From Priestia megaterium NBRC 15308 = ATCC 14581 (GTDB taxonomy: Bacteria; Bacillota; Bacilli; Bacillales; Bacillaceae_H), in assembly GCF_000832985.1 (NCBI RefSeq), contig NZ_CP009920.1, positions 930,001-994,000 of the forward strand: 64,000 bases of DNA. Direction: 5' to 3'. The notes beneath the pieces are model-generated. The model searched no databases, had not been told where the DNA came from, and saw nothing but the letters and a program-made list of their open reading frames with translations. How positions within the stretch are numbered: position 1 is the first letter of the stretch; every line of letters starts with the position of its first letter. The position numbers and the translations under genes are program-made. Of the stretch, positions 1-64,000 are shown piece after piece.

Positions 1-300
1 CATACCGATAGCAAACCCATCTCCATCGCCGCCAGATGCGATAACGGTTAAGTCACGATTAGCCATTTTTACACCTTGAGCGATTGGAAGCGCACGTCCG
101 TGAATACCGTGAAAACCATATGAATTAATATAACCAGAGATACGTCCAGAACATCCAATACCTGAAATAACAGCAAGCTCATGAGGTTCTAAACCTACGT
201 TAGCAGATGCGCGTTGAATGGCTGCTTGTACGGAGAAATCTCCACACCCCGGACACCAGTTAGGTTTTACACTGTTACGAAAATCTTTAAACGTTGCCAT
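1..300 (-). CDS. korB: 2-oxoacid:ferredoxin oxidoreductase beta subunit (KorB), partial
   Basis: Only the first 100 codons are present; the gene runs off the left edge. The product would be the thiamine-diphosphate subunit that decarboxylates a 2-oxoacid, probably 2-oxoglutarate, and passes electrons to ferredoxin. Seen: a WCPGCGDF motif at residues 15-22 and the IGCSGR stretch at 48-53, both typical of this subunit, and the GDGDG diphosphate/Mg-binding motif at 91-95. The ATG at 298-300 lies inside the end of korA (14-bp overlap) behind an AAGGAGA ribosome site, so the two subunits are translationally coupled. The substrate is inferred from the pairing with a fused alpha/gamma korA. Confidence 0.93.
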   Translation of the reverse strand, partial: MATFKDFRNSVKPNWCPGCGDFSVQAAIQRASANVGLEPHELAVISGIGCSGRISGYINSYGFHGIHGRALPIAQGVKMANRDLTVIASGGDGDGFAIGM

Positions 301-2044
301 TTAACACAAACATCTCCTTACTTTTTGCGTATACTTCTTGCGGAAGAAATGGATTTCCATCATACTTCAATACGCTTTGAATTTTATCATGACTTGCAAT
401 ATTCATTTTTAAAATATTAGCAAGCTGTCCAGTAGCATTGTTTTCAACGACGACTACTTTTTTAGCTCCTTGCACGTAAGGAAGCAGTTCGTCAGCTGGG
501 AAAGGATGAATTAAACGAATGTGAGCGTGATTTACTCTTATACCGTCCTGTTCCAAACGTTCCATTGCCTCTTCAATAACTCCACGCGTCGAATTAAATC
601 CAACAAATAAAATATCAGACTCTTTTTCATGAGAGTGAACATGAATTGGCGTATTAAAACGAATTCCTTTTGTTTTACGAAGACGCTTATTCATTTGATC
701 ATCGCGGTTCACCGGAGATTCAGATGGCTTTCCTGTCTCATCATGTTCTACTCCCGTTACGTGATGAATTCCATGCTTCATTCCTGGAATGACGCGTGGT
801 GATACACCGTCTTCTGTTACGCGGTAGCGCTTGTAGTACTGTTTTTCTTCCAGCTCTTCTAGCTCTCCTTGGTGAAGCTTACCGCGGCGGATTTCAACGC
901 GGTTATAGTCAAGCGGTTCTACTGATTGCTTCCCAAGTGAAAGCTGTAAATCCGTTAGCATAATAACTGGACACTGATATTCTTCTGCTAAGTTAAACGC
1001 TTCAATCGTATCGTAGAATGCTTCTTCAACCGTACTTGGCGCCATGACGATCTTCGGAATTTCACCGTGCGTACCGTAAATCATAGCCATTAAATCAGAC
1101 TGTTCTTGCTTAGTTGGAAGCCCTGTACTAGGACCGCCGCGCTGCGTATCGATAATCACAACAGGCTGCTCAGTGATACCCGCTAATCCAATCGACTCCA
1201 TCATTAAGGATAAACCTGGTCCAGCTGATGCTGTCAGCGCGCGTACGCCTGCATAGTTAGCTCCGATAGCCATCGTACATGCTGCGATTTCATCTTCTGT
1301 TTGAATAACGGTTCCACCGAATTGAGGAAGCTTTTTAATTAAGTATTCCATGATTTCTGAAGCAGGGGTAATTGGATATGCTGGCATAAAACGAGCCCCA
1401 CCGGCTAAAGCACCTAGCGCAATGGCATCGTTTCCAATCATAAACATACGTTTTTTACCATCCGCTGGATCTAGTTTCATTGTTTCTAATTGTTCGCCTA
1501 GCTGTTCACGAATGTAATCTGCACCTTTTTTAATAGCTTCCATGTTTTTTTGTACAACTTTTTGGCCCTTTTTACCGAAGATTTCAAGTACTACTTCTTC
1601 AAATACTTCTGTGTCAATATGAAGCACAGCACTTGAAGCGCCTACAGCAACCATGTTCTTCATTAGCGACGTTCCTAATTCCGTTGCAATTTCCGTAAAC
1701 GGAACAGCATATAGCGTAGCAGTTGTACATGTTTCGGGCAGACTTGGGTTGAATTTCGCATCTGCAATTACAACGCCTCCTACGCGCAGCTCATGGACGT
1801 TTACATCGATTGTTTCCTGATCGAACGCAACTAAAATATCCAAATCATCTGACACAGATCGAACTTGAGTTGTACTCACTCGAATCTTATTATTTGTATG
1901 TCCACCTTTGATACGAGAAGAAAAATGACGATAGCCGTATAAGTAATAACCTAATCGATTTAAAGCGGTTGAAAAAATTTCTCCCGTACTTTCGATTCCC
2001 TCACCCTGCTGTCCGCCAACTTTCCATGAAAGTTGCTGTACCAT
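287..2044 (-). CDS. korA: 2-oxoacid:ferredoxin oxidoreductase alpha subunit (KorA), gamma-alpha fusion
   Basis: 585 aa partner of korB. Seen: residues about 1-190 resemble the gamma (pyruvate/ketoisovalerate oxidoreductase catalytic) domain, and from about residue 220 the alpha subunit begins with an AYPITPASE motif, followed by the transketolase-C-like domain at the C terminus. Fusion of gamma to alpha is normal for KorA-type enzymes in Bacillus and many other bacteria. The enzyme would act in the cytoplasm, in a ferredoxin-dependent branch of 2-oxoglutarate metabolism. The ATG is preceded by AAAGGAG at good spacing. A cre-like site upstream suggests carbon catabolite control. The exact 2-oxoacid used cannot be read from the sequence. 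Confidence 0.92.
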   Translation of the reverse strand: MVQQLSWKVGGQQGEGIESTGEIFSTALNRLGYYLYGYRHFSSRIKGGHTNNKIRVSTTQVRSVSDDLDILVAFDQETIDVNVHELRVGGVVIADAKFNPSLPETCTTATLYAVPFTEIATELGTSLMKNMVAVGASSAVLHIDTEVFEEVVLEIFGKKGQKVVQKNMEAIKKGADYIREQLGEQLETMKLDPADGKKRMFMIGNDAIALGALAGGARFMPAYPITPASEIMEYLIKKLPQFGGTVIQTEDEIAACTMAIGANYAGVRALTASAGPGLSLMMESIGLAGITEQPVVIIDTQRGGPSTGLPTKQEQSDLMAMIYGTHGEIPKIVMAPSTVEEAFYDTIEAFNLAEEYQCPVIMLTDLQLSLGKQSVEPLDYNRVEIRRGKLHQGELEELEEKQYYKRYRVTEDGVSPRVIPGMKHGIHHVTGVEHDETGKPSESPVNRDDQMNKRLRKTKGIRFNTPIHVHSHEKESDILFVGFNSTRGVIEEAMERLEQDGIRVNHAHIRLIHPFPADELLPYVQGAKKVVVVENNATGQLANILKMNIASHDKIQSVLKYDGNPFLPQEVYAKSKEMFVLNGNV

Positions 2045-2118
2045 AAATCAACGCCACTCCTTTAATTGCTCATAATATAGAAATCTATTTTATTGATAAA
2101 AACTGAAAAAAGTAAATT

Positions 2119-2132
2119 AGCAAACGATTTCA
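2119..2132 (-). promoter_or_regulatory. Candidate cre site (CcpA) upstream of korA
   Basis: On the minus strand the 14 bases read TGAAATCGTTTGCT and match the Bacillus cre consensus TGWAARCGYTWNCW at all positions but one. The site lies about 75-90 bases upstream of the korA start. CcpA control of a TCA-linked enzyme would make sense, but only the motif supports it. Confidence 0.5.
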
Positions 2133-2382
2133 TTTGCTTCTGCATTTCACGAACCAAAATCATCTGCAAAACTCCCACAGCACCTTGCCGCTGTGCAGGA
2201 TACGTTTCTGCTTGAACAGCTCCATAATCCGTTTTCAATTTTATTCCGATTGCCAGAAAAATGCAACCCTTTCCATTGAATTCTCAATCGTTTTAATTAT
2301 ATTTATATTTAATGAATAAGATGAAGTTTTTTAATGATCTTTTCTGCCTTCACATGAGGCATTAGTATATAAATAACTTCTA

Positions 2383-2421
2383 TAAAAAAGAGCTTTTCCA
2401 AGAAGAAAAAGCTCTTTTTTT
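2383..2421 (-). terminator. Terminator after the dipeptidase gene
   Basis: Inverted repeat AAAGAGCTTTT / AAAAGCTCTTT directly after the stop codon, followed on the minus strand by a T-run. A canonical intrinsic terminator. Confidence 0.85.
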
Positions 2422-2422
2422 A

Positions 2423-3340
2423 TTAGCTGCATACGCGATCAGCAAAGTTTTGAAACAGAAAACGTTTTACCTGCTCCTCAGTGTAATGCTTAAGGAGTTC
2501 TTCGATTAAATTCGTATACTGTTCATATCTTCCGAGACGATGAACCGTTTTGTCAATGCCGTCAAAGTCAGAGCCAAAACCAACGGAGTATTCGCCTCCT
2601 CTTTCACACATGTAATCAAGATGACGGATCACATCCTCTATTTGCGCTTTGGCAGAACTCGTTAAAAATTCAGGCACAAACGTAATGCCAATCACGCCGT
2701 TTCGCTTTATTAAAGCATGAATTTGATCGTCTCTTAAATTCCGCGGGTGAGAACACAATACGTGTGAATTGGAATGAGTAGCCACTACATATTGTGCTAG
2801 CTCAATCACATCCCAAAAACCTCTTACCGATAAATGAGATACATCCGTCCACACTTTATGTTCATTATTCAATTCAACAACTTCTCTTCCAAAAGAAGAT
2901 AACCCTGCGCCTCGAGGTTCTAAAATACCGTCACACACGGCATTGCTATAATTCCATGTCAAACCTACTGAACGTACACCCAGTAAAAAAAGCGTCTTTA
3001 AGCGAACTAAACTTGTATCAATGGCATCGCACCCTTCAAGCGTCAGCATTGCTCCTATTTCACCTTTTTTCAAGCTATCTATATCGCGTTTTGAACGAAC
3101 CCATTTCACACCGGGAAGCGACAAAATATGACTCTGAAACAGCTGTATCATTTCTAACGCAACATCAAAGCGCTGAGCTGCCGGAACTGCTTCTGGAATA
3201 TAAATAGCGAATAGCTGAACTTTCCCATTTGCTTTTTTTATTCCTTCTAACGTCACATGCAGCGCTGAATCATATGTAAAAGATAAACGTTTATTTAACC
3301 AGAGCTTCATCAATACATCACAATGAGCATCAAATATCAC
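2423..3340 (-). CDS. Membrane dipeptidase (renal dipeptidase family, peptidase M19)
   Basis: About 305 aa. Zinc peptidase that hydrolyses dipeptides. Seen: the DAHCD metal-binding motif near the N terminus, an LEGCD stretch with the bridging glutamate, and later ATHSN and CSHPRN histidines, together with a C-terminal FGSDFDG segment, as in M19 enzymes. The frame is open 27 bases further upstream, but I chose the GTG at 3338-3340 because AAAGGGGTG lies just ahead of it and the protein then starts four residues before the metal motif. The spoVS terminator ends only about 25 bases upstream, leaving no room for a separate promoter, so expression may rely on readthrough or on a promoter overlapping the terminator. 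There is no signal peptide despite the family name. Confidence 0.88.
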   Translation of the reverse strand: MIFDAHCDVLMKLWLNKRLSFTYDSALHVTLEGIKKANGKVQLFAIYIPEAVPAAQRFDVALEMIQLFQSHILSLPGVKWVRSKRDIDSLKKGEIGAMLTLEGCDAIDTSLVRLKTLFLLGVRSVGLTWNYSNAVCDGILEPRGAGLSSFGREVVELNNEHKVWTDVSHLSVRGFWDVIELAQYVVATHSNSHVLCSHPRNLRDDQIHALIKRNGVIGITFVPEFLTSSAKAQIEDVIRHLDYMCERGGEYSVGFGSDFDGIDKTVHRLGRYEQYTNLIEELLKHYTEEQVKRFLFQNFADRVCS

Positions 3341-3365
3341 AACCCACACCCCTTTAACTCTATAC

Positions 3366-3402
3366 AAAAAGGACCTGTTTGGCTTCTATGCTTTACAGGT
3401 CC
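3366..3402 (-). terminator. Terminator between spoVS and the dipeptidase gene
   Basis: Stem GGACCTGT (3371-3378) with ACAGGTCC (3395-3402), followed on the minus strand by a five-T run, just past the spoVS stop. Confidence 0.8.
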
Positions 3403-3415
3403 GTGGTTTTTATAA

Positions 3416-3676
3416 TTATCGCGGCTCTACAATTAATTTAATGGCTGTTCGCTCTTCTCCATCAATTTGAATATCTGTAAAAGCTGGGATGCAGATTAAA
3501 TCAACCCCACTTGGTGCAACGAACCCTCTTGCGATTGCTACAGCTTTTACTGCTTGGTTAAGCGCCCCGGCCCCAATGGCTTGAATTTCTGCTGCGCCGC
3601 GTTCGCGCAGCACGCCTGCTAAGGCACCAGCAACTGAATTTGGATTAGACTTTGCTGAAACTTTTAATATTTCCAT
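3416..3676 (-). CDS. spoVS: Stage V sporulation protein S
   Basis: 86 aa, the usual SpoVS length, with the highly conserved N-terminal segment (VSAKSNPNSVAGALAG) and the VAIARG segment of this Alba-like family. In B. subtilis loss of SpoVS affects spore coat assembly and septation; its biochemical role is not settled. The ATG is preceded by AAGGAGGAG. A sigma-H-type promoter lies about 75 bases upstream and a terminator follows, so the gene is probably transcribed mainly by itself. Its position next to ymdB and rny matches B. subtilis. Confidence 0.97.
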   Translation of the reverse strand: MEILKVSAKSNPNSVAGALAGVLRERGAAEIQAIGAGALNQAVKAVAIARGFVAPSGVDLICIPAFTDIQIDGEERTAIKLIVEPR

Positions 3677-3755
3677 ATCTAGCTCCTCCTTATTCTTTAC
3701 AATGTATGATGAGAGATCATTAGACCAATGACTTAATTGATTTCAATGTTACTAT

Positions 3756-3783
3756 ATTCACGATATGTCAAACGTATTCCTGC
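3756..3783 (-). promoter_or_regulatory. Sigma-H-type promoter of spoVS
   Basis: Minus strand: GCAGGAATA (3775-3783) fits the sigma-H -35 consensus RnAGGAwWW, a 12-base spacer follows, then CGTGAAT (3756-3762) fits RnnGAAT except for its first base. spoVS is a known sigma-H gene in B. subtilis. Confidence 0.75.
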
Positions 3784-3854
3784 TTGTTTTTCCTAAATAT
3801 TCAAAAACTTATATTTCTACACCTTTCTTTTTTCTTTTTACGTTTTTGACAAAA

Positions 3855-3895
3855 TAAAAAAGCCAACGTATCGTCTTTCGACACATTGACTTTTT
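3855..3895 (-). terminator. Terminator after ymdB
   Basis: A 17-base stem with three G-T wobbles and a short loop (CTTT on the plus strand), flanked by A/T runs, directly after the ymdB stop. Confidence 0.8.
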
Positions 3896-3899
3896 CCCT

Positions 3900-4697
3900 T
3901 TATTCAAAAAACGGATGGTCTTCGTTAATTAAAATTCGCTCTGTTTTTGTTGCTTTCCCCGTCTTTTGATCAATATCGATAACGATTCCACTAAGCTGCG
4001 TTCTTCCTTCTTTTGGCACTTCAAATCGAACAGGAAGAGACGTTAAAAAACGCTTAATAACAGCTTCGCGCTCCATCCCTAAAATGCCGTCATATGGTCC
4101 CGTCATTCCTACGTCAGAGATGTAGGCTGTTCCTTTTGGCAATATACGATTGTCAGCTGTTTGAACATGCGTATGAGTGCCGACAACAGCGCTGACACGA
4201 CCGTCCACATACCAGCTAATCGCTTGCTTTTCACTTGTTGTTTCAGCATGAAAATCAATAAAAATGAGCGGAGTGCGCTGACGTGCTTCTTCAATCATTT
4301 CATCCGCTTTTTGAAATGGACAATCAAGCGGAGCCATAAACGTGCGCCCTTGTAAATTAATCACGGCTACCTCAAGCTGATTGTACGTAAAATACGTAAT
4401 TCCCTTGCCGGGTGTACCTTCAGGAAAATTAGCTGGACGAACAAGATTTTTTGCATCGTCAATAAAATCAAAAATTTCACGTTTGTCCCACGCGTGGTTA
4501 CCAAGGGTAATAATATTAGCCCCTGCTTGCAAGAACTGACGATAAATCTTTTCAGTAATGCCTTTTCCTGAAGCTGCATTTTCTCCATTCACAATTGTAA
4601 GTCCCGGAGAGTATTTTCTTTTTAATCTTGGTAAATATTCTTCAACCATTTCACGGCCTGGAGAACCAACTACGTCTCCAATAAATAAAATTCTCAT
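3900..4697 (-). CDS. ymdB: YmdB metallophosphoesterase (2',3'-cNMP phosphodiesterase)
   Basis: 265 aa. In B. subtilis YmdB hydrolyses 2',3'-cyclic nucleotides and influences biofilm and motility gene expression. Seen: FIGDVVGSPGR at the N terminus with the first metal ligand, NGENAASG, GNHAWD, DFHAETTSEK and the VGTHTHVQTAD histidine cluster, which together make the metallophosphoesterase site. The start is the ATG at 4695-4697 behind AGGAGCT; an upstream in-frame ATG has no ribosome site. It follows rny by about 80 bases, with a terminator between the two. Confidence 0.95.
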   Translation of the reverse strand: MRILFIGDVVGSPGREMVEEYLPRLKRKYSPGLTIVNGENAASGKGITEKIYRQFLQAGANIITLGNHAWDKREIFDFIDDAKNLVRPANFPEGTPGKGITYFTYNQLEVAVINLQGRTFMAPLDCPFQKADEMIEEARQRTPLIFIDFHAETTSEKQAISWYVDGRVSAVVGTHTHVQTADNRILPKGTAYISDVGMTGPYDGILGMEREAVIKRFLTSLPVRFEVPKEGRTQLSGIVIDIDQKTGKATKTERILINEDHPFFE

Positions 4698-4743
4698 GTA
4701 AAAGCTCCTATACTTCATTCTTAATCTGCATCTTCATCTCTAC

Positions 4744-4773
4744 GAAAAAAAATAAAGTGGCGAAACGCCACTT
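4744..4773 (-). terminator. Terminator after rny
   Basis: Stem AAGTGGCG (4755-4762) and CGCCACTT (4766-4773) with a three-base loop and a T-rich tail on the minus strand. Confidence 0.9.
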
Positions 4774-4778
4774 CATTT

Positions 4779-6338
4779 TTATTTTGCATACTCTACTGCT
4801 CTTGTTTCACGAATAACGGTTACTTTGATGTGGCCAGGATAATCCAGCTCATCTTCAATTCGTTTTCGGATATCTCGAGCAAGTCGATGCGCTTCTAGAT
4901 CACCAATCGTATCTGGTTTCACCATAATACGAACTTCACGCCCTGCTTGAATCGCAAATGATTTTTCAACGCCTTCATAAGACTCTGAAATTTCTTCTAA
5001 CTTTTCAAGACGACGAATGTAGTTTTCTAATGTCTCACTACGAGCACCTGGTCTTGCAGCAGATAATGCATCCGCTGCTGCAACTAGTACAGCAATGATT
5101 GATGTTGGTTCTGTATCTCCATGGTGAGAAGCAATCGCGTTAATAACAACCGGATGTTCTTTATACTTTGTAGCTAATTCAACACCGATTTCTACGTGAC
5201 TTCCTTCTACCTCATGATCAATTGCTTTACCAATATCATGTAACAATCCTGCTCGTTTGGCTAACGTTTCATCTTCACCTAATTCAGCAGCCATAAGTCC
5301 TGATAAATGCGCTACTTCCATTGAATGTTTCAGCACATTTTGACCATAGCTTGTTCTGAATTTTAAGCGACCAAGAATTTTCATCAAGTCTGGGTGCAAC
5401 CCGTGAACACCGACTTCAAACGTCGTTTGTTCACCAACTTCACGAATATATTCGTCCACTTCACGGCGAGATTTTTCAACCATTTCTTCAATACGCGCGG
5501 GATGGATACGACCATCTTGAACGAGTTTATCAAGTGCAATTCTTGCTGTCTCACGACGAATTGGGTCAAATCCTGATAAAATAACTGCTTCTGGCGTATC
5601 ATCAATAATAAGATCAATTCCTGTCAAAGTTTCAAGCGTACGGATGTTTCGACCTTCTCGACCGATAATTCGGCCTTTCATTTCGTCATTTGGCAAGTTA
5701 ACAACTGAGACAGTCGTTTCAGCAACATGATCTGCTGCGCAACGCTGAATAGCAAGTGAAAGAATTTCTTTCGCCTTTTTATCGGCGTCTTCTTTTGCAC
5801 GGTTTTCTGTTTCTTTTACCATTATTGCAATGTCGTGGGAAAGTTCATTTTCAACACGATCTAAAATAATCGCTCTTGCATCTTCTCTTGTTAAGCTTGA
5901 AATGCGCTCTAGCTCTGTTTGCTGTGCACGTACTACTTCTTCAACTTTGCTTTCCATCTCTTCAATATGCTGTTGTTTAACAGTAAGAGAATCATCTTTC
6001 TTTTCAAGTAACGCTTCACGTTTATCAAGTGATTCGTCTTTACGATCAAGATTTTCCTCTTTTTGCATTAATCGATTTTCTTGTTTTTGAAGTTCTGCTC
6101 GACGATCACGAATATCTTGTTCTGCCTCTGTACGAAGCTGATGGATTTCATCCTTCGCTTCTAGTAAAGCTTCTTTTTTCAAAGCTTCCGCCTCGCGGGT
6201 TCCTTCATCAATAATTTGTTCTGCACTAGACTTTGCTCCCGCAATTTTAGCTTCAGCAATCGATTTACAAACAAAAAAGCCAACAACTGCACCGACGATT
6301 AGGCCAAGCAAAGCGAAGATGATTGTATTAGTATCCAT
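4779..6338 (-). CDS. rny: Ribonuclease Y
   Basis: 519 aa, close to the 520 aa of B. subtilis RNase Y, the membrane-anchored endonuclease that initiates much mRNA decay. Seen: one N-terminal membrane helix (about residues 3-25), a long charged coiled coil rich in E, K and R to about 200, a KH domain with [12 protein letters not shown], and an HD domain with the HDIGKA metal motif. Two adjacent ATGs exist; I chose the second (6336-6338), seven bases after GGAGG. A strong sigma-A promoter lies upstream and a terminator follows. A longer in-frame start exists but would put charged residues before the membrane helix and lacks a ribosome site. Confidence 0.97.
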
Positions 6339-6472
6339 CATTTCACCTCCCCTTGCTATAAACTTGTAAGTTTTAAATTTCATGTCGGCATGTACATCGT
6401 ATTCACCTTTCAATATACACACAAAGGCTTTTAAACGCTAAAATGTTTTAAAAAGGGAAAATATACATCTTA

Positions 6473-6501
6473 ATTGTAAATCTGTGCATTTTTATTGTCA
6501 A
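6473..6501 (-). promoter_or_regulatory. Sigma-A promoter of rny
   Basis: Minus strand TTGACA (6496-6501), 17-base spacer, TACAAT (6473-6478). This leaves a leader of roughly 130 bases before the rny start. Confidence 0.75.
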
Positions 6502-6564
6502 GCCTGCCTCTACAGTATATATTGAAATTTCGTATGTTACTTTTCTAGCATTAACAATTTTTAC

Positions 6565-6605
6565 AAAAAAAAGACCCCTTCTTTGAAATAGAGGAGTCTT
6601 TTTTT
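6565..6605 (-). terminator. Terminator after recA
   Basis: Inverted repeat AAAAAGACTCCTC / GAAGGGGTCTTTTT with a wobble pair, T-run on the minus strand, a few bases past recA. Confidence 0.88.
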
Positions 6606-6618
6606 ATCTCGCAGCAAA

Positions 6619-7656
6619 TTAAATATTTAAATCGCCTTGATCGTCATCCTCAGGAGCTGGCTCTCCATCTTGGTCTAAACCATGATGTTCACGCACTTGT
6701 CCCGCAATTTCCTGACGAATATCAGTATTTTCTTTTAAGAATTGTTTTGCATTTTCACGACCTTGACCTAGACGCTCGTCATTATATGAATACCAAGATC
6801 CACTTTTTTGAACAATATCTAGTTCAGAAGCGATATCCAAAATTTCACCCTCTTTTGAAATACCTTCTCCGTACATAATATCTACTTCAGCAGCACGGAA
6901 AGGCGGAGCTACTTTGTTTTTCACAACTTTAATTCTTGTTTTGTTACCTACAATATCGTTTCCTTGCTTTAACTGCTCTGCACGACGCACTTCTAGACGC
7001 ACTGAAGAATAGAATTTAAGCGCACGTCCACCAGGAGTTGTTTCAGGATTACCAAACATAACGCCGACTTTTTCACGAATTTGGTTAATAAAGATAGCGA
7101 TTGTTTTAGACTTATTGATAGCTCCAGATAGTTTACGCAATGCTTGAGACATTAAACGAGCTTGTAGACCCACGTGAGAGTCTCCCATTTCTCCTTCAAT
7201 TTCCGCTTTTGGCACTAATGCTGCTACTGAGTCAACAACGATAATATCTACTGCACCGCTTCGAACTAAAGCTTCAGCGATTTCTAAAGCTTGTTCTCCC
7301 GTATCAGGCTGAGATAATAATAGCTCATCAATATTCACACCTAATTTTTGAGCATATACAGGATCTAACGCGTGCTCCGCATCGATAAATGCAGCCTGTC
7401 CGCCCTGCTGTTGAACTTCTGCAATCGCATGAAGAGCAACTGTTGTTTTACCTGAGCTTTCTGGACCATATACTTCAACTACACGTCCACGTGGATATCC
7501 ACCTACACCTAAGGCTATATCTAACGCTAATGAACCACTTGGAATTGTAGAAATTCTTTTTTCCGTTTGTTCACCTAATTTCATAATTGAACCTTTACCA
7601 AATTGCTTTTCAATTTGTTTTAAAGCCATATCAAGGGCTGCTTGACGATCGTTCAC
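6619..7656 (-). CDS. recA: Recombinase RecA
   Basis: 345 aa. DNA strand exchange protein and co-protease for LexA cleavage. Seen: Walker A GPESSGKT at residues 64-71, the [13 protein letters not shown] Walker B region, the [14 protein letters not shown] loop L2 region and an acidic C-terminal tail. The start is a GTG (7654-7656) behind GAGGAGG; no internal ATG gives a complete N terminus. It is monocistronic: a promoter with an SOS box is upstream and a terminator downstream. The pbpX gene found between recA and rny in B. subtilis is absent here. Confidence 0.99.
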
Positions 7657-7749
7657 TCAATTTCCTCCTCTATCTCTTTGAAATCATCTATAAACTGCAA
7701 ACTTACTACGATGTAGTAGCAATGTCGAATTAACAACTTTCTATAACTT

Positions 7750-7778
7750 ACTATACTAGTTTTTGAGTCGTTTGACAA
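7750..7778 (-). promoter_or_regulatory. Sigma-A promoter of recA
   Basis: Minus strand TTGTCA (7773-7778), 17-base spacer, TATAGT (7750-7755). The SOS box lies just upstream of the -35. Confidence 0.8.
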
Positions 7779-7786
7779 GCAAAAAG

Positions 7787-7800
7787 CGAATAAATGTTCG
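7787..7800 (-). promoter_or_regulatory. SOS box (LexA operator) of recA
   Basis: Minus strand CGAACATTTATTCG fits the Bacillus LexA site CGAACRNRYGTTYG in both outer half-sites, with changes near the centre. It lies 8 bases upstream of the recA -35, where LexA repression is expected. Confidence 0.8.
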
Positions 7801-7812
7801 TTTGTTATTTTA

Positions 7813-7853
7813 TAAAAAAAAGGCTGTTTTGGAAAAACCAAACAGCCTTTTTT
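7813..7853 (-). terminator. Terminator after cinA
   Basis: Stem AGGCTGTTT (7821-7829) with AAACAGCCT (7840-7848) and a T-run on the minus strand, just after cinA and upstream of the recA promoter. Confidence 0.9.
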
Positions 7854-7855
7854 CT

Positions 7856-9097
7856 TTATTTCTTTATCATCTTTAATACGTAATGACAGCCATAATTAAC
7901 CGTTCGTGAACGAATCCCCTGGCGGCTTCCAGATAGCTGCAGGCTGTAAACTTGAGGAGCTTGATCTTTATAGGCTACCCCTATATATACTGTTCCTACA
8001 GGATGTCCTTCTTGTTTGGAGGGTCCAGCTACACCTGTAAACCCGATGCCAATATCCGTTTTGCATAACTGTTGAATACGCTGAGCCATTTCAGCCGCGC
8101 ACTGCTCGCTAACGGCTCCGTACTGATTCAGCGTGTGTTCGCTCACTCCGAGAATATTTTGCTTGATTTCATAATGATAGGCGACCAGGCTGCCTTTTAC
8201 AGCTTCTCCAGCACCTGAAACAGATGTTAAACGTTCGCTGAATAAACCGCCGGTTAAACTTTCGGCTGAAGCAATCGTTAATCCTTGTGCCGTTAATTCT
8301 TTTACCAATTCATTATGTAAAGAAGTTGCTTCGTATCCATATAAATACTCGCCTACGCGCTCTGAAATGGTTTTTTCCATTTCGTCTAACATGCGCTGTG
8401 CTTCAGCAGCATCAGCGTGCTTAGCAGTTAAGCGAAGCGTCACTTCTCCATCTCCTGCTAGCGGCGCGATCGTCGGGTTGGTTTGCGCATCAAGCAAATC
8501 TTCAATTTCCGTCTCAAGCTGTGATTCCCCTATTCCGAAAAAGCGAAGAACGCGTGATTCAATACTTTCTTTTAATTCAAGCTTTTGAGCTAAAAATTCT
8601 TGACCATACGATTCATACATTGGATAAAGCTCTTTTGGAGGCCCGGGGAATAACATATAGTGTTTTCCCTCTACCGTAAGCCCCATACCTGGAGCCATTC
8701 CGTAATCGTTAGGGAGCACTGCCGAACCTTCTAGCACAATTGCCTGTTTTTTATTGTTAGGTGTCATGATACGATTTGACTGTTTAAAATAGGCTTCAAT
8801 GCTTTCAAGTGCTTCTGCATTTGTTGTCAGCTCTACTCCTAGCACACTCGCAATTGTTTCTTTTGTTAAGTCATCTTTTGTAGGACCAAGCCCGCCTGTG
8901 AAAATAATTAACTCTGCACGCGTTTGAGCTGTAGCAATCACTTCTTTTAAGCGCTGTGCATTATCTCCTACTACCGTATGATAGTAAACATTAATTCCAA
9001 GTTCGGCTAATTTTTTCGATAAATACTGAGCGTTTGTATTGGCAATTTGTCCAAGCAGCAGCTCAGAGCCGACTCCAATAATTTCAGCGTTCATCAT
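7856..9097 (-). CDS. cinA: CinA, competence/damage-inducible protein with nicotinamide-nucleotide amidase domain
   Basis: 413 aa, two domains. Residues about 1-170 are the MoaB/MoeA-like COG1058 domain ([32 protein letters not shown]). From about 255 to the end is the CinA amidase domain ([22 protein letters not shown]). Family members cleave NMN or handle ADP-ribose; in streptococci CinA is recruited with RecA during competence. The start is one of two adjacent ATGs; the second (9092-9094) has the slightly better spacing to GGAG. It sits between pgsA and recA as in B. subtilis. Confidence 0.96.
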
Positions 9098-9113
9098 ATC
9101 ATCTCCATCTTAC

Positions 9114-9698
9114 TTATTTTGAATTAACAAAAGCCTGTTTGTTTTTAGCAAAGTAGTCCCAGCCTGAAATAACCGTAAAAATCACTGAGATCCAAAGCAT
9201 TACGCTAGCAAATGGAATGGAAACCCATTCAAAAGGCAAGTTATACAACAGAATAGCTGAAATAGCTAAAATTTGAGTCCATGTTTTAATTTTACCTAAC
9301 ATATTTGCTGCTACAACTTCCCCTTCCCCTGCTAGTACAAGTCTTAAACCTGTGATAGCAAATTCACGGCTAATAATGATGATAGCAGCCCATCCTGCAC
9401 CTGCAATTAAATCTAAGTCAACAATAGCTACAAGCGCAGCTGAAACCAATAGCTTGTCTGCTAGTGGATCTAAAAATTTGCCCAAGTTCGTGACTAAATC
9501 GTACTTTCGAGCATAGTATCCGTCTATCCAGTCTGTTGTAGATGCAATAATAAATAATGCTGCCCCTAATAGATGAGCGATCGGAATCTCTTTTCCTGCC
9601 GCCTCTACTGTGCCAAATGGTAGCGGCACCAACATAAAAATGAGGAATACGGGAATTAGAAAAATCCGCGAAATGGTAATCTTGTTTGGTAAATTCAC
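9114..9698 (-). CDS. pgsA: CDP-diacylglycerol-glycerol-3-phosphate 3-phosphatidyltransferase
   Basis: 194 aa, integral membrane. Makes phosphatidylglycerophosphate, the precursor of phosphatidylglycerol and cardiolipin. Seen: the CDP-alcohol phosphatidyltransferase motif DG-x2-AR-x8-G-x3-D-x3-D at residues 59-81, with D59, D77 and D81, and several hydrophobic segments. The start is the GTG at 9696-9698, eight bases after GGAGG; an upstream in-frame TTG overlaps that ribosome site and is rejected. cinA follows after 16 bases, so the two are probably cotranscribed. A TATAAT and a leader hairpin lie upstream. Confidence 0.97.
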   Translation of the reverse strand: MNLPNKITISRIFLIPVFLIFMLVPLPFGTVEAAGKEIPIAHLLGAALFIIASTTDWIDGYYARKYDLVTNLGKFLDPLADKLLVSAALVAIVDLDLIAGAGWAAIIIISREFAITGLRLVLAGEGEVVAANMLGKIKTWTQILAISAILLYNLPFEWVSIPFASVMLWISVIFTVISGWDYFAKNKQAFVNSK

Positions 9699-9733
9699 TT
9701 CTTCTGCCTCCAATTACTGTTACAAACTGAAAG

Positions 9734-9757
9734 CGTGCAAACGAAGTTGTTTGCACG
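9734..9757 (-). repeat. Perfect inverted repeat in the pgsA leader
   Basis: Arms CGTGCAAAC (9734-9742) and GTTTGCACG (9749-9757) with a six-base loop, between a TATAAT at 9769-9774 and the pgsA start. It has no long T-run on the minus strand. It could be an operator, a 5' mRNA stem or a weak attenuator. Confidence 0.7.
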
Positions 9758-9768
9758 GCTTTAGTTTT

Positions 9769-9774
9769 ATTATA
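9769..9774 (-). promoter_or_regulatory. Candidate -10 element for pgsA-cinA
   Basis: A perfect TATAAT on the minus strand about 70 bases upstream of the pgsA start. The -35 region matches poorly (GTGAAT at 17 bases), so the promoter is only tentative. Confidence 0.45.
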
Positions 9775-9812
9775 GCGTGAATGAGTGATTAATTCACATA
9801 TTATCTTTATTT

Positions 9813-9842
9813 ACACCCTGATCACTTTTTAAAACAGGGTGT
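9813..9842 (-). terminator. Possible weak terminator or stem-loop after rodZ
   Basis: ACACCCTG / CAGGGTGT stem right after the rodZ stop with a 14-base loop; the minus-strand tail is A/T-rich but not a T-run. Confidence 0.4.
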
Positions 9843-10817
9843 TTACTGTGCTTCTGCCGGCTGATATTGAATCGTTACAACTTGTCGAACTTGCTTGGAT
9901 GAATCAAACGGCAAGTCAACCGCTTTTCCATTTACTTTTAACTCTACCCCAGGTGAATAACCGATGTTGACACGAGCTTCAGTTTCTTTCGTCAAATCAA
10001 ATTCTTTTGTTTCACCTTTTTTTAGAATGGAGCTAAAGAAAGCATTTCCTTTTCCATTTTTTACATCTAACCAAGTATCTGCTTGAGTGGATGTTACTTC
10101 TAGATTAAATGCATCTGTACCGGAAAGAGCATACGTAGCACTTCTGCCTGTTTTTTGAACTTCCTTGTATTCTTGTTTACCGCTGTCTTTCTTTTCTTTT
10201 TCAGCTTTTTCTTTCTCAGCTTTTTCTTTTGCGGCTTTTTCTTTTTCAGCTTTTTCTTTTTCTTGTTCTTTCTTATCAGCAGCACTTTGTTCATCTTCTG
10301 AGTTGCTATTGTCATTTTTTGCAGTAGTTTCATTCGTTTCTTCCTGCGTATTAGACTGCTGAACTTCGCTGTTTGGAGCTTCTTGATTAGCCTGCTCCTT
10401 GTTTTTATCCGAGACGATATTTTGAGCGATTACCCAAATAATAATCCCAACAACTACAACTCCCGCCACCACTAGAACAGTTGGAAGGTAGTCATATGCT
10501 TTTGAAACTCCTTTTGTATGCTGAGGAATTTCTTTGCGGCTGCGAACGCGCGAAAGCTGCTGCGGCATGTCTTCTGTTTGAGTTGAAGGAATGTCTGATT
10601 TGTATTCTTCAAAAATAGCATCTGTGTCCAACCCAATTGCTTCGCAGTATTGCTTAATAAACGCTCGTACGTAAAATTTCCCGGGCATAACCTCATAATT
10701 GCCTTCTTCAATGCCAAGTAAATAGCGTTTTTGAATTTTCGTTAGTTTTTGTAAATCCTCTAACGACAATCCTTTGCTTTCTCGTTCTTGTCTTAACCTT
10801 TGTCCTAACTCTGTCAA
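9843..10817 (-). CDS. rodZ: RodZ-like membrane protein with N-terminal helix-turn-helix (YmfM)
   Basis: 324 aa. RodZ links MreB to the membrane and helps keep rod shape. Seen: an N-terminal Xre-type helix-turn-helix (about residues 1-65, TELGQRLRQERESKGLSLED), a basic stretch, one membrane helix at about 111-131, a low-complexity lysine/glutamate/alanine spacer with repeated KEKAEKEK units around 185-215, and a C-terminal DUF4115 beta domain outside the cell. The start is probably the TTG at 10815-10817 behind TAGGTG; a GTG three codons earlier is in frame but sits inside that ribosome site. It lies directly upstream of pgsA as in B. subtilis. Confidence 0.9.
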   Translation of the reverse strand: MTELGQRLRQERESKGLSLEDLQKLTKIQKRYLLGIEEGNYEVMPGKFYVRAFIKQYCEAIGLDTDAIFEEYKSDIPSTQTEDMPQQLSRVRSRKEIPQHTKGVSKAYDYLPTVLVVAGVVVVGIIIWVIAQNIVSDKNKEQANQEAPNSEVQQSNTQEETNETTAKNDNSNSEDEQSAADKKEQEKEKAEKEKAAKEKAEKEKAEKEKKDSGKQEYKEVQKTGRSATYALSGTDAFNLEVTSTQADTWLDVKNGKGNAFFSSILKKGETKEFDLTKETEARVNIGYSPGVELKVNGKAVDLPFDSSKQVRQVVTIQYQPAEAQ

Positions 10818-10838
10818 TGCTAACACCTACCAATTATG

Positions 10839-11630
10839 CTAAAAATCAAACATCGATAATCCACCGTCTTGAAACATTTGAGGACCTTCCATTATTTCAT
10901 ATGTAATTTTCTCATTGGGGTCGTTTCTTATTTCAATAATGTAGGCAAAATCATCTAACGAATACTCGGTATTTTGTACAAATACATCCGGATGCTCCAC
11001 AATTTTTGTCGCGGGTACATTCATTATTTCTCGTACAAGCTGCCAGTGCTTTTCATTCGCTCGTTTTGTCGATACAATCCCGTCAATAATAAAAATATTA
11101 TCGGCGTTGTATTCGTCAGCAATAAGCTGACTGCGAATCGTTTGTTTTAAGAGTGTAGAAGACACAAAAAGCCACCTTTTGTTCGCACATACGCTAGCTG
11201 CTACAATGGATTCGGTTTTGCCTACTCGCGGCATACCTCGAATGCCGATAAGCTTATGACCGTCTTGTTTAAACAGTTCCGCCATAAAATCTACGAGCAA
11301 ACCTAATTCATCTCTTACGAAACGGAACGTCTTTTTATCATCTGCGTCCCGCTGAATATAGCGACCGTGACGCACTGCTAACTTATCACGCAATTTAGGC
11401 GGTCTCATTTTTGTCACAATGATATTATCCATTGTTTTCAAAATAGATTCAAGCCTGTCTATTTGCTCATGTGAATCACAGCGCAGCAATAATCCACGGC
11501 GAATATCATCCACTCCATTAATTGTGACAATATTAATTGACAACATTCCAAGAAGCGATGAAATATCACCTAAAAGACCCGGACGATTTTTTTGTATTTG
11601 ATATTCTAAATACCACTCAATTTTCTCCAT
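10839..11630 (-). CDS. ymfK: YmfK family protein (DUF3388): ACT-like domain plus P-loop
   Basis: 263 aa, function unknown. Seen: an N-terminal ACT-like domain (about residues 1-75; KNRPGLLGDISSLLG is typical of an amino-acid-binding regulatory fold) and a P-loop-like GMPRVGKT at about 132-139 in the C-terminal half. Known: a conserved neighbour of ymfJ and rodZ in Bacillus. The start is the ATG after GGGAGGGG; the preceding in-frame TTG is rejected. A nucleotide-binding role is inferred only from the P-loop. Confidence 0.85.
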   Translation of the reverse strand: MEKIEWYLEYQIQKNRPGLLGDISSLLGMLSINIVTINGVDDIRRGLLLRCDSHEQIDRLESILKTMDNIIVTKMRPPKLRDKLAVRHGRYIQRDADDKKTFRFVRDELGLLVDFMAELFKQDGHKLIGIRGMPRVGKTESIVAASVCANKRWLFVSSTLLKQTIRSQLIADEYNADNIFIIDGIVSTKRANEKHWQLVREIMNVPATKIVEHPDVFVQNTEYSLDDFAYIIEIRNDPNEKITYEIMEGPQMFQDGGLSMFDF

Positions 11631-11791
11631 CAAACCCCTCCCATTTCTTGGCTGGCCTTCGAGAGGTGCCCCCTTTTTTTCACCTAGTTTAACTATAAAT
11701 GATTTCCATTATATTATAAACCCTAAAGACAAGTAGTTCTACATTTGTTATGTATGTAAGCGCTTATTTATTTGTACTATTTATTTCTAAG

Positions 11792-11832
11792 AAAAAAGGA
11801 GCTCTCACACACGGTGAATTAGCTCCTTTTTA
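11792..11832 (-). terminator. Terminator after ymfJ
   Basis: AAAAAGGAGCT / AGCTCCTTTTT stem with an AT-containing loop and a T-run on the minus strand. Confidence 0.88.
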
Positions 11833-11843
11833 GAAACGATAAC

Positions 11844-12104
11844 TTATTTTACTGATCCGTTATTTTGAACTAATTTCACCATGCTGCTCGCAATCGCATG
11901 CTGCTCTTCTTTAGAAGCAACGCTCCAAAGGTCTGCTAAAATTCGCTCTTGATCATTTTTTGCATCAACTTGGTTTGCTAAATATCCACCAATTTGATAA
12001 GCAAGATCATGAATAACTTCTTCTTGCATTCCTTCGTTTTGCGCATGATGTAAACGGTCGCCTAAAAAATCTTTCCAGCTATCCCAGTTTTCTAATACTG
12101 ACAT
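11844..12104 (-). CDS. ymfJ: YmfJ, DUF3243 protein
   Basis: 86 aa, cytoplasmic, mostly helical and acidic by composition. Its length and sequence (WDSWKDFLGDRLHHA, IGGYLANQVD) match the DUF3243 family found at this position in Bacillus genomes. No catalytic motif or membrane segment is visible and its function is unknown. AAGGAGGG precedes the ATG, and its own terminator follows. Confidence 0.9.
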   Translation of the reverse strand: MSVLENWDSWKDFLGDRLHHAQNEGMQEEVIHDLAYQIGGYLANQVDAKNDQERILADLWSVASKEEQHAIASSMVKLVQNNGSVK

Positions 12105-12169
12105 GAGTAGCCCTCCTTAAGGTTTATTCATATCATAGTTTGTACCTTGTTTTTGATTTTATGCACACT

Positions 12170-12895
12170 TTATATGTACCAGCCGCCATTAACCGATAAT
12201 ATTTGTCCCGTTATGTAGGAAGCTCGTGAAGATATTAAATATGAAACCGCCTCTGCCACTTCTTTTGGATATCCTATTCTTCCTAAAGGGATCTCTTCAG
12301 CCAGCTCTTTGACCTCTTCTTTTGAATAGCTGGCCATCATATCCGTTTCAATCGCTCCGGGCGCAACTCCATTTACTCGAACCCCACTTAGTGCAACCTC
12401 TTTTGCCAAAGCTTTTACAAATGTATTTTGTGCACCTTTCACCATTGAATAAAGGACTTCAAATGAAGCTCCTGTAAGTCCCCAAATGGAAGAAATCATG
12501 ATGATTTGTCCGCTTTTAGCACTAATCATTTTAGGTAATAAAGCTTTGGTAATAACAAAGGGAGCCGTGATGTGAAGATAGATCATTTCTTCAGTTTCTT
12601 TTGCCGGAGTATCTGTCATTAACCCGCTAACGCTTCGTCCGCTGTTATGAATAATAACTTCTACCGGAACAATAATTTCCTCTAAAAACTTCTCCACTCC
12701 CTCTTTACATGATAAATCCGCTTGTACCGTAAACACCGTTTTTACCTTTTCAGCAAGCTCATGTGCAAGCGCCTCTATTCTGTCTCTTCGTTGATGGTAA
12801 TGCAAAATAAGCGAATATCCATCCTCAGCCAATTGCTTAGCAATCGCTGTGCCAATTCCTCCGCTTGCACCTGTCACAAGGGCAAATTTCTCCAT
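12170..12895 (-). CDS. ymfI: Short-chain dehydrogenase/reductase YmfI
   Basis: 241 aa, close to B. subtilis YmfI (242). NAD(P)-dependent oxidoreductase related to 3-oxoacyl-ACP reductase (FabG-like). Seen: the cofactor motif TGASGGIG at residues 8-15, HNSGRS, the ISS serine region, the YSMVK catalytic Tyr/Lys pair and a C-terminal NGGWYI end. The true substrate is unknown. The start is the ATG after AAGGAGAAGG; the open frame upstream runs into the ymfH terminator and is rejected. Confidence 0.93.
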   Translation of the reverse strand: MEKFALVTGASGGIGTAIAKQLAEDGYSLILHYHQRRDRIEALAHELAEKVKTVFTVQADLSCKEGVEKFLEEIIVPVEVIIHNSGRSVSGLMTDTPAKETEEMIYLHITAPFVITKALLPKMISAKSGQIIMISSIWGLTGASFEVLYSMVKGAQNTFVKALAKEVALSGVRVNGVAPGAIETDMMASYSKEEVKELAEEIPLGRIGYPKEVAEAVSYLISSRASYITGQILSVNGGWYI

Positions 12896-12914
12896 AACCT
12901 TCTCTCCTTTACAT

Positions 12915-12942
12915 GCAAAAAAGCTGATGAACATCAGCTTTT
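12915..12942 (-). terminator. Terminator after ymfH
   Basis: AAAAAAGCTGATG / CATCAGCTTTTTT stem with a very short loop, just past ymfH and immediately upstream of the ymfI ribosome site. Confidence 0.92.
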
Positions 12943-12958
12943 TTGGCAACAATCATCT

Positions 12959-14242
12959 TTATTTAGGTACTACTTCACAAACCGTAAAGTTCTTTTCATC
13001 AATAATCTCGTTTAGCACATCTTTTATTTCGTTCACCTTCAGTTTTTCCAGCGTTTCAACAATATCAAATAAATTCATATCATTAAATGCATAGCGTGTA
13101 AACTGATTAGCGATAAACTCAGGTGAGTTTAATGAACGTAAAAATCCGCCGATTTTCTTTTTACGGATACGCTCAAGCTCCTCTTCTGTTAGTGATTTTG
13201 TTTTCATTTCAAGTAAAATTTGTTTAACTCGATCATACAGCTGCTCCGGTTGGTCCGTATCTCCTCCGATAAGAGCAAAACCAAATCCTCTTTCCTCCGT
13301 ATAATCATAAGCAAATGTTTCATCAATGAGCCCGTCTGCATATAACTCCTCATAGTACGAAGAGCTTTTTCCAAATGCGTAATCTAAAATAATATTCATT
13401 GCTAACTCATATTTAAGCATTTCTCCACCTGAACGCTGCGGATTTTTCGCTTTTAGACCCACCATACATTTAGAAGACTGCACCGGCATTTTTAGTACTT
13501 GTTTTTCTTGATCCACCGTTTCAGGCTCTTCGTCAAAATGACGCTGTATGTCAGAGATTTCTTTATAATCTTTTTTCTGCTGATTGTCTCGAACTTGCTT
13601 CATTACTTTTTCCGCATCAACAGGACCTACAATGAACAACAGCATGTTGCTTGGATGGTAGAACGTTTCATAGCATGTATACAGCAGATCTTTATTAATA
13701 TGTGAAATCGATTCGATCGTGCCGGCAATATCAATTTTAACAGGGTGGTTTTTGTACATATTTTGAATGGTGCCAAAATACAAGCGCCAGTCCGGATTGT
13801 CGTCATACATTGTAATTTCTTGACCGATAATGCCTTTTTCTTTTTCGACCGTTTTTTCTGAGAAGTACGGCTCTTGTACAAAGTCCACTAATGTTTCAAG
13901 GTTTTCTTCAAAATTTGACGTACAGCTGAATAAGTAAGCTGTGCGGGTAAAAGAAGTAAATGCATTGGCCGAAGCGCCTTGTTTACTAAACTGCTGAAAG
14001 ACATCCCCGTCTTCTTTTTCAAATAATTTATGCTCTAAAAAGTGTGCGATTCCGTCCGGAACTTTTGTCATTTCATTTTCATTTAGTGGTACGAATTGAT
14101 TGTCAATCGATCCGTAGTTCGTTGTAAAGGTAGCAAACGTTTTGTTAAACTCCGGCTTTGGCAAAATATATACCTGCAGCCCGTTATCCATTTTTTCATG
14201 ATACAGCTGTTCCTGAAGCTGCGAAAATTCAATTTTCTCCAT
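12959..14242 (-). CDS. ymfH: M16 family zinc peptidase YmfH
   Basis: 427 aa. Seen: the inverted zinc motif HFLEH at residues 67-71, within DGIAHFLEHKLFE, as in insulinase/pitrilysin peptidases, so this is the catalytically competent member of the pair. The second M16 domain is C-terminal. It overlaps the end of ymfF, so the two are translationally coupled. Such adjacent pairs with one active and one inactive subunit commonly form heterodimers. I chose the ATG at 14240-14242 behind GGTGA; a GTG three codons upstream is also possible. In B. subtilis these genes are uncharacterised peptidases. Confidence 0.92.
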   Translation of the reverse strand: MEKIEFSQLQEQLYHEKMDNGLQVYILPKPEFNKTFATFTTNYGSIDNQFVPLNENEMTKVPDGIAHFLEHKLFEKEDGDVFQQFSKQGASANAFTSFTRTAYLFSCTSNFEENLETLVDFVQEPYFSEKTVEKEKGIIGQEITMYDDNPDWRLYFGTIQNMYKNHPVKIDIAGTIESISHINKDLLYTCYETFYHPSNMLLFIVGPVDAEKVMKQVRDNQQKKDYKEISDIQRHFDEEPETVDQEKQVLKMPVQSSKCMVGLKAKNPQRSGGEMLKYELAMNIILDYAFGKSSSYYEELYADGLIDETFAYDYTEERGFGFALIGGDTDQPEQLYDRVKQILLEMKTKSLTEEELERIRKKKIGGFLRSLNSPEFIANQFTRYAFNDMNLFDIVETLEKLKVNEIKDVLNEIIDEKNFTVCEVVPK

Positions 14243-15524
14243 TTTCTTCACCGCCCGTTCCTGTTAAGAAATAAATTGTATCCATTTCAATTTTCTCAGC
14301 CACTTTAATAATTTCCTGCTTAGATACCGCATCAATATGCTTTAAGTATTCGTCAATTGAAATGTCTTTGCCTGTTAATTCATTATGATACATAACCTCT
14401 ACTAGTCCTCGTGGAGTATCCACCGTTTCAAGCAGCTGATTGTGAATGACGGCTTTTGTTTGAGCGATTTCGCCGTCTGTGAACGACCCTTGCTTCATCT
14501 CCTGCATTTGTTCTTTAATAATGGTCACGGCTTGGTCGTAATTTTTAGCATCAATACCCGACATGACCATCAGTAATCCCTTATGACTTTCTACCCTTGA
14601 AGCGGCATAATAGGCTAAGCTTGCTTTTTCACGCACATTGATAAATAGCTTAGAATGTGAGAAACCTCCGAATATACCGTTAAATACTTGCAGAGCAAAA
14701 TACTGTCTATCTCCGTATACAACATTTGTGCGGTAGCCAATATTTAATTTCCCTTGTTTTACTTCTTGTTTTTCCACTACTTCATTTACTTTTGAGATAT
14801 CTTTAGACGTAATAGAATCTTCAATGTCTTTTTGCTCGCGCTTTGGTAACGTAAATGTTTCTTTTACTGTTTGTAAAACCTCTTCGACTTGCAAATCTCC
14901 AATAGCATAAAGGTGAATGGCATCTTCTTTTAACACCTGCTGATAATAGGCGTACAAACTTTCACCTGTAATTTCTTCCACGTCGTCAATTTGACCGTTT
15001 ACATGTAAAGAGTAAGGTTCTTCTTTACACATTTCTTCGACTAGTCTTAAATTAGCATAGCGCATTTTATCATCAAATACGGCTTGAATTCTCTGACGAA
15101 GCGAACGCTTTTCTTTTGTCATAATATCCTTTAAAAAAGAGTCCCCTTCAACTGCTGGCTTTAATAAAATATCGCCAAGAAGCGCTAACGCTTTTTGCAA
15201 AAGCGGAGTTGAATCTTTCAAATATTTTTCATTCGCTATATCAATGCGAATCGTAATATCGTGGTTATCACCTTTTTTTGTTAAGTCTACTTGTAAAGTA
15301 GCACCATAAAGCTCATCTAAATATGTACGAAGCTTTGTCGTAGACGGCAGCGACTCGGTAGCGCTTTGAAGCACATAAGGTAAAAGGGCACGCATTGTCA
15401 CCGTTTTCTTATCTAAAGGGGCATTTAGTTTTAAAATGAACGTGTTTGTTTTGTACTTAGCTGTTTGAATGGTATGAACAGTCAATCCTTCTAGTTCATG
15501 TTTTTGTTCAGTCAATAATTTCAT
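14229..15524 (-). CDS. ymfF: M16 family peptidase-like protein YmfF (probable inactive subunit)
   Basis: 431 aa with two M16-type domains. Seen: where active members carry HxxEH, this protein reads MRALLPYVLQSAT and has no zinc ligands, while the C-terminal FGGFSHSKLFINVREK segment is typical of M16. It is therefore likely the non-catalytic partner of YmfH, encoded just downstream. AAAAGGAGG precedes the ATG at good spacing. It follows the nupQ terminator and starts the ymfF-ymfH pair. Confidence 0.92.
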   Translation of the reverse strand: MKLLTEQKHELEGLTVHTIQTAKYKTNTFILKLNAPLDKKTVTMRALLPYVLQSATESLPSTTKLRTYLDELYGATLQVDLTKKGDNHDITIRIDIANEKYLKDSTPLLQKALALLGDILLKPAVEGDSFLKDIMTKEKRSLRQRIQAVFDDKMRYANLRLVEEMCKEEPYSLHVNGQIDDVEEITGESLYAYYQQVLKEDAIHLYAIGDLQVEEVLQTVKETFTLPKREQKDIEDSITSKDISKVNEVVEKQEVKQGKLNIGYRTNVVYGDRQYFALQVFNGIFGGFSHSKLFINVREKASLAYYAASRVESHKGLLMVMSGIDAKNYDQAVTIIKEQMQEMKQGSFTDGEIAQTKAVIHNQLLETVDTPRGLVEVMYHNELTGKDISIDEYLKHIDAVSKQEIIKVAEKIEMDTIYFLTGTGGEENGEN

Positions 15525-15688
15525 ATATAAACCTCCTTTTAAATTTTGATGTATTAACTAGACAATACTTCTATTTTGAATCTTTAACGCTAATTTTAGT
15601 CTTATAACCACTATATCGAATTCAAGGAAACATTTTCAAGTAACTTGCCGCGCGCTTCCTCATTTCTTTTCATATTCTTTCTCTCAAT

Positions 15689-15733
15689 GAAAAAAAGGCG
15701 GAGAAAAGAATATGATTCCTTTGTCTCCACCTT
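15689..15733 (-). terminator. Terminator after nupQ
   Basis: AAGGTGGAG / CTCCGCCTT stem with one G-T pair and a T-run on the minus strand, about 50 bases past the nupQ stop. The rest of the 258-base gap to ymfF shows nothing clear. Confidence 0.8.
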
Positions 15734-15782
15734 CTATATTTATCCAACTTTAGTCATTGTTAGACCTCGTATAGAGGATTTA

Positions 15783-16742
15783 TTAGCGGCGGCCTTTTTC
15801 ATAAGGAACGCCTAGCGCTTTAGGAGCCTCAGCACGTCCTACAAAACCAGTGAGTGCTAAGATTGTTAATACGTACGGTGCAATGGTTAAAAGGACGGAT
15901 GGGATATCTTGAATAACCGGAATCTGAGCTCCCGTGATACTCAAAGACTGTGCTAATCCGAAAAACATGGCTGCACCTAAAGCACCAATAGGATGCCATT
16001 TTCCAAAAATCATAGCTGCAATAGCAAGGAACCCTTGTCCAGCAATCGTTCCCGCTGCAAAATTTGTAGCGATAGACGTAGCATACACCGCTCCGCCGAT
16101 TCCAGCGAACATGCCGGAAATCATAACGCCAACGTAACGCATTCTTACAACTTTGATCCCCATCGTGTCTGCTGCCATTGGGTGTTCACCAACTGAACGA
16201 AGACGAAGACCAAACGGCGTTTTATAAATGATGTACCATACAGCAAAAGCTAGCGCAATTGCAATGTAAGACGTAATAGGAACATTCGAAAACAGAATTT
16301 TGCCGATTACTGGAATGTCTGATAGACCTGGAATACTTACTTTATCGATACGGAATTGGATAAAATCTGTTTGTCCTTTCCCAAAAATCTTTTTGATTAA
16401 AAAGATTGAAAGACCCGCAGCTAGAAAATTCAGCGCTACACCACTTACAGTTTGATCTGCTTTTAATGTAATACTTGCAACAGCATGAATCAGCGAAAAC
16501 ACAGCGCAAACAACAGCCGCAATTACTATCGCTACCCACGGGGCCCAAGCACCTAATGAATCCTGAAGTAAAAGGGTTGAAACAATACCTGTGAACGCGC
16601 CAAACATCATCAGCCCTTCTAATCCGATGTTCACGACCCCGGAACGTTCACTAAATATCCCTCCAAGCGCGGTAAAGATAAGCGGTGCAGCTGAATAAAG
16701 CGCCGCTGGAATAATAATGGCTAACACCTCTAAGAAGTTCAT
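15783..16742 (-). CDS. nupQ: Nucleoside ABC transporter permease NupQ (YufQ-like)
   Basis: 319 aa, strongly hydrophobic, with about eight to ten membrane helices. Seen: SERSGVVNIGLEGLMMFGA, the BPD_transp_2 signature that contacts the ATPase, and a second conserved GRAEAPKALG end. It is the second permease of a BMP/nucleoside importer. It overlaps nupP by four bases (ATGA), so translation is coupled. In B. subtilis the homologous set imports guanosine; the substrate here is inferred from that. Confidence 0.92.
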   Translation of the reverse strand: MNFLEVLAIIIPAALYSAAPLIFTALGGIFSERSGVVNIGLEGLMMFGAFTGIVSTLLLQDSLGAWAPWVAIVIAAVVCAVFSLIHAVASITLKADQTVSGVALNFLAAGLSIFLIKKIFGKGQTDFIQFRIDKVSIPGLSDIPVIGKILFSNVPITSYIAIALAFAVWYIIYKTPFGLRLRSVGEHPMAADTMGIKVVRMRYVGVMISGMFAGIGGAVYATSIATNFAAGTIAGQGFLAIAAMIFGKWHPIGALGAAMFFGLAQSLSITGAQIPVIQDIPSVLLTIAPYVLTILALTGFVGRAEAPKALGVPYEKGRR

Positions 16743-17800
16743 TTTGCTCCCCCCTTGCCTGCACGGCCAAGCACCCAGCGAATTAAATAACTAGATGCAA
16801 CAAAAAAGATAATAAGCGCAATGACAATTTGAATTAATTCAGACGGTACCCCTGTCATAAAGTTCATTTGAGGAGCCGCCGTTTGCAATCCTCCGAAAAA
16901 GAATGAAGCTAATAAAATTCCAATTGCGCTGTTAGCTCCTAAAAGGGCTACGGCGATACCGTCAAACCCCGTACCCGTAAACGCAGTGAATGTGCCCATA
17001 TACTGAAATGTTCCAAGCCCTTCCATTGCCCCGGCAAGCCCGGCAAAAGCGCCTGAAATCGCCATGGATAATACAATGTTTCGGCCTACATTCATTCCTG
17101 CATACTGTGAAGCATGTTGATTAAAACCAACAGCTCTTAGCTCGAAGCCCTTAGCTGTTTTATTCAAAATAAACCACATTACGACGGCTGCAGCGATGGT
17201 AACAAGAATGCCGTAATGAAGGCGGGAGTTATTGGTTAACTGTGCTAAAAAGCTTGATGCTAAAGATGCCGATTCTTTAATATCATACGATTTTTCATTA
17301 CCCGCATATAAATACGTACGGATTAAGCTGCTCGTTGTATAAAGGGCAATATAGTTCATCATTATGGAAACAATTACTTCATGAACATGAAATTTTGCTT
17401 TTAAAAATCCTGGAATAAACGCCCAAACTGCTCCAGCTGCAGCTGCTGCTAATACAGCTAAAGGAATATGAATGACCGCTGGTAAATCAAACGCATACCC
17501 AACCCATACTGAAGCCAACCAGCCAACTAAAAGCTGTCCTTCTACTCCAATGTTAAAGAGACCAGTTTTATAAGCAAACGCAACCGCGATACCAGCCAGA
17601 GCAAGAGGAGTCATGGCACGAATCGTTTCTCCAATGGCTTTTGGCGTTCCAAACATCCCGTCAAAAAGAGATTGATAGCCAAGCATTGGATCATAGCCGC
17701 CTAGTAACATAATAACCGCTCCGGCAATGAGTCCTAATATGGCCGATACAACAGGGATCAAAATCATCATTACACGTTCATTTTTCACAAGTTTATTCAT
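16739..17800 (-). CDS. nupP: Nucleoside ABC transporter permease NupP (YufP-like)
   Basis: 353 aa integral membrane protein with an N-terminal helix and a core resembling NupQ, including FNIGVEGQLLVGW. With NupQ it forms the membrane channel, driven by NupO. Overlaps of four bases with both neighbours show a tightly coupled operon. The N-terminal segment LVKNERVMM is short and charged, with no signal peptide beyond the first helix. Confidence 0.92.
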   Translation of the reverse strand: MNKLVKNERVMMILIPVVSAILGLIAGAVIMLLGGYDPMLGYQSLFDGMFGTPKAIGETIRAMTPLALAGIAVAFAYKTGLFNIGVEGQLLVGWLASVWVGYAFDLPAVIHIPLAVLAAAAAGAVWAFIPGFLKAKFHVHEVIVSIMMNYIALYTTSSLIRTYLYAGNEKSYDIKESASLASSFLAQLTNNSRLHYGILVTIAAAVVMWFILNKTAKGFELRAVGFNQHASQYAGMNVGRNIVLSMAISGAFAGLAGAMEGLGTFQYMGTFTAFTGTGFDGIAVALLGANSAIGILLASFFFGGLQTAAPQMNFMTGVPSELIQIVIALIIFFVASSYLIRWVLGRAGKGGAK

Positions 17801-19326
17801 GCTGTTCCACCCGCTTTCTCACGCGTACCGCCTGCCATTAATAAGCCTAACTCTTGTTCATTCGTTTCTTTTGGATCTACAATGTCGACTATTTTCCCTT
17901 CATAAATAACCGCAATGCGATCGCTTAAATTTATTACTTCATCGAGTTCTAGTGAAACGAGCAGCACTGCTCGTCCTTTATCTCGTTCTTCAATCAGCTT
18001 TTTATGAATAAATTCAATGGCTCCTACGTCCAGCCCCCTCGTTGGCTGAGCCGCAATTAATAGTTCCGGACTGCGGTCTACTTCACGGGCAATAATGGCT
18101 TTTTGCTGATTTCCGCCCGATAGCGATCGCGCTTGTGTAAATTCACTAGGCGTTCGCACATCATATTCTGCAATTAGTTCTTTTGCCTTTTTATACATCT
18201 CTTTATAATTTAAAATACCTGATTTAGACATCGGCTTTTGATAATACGTTTGAAGACCAATATTTTCACCTATTGTATAATCTAATACCAGTCCGTGCTT
18301 ATGACGATCCTGCGGAATATGTCCTATTCCTGACTCCGTAATTTTACGAGTGGATAACGTAGACAATTCTTGATTTTTTAATGTGATCGAGCCCGACTTT
18401 ATTTTTCTCAGACCCGTAATTGCCTCAATCAGCTCTGTTTGACCATTACCATCTACACCCGCGATGCCTACAATTTCGCCTGCCCGAACGCTTAGATCAA
18501 GTGAACTTACAGCCTCTACTCCTCGGCTGTCTTCTACTACTAATTCTTTTATTGTTAACACAGCTTCTTTTGGAGTCGCTGTTTTCTTTTCAGTTTTAAA
18601 ATGCACTTCTCTTCCTACCATTAAAGCAGCAAGTTCATCAGGGTTGGTCTCTTGCACATTTACCGTGCCAACCCCGACGCCTTTTCGGATAATTGTACAG
18701 CGGTCACACACTGACATAATTTCTTTTAATTTATGCGTAATTAAAATAATCGACTTTCCTTCTTGAATTAACTTTTTCATAATTTGAATTAATTCCGTAA
18801 TTTCCTGAGGTGTTAAGGCGGCAGTAGGTTCATCAAAAATAAGAATGTCAGCTCCTCTGTAAAGCGTCTTTAAAATTTCCACTCGCTGCTGCATGCCAAC
18901 TGAGATATCTTGAATCTTCGCATATGGATCTACCGATAATCCATATTGATTTGAAAGCTCTTGAATATCTTGAGCTGCTTTTTTAATATTAATTTTTCCC
19001 GTTCGCGTCGGTTCGTTTCCAAGAATAATATTTTCTGTTACTGTAAAGTTTTGAACGAGCATAAAATGCTGATGAACCATCCCAATTCCTAAGTCATTCG
19101 CTACGTTAGGGTCTGTGATGTTGACTTCTTGGCCGTTTACACGAATCTGCCCTTTTTCAGGCTGATAAAGTCCAAATAAAACGTTCATCAGCGTTGACTT
19201 ACCCGCACCATTTTCTCCTAACAAAGCATGAATTTCTCCCTTTTTCACTTGGAGTGTAATATTGTCATTAGCGACAATACCGGGAAACTCTTTGCGAATA
19301 TCTAGCATTTCAATAACATATTCCAC
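17797..19326 (-). CDS. nupO: Nucleoside ABC transporter ATP-binding protein NupO (YufO-like)
   Basis: 509 aa, two fused ABC ATPase domains, as in sugar and nucleoside importers. Seen: N-terminal Walker A GENGAGKS, an ISVGMQQRVEILK signature and IFDEPTAALT; the C-terminal half has GVDGNGQTE in place of a standard Walker A, LSGGNQQK and a degenerate LIAAQPTRGLD Walker B. The weak second site is usual for the family. I chose the GTG at 19324-19326 (protein MEYVIEML) eight bases after GGGAG, matching B. subtilis; a GTG three codons earlier is in frame. Confidence 0.94.
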   Translation of the reverse strand: MEYVIEMLDIRKEFPGIVANDNITLQVKKGEIHALLGENGAGKSTLMNVLFGLYQPEKGQIRVNGQEVNITDPNVANDLGIGMVHQHFMLVQNFTVTENIILGNEPTRTGKINIKKAAQDIQELSNQYGLSVDPYAKIQDISVGMQQRVEILKTLYRGADILIFDEPTAALTPQEITELIQIMKKLIQEGKSIILITHKLKEIMSVCDRCTIIRKGVGVGTVNVQETNPDELAALMVGREVHFKTEKKTATPKEAVLTIKELVVEDSRGVEAVSSLDLSVRAGEIVGIAGVDGNGQTELIEAITGLRKIKSGSITLKNQELSTLSTRKITESGIGHIPQDRHKHGLVLDYTIGENIGLQTYYQKPMSKSGILNYKEMYKKAKELIAEYDVRTPSEFTQARSLSGGNQQKAIIAREVDRSPELLIAAQPTRGLDVGAIEFIHKKLIEERDKGRAVLLVSLELDEVINLSDRIAVIYEGKIVDIVDPKETNEQELGLLMAGGTREKAGGTA

Positions 19327-19383
19327 TGCTTTCACTCCCTATTCCTGCCTGCTACAGGATTCTGTCTTCCGTTTTTTGGCTAT

Positions 19384-19411
19384 GAAAAAGGCTAGTTTTC
19401 ACTAGCCTTTT
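19384..19411 (-). terminator. Terminator/attenuator between nupN and nupO
   Basis: AAAAGGCTAGT / ACTAGCCTTTT stem with a four-base loop and a T-run on the minus strand, after the binding-protein gene. Such partial terminators let the lipoprotein be made in excess over the transporter; that role is inferred. Confidence 0.85.
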
Positions 19412-19445
19412 ATACTCATATAATCATTGCTTAACAGACGTCAGC

Positions 19446-20534
19446 TTATTTTTTAAGCGTTTTTTCAAACTCTTTAAATTCTTTATCCGTTTGAGGCACT
19501 GTAATGTCACCGTCTAGAATTTTTTGCTTATACTCATCAACTGCTTTTAGCGCATCTTTGCTTACATTATCTTGTGATGGAGCAATTCCTACTCCGTCTT
19601 CTTTTAAGCCAAACACAACTTCTTTACCACCTGGGAATTTGTCGTCCATTGCTTTTTTAGCAACATCTTCTACAGCCAAGTCAACGCGTTTAACCATCGA
19701 AGTTAACGTTACGTTTTCAGGCATACCTTCTTCATGCTGATCGCGGTCAACTCCAATTACCCAAACTTTTTTGTCTTTCCCGCCTTTTGAACGGTTTTTA
19801 GCTTCTGTAAATACGCCGTTTCCAGTACCGCCAGCCGCTTGATAAATAATATCAGCGCCTTTACTGTAAATCGTAGAAGCAATAGCCGAACCTTTTTCTG
19901 GAGAGTTAAAACTTTCTGCGTATTGAGAGATAACTTCAGCATCTGGGTTTACAGATTTAACACCTGCTTTAAATCCGTTTTCAAACTTCTTGATTAATGG
20001 AGATTCAACGCCTCCGATAAAGCCGATTTTGTTCGTTTTTGTTTGTTTAGCTGCCACTACCCCTACTAAGAAGGAGCCTTGCTCTTCTTTAAATAGAATG
20101 CTTGCCACGTTATCTAAGTTCTCTGACTTTAGCGTATCGTCTACTAATGCAAAGTTAGCATCAGGGTACTGCTTTGCTGCTTTTTTAATATCTTCTTTTA
20201 ATAAAAAGCCAATTCCATACGTCAAGTTATAGCCACTCTCAGCAAATTTAGAAAGATTGCTCTCGTATTCAGATGCTTTTGTAGACTGCAAATATTTATA
20301 TCCAGTCCCTTCATCAAGTCCGTTGTCTTTCCCGAACTTTGTCAGACCTTCCCAAGCAGATTGGTTAAACGATTTATCATCTACCCCGCCCGTATCTGTT
20401 ACCATTCCCACTTTAAAATCTGCCGCTTTTTTATCTCCGCCGCTCTTGCCTGCGTCGTCTGAGCCACACGCGCTTAAAAGTGTTCCTGCCGCTAATACTA
20501 GTGATAATGCAAGTCCCGTTTTACGTTTTAACAT
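19446..20534 (-). CDS. nupN: BMP-family nucleoside-binding lipoprotein NupN (YufN-like)
   Basis: 362 aa. Seen: an N-terminal lipoprotein signal with lipobox LSAC, the lipidated cysteine at residue 23, then a Gly/Ser/Asp/Lys linker and a Bmp/Med substrate-binding fold (GMVTDTGGVDDKSFNQSAWEG). It captures a purine nucleoside outside the membrane and delivers it to NupP/Q. CAGGGGG precedes the ATG. The leader holds a CodY-like box, which fits known CodY control of yufN in B. subtilis, and an unusual ATG-TAG element. Confidence 0.94.
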   Translation of the reverse strand: MLKRKTGLALSLVLAAGTLLSACGSDDAGKSGGDKKAADFKVGMVTDTGGVDDKSFNQSAWEGLTKFGKDNGLDEGTGYKYLQSTKASEYESNLSKFAESGYNLTYGIGFLLKEDIKKAAKQYPDANFALVDDTLKSENLDNVASILFKEEQGSFLVGVVAAKQTKTNKIGFIGGVESPLIKKFENGFKAGVKSVNPDAEVISQYAESFNSPEKGSAIASTIYSKGADIIYQAAGGTGNGVFTEAKNRSKGGKDKKVWVIGVDRDQHEEGMPENVTLTSMVKRVDLAVEDVAKKAMDDKFPGGKEVVFGLKEDGVGIAPSQDNVSKDALKAVDEYKQKILDGDITVPQTDKEFKEFEKTLKK

Positions 20535-20639
20535 GTTTTAACCCCCTGAATAGTTTTAAAAGTATAAAGCCAATTTTCTATTTCGTCCTTGTGACCTACA
20601 TTTGACACCTCCTTAAAAGGACAATGTTAAACAGTTGTA

Positions 20640-20654
20640 AATTTTCTGACATTT
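20640..20654 (-). promoter_or_regulatory. CodY-like box upstream of nupN
   Basis: Plus-strand AATTTTCTGACATTT matches the CodY consensus AATTTTCWGAAAATT at 13 of 15 positions. It lies about 105-120 bases upstream of nupN and just past the stop of the GntR gene. Confidence 0.6.
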
Positions 20655-20667
20655 AAACACAAAAAAA

Positions 20668-21393
20668 CTAGACGCGTTTACGCAGTACTTGGAAACTGAA
20701 TTGATCTGCTTTAAAATAATTGATGGAATATAAAATGGGTTCATCATGCTGGTCATAATGCATTTGTTTCAGTACAAGCAAAGCGGTTTCTGGTTCGCAT
20801 TGTAAAATAGGAGAAACTTTTTCATGATAGCCTAGAGGCTCAATGTTTGCCACGGCGTATGAAATGTGTTTTCCTGCTTGTTTTTCAAGAATTTCTAGCA
20901 ATGACTCTTGTCTATATTCAAAATTTTCAGGCAATACTTTTTGAGGAACCTTGTCCATGCAATATACCACCGGCTCTCCGTTTGCCGTTCTCACCCGTTC
21001 AACAAATAAAATTTGTTCATCTTCCCCGCAAGCAAAACGTGTTAAATCATTTTCAGACAACTCTTGTATTTGAGAAGATAAGAAGATTGTTCCAGCCTTC
21101 ATACCGGCTTGTTCAATCATATGTGTTATACTATTTAATTGCTCAATCCCTGACAAAAAAGTAGGCTTCGTGTTGACAAATGTTCCCACGCCGTGTCTGC
21201 GAACAATAATATTCTCTTCTTCTAATATGCGAAGTGCCTCACGTAGCGTTGCGCGGCTAACCCCTAGCTGCTTTGATAAATCAAACTCTGAAGGGAGTCT
21301 TTCCTTTTCTTTAAAAATTCCTTTTTCTATATTTTGTTTAATTTTATCAATCACTTGTAGATACAAGTGCCGATTATCCGCACGTATAGACAT
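20668..21393 (-). CDS. ymfC: GntR family (HutC-type) transcriptional regulator
   Basis: 241 aa. Seen: an N-terminal winged helix-turn-helix (residues about 8-70; [23 protein letters not shown] and VGTFV wing) and a C-terminal UTRA ligand-binding domain (FFKERV-type body with [12 protein letters not shown]), placing it in the HutC subfamily. It occupies the ymfC position next to spoIIIE. No terminator separates it from nupNOPQ, so it may be cotranscribed with and control that transporter; this is inference. I chose the ATG after GGAGGAAGAG; the preceding in-frame GTG is rejected. A palindrome just upstream may be its operator. Confidence 0.88.
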
Positions 21394-21417
21394 CACTCTT
21401 CCTCCATATTAAAAAGT

Positions 21418-21433
21418 CATCAGACCTCTGATG
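21418..21433. promoter_or_regulatory. Palindrome upstream of the GntR gene, candidate operator
   Basis: CATCAGA-CC-TCTGATG, perfect seven-base arms, 25 bases upstream of the regulator's start codon. Its size and position suit autoregulation by a GntR dimer; I found no second copy before nupN. Confidence 0.5.
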
Positions 21434-21702
21434 TTCGACTACTTAATCGAAAATAATATATCATTTTTCGACAGATAAATAAATAGGTTATATTAATTTT
21501 TTATTAAAATTTTTATTATTTTTTTAAAAAAATGAATTTTTGTTATTCTTTAATGTCAGCATACCTAACAACCTGCTTTTCTTCTAATATTAGATAAAAA
21601 CCAAACATTTTAGTCATTAAATTTTTTAACATTCGTTTTTATTTCATTTATTTAGCATGACATATTTTTGTATGATACTATTCTTCCTCTCTTTCGTTTC
21701 AT

Positions 21703-21740
21703 AAAAAAGATGACTTGCACATATGCAAGTCATCTTTTTT
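21703..21740 (-). terminator. Terminator after spoIIIE
   Basis: AAAAAAGATGACTTGCA / TGCAAGTCATCTTTTTT, a long perfect stem with a T-run on the minus strand. Confidence 0.93.
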
Positions 21741-21750
21741 ATGAAAATTA

Positions 21751-24108
21751 TTAAGATCCAACATCCTCATTTTGCTGAGAAATCAGGACGGAACGCGGCT
21801 TACTTCCTTCATAAGGTCCCACCACTCCACGCTCTTCCATTGCATCGATCAAGCGTGCAGCCCGGTTATAGCCAATTCGAAAGCGTCGCTGCAGCATAGA
21901 AACAGAAGCTGTTTGCATTTCTGCTACAAGCTGTACCGCTTCGTCATATAGCTCATCTGCAAAATCATCAACTTGTTCAGGAGCATCGGTTGGAATCATT
22001 TCTTCTTGATACTGCGCTTTTTGCTGTGCAATTACAAAATCAACAATCTCTTCTACTTCTTCATCTGATAAAAAGGCACCTTGCACACGCACAGGTTTTG
22101 AAGCTCCAACAGGCATGAACAGCATATCTCCTCTTCCTAGAAGCTTCTCAGCTCCTCCCATATCTAAGATTGTACGAGAGTCAGTTTGTGAAGATACACT
22201 AAAAGCAATTCGGGAAGGAATATTTGCTTTAATAACCCCAGTAATAACATCTACTGATGGTCGCTGCGTAGCAATAATCAAATGAATGCCGGCAGCACGA
22301 GCCATTTGAGCAAGACGTGTGATCGAATCTTCGACGTCAGACGAAGCAACCATCATCAAGTCAGCCAACTCATCGACAATCACCACAATATAAGGAAGAG
22401 TCGGCTGTTTCGCATCGGCGTCTCCATCATCATTCATACGTTTTACTAAATCGTTATATCCTTCAATGTTTCTCGTTCCGCTGTGTGAAAACAGCTCATA
22501 ACGTCGCTCCATTTCATTTACAACTTTCTTTAAGGCTTGAGAAGCTTTTTTCGGATCAGTTACAACAGGAGCCAATAAATGCGGAATACCATTGTACATA
22601 TTGAGCTCAACCATTTTAGGGTCAATCATCATTAATTTTACTTCATGAGGCTTTGTCCTCATTAAAATACTAATAATAATACCGTTGATACACACACTTT
22701 TTCCGCTTCCTGTTGCCCCTGCTACAAGCATATGAGGCATTTTATTAAGCTCTGCTAGCACAGCTTCGCCTGAAATATCTCTTCCTAAACCAACTAATAG
22801 CTTTTTATCAGGTCGGTTATTTTCAGTTGCTTCAAGTACTTCTCTAAGTGAAACCATCGCTACTTCTTCGTTCGGTACTTCAATTCCTACCGCTGATTTC
22901 CCGGGAATTGGAGCTTCAATCCGAATATCTTTGGCAGCTAATGCAAGTGCTAGATCATCACTTAAATTGACAATCTTACTTACTTTTACTCCTACATCAG
23001 GATATACTTCATATTTTGTAACAGCTGGTCCAAGGTGAACTTTTGCCACTTTTGCTTTTACGCCGAAACTTTGAAACGTTTTTTCAAGTTTTTCGGCATT
23101 TTTATAAATGTTTTTATGCTCTTTTGCCTGGTTGCTTTTCTTTGGCATCGTCAATAGCTTGATAGGAGGAAGCTCATACTCTTTATTTTCCGTTTCAGTA
23201 AATGTAATCATAGGAGCTTTTTCTTCTTCCTGTTCCTTTTGCGGCCTTGGCTGTTGCGGTGCAGTAGCTACAGGCTTCGATTCCATAACCGGCGGCACCG
23301 GAGCTATAGGAGCAGCAGGAGGTTGACTAGACTCTTCCTCTCCGTAGTCAAAGTGTTCAATAATTGGAGGCGAAGGTGCTTCTACTTCTATTTCCATGCT
23401 TTCTTCAGGTTCTTGAACAGCTTTTTCTTGGCGTCTCTTTTTTGTTGTTTTAGGGGCTTTTTTCTTTTTATGTTTCCACGTCTGAATATCTTGCCAGCCT
23501 TCTTTTAACTCCGTTGTTAAAAAATTCACTAGAGGTGACAGAAGTTTTAATACCGTTTCGTGAAGCGAACGTCCGGTAATAAGCAGTACCCCAATCACAA
23601 TAAGCAAGGCAGCGATAAGTTCTGTTCCTAAGCTATCAAATAGATAGTAGAACATGGCAAACATAATAGCTCCTATCATCCCTCCGCCTAAATCGCTGTG
23701 ATTTGATTGACCCGTTGCTTCGAGCATATACAAATCCCATGTGTTCATAATGACAGACGGATCTGTAAACGTTCCGTTTTTTGATAAATTTTCAAATAAC
23801 GTAACATGACTAAACAGTAAAATAGATAAAATAATGAGATATGTACCGATAAGCTGCCGCGTCACTAAAGGAGGCATTTCCCTTTTCCAAATAATATAAA
23901 CAGATAGAATAGCCATTCCGATTAAACACAGCATATACCATTCGCCAATAAATAAGCGGACCACTAGTACAAGGGCCTGTCCTACAGCACCAAGTCCTGC
24001 CATGGCAATTAACGTTAATGCTAATAAAAATAAGCCAATAAGCTCAAAGCGCAATATACGTTTCCATTCATCCTTTTTTATTTGACCTCTTCGTTTTTTC
24101 TTTGCCAT
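21751..24108 (-). CDS. spoIIIE: DNA translocase SpoIIIE (FtsK/SpoIIIE family)
   Basis: 785 aa, close to B. subtilis SpoIIIE (787). Pumps the chromosome into the forespore and clears DNA from septa. Seen: four N-terminal membrane helices to about residue 180, a proline/glutamate-rich linker, a motor domain with Walker A GATGSGKS, Walker [14 protein letters not shown] and [12 protein letters not shown], and a C-terminal gamma winged-helix domain ([18 protein letters not shown]) that reads SRS/KOPS sequences. The start is the ATG at 24106-24108 (MAKKKRRG), after a TGGAGTGG site; nine upstream in-frame codons lack support. Confidence 0.96.
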
Positions 24109-24167
24109 TTTTCCACTCCAATCAACGTCCAACACTCTATGTTGATTTTGTTTCTTTTATCAGTTGA

Positions 24168-24200
24168 ATAAAAAAGCAGCCAATACAGCGGCTGCCTTCT
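24168..24200 (-). terminator. Terminator after ylzJ
   Basis: AAGCAGCC / GGCTGCCTT stem with a T-run on the minus strand, about 45 bases past ylzJ. Confidence 0.85.
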
Positions 24201-24246
24201 TCGTCATATTCATTATACCATATTCACCATAATTATACTGAAATCC

Positions 24247-24456
24247 TTACGACAAAATTTGACCAGGATAATAATTTTCATTCAAATAATCTTGAGGATT
24301 CGTGCTTAAAATCCTCACAATTTGCTGTTGCTTTTGTTCATTTTCTTCAACAATAACCGGAATTCCATTATGGTTAATAAGCTTTGGCTGAGATTGTTCT
24401 TGATGATAAGACTGCTGAAAGATCAGTTCTTGCGGCATCATTGTATACAAAATCAT
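24247..24456 (-). CDS. ylzJ: YlzJ-like small protein
   Basis: 69 aa, polar and glutamine-rich in the middle, ending with LNENYYPGQ, which is typical of the YlzJ family. Function unknown. The ATG overlaps the end of tepA by four bases, so its translation is coupled to tepA, as in B. subtilis. No membrane segment or catalytic motif is visible. Confidence 0.88.
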
Positions 24457-25205
24457 TGCAGCAGCTGCTCCTCATTCTGACGTCCTTGCTCAATCAGTTC
24501 ATTCAATTTTTTGATCGCTTGAGCAACTCCGCCTACTTCGTTAATTAACCCGTATGAAACAGCATCTCCGCCAACTACATTTGTCCCGATATCGCGCGTT
24601 AAGTTCCCTTTTGAAAACATAAGTTCTTTAAACTTTTCTTCTGAAATATGAGAATGTTCTCTCACAAAGTTAATCACGCGCTCTTGCATTTTATCTAAGT
24701 ATTCAAATGTTTGCGGTACACCAATAACAAGACCTGTTAAGCGAATAGGATGAATGGTCATGGTCGCTGTACCGGCAATATACGAATAATCAGTTGAAAC
24801 CGCAATTGGAACACCGATTGAATGTCCGCCTCCTAACACAATCGACACAGAAGGCTTGGATAACGAAGCGATCATTTCAGCAATTGCAAGCCCCGCTTCT
24901 ACATCTCCACCTACAGTATTCAAGATAATAAGCAATCCTTCAATTTTTGGATTTTGTTCGATCGCCACAATTTGCGGGATGACATGCTCATATTTTGTCG
25001 TTTTGTTTTGAGGAGGCAGCTGCATGTGCCCTTCGATTTGTCCTACAATCGTTAAACAGTGAATATTAGAATCTTGGGGAAGCTGAGCCACGTTGGTCTG
25101 TCCTAGTTGTTGAATTTTATCTAATATTCCGCCCTTGCTTTCTTCATTTTTATTAGGCTGCTGAGGCGCTTCATCAGAATGTAATCTTTCGTTATTTTCA
25201 AACAT
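24453..25205 (-). CDS. tepA: TepA, ClpP-like translocation-enhancing/germination protease
   Basis: 250 aa ClpP/crotonase-fold serine peptidase without a signal peptide. Seen: the [14 protein letters not shown] segment, GGGHSIG carrying the presumed nucleophile serine, and [10 protein letters not shown] with the histidine, in ClpP order. In B. subtilis TepA has been linked to protein secretion and to degradation of small acid-soluble spore proteins. The N-terminal 40 residues are polar and poorly ordered. A GGAGCT ribosome site precedes the ATG. It is upstream of spoIIIE and downstream of rnjB, as in B. subtilis. Confidence 0.93.
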
Positions 25206-25278
25206 ATTCTAGCTCCTTTCACTTATTGATAGTAGTAGTATGAACTTCTCATAGTTATTACATCCGCATCAGCTGCAA

Positions 25279-25307
25279 ATAAAAAGCCTTCCCACCGGGA
25301 AGGCTTC
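25279..25307 (-). terminator. Terminator after rnjB
   Basis: AGCCTTCCC / GGGAAGGCT stem with a three-base loop and a T-run on the minus strand, right at the rnjB stop. Confidence 0.92.
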
Positions 25308-25310
25308 ACA

Positions 25311-26978
25311 TTAGATTTCCATGATAATCGGTAAAATCATCGGTTTACGACGGGTTTTTTCATATAAAAATTGATTTAAACTTTCTCTCATTTTTAATTT
25401 TAATGAAGACCACTCGATCACTTTGTCTTCCATACACTTTTCTAAAATTTGCTGAACAATCTTCGTTGCTTCTTCTAAAAGCTTTTCTGATTCTCTTACA
25501 TAGACGAATCCGCGCGAGATGATTTCAGGCCCCGCTACTACCGTTTTTTGGCGCTTATTAATCGTAACTACTACCGTTAAGATTCCGTCCTGTGACAGCA
25601 GCCTGCGGTCTCTCAGAACGATATTTCCAATATCACCGACGCCTAGTCCATCAATGAGCGTATTTCCTGCTTGAATAGAACCGCTAGGGTACATACGAGC
25701 ATCTTTAAACTCAACTCGCTCACCTTTTTCAAGCAAACAAATATGATCTTCTGATATTCCTAATTGACCGGCCAGCTTTGCATAAGCTTTTTGTTTTCGA
25801 TACTCTCCATTCACAGGCATGACATATTTGGGCTTTGTTAAGTTAATCATAAATTTTAATTCTTCTTGACTGCCGTGTCCGGAAGCCTGCACTTTCTTCT
25901 GAGCAAACACTACGCTTGCTCCTAAACGAAAGATGACGTCAATTGTTTTTGAAAAGGTCGTTTCGTGCCCCGCCACAGGTGTAGCAGCCAGCAGGACCGT
26001 ATCATCTTGTTTGATTTGAATAAATTTATGGGACTGTTTAGCCATTCGAGTAAGACCTAAAATCGGCTCTCCGTGATGACCTGTTGTTAAAATAACCGTT
26101 TCATGTTCTGGAAGATCTTTTAGCTTTTGCACAGGAACAATTAAATCCTCAGGCAGCTGCAAATGTCCAAGTTTTGCTGCAATATCAATGATTTTCAGCA
26201 TATTTTTTTCCATAACGATCAGGTTACGGCCGTGCTGATATGCGGCATGAATGATTTGCTGAATACGGTGCAGATTGGAACTGTATGCAGCAACAATGAT
26301 TCGACCTTTGCTTTTATAAAAAGCGTCGGTAATATTTTGTCCAATGACGGCTTCGGAAACTGTATAGCCTGGCTTATCCGCATTTGTGCTGTCTGAAAGC
26401 AAACACAGGACGCCTTGTTCCCCAATGGCAGCCATTTTTCCAATATCAGCGCTTTGAATGCTGACTGAATTTTGATCAAATTTAAAATCACCTGTATATA
26501 CAATCGCACCTTGATTTGTTTGTAAACAAATACCGACTGAATCTTGGATGCTGTGCTGCGTTCTGAAAAATGAAATATCTACTCCTTCAAACGATAAAAC
26601 CGTTGACGAAGTGATAGGATGTAAAGCTTCATATTTTTTAATTCCATATTCTTTTAACTTTTCTTTGATAAGTGCTAGCGTTAATTCTGTACCATATACA
26701 GGCACATCCAATTTTTGAAGTATAAAGGGAATAGCGCCAATTTGTTCTTCGTGTCCATGAGTAACAAATATGCCTTTTACGTTCTGCTGATTTTCTACTA
26801 AATATGTAATGTCCGGAATGACAATATCAATTCCTAACATTTCCCCTCCCGGAAACTTCGATCCTGCATCTAACACATATATGTTTTCATTGATTTCCAT
26901 CACATACATGTTTTTTCCAAGTTCTCCGACTCCACCCAAAGCTGAAATTTTAATATTTTCTGTCTTTTCTAGTACCAT
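25311..26978 (-). CDS. rnjB: Ribonuclease J2
   Basis: 555 aa beta-CASP metallo-beta-lactamase nuclease that works with RNase J1 in mRNA decay and processing. Seen: the metal motif reads HGHEEQIGA at residues 74-82, where RNase J1 has HGHxDH; the changed residues are typical of J2, which is much less active and probably acts as a structural partner. Also seen are TGDFKFD, SDSTNAD and the SGHGSQEE motif. AGGAGGAGC precedes the ATG and a sigma-A promoter lies upstream. The gene sits between dapA and tepA, as in B. subtilis. Confidence 0.95.
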   Translation of the reverse strand: MVLEKTENIKISALGGVGELGKNMYVMEINENIYVLDAGSKFPGGEMLGIDIVIPDITYLVENQQNVKGIFVTHGHEEQIGAIPFILQKLDVPVYGTELTLALIKEKLKEYGIKKYEALHPITSSTVLSFEGVDISFFRTQHSIQDSVGICLQTNQGAIVYTGDFKFDQNSVSIQSADIGKMAAIGEQGVLCLLSDSTNADKPGYTVSEAVIGQNITDAFYKSKGRIIVAAYSSNLHRIQQIIHAAYQHGRNLIVMEKNMLKIIDIAAKLGHLQLPEDLIVPVQKLKDLPEHETVILTTGHHGEPILGLTRMAKQSHKFIQIKQDDTVLLAATPVAGHETTFSKTIDVIFRLGASVVFAQKKVQASGHGSQEELKFMINLTKPKYVMPVNGEYRKQKAYAKLAGQLGISEDHICLLEKGERVEFKDARMYPSGSIQAGNTLIDGLGVGDIGNIVLRDRRLLSQDGILTVVVTINKRQKTVVAGPEIISRGFVYVRESEKLLEEATKIVQQILEKCMEDKVIEWSSLKLKMRESLNQFLYEKTRRKPMILPIIMEI

Positions 26979-27023
26979 AAGCTCCTCCTACTTACTTTCA
27001 CCCGTACAATTTCATTTGCTTAC

Positions 27024-27053
27024 ATTATAACTGAAGTAAGAATTGGAATACAA
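27024..27053 (-). promoter_or_regulatory. Sigma-A promoter of rnjB
   Basis: Minus strand TTGTAT (27048-27053), 18-base spacer, TATAAT (27024-27029), about 40 bases upstream of the start codon. Confidence 0.7.
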
Positions 27054-27100
27054 GAAATTTCATTCGTCTATTTCCGTCATCTGCTCTTCTATTATCTTAT

Positions 27101-27154
27101 AAAAAAAAAACGTCTCTTCATCGACTCGTATATACGGTCAATGAAGAGACGTTT
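27101..27154 (-). terminator. Terminator after dapA
   Basis: AAACGTCTCTTCAT / ATGAAGAGACGTTT, a 14-bp stem enclosing a small internal palindrome (CGTATATACG), with a ten-T run on the minus strand. Confidence 0.93.
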
Positions 27155-27172
27155 AAAAAACATACTTATAGC

Positions 27173-28045
27173 TTATAGCGTATTTAATGTGCTGACTAAC
27201 GTTTGGCGTTCTTCTTCCGTTAACGGAACTAAAGGTAATCGTACCGATCCTACGTCTAATCCTTTTAACTGTAAAGCCGTTTTAACAGGCGTTGGACTTG
27301 GAGCTGCAAAAAGAGATTTCATAACAGGCACAATACGCTGATGAATTTTTGCTGCTTCCTTCGGATTTCCTGACTCATACAGCTTAACCATCTCTTGCAT
27401 TTCATTCCCAATAATGTGAGAGGCAACAGAAATAATACCAGTTCCTCCAATCGCTAGTACCGGTAGTGTTAAACCATCATCACCGCTGTATAAAGCAAAA
27501 TCATCGCTTGTTTGTGCGATAATAGCTGTCATTGCGTCAAGATCTCCGCTTGCATCTTTTAACGCTACAACATTTGGCAGTTCAGCTAGGCGTACAATTG
27601 TATCAACAGACATATTGATCACGGATCGCCCTGGAATATTGTATAACATGACAGGCAGCTCTGTACTTTCAGCAATTGTTTTAAAATGCTGATATAAGCC
27701 TTCCTGATTCGGCTTGTTGTAATAAGGTGCTACAATCATAATCGCGTCTACGCCGATTTCTTCTGCCTTTTTCGTTAATTCAATTGATGCATACGTATTG
27801 TTGCTTCCTGTACCAGCCACAACAGGTACACGGCCGTCTACTACCTTTACTGAGTGGCGGAACAGCGCCAGCTTTTCTTCTGTTGAAAGCGTAGGAGATT
27901 CACCCGTTGTTCCTGCAATAACCAACGCATCCGAACCGTTGCTGATTAAATAATTAATAAGCTGCGTTGTTTTTTCAAAATCAATATTTCCTTTATGATC
28001 AAAAGGTGTTACCATCGCTGTTGCGACTTTCCCAAAATCAATCAT
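27173..28045 (-). CDS. dapA: 4-hydroxy-tetrahydrodipicolinate synthase
   Basis: 290 aa, same length as B. subtilis DapA. Condenses pyruvate with aspartate semialdehyde; first committed step toward diaminopimelate, lysine and, in the mother cell, dipicolinic acid. Seen: the GTTGES motif at residues 45-50, Y135 in YNIPGR and the Schiff-base K163 in VALKDASGD. The start is the ATG after CAAGGAGTG; the 12 codons upstream are rejected. It follows dapG after about 75 bases containing a U-less stem-loop. Confidence 0.97.
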   Translation of the reverse strand: MIDFGKVATAMVTPFDHKGNIDFEKTTQLINYLISNGSDALVIAGTTGESPTLSTEEKLALFRHSVKVVDGRVPVVAGTGSNNTYASIELTKKAEEIGVDAIMIVAPYYNKPNQEGLYQHFKTIAESTELPVMLYNIPGRSVINMSVDTIVRLAELPNVVALKDASGDLDAMTAIIAQTSDDFALYSGDDGLTLPVLAIGGTGIISVASHIIGNEMQEMVKLYESGNPKEAAKIHQRIVPVMKSLFAAPSPTPVKTALQLKGLDVGSVRLPLVPLTEEERQTLVSTLNTL

Positions 28046-28089
28046 GTTTTCACTCCTTGAAATTGCATTATCCCTATTCATGTAATGAA

Positions 28090-28110
28090 CCGTTAGCTTA
28101 TAGCTAACGG
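28090..28110 (-). repeat. Stem-loop between dapG and dapA
   Basis: CCGTTAGCT-TAT-AGCTAACGG: perfect nine-base arms and a three-base loop, with no T-run on either side. More likely an mRNA processing or stability element than an intrinsic terminator. Confidence 0.75.
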
Positions 28111-28120
28111 AACATGTAGT

Positions 28121-29353
28121 TTATCTCTTTTGCGGTGCTTTTGACAAGTCAAAGGCACCATGAAGAGCATTAACGGCTTTCTTTAAATCCTCTTCTTTTA
28201 CAAGCACCCAAATCGTCGTATGGCTGTCAGCAGATTGTAAAATCTGAATACCTTCGCCAGAAAGAGCTGTAACAATTTTAGATGTAACACCAGGCACCCC
28301 TGCAATTCCTGCTCCAACCGTTGACACTTTGGCACAGTTGCGAATAACAGCCGGCTCATACCCTAGCGCATGAAGCACATCAATCGCTTTGTCAGTTGCT
28401 TCATCTGTTACCGTATATACAACACCCTTCGGTGAAATATTAATAAAATCTACGCTGATTTTTTCTTGTGCCATTGCTTTGAATACTTCTGCTTGCGTAT
28501 CATAATGGCCTTCTTTACTAAAAACTTTAATTTGAGTGACGTTGGATACGTGCGCGATGCCTGTTACAAGGCGTTCTTGCACATCACTTCCACGCTGCTG
28601 TGCTTCACCTTGAGATGTAACGAGCGTACCTGTTGAATCAGCATACGTGGAACGGACGCGCATCGGCACTTTGGCTTGCATGGCAATCTCTACGGCACGT
28701 GGGTGAACTACTTTTGCACCTTGATAAGCCATGTTGCATATTTCGTTATATGTGACAACGGATAGCGGTCTTGCATCTTCTACAATACGCGGGTCCGCTG
28801 TCATCACACCTTCTACATCTGTGAAAATGTCAATATAATCAGCCATAAGGGCTGCACCTAAAGCTGAAGCAGATGTATCGCTGCCTCCGCGTCCAAGCGT
28901 TGTTGTATCACCTTCAGTAGTTGCCCCTTGAAAGCCTGTTACAACCACTACATCGTATTCTTCTAATTCTTTTAACAAACGGTCGCATTTCATTTCTAGT
29001 ATCTTGGCATTGGTAAAATCATCATTCGTCACAAACCCGGCCTGTGCACCGTTTAACGCTGTAGCTTTAATACCATTTTCGTTTAACAAATTCGTAAACA
29101 CTACCGATGAAATTAATTCTCCGCATGCCATAAGCATATCAAGCTCACGTTTATTAAGAGACGCTTTATTTCCATCAACAAGTGAAAGCAATGTATCCGT
29201 TGCATACGGCTCACCTTTTCGTCCCATTGCCGATACAACAACGACTACTTTGTAACCCTCACTTAATGCATTATTTAAATGATAGATTGCTCTCTCTCTT
29301 CCTTCTTCGTTACGAACGGAAGTTCCTCCAAATTTTTGGACGATTATTTTCAT
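28121..29353 (-). CDS. dapG: Aspartokinase I (DapG type)
   Basis: 410 aa. Phosphorylates aspartate, the entry to the lysine/threonine/methionine family. Seen: KFGGTSV at the N terminus, the GRGGSDTSA catalytic loop, FTDVEGVMTADPR, then two ACT domains that bind the feedback effector. By synteny with B. subtilis this is the diaminopimelate-sensitive isozyme; the effector is inferred. GAGGTG precedes the ATG. It lies 39 bases after asd with no terminator between, so asd-dapG-dapA form one operon. Confidence 0.96.
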   Translation of the reverse strand: MKIIVQKFGGTSVRNEEGRERAIYHLNNALSEGYKVVVVVSAMGRKGEPYATDTLLSLVDGNKASLNKRELDMLMACGELISSVVFTNLLNENGIKATALNGAQAGFVTNDDFTNAKILEMKCDRLLKELEEYDVVVVTGFQGATTEGDTTTLGRGGSDTSASALGAALMADYIDIFTDVEGVMTADPRIVEDARPLSVVTYNEICNMAYQGAKVVHPRAVEIAMQAKVPMRVRSTYADSTGTLVTSQGEAQQRGSDVQERLVTGIAHVSNVTQIKVFSKEGHYDTQAEVFKAMAQEKISVDFINISPKGVVYTVTDEATDKAIDVLHALGYEPAVIRNCAKVSTVGAGIAGVPGVTSKIVTALSGEGIQILQSADSHTTIWVLVKEEDLKKAVNALHGAFDLSKAPQKR

Positions 29354-29392
29354 ACTTACACCTCATCATGTTCCGAGACACTCTGGTTGCGC

Positions 29393-30436
29393 TTATTTTA
29401 CTAAGCTAAGCTTAATAAGTGATTCTGCAATTTGTACAGAATTCCAAGCTGCACCTTTTAACAAGTTATCAGAAACGATCCACATATGGAAACCGTTATC
29501 GCGATCTAAATCTTTACGAATACGGCCGACAAACACATCTCGTTTACCTACACAATCTGCTGGCATTGGATATACTTGATTTTCTGGATCATCTTGCAAT
29601 ACGATACCAGGTGCATCAGCCAATAAATTTTTCACATCAGCTACCGTTACACCGTCTTTTTCAATTTCAATGTACACTGACTCTGAATGACCTGTTACAA
29701 CCGGTAGACGAACACAAGTAGCAGCTACTGGCAATTCAGGCATGTTCATAATTTTCTTCGTTTCATTAATCATTTTCATTTCTTCAAATGTAAAACCGTT
29801 ATCTTGAAATTTATCAATTTGCGGAATGGCATTAAAAGCAATTTGATAATGTTTTTTATCTCCACCAACCGGTAAAATTTCCGGTGTAAACTCTTTTTCT
29901 TCTAAAATAGCTTTGGCTTGTTCTTTTAATTCATTAATTGCAGCAGCGCCTGCTCCAGAAACGGCTTGATACGTTGATACTAGCACTTTAGATAAGCCGT
30001 ATGTTTCGCGTAATGGCTGTAATGCTGCAACCATTTGAATTGTAGAGCAGTTTGGATTAGCAATGATTCCGTTATGTGCGTGTAATGCGTCTTCATTCAC
30101 TTCCGGCACAACTAACGGGACATTTTCATCCATTCGATAAGCGCTTGTGTTGTCTACAACAATTGCTCCGCGTTTTACTGCCTCTGGTGCAAGTGCTTTT
30201 GAAATGCTCCCGCCTGCACTGAATAAAGCAATATCTACGCCTTCAAAGCTATCAGGAGTTGCTTCTTGCACAACAACTTCTTCTCCGTTAAACAACACTT
30301 TTTTACCAGCTGAACGAGCTGAAGATAATAACGTTAATTTACCAACTGGAAAATTACGCTCCTGTAGGGTTTTAATCATTTGTTGTCCTACTGCACCTGT
30401 TGCTCCTACTACTGCTACATGTAATTCTCTTGTCAT
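29393..30436 (-). CDS. asd: Aspartate-semialdehyde dehydrogenase
   Basis: 347 aa. NADPH-dependent reduction of aspartyl phosphate to aspartate semialdehyde. Seen: the nucleotide motif [10 protein letters not shown] at residues 11-20, the catalytic cysteine C130 in NPNCSTIQ, and the GHSE histidine region. The start is the ATG at 30434-30436 behind GGAGGCGG; nine upstream codons in frame are rejected. It heads the asd-dapG-dapA group; a large perfect hairpin separates it from dpaB. Confidence 0.97.
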
Positions 30437-30523
30437 TTTAATACCGCCTCCAACAATTTTCAACTACTCAACATTTATCTGCATATACTGACTATTTTAA
30501 CATATTATTATGCTTCATTGCGT

Positions 30524-30560
30524 CAAAGAAGAGAAGATTTTTAAAATCTTCTCTTCTTTG
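30524..30560. repeat. 18-bp-arm perfect hairpin between dpaB and asd
   Basis: Arms CAAAGAAGAGAAGATTTT and AAAATCTTCTCTTCTTTG around a single T. No T-run follows on the minus strand. It could block readthrough from the sporulation genes, or be cut or protect mRNA ends. Confidence 0.85.
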
Positions 30561-30627
30561 AGATTGAGAGTTCTCTTACAGCCGCAGTATTGAATAGATT
30601 CATGCACCAGCAAGAGGCATATATGTC

Positions 30628-31233
30628 CTATGACTCTTGACCGTCGCGGAACCTTTCGACAATAACAGGCTGAATCTGTTTATTTTCAAGCGCTGCGTAG
30701 ACCGTGTCTGATAACATCGTCATACGCGCTACCATTGAATTCGGCTTAAGCACCGGGTCATCTTGACCAAATGGAATAAAATAAATATTTTTAGTCGCCA
30801 TTAGCCTCATTAAGTTTACACCATTTAGCCCTAGTGCGTCATTAGTCGAAATTCCCAGTACCACCGGCTTATTATTACGAAGCGTTGCTTTAGCTGCCAT
30901 GAGTACCGGAGATTCAGTCATTGCATTCGCAAACTTACTCATCGTATTCCCAGTGATTGGGGCAACCACCATACAATCAAGCGGAATTTTTGGTCCTAAA
31001 GGCTCCGCTTTTACAATTGTATTGATGACGGCGTGACCTGTTAATTCCTCAATTTTCTTCACCCAGTCTTCTCCATCTCCAAAACGAGTATTCGTGGATT
31101 GTACCGTGTAAGAAACAACCGGTAACACTTCTGCTCCCAAGTTAACAAGCTTTTCAATTTCCGGCATAACCGCATCATACGTACAGTGAGATCCGGTCAA
31201 GCCGAATCCTATTCTTTTACCTTTTAATGACAT
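30628..31233 (-). CDS. dpaB: Dipicolinate synthase subunit B
   Basis: 201 aa (also spoVFB). Flavoprotein-like subunit that, with DpaA, oxidises dihydrodipicolinate to dipicolinic acid in the mother cell; the product fills the spore core and confers heat resistance. Seen: a flavoprotein fold start (GKRIGFGLTGSHCTYDAV), the MVVAPITGNTMSKFAN segment and GISTNDALGLNG. Its start overlaps the dpaA stop by one base, so the two are coupled. Confidence 0.96.
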   Translation of the reverse strand: MSLKGKRIGFGLTGSHCTYDAVMPEIEKLVNLGAEVLPVVSYTVQSTNTRFGDGEDWVKKIEELTGHAVINTIVKAEPLGPKIPLDCMVVAPITGNTMSKFANAMTESPVLMAAKATLRNNKPVVLGISTNDALGLNGVNLMRLMATKNIYFIPFGQDDPVLKPNSMVARMTMLSDTVYAALENKQIQPVIVERFRDGQES

Positions 31234-32132
31234 TATTTTTTCTCCTCTCTCGCATCCGCAGCGTCTTTTAATAAATTCACTAATACATTAGCGACAATCT
31301 GACCTGCTGTTTTTGGAGCCACAATTCCTGGAAGACCAGGTGCTAAAATAGCTTTAATTCCTCGTTTTTCTGCATAGCGGAAATCGGTTCCTCCAGGCTT
31401 TGAAGCTAAATCAATAATGAGCGCATGGGTCGGGACATTAGATAATGTCTTAGCCGTTAAGATGGGGTATGGAATGGTGTTAATACATATATCACTATCA
31501 GCAATTTCTTTATCGAGTTCAGAAAGATAGAAAGGCTGCAAACCCATTTCAGCAATACGTGCTAAATGTTCAGATTTTCTAGCTCCTACTTTTACATTGG
31601 CACCAAGTGCAGCAAAGGACCTCGCCACGCTCATTCCTACTCTTCCTAAACCTAGGACAGAAATATTTGAACCGTGAATGGTAAAATCCGTATGTTGAAT
31701 AACAAGCATGATGGTACCTTCAACAGTAGGAATAGAGTTATAAATTGCTACATCATCACGCTCAAATAGCTGAACGAGTTTACGGTTTGTCGTTTTGACT
31801 AATTCGTTTAAATACCCATTGCTAATACCAGAATAAATAATGCAGTGCTCAGGCGTTTTTTTAAGTATTTCTTCAGTCAGCACTACTTTTTCATTTGAAA
31901 AAATAGTATCTACTTGCCCTTCGTGATTTGTTCCAGGCACTGGAAGGATGATGGCGTCAACATCTGAAAAATCCAGCTCCTCTATCTGATATTTCGTCGC
32001 ACCTGTAAAACCATGATCTAGCTGATCAAAACCAATAAGAGATGTTTTTGCATCTAATTGAATTAATTTTCGAATGACTTCAAGCTGCCTAGCATCACCG
32101 CCAATTACAGCTATGTGCAAATCCGTTAACAT
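31233..32132 (-). CDS. dpaA: Dipicolinate synthase subunit A
   Basis: 299 aa (also spoVFA). Rossmann-fold dehydrogenase partner of DpaB. Seen: an N-terminal catalytic-like half, then the cofactor motif LGLGRVGMSVARSFAALGA at about residues 161-180 and a C-terminal LAPGLPGIVAPKTAG segment conserved in the family. AAGAAGGTGA precedes the ATG at nine bases. A sigma-K-type promoter about 110 bases upstream fits late mother-cell expression. Confidence 0.96.
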   Translation of the reverse strand: MLTDLHIAVIGGDARQLEVIRKLIQLDAKTSLIGFDQLDHGFTGATKYQIEELDFSDVDAIILPVPGTNHEGQVDTIFSNEKVVLTEEILKKTPEHCIIYSGISNGYLNELVKTTNRKLVQLFERDDVAIYNSIPTVEGTIMLVIQHTDFTIHGSNISVLGLGRVGMSVARSFAALGANVKVGARKSEHLARIAEMGLQPFYLSELDKEIADSDICINTIPYPILTAKTLSNVPTHALIIDLASKPGGTDFRYAEKRGIKAILAPGLPGIVAPKTAGQIVANVLVNLLKDAADAREEKK

Positions 32133-32239
32133 GTTTCATTTTCACCTTCTTTAACATTAAATAGATGTATCCTTCGCTTAAACCATCGAGATGTAAAGTG
32201 CTATCATTACGCCCTAGAATGCCTATTGCTTTTCTTCAA

Positions 32240-32268
32240 CATACTATGTAAACACACAGGAATCGGTG
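32240..32268 (-). promoter_or_regulatory. Sigma-K-like promoter of dpaAB
   Basis: Minus strand CACC (32265-32268), 16-base spacer, CATAGTATG (32240-32248). This matches the sigma-K consensus mACm-N16-CATAnnnTA except for the last base. dpaAB is under sigma-K in B. subtilis. Confidence 0.6.
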
Positions 32269-32285
32269 AATCTTTATCCCTGAAA

Positions 32286-32321
32286 ATAAAAGAAACGAGA
32301 TGCAGGAAGCATCTCGTTTCT
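32286..32321 (-). terminator. Terminator after ylmC
   Basis: AGAAACGAGATGC / GCATCTCGTTTCT, a 13-bp stem overlapping the ylmC stop, with an A/T-rich tail. Confidence 0.85.
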
Positions 32322-32587
32322 TATTTTGTTGACTGATTGTTTATGTCTTCTAGCTGCTGGACATTTACAATCACCATATCTGTACCAATTTTTTCGATAT
32401 TCCCCCACGGCACTCGCACTTCATCTCCTTGTTTTCGAAACCCAAACCACTTCACAGATGGAATAATAAGCGCATTAATTTGTCCCGTATGTTCATTAAT
32501 TTCAAGATCTGTTTGCCCTAAAATACCCAAACGCTCTGCTCGCTTAACATCTACAATTTCTTTTCCACTCAGTTCGCTTAATCTCAT
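32321..32587 (-). CDS. ylmC: YlmC/YmxH family PRC-barrel protein
   Basis: 88 aa. The PRC-barrel-like fold is read from SELSGKEIVDVKRAERLG and VPWGNIEKIG. The family is common in spore formers, where it is often called a sporulation protein; its function is unsettled. The start is the ATG after AAAGGAGGG; 17 upstream in-frame codons overlap the mlpA terminator and are rejected. It lies between mlpA and the dpaAB genes, as ymxH does in B. subtilis. Confidence 0.88.
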   Translation of the reverse strand: MRLSELSGKEIVDVKRAERLGILGQTDLEINEHTGQINALIIPSVKWFGFRKQGDEVRVPWGNIEKIGTDMVIVNVQQLEDINNQSTK

Positions 32588-32636
32588 AGAATCCCTCCTT
32601 TCATCTAATTTATTGAACAACCATGCAAAAAATGAC

Positions 32637-32676
32637 AAAAAAATAAGGCTGGCTCAATTATTTTAGCCAACCTTAC
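32637..32676 (-). terminator. Terminator after mlpA
   Basis: TAAGGTTGGCT / AGCCAGCCTTA stem with one wobble and a T-run on the minus strand. Confidence 0.88.
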
Positions 32677-32685
32677 TTTTACTGT

Positions 32686-33930
32686 TTAATTTCCTTTAAA
32701 ACCTTTAGGTAAATCTCCACTCGGGCTTATTAGCGAAAGAGCAAATTCATCTTTGAAAATATCTCGCGCAAGACCATTTACACTATCTTTAGTCACGGCA
32801 TTAACAAGATCTAAAATCTCATCTAATGAACGGTGATAGCCTAGCATTAACTCATTTTTTCCGTTTCTGCTCATACGGCTATTTGTACTTTCAAGGCTCA
32901 GCATTAAGTTTCCTTTCAGCTGCTCTTTGCTGTTAGCAAGTTCTTTATCCGTAATCCCTTTATCTTTCAAATCATAAAGCGTTTCTTGAACCGTATCATA
33001 TAATACGTCGAGCTGATGGCTTCCCGTTCCCCCATAAATCGTCACAAGACCGCTGTCTCGATAAGAAGAATGATAAGAGAAAACAGAGTAAGCCAAGCCG
33101 CGCTGTTCGCGAACTTCTTGGAACAAACGACTGCTCATACTTCCACCAAGCACGTTATTTAATACAATTAAGCTATATACATCTTCTCCGCCGATTGGCA
33201 AACCTTTAAAGCCAAGGCAAAGGTGAGCTTGTTCAGTCTCCTTTTTGCGCGCAATATGATTTGTATGGAACTCTGGCTGAACATATTGATGAGCGGAGTG
33301 ACTTGACGTATATGTACCAAAATAGTTTTCCACCTGCTGAATAAAACTTTCATCAATGTTTCCAGCTACTGAAATAACGATGTTTTCGGGAATATACATT
33401 TGCTCCATATACTGACGAAGCGAATCACCGTTAAATGTTTTTAACGTATCTTCCGTTCCTAAAATTGGATAGCCTAATGGATGATTGCCATATACGGCTT
33501 TTCCTAATAGATCGTGTACAATATCATCAGGTGTATCTTCATACATTTTAATTTCTTCATATACAACATTTTTTTCACGAGTTAATTCCTCTTCATCAAA
33601 TGAAGAATTAAAGAACATATCCGCCAGCACATCGAGCGCTTGATCTGCATGTTCATCTAATACTTTTGCATAGTAGCACGTGTATTCTTTAGAAGTGAAT
33701 GCATTTACTTGTCCGCCAATGCGGTCGAAGCTTTCTGCAATTTCACGAGCAGATCTTGTTTTTGTTCCTTTAAAAAACATATGTTCAAGAAAATGTGATA
33801 CACCATTAATTTCAGGGTGTTCACTTCGAGAACCCGTTCCGATCCACACCCCAATGGCCACAGATCGAACAGTTGGGATATTTTCCAATACAATTCTTAC
33901 ACCATTTTTGCACGTATATCGTTTTATCAA
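32686..33930 (-). CDS. mlpA: M16 zinc peptidase MlpA (YmxG)
   Basis: 414 aa mitochondrial-processing-peptidase-like protease. Seen: the zinc motif HFLEH at residues 46-50 (GVSHFLEHMFFKGT), the downstream ENVVYEEI glutamate region and a second M16 domain with the SSRLFQEVREQRGLAYS segment. It starts with TTG (33928-33930) seven bases after GGAGG. In B. subtilis MlpA affects exoprotease expression. It is a separate family branch from the YmfF/YmfH pair found elsewhere in this window. Confidence 0.95.
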   Translation of the reverse strand: MIKRYTCKNGVRIVLENIPTVRSVAIGVWIGTGSRSEHPEINGVSHFLEHMFFKGTKTRSAREIAESFDRIGGQVNAFTSKEYTCYYAKVLDEHADQALDVLADMFFNSSFDEEELTREKNVVYEEIKMYEDTPDDIVHDLLGKAVYGNHPLGYPILGTEDTLKTFNGDSLRQYMEQMYIPENIVISVAGNIDESFIQQVENYFGTYTSSHSAHQYVQPEFHTNHIARKKETEQAHLCLGFKGLPIGGEDVYSLIVLNNVLGGSMSSRLFQEVREQRGLAYSVFSYHSSYRDSGLVTIYGGTGSHQLDVLYDTVQETLYDLKDKGITDKELANSKEQLKGNLMLSLESTNSRMSRNGKNELMLGYHRSLDEILDLVNAVTKDSVNGLARDIFKDEFALSLISPSGDLPKGFKGN

Positions 33931-33958
33931 GCTAGTGCCTCCCTTTTGCTTATCTCAC

Positions 33959-34939
33959 TTACTTCTTAGTAGAAGAAGGTATTTTCATCATTCGTTCTTC
34001 ATCTAGCATTGTTGACACATCGCTAACTTTGAGGCCTTTGCGTTCAATATCGGTTAACAATTGGTCAAGCGATTCAGCCGTTGATTCAGTCGGGTGCATC
34101 AGTACAATAGCTCCTGGGTGAATCTTTTTCATTACTCGATTAATTAACACTTCTGAACTTGGCTTTTGCCAATCGATTGTATCAACCGTCCACATGATGG
34201 TACTCATTTTTAACTGAGAAGCAAGCGTTACTACCTCGGGGCGAAAACTGCCGCTCGGCGGAGCAAACCATTTTACTTTTTGTCCCGTAGTAGACGTAAT
34301 AATATCATTCGTTTTTTTAAGCTGCTGATTGATTTGACTAGCCGATAAAGTGGCCATATCAGGATGAGAATAAGAGTGGTTTCCTACTTCATGCCCTGCG
34401 TCTACAATCATTTTTGCCATATCTGGATTATTTTTAACCCATTTTCCTTCTAAAAAAAAGGTTGCTTTAGCATGGTGCTTTTTAAGCACTTCTAACATTT
34501 TAGGCAAATACTCGTTCCCCCATGCTACGTTCACTGTAAACGATACCATAGGCTTTTCATCGTGTCCACGGTAGATAGGTTCCTGTGGTAAATCCTTCAA
34601 GTGAACCTTTGGTCTAACCTGTTTGTACACTAGTTTTTTTTCATCAAATTTACCCGCAGGTTTCATATTTTTATAAGAAGCAGCAAGATCAACTTTTATG
34701 CCGTTATAGCCAGGAACCCGTTTCCAAACGGGATCGATTCGTGCATTCGCTGCCGGCTTTTCATAATCTTTTGCTTTTTCTTCAATCTTTTGATATAACG
34801 CATCATGCTGAGCTGATACAAGTTGTACATCGGATTTAAGTGCTTCTATATATGCTTCAGCAAAAGGATTATAAATAGATTTATATGTAATTGCCAGTAA
34901 AAATAGAAATGCTGTAAATTGCACAATGGTTCTCTTCAC
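33959..34939 (-). CDS. ylxY: YlxY-type polysaccharide deacetylase-like protein
   Basis: 326 aa. N-terminal hydrophobic anchor or signal (residues about 5-25), a linker with short helices, then a NodB domain from about residue 120. Seen: the metal HxxxH motif in NHSYSHPD and WFAPPSGSFRP, but motif 1, which usually carries the catalytic Asp pair, reads FTVNVAWGNE, so the general base is replaced. The protein is probably sporulation-associated and may not deacetylate. It sits between pnp and mlpA as in B. subtilis. Confidence 0.9.
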   Translation of the reverse strand: MKRTIVQFTAFLFLLAITYKSIYNPFAEAYIEALKSDVQLVSAQHDALYQKIEEKAKDYEKPAANARIDPVWKRVPGYNGIKVDLAASYKNMKPAGKFDEKKLVYKQVRPKVHLKDLPQEPIYRGHDEKPMVSFTVNVAWGNEYLPKMLEVLKKHHAKATFFLEGKWVKNNPDMAKMIVDAGHEVGNHSYSHPDMATLSASQINQQLKKTNDIITSTTGQKVKWFAPPSGSFRPEVVTLASQLKMSTIMWTVDTIDWQKPSSEVLINRVMKKIHPGAIVLMHPTESTAESLDQLLTDIERKGLKVSDVSTMLDEERMMKIPSSTKK

Positions 34940-35007
34940 TTATCCTTCCCCCTTTACCATTTAAAATATGTATAAAGAGGACAAGGTAGAACAAACATCT
35001 ACAAACG

Positions 35008-35052
35008 ATAAAATCGCCCTACACATGGATTTTCTTCATGTATGGACGATTT
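35008..35052 (-). terminator. Terminator after pnp
   Basis: AAATCG-TCC-ATACATG / CATGTGTA-GGG-CGATTT stem with wobble pairs, about 30 bases past the pnp stop; the T-tract is short. Confidence 0.65.
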
Positions 35053-35081
35053 CACAATATCTATATAGTAGTAAAAGAAGA

Positions 35082-37208
35082 TTATTTTGTTTCTTTTGCT
35101 TTTTCTTCTTTTTCTTTTTGTTCTTTTAAAATTGCTTTACGAGATAAGTTAACGCGGCCTTGTTTATCAATTTCCATAACCTTAACTAGAATCTCGTCGC
35201 CAATTGATACAACGTCTTCCACTTTTCCAATACGCTCTTCTGCAAGCTCTGAAATGTGAACAAGCCCATCTTTTCCGCTGAAGATTTCTACGAATGCACC
35301 GAATTTTTCAATTCGTTTTACTTTTCCTAAGTACATTTGGCCGACTTCAACTTCGCGTACAAGATCTTCAATAATTTTCTTCGCTTTTTCATTCATTGGC
35401 TGATCAATAGAAGAAATGAAGATTGTACCATCTTGTTCGATATCAATTTTAACGCCTGTTTCTTCGATGATTTTATTGATTTGCTTACCGCTTGGTCCAA
35501 TAACATCACGAATTTTATCAGGGTTAATAGCCATGGTAAGGATCTTAGGCGCATATTGAGAAAGCTCTTGACGAGGCGTAGCAATCGTTGACATCATATG
35601 ATTTAAGATCTGCATACGGCCCTTTTTTGCTTGTTGAAGGGCTTCGTCTAAAATTTCACGAGATAACCCGTCAATTTTAATATCCATTTGAAGCGCAGTT
35701 ACGCCATTTTCCGTACCTGCTACTTTAAAGTCCATATCTCCTAGATGATCTTCCATTCCTTGAATGTCCGTTAGAATCGAGTAGTGTTCACCTGATTTGA
35801 TCAGACCCATGGCAATCCCTGCTACAGGTGCTTTAATTGGAACCCCAGCATCCATCATTGCAAGCGTACTTGCACAAATACTCGCTTGTGAAGTAGAACC
35901 GTTTGACTCTAATACTTCAGATACAAGACGAATTGTATAAGGGAAATCTTTTTCATTTGGAATAACAGGCTCAAGTGCACGTTCACCTAGCGCACCATGT
36001 CCAATTTCACGACGACCCGGTCCGCGCATTGGTCTAGTTTCACCAACACTAAATGAAGGGAAGTTATAGTGATGCATGAAGCGTTTAGATTCTTCTACAC
36101 TTAAACCATCTAAAATTTGCACATCGCCAAGTGCACCTAATGTACAGATGCTAAGCGCTTGAGTTTGTCCACGCGTAAATAATCCAGATCCGTGTGTACG
36201 AGGAAGCAAGTTTGTTTCAGAAGAAAGTGGACGAATTTCGTCAATACTACGGCCATCAGGACGCACTTTTTCTTCTGTGATCAAGCGACGCACTTCACTT
36301 TTAACAAGCTTCGATAAAATTTCATTCACTTGATTTAGTACTTCTTCTTCTACATCTTGCTCTTCAAATTTTGCAGCTACTGCGCTTTTCACTTCTTTAA
36401 TCGCATTTTCGCGCGCATGCTTTTCTTGAACTTGAACGGCACGGTTCATGTCACCTTCTGCAATTTCGCGAACTTGACGCTCAAGGTCAGCATCCACAGT
36501 ATAAAGCGCAACTTCTACTTTTTCTTTGCCTACTGCTGCTACAATTTCTTCTTGGAACGCAATTAATTTTTTAATTTGCTCGTGTCCAAACATAATTGCT
36601 TCCAGCATTACTTCTTCCGGTACTTCATCAGCGCCTGCTTCAACCATGTTGATCGCATCTTTTGTACCAGCAACCGTCAGATGAATATCGCTTTTTTCAA
36701 GCTCATCTACCGTTGGGTTTACAACAAATTCATTGTCTACACGGCCTACGATTACGCCTGCAATAGGACCTTCAAATGGAATATCAGATACTGATAATGC
36801 TAATGAAGAACCGAACATTGCCGCGATTTCTGAAGAACAGTTTTGATCTACGCTCATTACAACGCTGACAACTTGAACTTCGTTTCGGAAACCATCTGCG
36901 AATAAAGGACGAATCGGACGGTCGATTAAACGGCTAGCCAAGATTGCTTTTTCACTTGGTCTGCCTTCACGCTTAATGAATCCACCTGGGATTTTACCGA
37001 CTGCATATAAACGCTCTTCATAGTTTACTGTTAACGGGAAGAAATCTACATTTTTAGGCTCTTTTGAAGCCGTTGCTGTACTTAATACAACTGTGTCTCC
37101 ATAGCGGATTAATGCTGCGCCATTTGCTTGTTTTGCCAACTGGCCAACTTCAACTTCTAGCTTTCGTCCAGCTAGATCTACGGAGAACACTCGTTTTTCT
37201 TGTTCCAT
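35082..37208 (-). CDS. pnp: Polyribonucleotide nucleotidyltransferase (PNPase)
   Basis: 708 aa. Phosphorolytic 3'-5' exoribonuclease, the main 3' exonuclease in Bacillus. Seen: two RNase PH core repeats ([12 protein letters not shown] in the first; [16 protein letters not shown] and [14 protein letters not shown] in the second), a KH domain with [10 protein letters not shown], and an S1 domain ([14 protein letters not shown]) ending in a Lys/Glu-rich tail. GAGAGGGG precedes the ATG at a somewhat long spacing. It is flanked by rpsO and ylxY, as in B. subtilis. A TATAAT (37267-37272) about 60 bases upstream may be its own promoter. Confidence 0.98.
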
Positions 37209-37266
37209 ATCGACGAGTACCCCTCTCTACATATAAAATATGTATGTAATCAAATGTGATAGTTTT

Positions 37267-37272
37267 ATTATA
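37267..37272 (-). promoter_or_regulatory. Candidate -10 element for pnp
   Basis: Perfect TATAAT on the minus strand between the rpsO terminator and pnp; the matching -35 (CTATTG at 17 bases) is weak. Confidence 0.45.
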
Positions 37273-37343
37273 AACGAAATATCCAAAAACAATAGCTTTT
37301 TTCACATTATGTAGCATCTTTAATGTTTCTTAAATGTACATAC

Positions 37344-37370
37344 TAAAAAAGCGGGAATGCTCCCGCTTTC
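37344..37370 (-). terminator. Terminator after rpsO
   Basis: AAAGCGGGA / TCCCGCTTT stem with a short loop, T-run on the minus strand. Confidence 0.92.
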
Positions 37371-37376
37371 TTCTTA

Positions 37377-37646
37377 TTATCGACGTAAACCAAGTTTGTT
37401 GATTAACTCACGATAACGAGTAACGTCTTTGTTACGTAGGTAGTTAAGTAAGTTACGACGTCGACCTACCATTTTTAAAAGACCACGACGTGAATGGTGA
37501 TCCTTTTTATGAGTACGTAAGTGACCGTTTAGATTGTTAATTTGCTCTGTTAGGACAGCGATTTGAACTTCTGGAGAACCAGTGTCGTTCGCATGAGTTT
37601 TGTACTCACTAATGATTTCATTTTTACGCTCTTGTGTGATAGCCAT
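37377..37646 (-). CDS. rpsO: 30S ribosomal protein S15
   Basis: 89 aa, standard length. Binds 16S rRNA in the platform of the small subunit. Seen: [15 protein letters not shown], the [13 protein letters not shown] segment, [18 protein letters not shown], and the LGLR end. The ATG follows AAGGAGGTGA perfectly; three upstream codons are rejected. Its own promoter and terminator flank it. The leader of about 85 bases could fold for S15 autoregulation, as known for other bacilli, but I could not confirm a structure. Confidence 0.98.
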
Positions 37647-37738
37647 CCTATTCACCTCCTTATTATTAAACCCCAGTTACCGAGCAAAACGTTGGTGAAT
37701 CGTAATGCCAAGCAATGGTTGTTTTACATACAAGTGTT

Positions 37739-37767
37739 ATGTTACTACTTATTAGAACAAAAAGCAA
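37739..37767 (-). promoter_or_regulatory. Candidate promoter of rpsO
   Basis: Minus strand TTGCTT (37762-37767), 17-base spacer, TAACAT (37739-37744), directly after ribF. Confidence 0.5.
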
Positions 37768-37795
37768 GTCGTAGCAACTATTTATATATTTTTTT

Positions 37796-38752
37796 TTATT
37801 TCTTATGCTTTTGAATTCCTTCAAAATAAGCAAGGGCTTCTTCCTTGTCCTTTGAGATCTGACCGACAAGCTCTTCGATGCCGCTGAACTTTTTTTCTGA
37901 ACGAATCATTCGGTGCCATTTCACTGTTACGTGCTGATCGTAGATTTGCTCGTCAAATGATAATAAGTGGACTTCGATTGTTGGCTTTTCTAAATTATCG
38001 TGAAAAGTCGGCTTATAGCCCACGTTGCATACTCCTGCATACCACTTGCCATGGAGCTGAAGCTCAACAGCGTACACGCCGATGCGCGGAAGTAAATACT
38101 CATCGTCTAAAGCGATGTTAGCAGTCGGAAAACCTATTTGCCTGCCTCGCTTTTCTCCATGAGTCACTGTACCTGACACTTCATAATAGCGCCCAAGCAG
38201 CTCTTTTACTCGATGCATGTCTCCATTTGCTAAATTTTCGCGAACGAGCGTTGAACTAATTTTTTCTTCCCCATTTGTTAACTTATCAATTGTTGTTTGA
38301 GTGAATTTTGATCGAGAATGAAATGGTAGTATTTCCATTGTTCCTTTACCTAACTTTCCATACGTATAGTCAAATCCAGCTACCACATGCTGCACATTCA
38401 GGCCAATAATATACTGATCAACAAACTCTTGAGGCAATAGTGCTGCAAACTGTTTATCAAAATGAACGATATATAAAAAGTCAATTCCCATTTCCTCAAT
38501 GAGTTTCTTTTTTTCTTGAAGTGGTGTGATCATATCAATGTGCTGCACGTTGCGCCCAAGCACCACAGAAGGGTGAGGAGTAAACGTCATCACAGCACTA
38601 GCTATGCCTTTTTCATCGGCTAACTGTTTTGCTGAATTTATCACTTGCTGATGCCCTAAATGCACACCATCAAAATAACCAAGTGCTAACACTGATTGTT
38701 GAACAGCTTCTCGTTGAAAGTGGTGTGGATGTCGAATTTCAATCGTTTCCAA
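37796..38752 (-). CDS. ribF: Bifunctional riboflavin kinase/FAD synthetase
   Basis: 318 aa (ribC in B. subtilis). Converts riboflavin to FMN and FAD. Seen: an N-terminal nucleotidyltransferase domain with LGYFDGVHLGHQQVI at about residues 23-37, the SSTLVRENL segment, and a C-terminal riboflavin kinase domain with GRQIGFPTANI. I chose the TTG at 38750-38752 (protein METIEIRHPHH), eight bases after AGGTGA; a GTG four codons earlier lies inside that ribosome site. It follows truB after 28 bases in the same operon. Confidence 0.95.
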   Translation of the reverse strand: METIEIRHPHHFQREAVQQSVLALGYFDGVHLGHQQVINSAKQLADEKGIASAVMTFTPHPSVVLGRNVQHIDMITPLQEKKKLIEEMGIDFLYIVHFDKQFAALLPQEFVDQYIIGLNVQHVVAGFDYTYGKLGKGTMEILPFHSRSKFTQTTIDKLTNGEEKISSTLVRENLANGDMHRVKELLGRYYEVSGTVTHGEKRGRQIGFPTANIALDDEYLLPRIGVYAVELQLHGKWYAGVCNVGYKPTFHDNLEKPTIEVHLLSFDEQIYDQHVTVKWHRMIRSEKKFSGIEELVGQISKDKEEALAYFEGIQKHKK

Positions 38753-38780
38753 AACACAGTTCACCTTTTCCCTAACCGGT

Positions 38781-39698
38781 CTAGTCGATTGCCAACACTT
38801 TAACCGGCTTCATTAAATGTTTTTTCGTTGGGTGCTGAGCATAAATTGCTAAGCACTTGCCTGCAGAATTTATCATTAAAAAGAATGGTTCCTTTTTTAA
38901 CTCTTCATCTTCTGTGCACGGCAATACCGCGCCATTTTTCACTTTCTCTGCTAATGTATCACTAATTTGAAGTTTCGGCAAATGATTAAGAGCTTCTTCG
39001 ATCGAATGCAGTTTCTCATTGATCGTTTCTTCTTCTACCGCCCGTTCAATATCTTCAAATGTCACACAATCTTCCAGTGAAAACTGCCCTGAACCCGTTC
39101 GCTGCAAATAAGACATATGAGACGGATAGCCAAGTGCTTCTCCAATCATCACAGCAAGCGTTCGCACATATGTACCTTTGCTGCACGTTACGCGGAATTT
39201 GAAGGAAATTTGTTCTCCCTCAAATGCAGCGCGATCGTCTAGCAGTTCAAAGTTATAGATATGAATGGTTCTAACAGGGCGCTCTACTTCGATTCCTTGC
39301 CTTGCATATTCATATAGCTTTTTACCTTTGACTTTTACCGCGGAGTACATTGGAGGCACTTGCTGAAGTTCTCCTGTCATCGAAGACAGCACTTCTTCGA
39401 TTTGAGCACGTGAAAAAGAATCCACTACTTTCTTTTCTTCTACAACCTCTCCGGAAGAATCTTCTGTTGTTGTAGAAAATCCGAGTGTAACTTCTCCTTC
39501 ATAGGTTTTAGTAGCTCCTGTTAGATACTCTACAATTTTGGTAGCTCTACCGATACAAATAGGCAATACCCCTGTAACGTCTGGGTCTAATGTGCCTGTA
39601 TGCCCTACTTTTTTAGTGCGAAGCAGCTTTCGGACTTTAAACACACAGTCGTGCGAAGTCAGGCCAGCTGGTTTATGTAAAATTAAAACACCGTCCAC
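38781..39698 (-). CDS. truB: tRNA pseudouridine(55) synthase
   Basis: 305 aa. Makes pseudouridine 55 in the T-loop of tRNA. Seen: HKPAGLTSHD, the catalytic aspartate D38 in GHTGTLDPDVTG, the VPPMYSAVKVKGKKLYEYAR segment and a C-terminal PUA-like domain. It starts with GTG (39696-39698); the reading frame is closed by a stop just upstream, so no earlier start is possible. AAGGAG lies about 11 bases away. It sits between rbfA, which has a terminator, and ribF. Confidence 0.97.
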   Translation of the reverse strand: MDGVLILHKPAGLTSHDCVFKVRKLLRTKKVGHTGTLDPDVTGVLPICIGRATKIVEYLTGATKTYEGEVTLGFSTTTEDSSGEVVEEKKVVDSFSRAQIEEVLSSMTGELQQVPPMYSAVKVKGKKLYEYARQGIEVERPVRTIHIYNFELLDDRAAFEGEQISFKFRVTCSKGTYVRTLAVMIGEALGYPSHMSYLQRTGSGQFSLEDCVTFEDIERAVEEETINEKLHSIEEALNHLPKLQISDTLAEKVKNGAVLPCTEDEELKKEPFFLMINSAGKCLAIYAQHPTKKHLMKPVKVLAID

Positions 39699-39722
39699 TC
39701 ATTCTTCATCTCCTTTTCATTT

Positions 39723-39771
39723 AAAAAAGGGTGTCTCAGAAGCAAAAACCACTTTTGAGACACCCTTTTTT
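39723..39771 (-). terminator. Terminator after rbfA
   Basis: AAAAAAGGGTGTCTCA / TGAGACACCCTTTTTT, a 16-bp stem with T-runs on both sides. Confidence 0.93.
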
Positions 39772-39790
39772 GTTTCTACATTCACTGATC

Positions 39791-40156
39791 TTATTCGTTC
39801 TCTTGATGGTCATCGCTTTCTTTTTTAATTTCATGAAGCAATGATTCAATTCGATTACCATAATCAATTGATTCATCAAACTCAAACGTAATTTCAGGTG
39901 TTTTACGTAAGCGAATGCGCTGACCGATTTCTGAGCGGATAAATCCTTTTGCTTTCGCAAGGCCTTTTAACGTATTCTCACGCTGTTCAGCATCTCCTAA
40001 AACAGAGATATACACTTTCGCTTGCTGTAAATCGCCTGATACTTGAACATCTGTTACAGTCACAAAACCGATGCGCGGATCCTTGATTTTACGATTTAAA
40101 ATCTCGCCCATCTCTTTTTTCATTTGTTCTCCGACTCTAGTTGCTCTTATGTTCAT
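39791..40156 (-). CDS. rbfA: 30S ribosome-binding factor A
   Basis: 121 aa. KH-like protein that helps mature the 16S rRNA 5' end and is needed at low temperature. Seen: [17 protein letters not shown] and [19 protein letters not shown], then an acidic, charged C-terminal tail. The ATG at 40154-40156 follows AAGGGGTGA; eight upstream codons in frame are rejected. It sits 14 bases after ylxP and belongs to the nusA-infB operon. Confidence 0.97.
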
Positions 40157-40170
40157 CTGTGTCACCCCTT

Positions 40171-40449
40171 TTATAACCAATCAAAAGTTGTAATGGTACG
40201 TTCAATCTCTGGAAAAGAATCAATCAAGCTTAGCGCTTTTTGCAGTTCTTGTTCCGTTGTGACACGGCTAGATGAGACTGCGACAATGCTAATTTTTGTT
40301 CGTTGCCACACATCTTGAAAATCAGTTTCTGAAACTGATACGTTAAACCGCTGCTTCAAGCGCATCAAGATGCGCTGAAGCACGGCACGTTTTTCTTTAA
40401 GAGAAGCAGCATTGTAAATTAAGCATTCACACTCCACTAGTCCAATCAT
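40171..40449 (-). CDS. ylxP: YlxP, DUF503 protein
   Basis: 92 aa, ferredoxin-like fold family of unknown function always found between infB and rbfA in bacilli. Seen: the conserved [13 protein letters not shown] segment and [15 protein letters not shown]. Overlaps the end of infB by four bases, so it is translationally coupled. A role in ribosome assembly is suggested only by position. Confidence 0.93.
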
Positions 40450-42317
40450 TTAGGATCAATTTGCTCCATTACATATGCTTCAATAATATCTCCTTCTTTA
40501 ATATCATTGAAGTTTTTAATTGTAATACCACACTCATATCCTTGAGCGACTTCTTTTGCATCGTCTTTAAAGCGTTTTAGCACATCTACTTCACCTTCAA
40601 AGATAACAATTCCGTCACGGATTAAACGAATTCCACTGTTACGTGTAATTTTACCGTCCGTTACGTAACTTCCTGCGATTGTACCAACTTTTGATACTTT
40701 GAATGTTTGACGTACTTCCACTTGACCGATGATTTTTTCAGCAAACTCAGGATCAAGCATTCCTTTCATCGCAGATTCAATTTCTTCAATTACTTTATAA
40801 ATAATGCGGTGAAGACGAATATCTACGTTTTCTACGTCAGCTGTACGTTTTGCTCCAGCATCCGGACGCACGTTAAAGCCGATAACGATTGCGTTAGAAG
40901 CAGTTGCAAGAATGATATCAGATTCTGTAATCGCACCTACACCCGTATGGATAATACGAACATTTACACCCTCTACATCAATCTTTTGAAGAGCAGCAGC
41001 CAATGCTTCTACAGAACCTTGTACGTCTGCTTTTACGATAAGGTTTAAGTCTTTCATTTCACCTTGTTTAATTTTTTCAAATAAATCATCTAAGCTTACG
41101 CGAGATTTTTCACCGCGCTGTTGTTCAAGCTGCTTTTGAGCACGAGCTTCTCCGATTTGACGAGCTGTTTTCTCATCTTCAAACACTAAGAAACGATCTC
41201 CAGCTAACGGAACTTCGTTTAAGCCAGTAATCTCAACCGGAGTAGATGGTCCTACTTCCTTCACACGGCGGCCAATATCATTTACCATTGCGCGAACGCG
41301 GCCAAACGTATTTCCGACTACGATTGGATCACCTACGCGTAGTGTACCAGTTTGAACAAGAAGCGTTGCTACAGACCCACGGCCTTTATCTAGCTGTGCT
41401 TCTACAACTGTACCTGCTGCACGACGGTTAGGATTTGCTTTTAACTCTTCTACTTCACTTACAAGTAAAATCATTTCAAGCAATTGATCGATCCCTTCAC
41501 CTGAAATGGCTGAAAGCTTACAGAAGATTGTTTCTCCGCCCCACTCTTCAGCTACAAGGCCGTGCTCCATTAGTTCTTGCATCACGCGATCTGGATTTGC
41601 TGCTTCTTTATCCATTTTGTTAACCGCAACAATAATTGGCACTTCTGCCGCTTTTGCATGGTTAATCGCTTCAATTGTTTGAGGCATTACACCATCGTCT
41701 GCTGCAACAACAAGGATTGTAATATCCGTTACTTGCGCACCGCGAGCACGCATCGTTGTAAATGCAGCATGCCCTGGTGTATCAAGGAATGTAATTTTCT
41801 TTTCATCAACCACAACTTGATAAGCACCGATATGCTGCGTGATACCGCCTGCTTCTGCAGCCGTTACTTTTGTGTTACGGATAGAGTCAAGAAGCGTCGT
41901 TTTACCGTGGTCAACGTGACCCATGATTGTAACAACTGGAGGACGCACTTGAAGATCTTTTTCGTCATCAATGATTTCTAATGATTCAAAAGCAGTGTCA
42001 TCTACTACTACTTCTTCTTCAACTTCTACACCGTATTCTCCGGCAATTAGTTCGATAGAATCTTTATCTAACTCTTGGTTAATTGTTGCCATTACACCAA
42101 GCATAAATAATTTTTTAATAATTTCAGAAGGCTCTTTGCCTAATTCTTTTGCTAACTCAGAAACCGTTAAGCTTCCGACAAACGTTACTTTTTCCGGTAA
42201 CTCTTTTGCAGCTGCTGGAGCTGGTCTACCTTTTGGTGCCTGTGACTTTTGTGCCTGTGGCTTTTTGTTACCTTTATTGTTTCCTTTGTTAGCTGTTGAT
42301 TTTGTATTTTTATTCAA
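40446..42317 (-). CDS. infB: Translation initiation factor IF-2, short N terminus
   Basis: 623 aa. GTPase that brings initiator tRNA to the 30S subunit. Seen: a lysine/asparagine-rich leader, one IF2-N module at about residues 45-95 ([18 protein letters not shown]), the GTPase with GHVDHGKT at about 133-140, DTPGHAAF and NKMD, then the domain II-IV region ending near VMEQIDP. The protein lacks the MRVYEYAK module that opens the 716-aa B. subtilis IF-2; rplGA ends just upstream, leaving no room for it. I chose the TTG at 42315-42317 behind GGGGGTGA; an ATG five codons earlier has no ribosome site. Confidence 0.93.
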
Positions 42318-42336
42318 TACTTTCACCCCCATAAAA

Positions 42337-42636
42337 TTAACCGAGCATCGTTGCTAGCTTTTTAGCAAATCCCTCGTCCATAACGGCTACCACAACTCGA
42401 GCATCTTTACCAATCGCTTGACCTAGCGTGTAGCGATCGGGAACGATTTTAACCGAAACGTTATAGTAAGAACATTTATCCGTTACTTTTTTCTTTGTGT
42501 TTTCAGACGCATCGCTTGCTAAAAGTACTAACTTTGCTTTTTGTTTCCGAACTTCTCTAACCACAAGTTCTTCTCCAGAAATCAATTTGCGTGCACGGTT
42601 TGCAAGCCCTAAAAAGGAGATCCATTGTTCATTCAT
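42337..42636 (-). CDS. rplGA: L7Ae-family K-turn-binding protein (YlxQ)
   Basis: 99 aa. K-turn RNA binder of the L7Ae/L30e/S12e/Gadd45 family. Seen: the family's [16 protein letters not shown] start and [15 protein letters not shown] segment. The ATG shares one base with the stop of rnpM (TAATG), indicating coupled translation. In B. subtilis YlxQ binds K-turn RNA, but its cellular role is not settled. Confidence 0.93.
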
Positions 42637-42917
42637 TAGCGTGACTGTTTCTCCTTTTCTACAAGCGCTAGCAACTCTTCATAAACCGCTTCATCTATTG
42701 ACGCGCCTAAATGTGTCGAAAGCACATTTTTCTTTTTTGCCAATAAAATTGCTTCTTTATCCTTGCTTACATAAGCTCCGCGCCCGGACTTTTTACCCGT
42801 TACATCAACTGAAACGTCGCCTTCTTTTGAGCGCACAACGCGTACTAGCTCTTTTTTAGGCTTCATTTCTCCAGTGGCCACACATTTTCGCATCGGGACT
42901 TTTTTACGATTGTTCAC
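42636..42917 (-). CDS. rnpM: RNase P modulator RnpM (YlxR)
   Basis: 93 aa basic protein of the YlxR/DUF448 family. Seen: [20 protein letters not shown] and the GRGAYV motif that define the family. B. subtilis YlxR has been reported to bind the RNase P RNA and to affect gene expression. It starts with GTG (42915-42917) behind GAGGTGA, 13 bases after nusA, and overlaps rplGA. Confidence 0.93.
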
Positions 42918-42930
42918 CTTGGCTCACCTC

Positions 42931-44043
42931 TTATTCCATATCTTCATCTGAATCAAATGCATGTTGACTTACTAGCATATCATCGCTGTTTTTTACAACC
43001 ATACCTTCTTGTTCAGCTTCTGATTGACTTTTAATATCAATTTTCCAGCCTGTCAGCTTAGCAGCTAGACGTGCATTTTGTCCACGTTTACCAATTGCAA
43101 GTGACAGCTGATAGTCAGGAACGATAACAGTTGTTGCTTTTTCATTTTCATCTACAATCACATCTACTACCTTAGATGGACTTAAAGCGTTGGCAACAAA
43201 TTCAACTGGATCATTTGACCAGCGAACAATGTCAATTTTTTCACCTTTTAGTTCATTTACAACAGCCTGTACGCGCTGACCTTTTGGCCCAACACAAGAA
43301 CCGACCGGATCTACTTCAGCATACTCAGAATGAACAGAGATTTTTGAACGGTCTCCAGCTTCGCGAGCTACTGATTTTAATTCAACTGTACCGTCATAGA
43401 TTTCCGGTACTTCTTTTTCAAAAAGACGTTTTAAAAGACCTGGGTGCGTACGTGAAACATAGATTTGCGGGCCTTTTGTTGTTTTTTCTACTTTCGTAAT
43501 ATACACTTTAATACGATCATGAGGTTTATACTGCTCATTTGGCATTTGCTCGCTTTGAGGAAGCAATGCTTCAATTTTGCCAAGGCTCACATAGATGAAG
43601 CGAGAATCTTGACGCTGAACAATACCTGTCATAATATCTTCTTCGCGATCGCTGAACTCTGAATAGATAACGCCTCGTTCCGCCTCACGAACACGCTGTG
43701 TAACAACTTGTTTTGCTGTTTGAGCCGCGATGCGTCCAAAGTCTTTTGGCGTTACTTCGATTTCAACCACATCGTCTAGTTGGAAGTTAGGGTTGATTGT
43801 TTGTGCTTCTTCAACCGAAATTTCCAGGCGTGGATCATATACTTCATCAACCACATCTTTGCGAGCAAACACGCGCATTGAACCTCTTTCTAAATTTAAA
43901 TCAACGCGTACGTTTTGCGCTTGGTTAAAGTTGCGTTTGTAAGCAGAAATTAGCGCTGCTTCAATTGCTTCAATAATTACATCTTTGCTAATGCCTTTCT
44001 CTTTTTCAAGAATGACTAAGGCATCAAATAACTCACTGCTCAT
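42931..44043 (-). CDS. nusA: Transcription termination/antitermination factor NusA
   Basis: 370 aa. Binds RNA polymerase and controls pausing and termination. Seen: an N-terminal polymerase-binding domain (ELFDALVILEKEKGIS), an S1 domain around residues 135-200 and two KH domains (SCVGPKGQRVQAV; LAIGKRGQNARLAAKLTGW), ending in an acidic tail. It lacks the C-terminal repeats of E. coli NusA, which is normal for Bacillus. GGGGGAT precedes the ATG. It follows rimP by about 37 bases. Confidence 0.98.
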   Translation of the reverse strand: MSSELFDALVILEKEKGISKDVIIEAIEAALISAYKRNFNQAQNVRVDLNLERGSMRVFARKDVVDEVYDPRLEISVEEAQTINPNFQLDDVVEIEVTPKDFGRIAAQTAKQVVTQRVREAERGVIYSEFSDREEDIMTGIVQRQDSRFIYVSLGKIEALLPQSEQMPNEQYKPHDRIKVYITKVEKTTKGPQIYVSRTHPGLLKRLFEKEVPEIYDGTVELKSVAREAGDRSKISVHSEYAEVDPVGSCVGPKGQRVQAVVNELKGEKIDIVRWSNDPVEFVANALSPSKVVDVIVDENEKATTVIVPDYQLSLAIGKRGQNARLAAKLTGWKIDIKSQSEAEQEGMVVKNSDDMLVSQHAFDSDEDME

Positions 44044-44080
44044 CGTTGGATAATCCCCCTTTAATATTGGCCCCTACACA

Positions 44081-44551
44081 TTAAAATACAATCGCTAATC
44101 GAGCAAAAGCGACTTTGTCATATGGTAAAACCACCGTTTTTGTGCGTGTTTTGATACGAATAGATAATGTGACAGTTTCTCCGTCAAATGATTGTAATTC
44201 GCCTTCAAATTCTTTTGCACCTTCAATTGGTTCATATGTTTTTATGTATACATGCTTACCAATTGCACGTTCAAAATCTTTATCTTTTTTTAATGGGCGT
44301 TCCGCACCAGGCGATGATACTTCTAAAAAATAGTTATGAGGGATTGGATCTACTGCATCCATTTTCTCACTCAATTTTTCACTTACTGCTCCGCAGTCTT
44401 CGATATCCACGCCGGTATCAGAATCGATAAACACACGTAAAAACCAATCTTTTCCTTCTTTTACGTATTCAATTTCAACAAGCTCTAAATTCATTTCCTC
44501 TAAGATAGGGGAAACCATTTCTTCCACTGTTTGTTTTACATTTTTACTCAT
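44081..44551 (-). CDS. rimP: Ribosome maturation factor RimP
   Basis: 156 aa (ylxS). Required for 30S maturation. Seen: the KH-like N-terminal domain ([31 protein letters not shown]), the [17 protein letters not shown] segment, [16 protein letters not shown], and a C-terminal Sm-like barrel. The ATG at 44549-44551 follows GGGAGGA; nine upstream codons in frame are rejected. It opens the nusA-infB operon; its promoter was not identified with confidence. Confidence 0.97.
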
Positions 44552-44755
44552 TCTAATCCTCCCTTCGAGACATTGCATGGTATGTTTAGGTTACGCGTTT
44601 TTTATGTCTCTTATATCAAAAAAGAGTGGTTTATTTGCTATTTTTATTTTGCACTCTATAAGAGGTCTAACCTACTAGAGTGGAAATGTTGTCATTTGTG
44701 TTGCAGGATTTTAAACGTCACATAATAAATCAATCATGGTGATTGAAAATCTACA

Positions 44756-44788
44756 GAAAAAACGAATCATGCTAGAAGCCGATTCGTT
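44756..44788 (-). terminator. Second terminator downstream of polC
   Basis: AACGAATC (44761-44768) / GATTCGTT (44781-44788) with a six-T run on the minus strand, about 130 bases past the polC stop. Confidence 0.75.
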
Positions 44789-44828
44789 CTCCATACTACT
44801 TACTATGTCAGTAAGTTCATATCAATAA

Positions 44829-44855
44829 GAAAGAGCGGGTTTCCCCACTCTTTCT
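44829..44855 (-). terminator. First terminator-like hairpin after polC
   Basis: AGAAAGAGTGGGG / CCCGCTCTTTCT stem about 60 bases past the polC stop; the stem's 3' arm is T-rich but there is no separate T-run. Confidence 0.7.
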
Positions 44856-44915
44856 CGTCCGTATCCTTAGCATTTCCACAATTACTATATCATAACCGCT
44901 TATTTTATGCAAATG

Positions 44916-47900
44916 TTAGAAAAGAGAAAGCTGGTTCTGATCAGGTAATGATTCAAGGCATCCATGGTTGTCTAGATACTCTAAAATCGTCTTCGATACT
45001 TTGCCTCGCTGCTGCAAGTCTTCTTTCGATAAAAACTCTCCCGTTTCACGAGCTTTTACAATGTTCAGCGCTGCATTTGTGCCAAGACCGGGAATGGCAT
45101 TAAACGGTGGAACTAAAGACGTGCCGTCAATTAAAAATTCGTCTGCGCTAGATTCATATAAATCTACTTTTTTAAATGAATAGCCTCGTTCGCACATTTC
45201 TAAAGAAAGCTCAAGCACCGTTAATAAGTTTTTCTCTTTAGGAGATGCATCTAAACCTTTGGCATTGATTTCTTCCATCTTCGCTCGAATGGCAGTTGAC
45301 CCTTTGATCATCGTATCAATATCAAAGTCATCTGCACGAACCGTAAAGTATGCTGCGTAATAAAGAAGCGCGTGGTGCACTTTGAAATAAGCAATACGCA
45401 CGGCCATCAATACATAAGCAGCCGCATGGGCTTTAGGGAACATATACTTAATCTTTTTACAAGAATCAATATACCAGTCCGGAACACCATTTTTGATCAT
45501 TTCCTCTTCAAATTCAGGTGTTAGCCCTTTCCCTTTACGTACAGACTCCATAATTTTAAAGGCAAGTGAAGGTTCAAGACCTTGATAAATCAGATAAACC
45601 ATGATGTCATCACGACAGCCGATTACTTCACTTAAGTTGCAAATATCATTGCGAATTAGCTCCTGTGCATTACCAAGCCATACGTCCGTCCCGTGCGACA
45701 GTCCCGAGATTTGAACAAGCTCTGAAAACGTCGTTGGCTTCGTATCTTCTAACATTTGACGCACAAAGCGCGTTCCAAATTCAGGTATGCCAAGCGTTCC
45801 TGTTTTACACATAATTTGCTCTTCTGTTACGCCAAGTGATTCCGTTCCACTAAAAATTTTCATCACTTCAGGATCATCCGTCGGAATCGTTTTTGGATCA
45901 ATTCCACTTAAATCTTGAAGCATGCGAATCACGGTCGGATCATCGTGTCCGAGTATATCAAGTTTTAATAAATTATCATGAATCGAATGGAAGTCAAAAT
46001 GAGTTGTTCTCCACTCGGAATTACGGTCATCAGCTGGAAACTGGATCGGTGAAAAATCGAAGATATCCATATAGTCCGGCACAACGATAATCCCCCCTGG
46101 ATGCTGACCCGTTGTACGTTTTACGCCCGTACATCCTGCTACTAAACGATCCACTTCTGCGTTTCGTAAATGTAAATCACGGTCACCGGCATAGCCTTTT
46201 ACATAGCCATAAGCTGTTTTTTCGGCTACTGTACCGATTGTTCCCGCGCGATATACATTATCTTCTCCAAACAGTACTTTTGTATAGTTGTGAGCTCGCG
46301 GCTGATACTCTCCGGAGAAGTTCAAATCGATATCGGGAACTTTGTCTCCTTTGAATCCTAAGAACGTTTCAAACGGAATATCGTGTCCATCTTTAATAAA
46401 TGGTACGCCACAATCGTCGCAGCTTTTGTCCGGCAAGTCGAATCCGGAACCAACGGAACCGTCATTAAAAAACTCGGATTTCTTACATTTTGGACAAACA
46501 TAATGCGGCGGCAGTGGATTTACTTCTGTAATTTCCGTCATCGTCGCAACGAATGAAGACCCTACGGAACCACGTGAACCAACTAAGTAACCATCATTCA
46601 ACGATTTTTTAACGAGTTTATGCGAGATCAAGTAAATAACGGCAAACCCGTGGCCGATAATACTTTTCAACTCTTTCTCTAGACGGGCTTCTACTACTTC
46701 AGGCAGCTCTTCACCGTAGATGCTGCGTGCCATCGCATAGCTCATTTCACGCATTTCTTCGTCTGCACCTTCAATTTTTGGCGTATATAAATCATCTTTA
46801 ATTGGTTTAATATCGTCAATCATATCCGCTATTTTTTGCGTATTATGAACAACAATTTCTTTCGCTTTGTTCCCGTCTAAAAATGAAAAACAATTCAGCA
46901 TCTCATCCGTTGATCTAAAATGAACATCCGGCAGCTGATGACGGTTTAACGGGTTAGCCCCGCCTTGTGAACCAATTAAAATTTTTCGGTAAATTTTGTC
47001 TTCCGGATTGAGATAGTGAACATTTCCTGTTGCTACAACCGGCTTTCCAAGCTTTTCACCAAGCTTCACAATATTGCTGATAATATCTTTTAAGGCTTTC
47101 TCATCCCGCACTAAATCCAGTTCAATTAAGTGCTTGTAGTTGTCAGGGGGCTGCACTTCGATGTAATCATAAAATTCAGCTGCTCCTTCTACTTCATCAA
47201 TTCCTTTTTGCATCATGCCTTCGAATACTTCGCCTCGGTCACATGCGGTTCCAATCAAGATGCCTTCTCGATATTTATCGAGCTGAGATCTTGGAATTCG
47301 CGGAACTCGATAAAAGTAATTTAAATGAGAAATCGAAACGAGTTTAAATAGATTTTTTAAACCTACGTCGTTTTGTGCTAAAAGCGTGGCATGATAAGGA
47401 CGGGCCCGCTGATATGCATTCCCTTCTCCCATATAATCATTTAAGCGATCGTGCATCGTAATTTCGCGTTCAAATGCATCTTTCAGCATTTTATTTAACA
47501 AATAGCCAGTTGTTTCCGCATCGTAAATCGCGCGGTGATGCTGCACAAGTTCAATATCAAACTTTTTAGCAAGAGTATTTAAACGATGGTTTTTCATATG
47601 CGGATACAAAAATCTTCCGAGTTCAAGCGTATCAATAACGCCGTTAGCTGCTTTTTCTAATCCGATTTTTTGCAGTCCCATATTTAAAAATCCCATATCA
47701 AAGCTTGCATTATGAGCGACTAAAATACTGTCGCCCATCCACTCGTGAAAATCCCGAAGTACTTCTGAGATTTCAGGCGCATTTTGGACCATATCATCTG
47801 TAATACCCGTCAGCTCAATTGTTGTTGCAGACAGAGGATGATGAGGATTTGCAAATCGTTCAAATCGATCGATGATTTCGCCTTCTTTCATCTTCACGGC

Positions 47901-49226
47901 AGCAAGTTCAATAATGGTATCGTATACGGCTGACAAACCGGTTGTTTCGACGTCAAATACGACGTAAGTTGCTTCTGTCAAATCCACATGCTGCGGATTA
48001 TAGGCAATCGGCACGCCGTCGTCTACTAAATTGACTTCCACTCCGTACAGTATTTTAATGCCGTTCTTTTTCCCGGCTCCATACGCTTCAGGAAACGACT
48101 GTGCAACCGCGTGATCAGTTATCGCTACAGCCGGATGTCCCCATTTTTTGGCTTGTCCGACTAAAGCTCCAACAGATGAAACGGCATCCATTTGACTCAT
48201 TGGCGTATGCAAGTGAAGTTCCACACGCTTTTCATCTTCAGGCGCTGTATCCTGTCTAGCGGGACCGGTAATCTCGTTAACATCATTTCCAATCATAACT
48301 AGATCACGAACAAATGTATCGTTTTGTACACTTCCGCGAACCTTCACCCACATTCCTTTTTTAATCGCTTGAAGTAAAGGAATATCTTCTTTATCACGCG
48401 AAAACATTTTAACCATAATAGAGTTTGTATAATCTGTCACTTTAAAAATAAGAAGCGTACGTCCGCTTCGTAATTCTCTCGTTTCTGCATCAAATACGTA
48501 GCCTTCAACGGCAATTCGCTTTTCTTCATCCACAATGGAATCCAGGCGAACCGTCTCGTCTTTAATCGTATATCCAATTGTAAGCGGACCTTTTGGTAGG
48601 TCTGGTCCATCACTTTTTTCATTTTCTTTATTTTGCATTTCTGTGATGGCTTGTAATACTTTTTCTGTATCTTCTTGTTTTCGTTGCTCTACAAACTGCT
48701 GAAATGCTTCTTCTGAATGTACAACTTCCGTCATTAGCTGAAGGTTCGGAAACCCATAGGACGCATACTGATCAGCAATTAACTGACTATACTTTTTACG
48801 TAAAGCCGTTCCTTCTGCATCATGTCGTGCGTTCACAATCAATTTGGCACCGTTCAATCTCGGCATTTGATCTTGTAAAAGCGACTGTAAAAGGGGAGAT
48901 ATGCCCTGCATTTCTCCAATACAATGCTTCCAATATGACTGTACATGCTCTTCCGTACATTCTTTATTAACGGTTTGAATAGAAAAAGAAACACTCGCAA
49001 TATGAGAAAAAGCTGAAGAAATGCGAGCATGGAATAACTCATAAATCTCAAAAGGTAATAACCCTTCTAAAGAAAAATGGAAATGCCATTTTTTTTGTTC
49101 TTTCTGAATGACGAGCTTTTCAATCGCTGCGTTTTCAAAGTAAGGAACAATTTGATCACTCGTCAGCTCTAACTGCTGCAGCAGCAACTTAAAACGCTCT
49201 TTTTTTCCTAGCGTTTGTGCTTCCAA
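44916..49226 (-). CDS. polC: DNA polymerase III subunit alpha, PolC type
   Basis: 1436 aa, the length of Gram-positive PolC. Main replicative polymerase with built-in proofreading. Seen: N-terminal domains, an OB fold near residues 230-330, a PHP domain ([21 protein letters not shown]) split by the 3'-5' exonuclease ([13 protein letters not shown] at about 425, HNASFDMGF), a zinc-binding CPKC...CDDC region at about 910-945, the polymerase palm ([12 protein letters not shown]) and a helix-hairpin-helix near the end. It starts with TTG (49224-49226) behind AAAGGAGG. It is flanked by terminators, so probably transcribed alone or by readthrough from proS. Confidence 0.99.
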
Positions 49227-49308
49227 GTTTTCTGCCTCCTTTTATAAATGAGTGCAATCTATTTTAACATAAATGACTTCTATTCTGTCATATGTTCTGT
49301 TTATAAAC

Positions 49309-49341
49309 ATAAAAACAGCAGGGATACAAATCCCCGCTGCT
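49309..49341 (-). terminator. Terminator after proS
   Basis: AGCAGCGGGGAT / ATCCCTGCTGT stem with one mismatch and a T-run on the minus strand, just past the proS stop. Confidence 0.85.
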
Positions 49342-49344
49342 TCA

Positions 49345-51042
49345 TTACTTCGCTAGCAGTTCTTTCACTGTTGAAACAAGATTGTCAACTGACACTTCTA
49401 ATGACTCCCCAGTTTTGCGTACTTTTACTTCTACAATTCCTTCAGATGCACGTTTACCAACTGTTACTCGAACAGGAAGACCAATTAGATCTGAATCTGC
49501 AAATTTTACTCCTGCACGCTCTTGGCGGTCGTCTAACAGCACTTCAAAGCGATTATCTAATAACTCATTATATAATTTCTCACCTAGTTCACGCTGTTCA
49601 TCATTTTTCACGTTAACTGGAATAACGTGCACTTGATAAGGCGTAACAGCTTCTGGCCATAGAAGACCGTTTTCATCATTAAATTGTTCTGCAATCGCAG
49701 CTACTGTACGAGAAACACCGATACCATAGCAGCCCATAATCATTGGCTGGCTGCGTCCGTTCTCATCTAGATACGTTGCTCCCATCGCTTCACTGTAGCG
49801 CGTTCCTAGCTTAAAGACGTGTCCGACTTCAATACCTTTAGCAAACTTAATAACGCCTTGTCCATCCGGTGACTGATCCCCTTCTTGGATGAAGCGGAAA
49901 TCTTCGTAAGTTGCATTAAAGTTACGCTCATTCACATTTGTGTAGTGATAACCTTCTTCATTTGCTCCGCATACACCGTTAGCAATTGCTTTTACCGCAT
50001 GATCAGCTACCACTTCTACTGAATCACTTACTCCAATCGGTCCTACTGAACCAACTGCGCATTTTAATACTTCTTTTGTTTCTTCTGGAGTTGCCAGTTC
50101 AACAACGGAAGCTTCAAAATAGTTTTTCACTTTAATATCGTTTACTTCGTGATCCCCGCGAACAAGTACAAGCACAAAACGATCATCTACTTTAAATAAA
50201 AGGGACTTGATACAAGAAGTCGCTTCAACATTTAAGAAAGCAGCTACGTCTTCAATGCTATGCTGATTTGGTGTTTCCACTTTTGTTAATTCTTTTTCAG
50301 CTTCACCTGATTTTCCATACGTATTTACAACCGGTGCCATTTCAACATTTGCTGCATAAGAAGATGTATCTGAATAAGCGATTGTATCTTCCCCGATTTC
50401 AGAAAGAACCATAAATTCATGCGTATCTTTTCCGCCCATTGCACCTGAATCAGCGATAACAGCACGGAAATTTAATCCGCAGCGCTCAAAGATGCGGCTG
50501 TAGGCAGCAAACATTTTATCATATACTTCATCTAAACTTTCTTGAGAAGCATGAAACGAATATGCATCTTTCATAATAAATTCACGACCGCGTAATAAGC
50601 CAAAGCGTGGACGTTTTTCATCGCGGAACTTCGTTTGAATTTGATATAAATTTAGCGGTAAACGTTTGTATGACTTCACTTCGTCACGAAGCAAGCTTGT
50701 GATAACTTCTTCGTGTGTTGCTCCCAAAGCAAATTCACGGCCGTGACGATCTTTCATACGCATTAACTCAGGTCCGTATGAATACCAGCGGCCAGACTCT
50801 TGCCACAATTCAGCTTGTTGTAAAGCAGGCATTAATAATTCGACAGAACCTGCACGGTCCATCTCTTCACGAACAATTTGTTCAACTTTTTGCAATACGC
50901 GCTTACCAAGCGGTAAAAAGCTGTACACGCCGCTTGCATTTTGGCGCATATAACCTGCGCGCAATAGAAGCTGATGGCTTTTTATATCCGCATCAGCTGG
51001 CACTTCTCTTAATGTAGGAATCAATGTAGAACTTTGTCTCAT
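49345..51042 (-). CDS. proS: Prolyl-tRNA synthetase (bacterial type)
   Basis: 565 aa. Charges tRNA-Pro. Seen: class II motif 1 and 2 region ([42 protein letters not shown] as separate stretches), the YbaK-like editing insertion at about residues 225-385 ([18 protein letters not shown]), motif 3 ([15 protein letters not shown]) and an anticodon-binding domain. The editing domain marks the bacterial rather than the eukaryote-like type. GAGGT precedes the ATG at about ten bases. No T-box leader is visible in the 105 bases to rasP. Confidence 0.98.
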
Positions 51043-51114
51043 AACCTCGCACCTCTTTGCTTACTTCTCTATCTTATTTTTTTAAGGCGGACCATGCCGC
51101 AATTTTCATATAAT

Positions 51115-51137
51115 CAGCGAGGGAATATCCCTCGCTG
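51115..51137 (-). repeat. Stem-loop between rasP and proS
   Basis: CAGCGAGGGA-ATA-TCCCTCGCTG: perfect ten-base arms, three-base loop, about ten bases past rasP, with no T-run on the minus strand. Partial terminator or mRNA processing/stability hairpin. Confidence 0.75.
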
Positions 51138-51147
51138 AGCGTATGTC

Positions 51148-52407
51148 TTATAAAAAGAACTTTTGAATATCGTTCCACGTTACAACGAGCATCAGCAGCA
51201 TTAATAAAGCAAAACCGATAAAATGAACAACGCCTTCTTTTTGACGATCAATTGGCTTACCGCGAATTCCTTCTACAGCGAAGAACAACAGTCGTCCTCC
51301 ATCTAAAGCAGGAAGTGGAAGCAAATTGACAATCCCTAAGTTAATACTTAAAACGGCTGCCCATTTCATTAGATAATAAATGCCTGACTGTGCTACTTGA
51401 TCGGTTGCTGCGTAAATACCTACAGGACCAGAAAGCATATCCAGTTTGAACTGTCCTGTCACAAGCTTCCCTAGACCCGTTAAGATTTCTTTCATCCACG
51501 TATATGTCTCAGTAGCTCCGTGCGTGATCGAACCAATGAATGACTTTTCAACCGGTGCATATACGCCAATTAATCCAATTGTCTGTTCCCCAACTTTGCG
51601 ACTTTCAGGTGTAATCGGAATATCTAGCGTTTTGCCGCCGCGCTGAACCGTGAATGTAATTTGCTGTTCAGGATGTTTTTGAATTACTTTTACGACATCA
51701 TCCCACGTTGAAACACTTTGTCCATCAATTGCTTGAACTTTATCTCCTTGTTTGAGTCCCGCATCAACGGCTACTCCATCTGATGTTAATTTGCCCATCA
51801 CGGGTTTGTCAACAACATATCCTTGAGAAATCCCAAGAACGATAAAAATAACAAAGGCTAATATAAAGTTCATTAGCGGACCAGCGAAAATGGCTAGCGC
51901 ACGCTGACCAAGAGTTTTAGAAGCAAACTGACGGCTGTAAGGTGCAATTTGAATTTCTTCTCCGTCCATAACGAAGTAAGATTCTTCTGCTACCTCGAAT
52001 TTTTGCAGACGTTCATCTTCACCTTCTTCATAACCTGAAATAAATAGATTATGCTCTAAGTCTGCTTGCTCTACCTCAATAACTTTTGCATTTGGATGCT
52101 GTTCCTTGTTATTAATAATGACTTTATTTACTTTGCCTTCCTTATCAAACATGAGGCCCACCATTTGACCAGGCTTTACTTCGATCATTTCTGGGTCTTC
52201 TCCAGCCATTCGAACAAATCCACCTAGAGGCAGCAAGCGAATGGTATAAACTGTTTCATCTCGTTTAAACGAAAAGATTTTGGGACCAAACCCAATGGCA
52301 AACTCACGACATAAGATGCCTGCACGCTTTGCAAAAACTAAATGACCAAGCTCATGAAAGAATACAAGAGCTCCAAAAATGACGACAAACGCAATGACTG
52401 TGTTCAA
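51148..52407 (-). CDS. rasP: Intramembrane site-2 metalloprotease RasP (RseP)
   Basis: 419 aa. Cleaves anti-sigma factors such as RsiW and signal-peptide remnants in the membrane. Seen: the zinc motif HELGH at residues 18-22 in the first helix, a PDZ domain around 200-270 (MGKLTSDGVAVDAGLKQGD), and the second metal motif NLLPLPALDGGRL in a later helix, then a last helix. Sits between dxr and proS, as in B. subtilis. Confidence 0.96.
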   Translation of the reverse strand: MNTVIAFVVIFGALVFFHELGHLVFAKRAGILCREFAIGFGPKIFSFKRDETVYTIRLLPLGGFVRMAGEDPEMIEVKPGQMVGLMFDKEGKVNKVIINNKEQHPNAKVIEVEQADLEHNLFISGYEEGEDERLQKFEVAEESYFVMDGEEIQIAPYSRQFASKTLGQRALAIFAGPLMNFILAFVIFIVLGISQGYVVDKPVMGKLTSDGVAVDAGLKQGDKVQAIDGQSVSTWDDVVKVIQKHPEQQITFTVQRGGKTLDIPITPESRKVGEQTIGLIGVYAPVEKSFIGSITHGATETYTWMKEILTGLGKLVTGQFKLDMLSGPVGIYAATDQVAQSGIYYLMKWAAVLSINLGIVNLLPLPALDGGRLLFFAVEGIRGKPIDRQKEGVVHFIGFALLMLLMLVVTWNDIQKFFL

Positions 52408-52485
52408 TGGGTATTACCCCCTTCATGTAATAGAGTCAAATCTCCACCCCCCAGAAATAAGTGAGTGGCTTCTCTCGCACGCACA

Positions 52486-53634
52486 TTATCGAGAGATGGC
52501 GGATCTAACAAACTCTCTTGCTTCTAAATCTACTTCTTTAATAGTAGATAAACAAGGTTTCTGTATTACAGTATGTTCATTCATTGCTTTTTCAATCACA
52601 TCTTCAATTTGTAAAAATGTAATGTGACCATCTAAAAAGGCTTGAACAGCTTCTTCATTAGCTGCGTTTAAAACAGTCGGAAGTGTTCCACCCGCTTTGC
52701 CAGCCTCAAATGCAAAAGCTAAACAGCGAAAACGCTCTTCATCCATTTTATCGAAGTGAAGCTGACCAATATCCGCCAAACTTAAACGCTTGGTGTTAGG
52801 CAAAGACATGCGTTTTGGATACGTTAACGCGTATTGAATTGGCACGCGCATATCAGGCGTTCCAAGCTGAGCAATAACGCTTGTATCCGAATACTCTACC
52901 ATAGAATGAATGATGCTTTCCTTATGTAACAATACATCAATTTTCTCATAGGGAAGATCAAAAAGCCAATGTGCTTCAATCACTTCTAACCCCTTATTCA
53001 TCATCGTTGCCGAATCAATTGTAATTTTAGCTCCCATCGACCAGTTTGGATGATTTAATGCATCTTCAACCGTTACTCCCTGTAGTTCTGCTCTCGTTTT
53101 ATCTCGAAAGCTTCCTCCAGAAGCCGTTAAAATTAAACGGTCTATTGCTTTTTGATCTTGCCCTTGCAAACTTTGAAAAATAGCTGAGTGCTCACTGTCT
53201 ACCGGTAAAATATCAGCGCCATATTCCTTGGCTGCTTCCATGACAAGGTGACCAGCGGTAACAAGTGTCTCCTTATTTGCAATAGCAATCGTTTTTCTCA
53301 TTTTGATTGCTTCTAGCGTAGGAGTCAACCCTACACTTCCAAGAACAGCATTTACTAAAACTTCTGTGGATGGATGAGTCGCCACTTCCACAAGCCCTTC
53401 TTCTCCATAAACAAATCGAATAGAAGGGAATTCTGCTTGCAGTGACAGACAATCTTCTTTCTTCATCACAGAAACAAGGGCTGGCTTACACTGCTGAATA
53501 ATCTTTCTTGCTTCATTAATATTTCGACCTACAGAGATTGCTGAGAGCTCAAAATGCTCCGGATGCGCTCGAACAATATCAACGGTTTGAGTACCGATTG
53601 AACCTGTAGCTCCTAACAAGGAAATTTTCTTCAA
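52486..53634 (-). CDS. dxr: 1-deoxy-D-xylulose 5-phosphate reductoisomerase
   Basis: 382 aa. First committed enzyme of the non-mevalonate isoprenoid route, supplying precursors for UppS. Seen: the NADPH motif [10 protein letters not shown] at residues 8-17, [10 protein letters not shown], the [12 protein letters not shown] metal site and [10 protein letters not shown] and [17 protein letters not shown] regions. It follows cdsA after about 35 bases and precedes rasP. Confidence 0.97.
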
Positions 53635-53669
53635 GTATATTCACTCCTATTAAAACAAAGACATCTTTT

Positions 53670-54461
53670 TTATAGAGATAATAAAAAAGCTAAAATTGGC
53701 ATGATGAACATTAAACTGTCAAAACGGTCTAAAATCCCACCATGACCTGGTAAAATCTTTCCTGAATCTTTTACGCCATAGTGACGTTTGAACGCTGATT
53801 GTACAAGATCACCCATCTGTCCAAATAACGATACGATAATACCAATTACAAGTAGTTCGATCATAGTTTGATCAATATTTGCTAACAGCTTAAATACAAT
53901 GGCTACTATAATAGCGCATACGATGCCACCGACAAAACCTTCAATTGTTTTATTGGGACTGATTTCCGGCCATAGCTTTCGTTTTCCCATTGCTCGTCCA
54001 ATAAAATAAGCTCCAGAATCCGTCGCCCAAATAATAAGAAAAGCAAAGAACAAATAAGCTAAGCCGAACTCTTGACGAACCTCGATAAAATAATGAAAGC
54101 CAAAGCCAACATATACTGTCGTTAATAAAATAAACCCAACGTCATCGAAGGTAAATTTATTTTTAACTACAACCGTGTACATTAATAAAAGAAGGACAGC
54201 AGCAAGCGCTACTTCTATCTTATGTTCACTTAAGAATTGAAATGCAACATCTCTTCCATTTGGTAGTAAAAACACCCAGGTTAGCAATAAACTAATGATA
54301 CTTGGAAAAGACATTGCTTTCAAATGTTTCATTTTTAAAAGCTCAATTACACCAACTGTTCCGATTACATACATGATAAGGGTAAAAGGTAACCCTCCAA
54401 TTAAAACAATCGGCACAAATACCGCAAGTGCTACAATCGCGGTGATAATGCGCTGTTTCAT
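53670..54461 (-). CDS. cdsA: Phosphatidate cytidylyltransferase
   Basis: 263 aa integral membrane enzyme with about eight helices. Makes CDP-diacylglycerol, the substrate of PgsA, also encoded in this window. Seen: the C-terminal signature GDLVQSAFKRHYGVKDSGKILPGHGGILDRFDS (in parts), which defines the family. The start is the ATG at 54459-54461 (MKQRI), matching B. subtilis; a GTG four codons earlier is possible. It lies 18 bases after uppS. Confidence 0.95.
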   Translation of the reverse strand: MKQRIITAIVALAVFVPIVLIGGLPFTLIMYVIGTVGVIELLKMKHLKAMSFPSIISLLLTWVFLLPNGRDVAFQFLSEHKIEVALAAVLLLLMYTVVVKNKFTFDDVGFILLTTVYVGFGFHYFIEVRQEFGLAYLFFAFLIIWATDSGAYFIGRAMGKRKLWPEISPNKTIEGFVGGIVCAIIVAIVFKLLANIDQTMIELLVIGIIVSLFGQMGDLVQSAFKRHYGVKDSGKILPGHGGILDRFDSLMFIMPILAFLLSL

Positions 54462-54479
54462 CTTGTTTTCCACACCTTC

Positions 54480-55262
54480 TTATACACCACCAAAGCGGCG
54501 ACCGCGCTTTTGAAACGCCTCGACTGCTTCGATTAAATGATTTTCTTTAAAATCTGGCCATAATACTTCTGTAAACCAAAACTCTGTGTAAGCTAGCTGC
54601 CAAAGCATAAAATTACTTAAGCGAAGCTCACCGCTTGTACGAATAAGCAAATCCGGATCTGGAAGGCTTTTGCTCATTAAATAGGAAGAAAATAAATTTT
54701 CTGAAATAGAAGAGGAAGCTACTTTTCCCTGTTCTACATCTTCTACCAATGACTGAATAGCGCCCATGATTTCGTGACGGCTACCGTAATTGAGCGCGAA
54801 GTTTAAAATCAGCCCTGTGTTATGCTTTGTTTTTTCAATTGCATTATCCACGGCTCGAATCGTATGGGCAGGGAGCTCACTTTTATCCCCCATAATACGA
54901 ACTTGCACATTTTTTTCAATTAGCTCAGGCAGAAAGGTTGTTAAAAATTCCTCTGGCAGTTTCATTAAAAACTCGACTTCAATTTTGGGGCGCTTCCAAT
55001 TTTCAGTGGAAAATGCATATAAAGTTAATACTTTAACACCTAATTCATTGGCCGATCTGGTCACATGACGTACTACCTTCATTCCTTCATGATGGCCCAT
55101 CATGCGAGGAAGAGCTCGTTTTTGCGCCCAACGACCGTTCCCATCCATAATAATTGCAATATGTTCAGGAACAGGGTGCTGTTTCACTTGATCTTTTCGT
55201 TCTGACAAAGACAGTGTATTTAAATCTTGACTTTTCTTCCATGCTTGAAATTTTCTTAACAT
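54480..55262 (-). CDS. uppS: Undecaprenyl diphosphate synthase
   Basis: 260 aa. Extends farnesyl diphosphate to the C55 lipid carrier for wall synthesis. Seen: the catalytic aspartate D40 in IIMDGNGRWAQKR, the HHEGMKVVR segment, the FSTENWKRP motif and the DLLIRTSGELRLSNFMLWQLAY signature in parts. The N-terminal 30 residues are extra and charged, as in other bacilli. GGGGGACC lies ahead of the ATG. It is followed by cdsA and dxr. Confidence 0.97.
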   Translation of the reverse strand: MLRKFQAWKKSQDLNTLSLSERKDQVKQHPVPEHIAIIMDGNGRWAQKRALPRMMGHHEGMKVVRHVTRSANELGVKVLTLYAFSTENWKRPKIEVEFLMKLPEEFLTTFLPELIEKNVQVRIMGDKSELPAHTIRAVDNAIEKTKHNTGLILNFALNYGSRHEIMGAIQSLVEDVEQGKVASSSISENLFSSYLMSKSLPDPDLLIRTSGELRLSNFMLWQLAYTEFWFTEVLWPDFKENHLIEAVEAFQKRGRRFGGV

Positions 55263-55337
55263 GCAAAGGTCCCCCGTTGTACGCTCTCACATAAACGTGT
55301 GGCTTATGTGAGTTTTTTCTTACTACACATTATTAAC

Positions 55338-55370
55338 AAAAAAACCCCCTGTAAACAATAGAGGGTCTTT
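55338..55370 (-). terminator. Terminator after frr
   Basis: AAAGACCCTC / GGGGGTTTTTTT stem with wobble pairs and a seven-T run on the minus strand. Confidence 0.85.
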
Positions 55371-55396
55371 TACAATATATTTTACCTTGAAATGAC

Positions 55397-55954
55397 TTAA
55401 ACTGCCATAATTTCTTCTTCTTTATCTTTCGCCACTTTATCCACTTTTACAATATGATCATCTGTTAGCTTTTGAATGTCATCACTGTAGCCGCGTAAAT
55501 CGTCTTCAGTAATTTCACCTTTTTTCTCTAACTTTTTGAAATCATCGTTTGCATCACGGCGTACGTTACGAACCGCAACTTTTGCTTCTTCAGCATATTT
55601 TTTCACCATTTTCACTAACTCACGACGACGCTCTTCCGTTAAAGCAGGAATCGATAAACGGATAATAGTTCCATCGCTTGTAGGTGTTAACCCTAAGTCA
55701 GATTTTAAAATAGCTTTTTCAACCTCACCAATTTGTGATTTGTCATAAGGCTGAATAACAAGCATACGAGCTTCAGGCACGCTTACTTGCGCCAATTGGT
55801 TAATTGGTGTTGGTGCACCGTAGTATTCTACCGTTACGCGGTCAAGAAGTGACGCGCTTGCACGTCCAGCACGAATTGATGCTAGTTCGCGGCTAAATGA
55901 TTGAATTGCTTTTTCCATTCTTTCTTTTGCGTTTTGCAACACTTGTTTTGGCAT
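55397..55954 (-). CDS. frr: Ribosome recycling factor
   Basis: 185 aa. Splits post-termination ribosomes with EF-G. Seen: the [19 protein letters not shown] and [17 protein letters not shown] segments, the [33 protein letters not shown] helix in parts, and a C-terminal helix. Follows pyrH by two bases and is followed by a terminator. Confidence 0.98.
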
Positions 55955-55956
55955 GT

Positions 55957-56679
55957 TTATTTCCCCTTTACAATTGTTCCAATGTTTTCGCCTGTAACGG
56001 CACGTTTAATATTGCCTTCTTCCGTAATTGAAAAAACAATTAGCGGAATATCATTGTCCATACATAATGAAGAAGCTGTAGAATCCATCACAGCTAGTCC
56101 ATCTTTTAAAACATCAATATACGTTAATGTTTCGTATTTTACAGCATCAGGTACAAGCTTAGGATCCGCATTATAAACGCCATCTACGTTGTTTTTAGCC
56201 ATTAAGATCACGTCAGCTTCAATTTCAGCTGCACGCAAAGCTGCTGTTGTATCTGTAGAGAAATAAGGGTTTCCTGTACCCGCGGCGAAGATAACAACGC
56301 GTTTTTTCTCGAGATGACGAACAGCTTTTCTTCTAATATAAGGCTCTGCTACTTGTCTCATCTCGATAGAAGTCTGAACTCGTGTTTGCACACCAATGTT
56401 CTCTAAGCTATCTTGAAGAGCCAAAGAGTTCATTACTGTTGCTAGCATTCCCATATAATCAGCAGCGGCACGATCCATACCCATTTCACTGCCAATTTTA
56501 CCACGCCAAATGTTTCCACCACCAACGACTACAGCAATTTCCACACCTAATTCATAAACGGCTTTTACTTGTTCAGCAACAGATTTGATGATGGATGGGT
56601 TAATACCAAAACCCTCTTCACCAGCTAATGCTTCTCCACTTAACTTTAATACGATACGATTATATTTTGCTTGACTCAT
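55957..56679 (-). CDS. pyrH: UMP kinase
   Basis: 240 aa, same as B. subtilis. Phosphorylates UMP to UDP; allosterically controlled by GTP and UTP. Seen: the KLSGEALAG loop, [10 protein letters not shown], a [20 protein letters not shown] helix, and [22 protein letters not shown] in parts. The start is the ATG after GGAGGTAAGC; four upstream codons include the ribosome site and are rejected. It follows tsf after a terminator. Confidence 0.97.
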
Positions 56680-56715
56680 GCTTACCTCCATCGTTAACGG
56701 TGAGATCTCTTTTGT

Positions 56716-56743
56716 AAAAAAGGGAACACACAGTGTTCCCTAT
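56716..56743 (-). terminator. Terminator after tsf
   Basis: AGGGAACA / TGTTCCCT stem with a short loop and a T-run on the minus strand. Confidence 0.9.
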
Positions 56744-56755
56744 ACGGTCAAACCC

Positions 56756-57637
56756 TTACTTTTTAACTTGGTTCATTACTTCTTCAGCGAAGTTGTCTTG
56801 ACGTTTCTCAATACCTTCTCCTACTTCAAAACGAACGAAGCTTTCAACAGTAGCGCCTTTGCTCTCAACGAACTGACGTACTTTTTGATCAGGATTTTTA
56901 ACAAATGTTTGATCTAGTAAGCAAATATCTTCGAAAAATTTGCCAAGGCGACCTTCAACCATTTTTGCAACGATTTTTTCTGGTTTGCCTTCGTTTAATG
57001 CTTGTTGAGTTAATACTTCGCGCTCACGCTCAGTTTCTTCAGCAGAAACTTGGTCACGAGAGATGTATTTAGGGTTGATTGCAGCAATGTGCATAGCAAC
57101 GTCTTTTGCAACAGCTTCTTCAGTTGTACCAGATAATACTGTTAACACACCGATACGTCCGCCAGCATGTAGATAAGCACCGAATGCATCAGCATCAGTT
57201 TTTGTTGCTACAGCAAAACGACGTAGAGATAATTTTTCTCCGATTGTAGCGATTGCAGAGTTGATGTGTTCTTCAACAGTTGCACCGTTTTCCATTTTTT
57301 GAGTAGCAGCTTCAGCAGCGTCAGCTGGTTTGTTAGCTAAGATGTGAGCAGCTAATTCTTTTGTTAATTTTTGGAAACCTTCGTTTTTCGCAACGAAATC
57401 AGTTTCAGAGTTAACTTCTAAGATAACAGCTTCGTTACCTTGAGTTTCGATGTAAGTTAGACCTTCAGCAGCAATACGGTCTGATTTTTTAGCAGCTTTT
57501 GCAATACCTTTTTCACGTAAGAAATCGATTGCTTGCTCCATATCACCGTTAGTTTCAGTTAACGCTTTTTTACAATCCATCATACCAGCGCCAGTTTTTT
57601 CACGTAATTCTTTTACCATTTGAGCAGTAATTGCCAT
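56756..57637 (-). CDS. tsf: Elongation factor Ts
   Basis: 293 aa. Guanine nucleotide exchange factor for EF-Tu. Seen: the N-terminal UBA-like [20 protein letters not shown], the [11 protein letters not shown] core motif and the C-terminal [17 protein letters not shown] segment. AAGGAGG precedes the ATG. It lies downstream of rpsB with a terminator-like hairpin between, as in other bacteria. Confidence 0.98.
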
Positions 57638-57697
57638 AATGTGTAGCCTCCTTGTTTGGGTATGTAATTAATGTATATAAATGGGTTAAATCTTTTC

Positions 57698-57737
57698 AAA
57701 AAAAGGTGATAAAAGGCTATTCCCTCTTATCACCTTT
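57698..57737 (-). terminator. Terminator between rpsB and tsf
   Basis: AAAGGTGATAA / TTATCACCTTT stem with a T-run on the minus strand; probably partial, since tsf needs readthrough unless it has its own promoter. Confidence 0.85.
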
Positions 57738-57744
57738 CACGGAA

Positions 57745-58464
57745 TTAAGCAGTAGTTGTTTCAGTTTCAACTGCTGTTTCTTCACCTTGTTTAGCTTCTA
57801 GAATAGCATCAGCAACTTTAGAAGTTAAAAGTTTAACAGCACGAATTGCATCATCGTTTGCAGGGATTACATAATCAATTTCGTCTGGATCACAGTTAGT
57901 GTCTACGATACCAACGATTGGAATGTGTAATTTTTTAGCTTCCGCTACTGCAATACGCTCTTTACGAGGGTCAATGATGAATAATGCATCTGGAAGTTGT
58001 TTCATATCTTTAATGCCGCCTAAGAATTTTTCAAGACGCTCTAACTCTTTTTTAAGTTGAACTACTTCTTTCTTAGGTAGTACTTCGAAAGTACCGTCTT
58101 CTTGCATTTTTTCGATATCTTTTAAACGTTTGATACGTTTTTGGATAGTTGAGAAGTTAGTTAATGTACCACCTAACCAACGTTGGTTAACAAAGTACAT
58201 ACCAGCGCGAGCTGCTTCTTCTTTAACAGAATCTTGAGCTTGTTTTTTCGTACCTACGAATAAAACAGTACCGCCGTCTGCAGCTAATTCTTTAACGAAT
58301 TTGTACGCTTCTTCTACTTTCTTAACTGTTTTTTGAAGATCGATAATGTAGATGCCGTTACGCTCAGTGAAGATGTATTTCTTCATCTTTGGGTTCCAAC
58401 GGCGAGTTTGGTGACCGAAATGTACACCAGCTTCTAGTAATTGTTTCATTGAAATTACTGACAT
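57745..58464 (-). CDS. rpsB: 30S ribosomal protein S2
   Basis: 239 aa. Seen: [22 protein letters not shown], the [13 protein letters not shown] segment, [16 protein letters not shown] and the [15 protein letters not shown] end region; the C terminus is acidic. TAGGAGGA precedes the ATG. Its promoter lies about 110 bases upstream, close to the swrB stop; the leader may allow S2 autoregulation, which I cannot verify by eye. Confidence 0.99.
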
Positions 58465-58579
58465 GTGTTTTTCCTCCTAATGGTTTTAAGTCTCCTCCGC
58501 TCATTTCATCTTCAGCCGAAACTACAAAAAGTAGCACCATCAACCGAATCAACAAGCGTGTGTAATAACACCAAAAACA

Positions 58580-58608
58580 AATATAGCACACTCCTTTTTC
58601 ACAAGCAA
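58580..58608 (-). promoter_or_regulatory. Sigma-A promoter of rpsB (extended -10)
   Basis: Minus strand TTGCTT (58603-58608), 17-base spacer ending in TGC, TATATT (58580-58585). The TG dinucleotide makes an extended -10. The -35 lies about 15 bases from the swrB stop. Confidence 0.7.
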
Positions 58609-58622
58609 GCGTTTCATTAAGT

Positions 58623-59150
58623 TTATTGATGAAATTTCAATAATAATTCAATTTCAGTTTTCCCTCTGTGTAAATGTTTTGCAATTTCTTCAATTGTTAA
58701 ACCTTTTCTCTTTAAATAAACAGAAAATTCTTTTATCTCTTCACCTGACAAATCTTGAATTTGGTCTGTAGTTAATTCATCAAAAGGTGTGCATATATGC
58801 TTCTGATTTTCTTCTATAGAAAGAAGTTCATGCAGCGACTGGGACGGCTCACTTTTTAGATCCACCCTTTGAACAGGCACGTCTTCTTCATCTACCAAAG
58901 GTGATTTTACGCTACTTTTTTCCACTTCCGAAGAAAGCGAAGTCGAACGCTCTCGAAGCTGCCTTAAAAACTGTTCGTTTTGTTCTTGAAATTCAGCGAG
59001 ATATGAACCCATCGCAGCTTCCATTTTATTTATATTTTGCTGGTGCAAGCGTTCAATCCTTTTCACTTTGGTCACTTGCATATATAAAAGAATAATGCAA
59101 AACAGTGATAGACCATGAATTAAAAAACTAACTGTGAGTAAAAACCCCAT
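58623..59150 (-). CDS. swrB: Swarming motility protein SwrB (YlxL)
   Basis: 175 aa. In B. subtilis SwrB activates assembly of the flagellar type III export apparatus at the base. Seen: one N-terminal membrane helix (about residues 4-24), a coiled-coil stretch to about 70, a polar variable region and a conserved C-terminal helix pair (LSGEEIKEFSVYLKRKGLTIEEIAKHLHRGKTEIELLL). It is the last gene of the fla/che operon. No terminator is visible between it and rpsB. Confidence 0.92.
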   Translation of the reverse strand: MGFLLTVSFLIHGLSLFCIILLYMQVTKVKRIERLHQQNINKMEAAMGSYLAEFQEQNEQFLRQLRERSTSLSSEVEKSSVKSPLVDEEDVPVQRVDLKSEPSQSLHELLSIEENQKHICTPFDELTTDQIQDLSGEEIKEFSVYLKRKGLTIEEIAKHLHRGKTEIELLLKFHQ

Positions 59151-59165
59151 CCTTTTACCTCTTTG

Positions 59166-59927
59166 CTAAATTATTTTACTTAAACTCGTACGCATTTTAA
59201 ACAGCGCTTTCGAATGAATTTGAGAAATACGTGAAGTAGATAGCCCTAACAGCTGTGCGATTTCTGTAAAAGTCAACTCTTCTTTATAGAATAATGAAAC
59301 AACGAGCTGCTCTTTTTCATTTAGCTGCTCGATAACTTCAGCAAGCTCTTGATATCGTTCGTCGTTAATTAGCTCCTCTTCAGGAGAGAGCGTTTTTTCA
59401 TCTTTAATCGTATATTTTTGTTCTCCATCTTCATACTCTTTCGGCTGTTCTTCCATTGACAACACGTTAGCTAAAAAGCCTTCATTCATCGTATGAACGA
59501 CATCTGCTTCTGTCATGCCTACTTCTTTTGCAACCTCACTTGGTGCAACTCTGCGCAAGTATCTTTGTTCAAGTGCTTCTGTTGCTTGCTCAATCCTTTT
59601 CGTCTTTTCCCTTGCGCTTCTTGATAACCAGTCTTCTTTACGAAGCCCGTCTATTATCGCCCCTCGAATTCGAAAAGACGCATATGTATCAAACTTTAAG
59701 TCTCTACCGTAATCAAACTTTTCCAAAGCATCGTAAAGACCGATTAACCCTAAACTACGAAGCTCTTCTTTATGAATATTTTTCGGCAGCCCCACGCTAA
59801 TCCGCTGAACGTGATAGTTAACGAGCGGCATATACTTTTTAACAAGCATGTTTCCCGCATGTGAGTCTCTCGTCTCTCTCCATTCCTGCCAAATTTTATG
59901 TTCTTCAACTTCTTGTATACTTTTCAA
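59166..59927 (-). CDS. sigD: RNA polymerase sigma factor SigD
   Basis: 253 aa, the FliA/sigma-28 type, directing flagellin, chemotaxis and autolysin genes. Seen: region 2 (KYMPLVNYHVQRIS, EELRSLGLIGLYDALEKFD, FDTYASFRIRGAIIDGLR), region 3 (SEVAKEVGM), and region 4 helix-turn-helix (LTFTEIAQLLGLSTSRISQIHSKAL). It starts with TTG (59925-59927); AGGAG lies ten or so bases upstream. It sits between cheD and swrB, as in B. subtilis. Confidence 0.98.
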   Translation of the reverse strand: MKSIQEVEEHKIWQEWRETRDSHAGNMLVKKYMPLVNYHVQRISVGLPKNIHKEELRSLGLIGLYDALEKFDYGRDLKFDTYASFRIRGAIIDGLRKEDWLSRSAREKTKRIEQATEALEQRYLRRVAPSEVAKEVGMTEADVVHTMNEGFLANVLSMEEQPKEYEDGEQKYTIKDEKTLSPEEELINDERYQELAEVIEQLNEKEQLVVSLFYKEELTFTEIAQLLGLSTSRISQIHSKALFKMRTSLSKII

Positions 59928-59976
59928 GGGTCTTTCAACTCCTTTTTATAGCGCTATTAAACGATCAGAGCGCGCT

Positions 59977-60471
59977 TTATATCGTTTTTATCCCTTCGTT
60001 AATCGTACGAACCTTTAAAATAGCCGTTTGAGGATCAAATTCAATTGTGCGTCCGTTGTGTCCTCCTGTAGCTTTTGCTGCAATTTCTACACTGTTTCTA
60101 TGCAGCTCTCTCTCTACTGCTTGAACATTTCGAAGGCCAATTCGCATGACATCATTTCTTGGTTCAAATTGAAACATCTGCGCGCCTCCTGCTATTTTTG
60201 CTTTTAACAATTTTCTATGTGCGCCTTGTTTAATCAACATATTTACCAAATCAAAAATGGCTGTATCTGCATATTTAGCTCTATTAAAAGGACATTTAGC
60301 TCCGCTTGAATCCGGAAGCATCACATGAGCGAGCCCAGCTACTGAGTGAACAGAGTCATAAACGACAACTCCTACACATGATCCTAATCCCGCTGTTCGA
60401 AGCACTGCGGGTGCATGTGTAACATTCATCTCGGCAATTCCTACCTTAATCACTTGTTTATCATCTCTCAC
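59977..60471 (-). CDS. cheD: Chemoreceptor glutamine deamidase CheD
   Basis: 164 aa. Deamidates receptor glutamines; in B. subtilis it also binds and stimulates the phosphatase CheC, which is absent here. Seen: the catalytic Cys-His-Thr set, C32 in GLGSCVGV, H49 in GLAHVMLP and the KYADTA threonine. It starts with GTG (60469-60471); the start overlaps the end of a short leftover frame by two or three bases. AGGAG lies about ten bases upstream. Confidence 0.97.
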   Translation of the reverse strand: MRDDKQVIKVGIAEMNVTHAPAVLRTAGLGSCVGVVVYDSVHSVAGLAHVMLPDSSGAKCPFNRAKYADTAIFDLVNMLIKQGAHRKLLKAKIAGGAQMFQFEPRNDVMRIGLRNVQAVERELHRNSVEIAAKATGGHNGRTIEFDPQTAILKVRTINEGIKTI

Positions 60472-60509
60472 GATTCTTCAACTCCTAGAACCTTCAGCGT
60501 GATATCCAT
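60468..60509 (-). pseudogene. Short frame between cheW and cheD, possible cheC remnant
   Basis: An ATG-initiated frame of 13 codons (MDITLKVLGVEES) ends in a TGA that overlaps the cheD GTG. It lies exactly where cheC would end in B. subtilis. The tail resembles the short C-terminal helix of CheC-type proteins in length and character only, so the assignment is a guess. No other CheC sequence is visible. Confidence 0.3.
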
Positions 60510-60521
60510 TATTCGTTTGAC

Positions 60522-60950
60522 TCACTGGAGGTGGTCTTCTAAAGAGAGCACTTTAGGTAAATTTAGAAGAACAATTAAACGGCTATCTACTTTAACGACT
60601 CCGTTTAAGTATTCAACAGCTGTTCCTTCAACTGTTTCAGGCACTGAAGCAATCGTTTTTTCATCAATATCCACTACATCATTTGCCGCATCGACAATCA
60701 AACCTGCTTCTACATCATTAAGACGAACCATAATAATACGTGTCAGCTCATGGTTAAGCTGTTCTTGCAAGTTAAAACGAGTGCGCAAATCAATAATCGG
60801 TGTAATAACACCGCGAAGGTTAATAACACCTTTTACATATTCTTTTACTCCAGGAACGCGTGTTATGTGCTGAATCTTTTCAATCGACTGCACTTCTTCT
60901 ACTGAGATTCCGTACTCCTCGTCTCCCAATTGAAACACAATAATTTTCAT
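60522..60950 (-). CDS. cheW: Chemotaxis coupling protein CheW
   Basis: 142 aa. Bridges receptors and CheA. Seen: the N-terminal FQLGDEEYGISVEEVQSIE, the RVPGVKEYVKGVINLRGVITPIIDLRTRF core, and VDAANDVVDI. It follows cheA by about 30 bases in the operon. In B. subtilis cheC comes next; here cheD follows after a 50-base gap. Confidence 0.97.
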   Translation of the reverse strand: MKIIVFQLGDEEYGISVEEVQSIEKIQHITRVPGVKEYVKGVINLRGVITPIIDLRTRFNLQEQLNHELTRIIMVRLNDVEAGLIVDAANDVVDIDEKTIASVPETVEGTAVEYLNGVVKVDSRLIVLLNLPKVLSLEDHLQ

Positions 60951-60980
60951 GCCTTTCTCCCTTTCTTTTCACAGCATTTG

Positions 60981-62960
60981 TTATTTAATCAAAGCGTTGC
61001 AATCAATGATAAGTGCTACTTGTCCATCCCCTAAAATCGTGGCTCCTGAAATAGCAAACACACCCGGCAGATAATGACCTAAAGATTTTAAAACAATTTC
61101 CTGCTGACCGATAAAAGAATCAACAATTAGCCCAGCGGTCTTTTCTCCTTTTTTCACGATGACTACTGAATAATGATCATCTTGTACCGAGTTAGGCACA
61201 GTGAATAGTTCTTTTAAATCAAGAAGAGGAATAATGGCTCCTCGAAAGTCAATAACCTTTTGACCGTGTACATGCATGACCTCTTTGGGCTGAACAATAG
61301 CTGTTTCAATAATCGAAGAAAGCGGCAAGGCATAGCGCTCTTCACTCATTTGCACGAGTAAAGCAGAAATGATAGAAAGAGTGAGCGGCAGTTGAATAGA
61401 AAAACGCGAACCGTATCCTTCGTTAGAATCGATCGTTACAGAACCCCCTAGCGATTCAATCGTGTTTTTCACGACATCTAAACCTACTCCTCGTCCGGAA
61501 ACATCTGAAATCTGCTCAGCCGTCGAAAAGCCCGAAGCAAAAATGAGCTCGTACACTTGTTTATCCGTCAGCGTTTCAGCTGTTTTCCCATCAATAATTC
61601 CTCGATCCAACGCTTTTTGCAGTACCTTTTCACGATTGATGCCCGCCCCGTCATCTTCTAAATCAATAAAGACATGATTTCCGCTATGATAAGCTTTAAG
61701 GCGAATCGTTCCCTTTTCATTCTTTCCGTTCTCTAAGCGTGCTTGAGGCATTTCAATTCCGTGGTCAACGGCATTTCTTAATAAGTGAACAAGCGGATCT
61801 CCAATTTCATCAATGACGGTTCGGTCCAGCTCTGTATCAGCTCCGACAATTTGAAGTTCAATTTGTTTCCCTAAATCTTTTGAAAGCTGTCTCACCATAC
61901 GGGGAAAACGATTAAAAACGGTTTCTACAGGCACCATACGCATGTTTAAAATAATTGTTTGCAAGTCTCCCGAAATACGAGACATCCGCTCTACCGTTTC
62001 GTCTAATTCGCTATTATTCAATTCTTTTGATATTTGTTCTAACCTGCCTCTATCAATAACCAGTTCTTCAAACAAATTCATAAGACTGTCCAAACGGTCA
62101 ATATTAACTCGAATCGTCTTGTTATTTGAGGGCTGTCTTTTCTCTTCAACAGGCGATTTGGAAGGTTCTGACATAGTAACTTCCTGTATGGCTGTTGCTA
62201 CTTCTGATGAAACAAGCCCCTCCATTTCTGTCTCCTTTTTTACGGGGACCGCAGCAATTTTCACACTTTCTACCTCAGAGACTTCCATAATGCTCGCCTG
62301 CAGCTTTTCTTGTGATTCGTTTGTTACTAGTAAAACGATAAAAGATAATTCAAATTTTTCCTGTTCGATATCTTGAACAGTTGGCGCTGACTTAATGACG
62401 TCTCCTGCTTGCTCTAACACATCAAATACCATATAAGCGCGTGCAGCTTTTAATAAGCAGGTGCGTTCAAGCTGTACGGTTATTTCAAACGCGTTAAATC
62501 CTTGGTCTGCTGTTTGGCTGAGCAGCGTTTGTACTAATTCATCGTACTCAATGGAAGAAGCTGCATGCTGTGCTACAGGTTCCTCTGCTACAATACGCTG
62601 CAGCTTTTGAACAAGCAATTTGACATCAAGCTGACCATCGCCGCCTTCAGAAATAGATTGAACCATTATTTCTAGCGCATCGACTGATTCAAACAAAGCA
62701 TCAAGAACTTCCGTATGAACGTCGAGTTGGTGATTTCGAACAGCATCTAACACGTTTTCCATTTTGTGAGTTAATTGTGCTAAATCATCAAATCCCATTG
62801 TTGCAGACATACCTTTTAACGTATGAGCAGACCGAAAAATTTCGTTTACATAGCCAAGATCATCGGTATTTTTTTCAAAACGCATTAGCTGGTCATTAAC
62901 GTTTTGAAGATGTTCCCTGCTTTCTTCAATAAACACTTCTAGATATTGATTCATATCCAT
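60981..62960 (-). CDS. cheA: Chemotaxis histidine kinase CheA
   Basis: 659 aa. Seen: an N-terminal Hpt domain with the phosphorylated H46 in SAHTLKGMSA, a P2-like region, a proline/serine linker, the P3 dimerisation helix (DRLDSLMNLFEELVIDRGRL), the kinase domain with N box (HLLRNAVDHGIE), DDGAGI and SGRGVGLDVV, and a C-terminal CheW-like domain. It phosphorylates CheY and CheB. GGGAGGGAAAG precedes the first ATG. It lies 14 bases after cheB. Confidence 0.98.
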   Translation of the reverse strand: MDMNQYLEVFIEESREHLQNVNDQLMRFEKNTDDLGYVNEIFRSAHTLKGMSATMGFDDLAQLTHKMENVLDAVRNHQLDVHTEVLDALFESVDALEIMVQSISEGGDGQLDVKLLVQKLQRIVAEEPVAQHAASSIEYDELVQTLLSQTADQGFNAFEITVQLERTCLLKAARAYMVFDVLEQAGDVIKSAPTVQDIEQEKFELSFIVLLVTNESQEKLQASIMEVSEVESVKIAAVPVKKETEMEGLVSSEVATAIQEVTMSEPSKSPVEEKRQPSNNKTIRVNIDRLDSLMNLFEELVIDRGRLEQISKELNNSELDETVERMSRISGDLQTIILNMRMVPVETVFNRFPRMVRQLSKDLGKQIELQIVGADTELDRTVIDEIGDPLVHLLRNAVDHGIEMPQARLENGKNEKGTIRLKAYHSGNHVFIDLEDDGAGINREKVLQKALDRGIIDGKTAETLTDKQVYELIFASGFSTAEQISDVSGRGVGLDVVKNTIESLGGSVTIDSNEGYGSRFSIQLPLTLSIISALLVQMSEERYALPLSSIIETAIVQPKEVMHVHGQKVIDFRGAIIPLLDLKELFTVPNSVQDDHYSVVIVKKGEKTAGLIVDSFIGQQEIVLKSLGHYLPGVFAISGATILGDGQVALIIDCNALIK

Positions 62961-62974
62961 CGTAACTTTCCCTC

Positions 62975-64000
62975 CTATTTCTGTGCGTAGCGAGAAATAA
63001 AGCTTCCAACGTTTCGCAGCGGTTCAATATAATCAACAAGTTTTGTAGAAACGGCTGATTTGGGCATCCCATAAATGACAGCCGTTTCTTCCGATTCAGC
63101 CAATATAAGCGCATCTTTATTTTTCTTTAAATCAATAACCCCTTCTGTTCCATCGGCACCCATTCCTGTCAACACAATAGCAAGTTTTTGATAACCTGAA
63201 ATTTTACTAATCGACTGAAACAAACGATCCACTGAGGGGCGATGTCCCTTTACAGATGAAGAAGTATCTAAACAAATGCTGAGCTGTCCTTTTTTCTCTA
63301 CAACCGTCATATGAAAACCTCCAGGCGCAATATAAGCACATCCTGAGCGAACGATTTCATTGTCTTTTGCTTCTTTTACTTCAATATCAGCTAGCTGATT
63401 TAGTCTAAGCGCTAATGATTTTGTGAAATTTGGAGGCATATGCTGCACAATAAAAATAGGTGCGCTTATGTCTTTTGAAACAGTTGATAATACTTCTTGC
63501 AGCGCACGCGGTCCTCCAGTAGAAGTGCCAATACAAATCATTTTGTTCACTTTCGTCCCCATCGGGAGGTTATATACACTGCTGTTTCGTACGTGCTGAT
63601 GACTGCTTGAAGATATGTTGGCTTTACTAGCAAGCAATAGTTTAGAGATAAGCTCATCTTTCACTTTATGTAAGTCCAGCGAAATAGCTCCCGAAGGTTT
63701 AGCAACAAAATCAACTGCGCCGTACTGCATAGCGGTCAGCGTATTTTCAGCACCTTCTATTGTTGTACTCGATAACATGACAACAGGAAGGGGCTTCACA
63801 CGCATGAGCTGTTTTAACATATCTAAGCCATTCATTTTGGGCATTTCAATATCAAGTGTCACAATGTCTGGCGACAGCTCGAGCGCTTTTTTTAACCCTT
63901 CTTCACCGTTACGTGCGGTACCCACAACGTGAAAACGACTGTCACATGCTAAAAAATCGCCGATTAGCTTTCGCATAAATGCAGAATCATCTACAATAAG
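62975..64000 (-). CDS. cheB: Chemotaxis response regulator methylesterase CheB, partial
   Basis: The start lies beyond the right edge; 341 codons are present, beginning within the receiver domain (LIVDDSAFMRK). Removes methyl groups from receptors when phosphorylated. Seen: the phosphoacceptor aspartate in VTLDIEMPKMNG, a linker, and the C-terminal methylesterase domain with GTSTGGPRA (nucleophile Ser), QHMPPNF (His) and TGMGADGTEG (Asp). Only about the first ten residues are missing. Confidence 0.97.
   Translation of the reverse strand, partial: LIVDDSAFMRKLIGDFLACDSRFHVVGTARNGEEGLKKALELSPDIVTLDIEMPKMNGLDMLKQLMRVKPLPVVMLSSTTIEGAENTLTAMQYGAVDFVAKPSGAISLDLHKVKDELISKLLLASKANISSSSHQHVRNSSVYNLPMGTKVNKMICIGTSTGGPRALQEVLSTVSKDISAPIFIVQHMPPNFTKSLALRLNQLADIEVKEAKDNEIVRSGCAYIAPGGFHMTVVEKKGQLSICLDTSSSVKGHRPSVDRLFQSISKISGYQKLAIVLTGMGADGTEGVIDLKKNKDALILAESEETAVIYGMPKSAVSTKLVDYIEPLRNVGSFISRYAQK

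Follow-up and report, generated by a model that had tools for sequence, protein, structure and literature searches.

The closest described counterpart of the locus studied here is the CheC/CheD/CheY-P system of Bacillus subtilis (PMC3513319). Going by the portions of that paper drawn on here, the two share the order cheA, cheW and then cheD, a CheD with the Met-Phe pair, and FliY; they differ in that cheC is missing from our locus, which leaves the loop without its CheC arm. The same portions name species with CheD and no CheC, including Agrobacterium, Borrelia, Caulobacter and Pseudomonas, and describe how M101 and F102 were picked as residues conserved in CheC species and not in CheC-less ones; a change at F102 reduced binding to CheC and to a receptor fragment alike. 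Our locus resembles these species in having CheD without CheC, but those species are said not to conserve M101/F102, whereas Met-Phe is present in 11/11 of the CheC-less CheD proteins aligned here. For Priestia megaterium itself the absence of cheC is already known, since the excerpted text of PMC11302069 reports that P. megaterium genomes (59 strains in the tree) revealed no cheX, cheC or cheZ; for strain B1 the paper lists cheD and fliY, with cheW and cheD on adjacent locus tags. The genome analyzed here is like those strains in having no cheC and like B1 in having cheD and fliY, and the excerpted text holds no discussion of the cheW-cheD junction, of the short frame within it, of cheC-bearing relatives or of repeated loss. 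A literature search, judged by title, returned nothing on this junction or on repeated cheC loss in the order.

The junction between cheW and cheD

We analyzed a 64,000-nucleotide stretch of the genome of P. megaterium NBRC 15308 = ATCC 14581 (hereafter the window), in which Pfam matches give the minus-strand gene order cheB, cheA, cheW, cheD and a sigma-70 factor (sigD). The features at and around the junction are as follows:

60522..60950, minus strand: cheW, an open reading frame with PF01584 (E 1.9e-36) and a TGA stop at 60524-60522
60510..60521, minus strand: 12-base spacer 3' of the cheW stop, with 4/12 sites differing among the four CheC-less species of the genus
60468..60509, minus strand: 13-codon ATG frame, MDITLKVLGVEES, whose stop overlaps the cheD start; a possible cheC remnant
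60482..60486, minus strand: AGGAG, the likely ribosome-binding site of cheD as read from the sequence, 10 bases before its GTG
59977..60471, minus strand: cheD, intact, with a GTG start, PF03975 (E 1.2e-32) and Gly-Gly-Ala-Gln-Met-Phe retained
59166..59927, minus strand: downstream sigD-type sigma factor gene with a TTG start and Pfam sigma-70 regions 2, 3 and 4; gene order conserved

The layout recorded in a first-pass annotation of this DNA, with cheW ending at 60522, the cheD GTG at 60471 and a 13-codon frame whose TGA overlaps that GTG, was confirmed from the sequence. Between the cheW stop and the cheD start lie 50 bases, with no CheC encoded within them. The frame opens with an ATG at 60509, 12 bases past the cheW stop and in the cheW reading phase, and its TGA (60470-60468) overlaps the cheD GTG (60471-60469) as GTGA; inspection of the sequence revealed no clear ribosome-binding site for this ATG. 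The AGGAG of cheD falls in the short-frame codons for L-G-V, and the GGAG or GGGG in the CheC tails of nine family relatives likewise lies in L-G-V codons. As a separate observation, AGGAGTTGAA is present ahead of both cheD (60477-60486) and sigD (59934-59943), a repeat that is possibly due to chance because the binding-site motif is part of AGGAGTTGAA.

Genome-wide search for cheC

The cheD product carries a CheD domain (PF03975, 112.7 bits against a curated cut-off of 25), while its best NCBIfam equivalog, NF010015, falls under its own cut-off (164.3 versus 251). A PF04509 search of the genome gave no match, and thus no CheC domain, at the 13 residues of the short frame. Across the 7 contigs of the genome (G000), three profile searches found FliY alone: PF04509 at E up to 10 matched a single 385-aa ORF twice and no cheC; a profile built from six CheC sequences of relatives had the same ORF as its sole match, again revealing no cheC; and CheX (PF13690, E up to 1) returned this ORF only, with no cheX. 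The ORF, which lies outside the window (G000:C6), is a FliY by NF005995 (515.8 bits; cut-off, 218) and by its FliN domain (TIGR02480, 104.6 against 84.05). The first-pass annotation had claimed that cheC is missing and that CheD would work without its usual partner unless a cheC-like gene stood elsewhere; these searches, together with the cheW-cheD gap, bear out both points, and no intact cheC was found in the 7 contigs. The genome therefore lacks, as cheC was not found, the pair of cheC and cheD that marks a B. subtilis-type CheC/CheD adaptation system.

Probable loss of cheC within the genus

CheD is present in 9/10 genomes of the genus. Five of the ten (G001, G003, G004, G005 and G009) carry cheC between cheW and cheD, as an open frame of 217-221 aa with CheC domains, and four (G000, which is the genome of the window, G002, G006 and G007) have cheD without cheC, their PF04509 matches being confined to the 385-aa ORF. 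The remaining genome, G008, lacks both CheD and any PF04509 match and therefore, by that test, has no FliY either. An extra CheX-like protein of 152 aa occurs in 2/10 genomes (G004:C8:106167-106397 and G005:C5:79269-79484). Among 80 CheD loci from named genomes, CheC is encoded immediately upstream of CheD in 76; the other four are L052 (P. aryabhattai) and L129-L131, three metagenome bins from distant groups. G000, G002, G006 and G007 form one clade in 4/4 gene trees (gene trees and distances were drawn from 23 genomes, 8 of them chosen from the 80 CheD loci).

A deletion is the natural reading of these data because cheC is absent here, yet fills the cheW-cheD place in half of the genus genomes, and the distribution of cheC and cheD over the genus, combined with the single clade, makes a single ancestral deletion, shared by the group, the simplest account. 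On this comparative evidence a deletion between cheW and cheD probably removed cheC in the lineage ancestral to the P. megaterium / P. aryabhattai group, while cheD was kept and would be read from AGGAG. As no form intermediate between an intact cheC and the gap seen today turned up, the deletion is an event that we infer.

Apparent repeated loss of cheC in the order

An even sample of the order comprised 199 genomes, 179 of them with CheD; tallies at this level are per-genome hit counts, in which four or more PF04509 hits do not of themselves equal a real cheC. Three or fewer hits were counted in 7/179 CheD genomes (G000, G007, G050, G131, G176, G185 and G201). For G010 and G013, which belong to the family, and for G050, G131, G176, G185 and G201, the above-cut-off PF04509 matches fall in FliY-sized frames of 379-419 aa, with an additional 179-aa frame carrying a PF04509 match in G185. 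The cheW-cheD junctions of G010, G013, G131, G176, G185 and G201 contain no cheC, and in G050 a cheB-like frame stands directly upstream of cheD, with no cheW there. Same-family relatives of each CheC-less lineage either have at least four PF04509 hits or carry cheC at the place. Judged from these comparisons, cheC appears to have been lost at least five separate times with cheD kept, in the window group, G010/G013, G131, G176/G201 and G185, and G050 may represent a sixth loss. Two other genomes of the sample, G080 and G141, have no CheD match and four PF04509 hits each, and possibly encode CheC without CheD.

Origin of the short frame ahead of cheD

For comparison with CheC C termini, 83 CheC proteins were collected, of which 82 could be anchored, giving 72 distinct tails. 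Tails from the family include ..IFKALGVQIDE, ..IFKALGVTDYDS, ..IFTALGVADYDS, ..LFQALGVPLHG, ..LFYALGVADYV and ..IFSSLGVQ, and the short frame has K-x-L-G-V in common with some of them; the two residues ahead of the K place are I in 52/72 and F in 67/72 of the distinct tails, and T and L in the short frame. A ten-residue position-specific score as high as that of the frame was reached by 4/278 controls (places in the window with an in-frame GGAG) for G000, by 6/278 for G002 and by 25/278 for G007, and the seven residues before L-G-V alone were matched by 31/278, 75/278 and 75/278, respectively; among plain six-frame windows, 48/75443 reach the score of the short frame. At the DNA level, the bases ahead of GGAG were compared with the cheC ends of nine relatives; identity was as high in 5 to 70/345 controls for G000, a range that depends on length and reference set, and in 72 to 190/345 for G007. 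End-anchored DNA alignment of the G000 junction to cheC ends, using 77/85 loci (8 were without an assigned cheD start), was equalled by 18/293 controls with the ten best partners, 17/293 by the mean and 51/293 with the single best partner, one control itself resembling a cheC end. In a second end-anchored set, which used 82 cheC ends, scores as high were reached by 11 and 9 of the 350 starts that have a binding site and by 1 and 0 of a 175-start subsample lacking one, and 5/82 genuine cheC ends scored as low as the window junction. The possibility that MDITLK derives from DVLKEVGN at the CheC N terminus was tried and rejected: in local DNA alignments to nine cheC genes the best places were scattered, and for the window 1/9 genes (L016, an internal stretch) had 2/200 shuffles as high, the others 16 to 154/200.

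Other CheC-less lineages have junctions that look less cheC-like, with 84 to 319/350 controls as high. One of them, G131, is like the window in having a short cheW-cheD frame whose stop lies over the cheD start, and differs in that its frame (L150 1248-1358) has 36 codons from an ATG, its own GGAGGAGG ahead and an 8-base overlap with cheD, the overlap commonest for intact cheC (46/77 wider loci). Its product resembles a cheC end (SRLFIASSAVVFYE versus LPLFKSLGVSSYE of L157). As a cheC remnant, however, the frame did not hold up at the DNA level, where its score against cheC ends was ordinary (84/350 controls as high); it may still be a remnant with a conserved role. With regard to phase, that of cheC to cheD in 9/9 family relatives differs from that of the short frame, so that an indel would be required for simple descent from a junction of the genus type. 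In the wider set the phase of the window occurs in 23/76 CheC loci and a 4-base overlap in 11/77, and the closest parallel is L123 (Bacillus sp. SG-1), where cheC ends in LGVES with its TGA over the cheD GTG.

The short frame is intact in 4/4 CheC-less species of the genus, as MDITLKVLGVEES twice, MDITLKFVGVEES and MDITLKFLGVEES. Among these species 2/38 bases from ATG to GTG vary, versus 31/133 four-fold sites of cheW and cheD (Fisher p 0.011, a rough figure, the species being few and related). Both changes in the 38 bases alter an amino acid and thus give no sign of selection on the peptide, and the low variation suggests that the initiation region, not the peptide, is constrained. An RNA hairpin masking the cheD binding site, with CTCCAG at the cheW end set against CTAGGAG, was also considered and rejected, as fold energies equalled those of shuffles in 4/4 species (z -0.34 to 0.54).

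These data bear on three accounts of the junction other than the plain one of a lost gene. An assembly or annotation artefact concealing an intact cheC has nothing in its favor and deserves next to no credence, given that the same junction occurs in four genus genomes, that of P. aryabhattai B8W22 (G006) among them, and that PMC11302069, in its excerpted text, finds no cheC in any P. megaterium genome compared. The account given in the first-pass annotation, in which cheC was deleted and the 13 codons are its true 3' end, kept for coupling cheD translation to an upstream frame, divides into two parts: the deletion is well borne out by the absence of cheC here and its presence at this place in the cheC-bearing genus genomes, while the identity of the 13 codons is not established, and we regard it as possible but rather doubtful. 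In its favor are the K-x-L-G-V shared with CheC tails, few binding-site controls scoring as high either by residues or in the two end-anchored alignments, and next to none of the starts without a binding site; the less cheC-like junctions of other lineages, the wider loci with the same phase and 4-base overlap, and the low variation of the 38 bases point the same way. Relatives' tails are not unlike the short frame, as they carry x-A/S-L-G-V at the matching place, but the match breaks down ahead of K, the single best alignment partner is equalled by more of the controls, the G007 version is matched by many more of them, the phase is unlike that of the family relatives, and the interspecies changes bear no mark of peptide selection. 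Because the matching codons double as the cheD binding site, the tail match proves nothing, and the CheC-tail evidence leans only weakly toward a remnant.

Alternatively, the bases before cheD could be a new ribosome-binding site that arose after the deletion, with the short frame a chance frame over it, a reading to which we give close to an even chance. ATG frames 8-40 codons long overlap the start by exactly 4 bases at 9/292 control starts and by any length at 19/292 (controls being defined by a ribosome-binding-site-like motif followed by 60 open codons rather than as confirmed genes, with the window junction and the cheC-cheD junctions removed), so that the short frame by itself is unusual, not striking. 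The CheC likeness is also restricted to the binding-site codons, and the cheD starts of G010/G013, G176/G201 and G185 are little like cheC ends. On the other side, AGGAG stands almost at the position of GGAG in the relatives (its G lies 14 bases ahead of the start, theirs 13; the distance is 13 in 31/36 wider loci with GGAG, with GGAG not found in 40/76), and no other CheC-less junction tested resembles cheC more closely than that of the window.

Under the favored reading, loss of cheC by deletion with cheD kept, the deletion would have taken essentially all of cheC, and the AGGAG that sits ten bases ahead of the GTG of cheD would have been left by it or have arisen soon after. A stretch of about 10-20 bases ahead of cheD may be genuine cheC sequence, a reading that does not extend to the whole 13-codon frame. 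Translation of cheD would start from this site, perhaps aided by ribosomes finishing cheW or the short frame. CheD, whose activity is predicted, would have stayed under selection as a receptor-binding deamidase, FliY would remain as the CheC-type phosphatase of CheY-P, and the feedback loop of CheC, CheD and CheY-P, taken from the B. subtilis model, would be absent.

CheD after the probable loss of its partner

The CheD alignment covered 77/80 loci (L129-L131 were left out), with L052 not counted. The 11 CheC-less rows that retain the Met-Phe pair (G000, G002, G006, G007, G010, G013, G050, G131, G176, G185 and G201) come from six lineages at most; among CheC-bearing rows Met is present in 85/85 and Phe in 84/85. 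Since the pair stays in CheC-less rows and the published F102 change also hit receptor binding (PMC3513319, in the portions drawn on here), receptor binding would be what keeps the Met-Phe face; recent loss or common descent in the order is an alternative reading of its retention.

CheD is conserved in the window group, with 3 departures at 64 conserved columns, and 19/85 CheC-bearing rows have at least 3; more departures are seen in G010 (11/64), G013 (18/64) and G050 (28/64). Variation in cheD falls at 24/164 third positions versus 10/328 first and second positions. Specially fast evolution of CheD after the loss was considered and not seen, its mean distance ratio being 1.19 versus 1.27 for CheW, 1.52 for the CheA C terminus and 0.89 for SigD. 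For G010/G013, the distance ratios were 1.98 for CheW, 3.59 for the CheA C terminus and 1.05 for SigD; CheW and CheA C-terminus distances that exceed those of SigD in two CheC-less lineages may point to a changed signalling array. The G013 CheD (L023) departs from that of G010 after ..SKDVG and ends early in a frameshift-like manner, which is either real or a sequencing error.

Implications for CheD function

As a gene-loss scar the cheW-cheD junction is in itself unremarkable, and that P. megaterium lacks cheC had been reported before. A more elaborate proposal, which we hold to be unlikely, is that the last codons of cheC were kept as a translated leader setting CheD output by re-initiation after cheW, and that in the CheC-less lineages of the order CheD activates receptors free of feedback, keeping its Met-Phe face for them and not for CheC. 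Retention of the pair in every CheC-less row suggests that this face serves receptor binding and that Met-Phe is no predictor of the presence of CheC. The independent lineages that have lost cheC would be natural tests of CheD function without its regulator.
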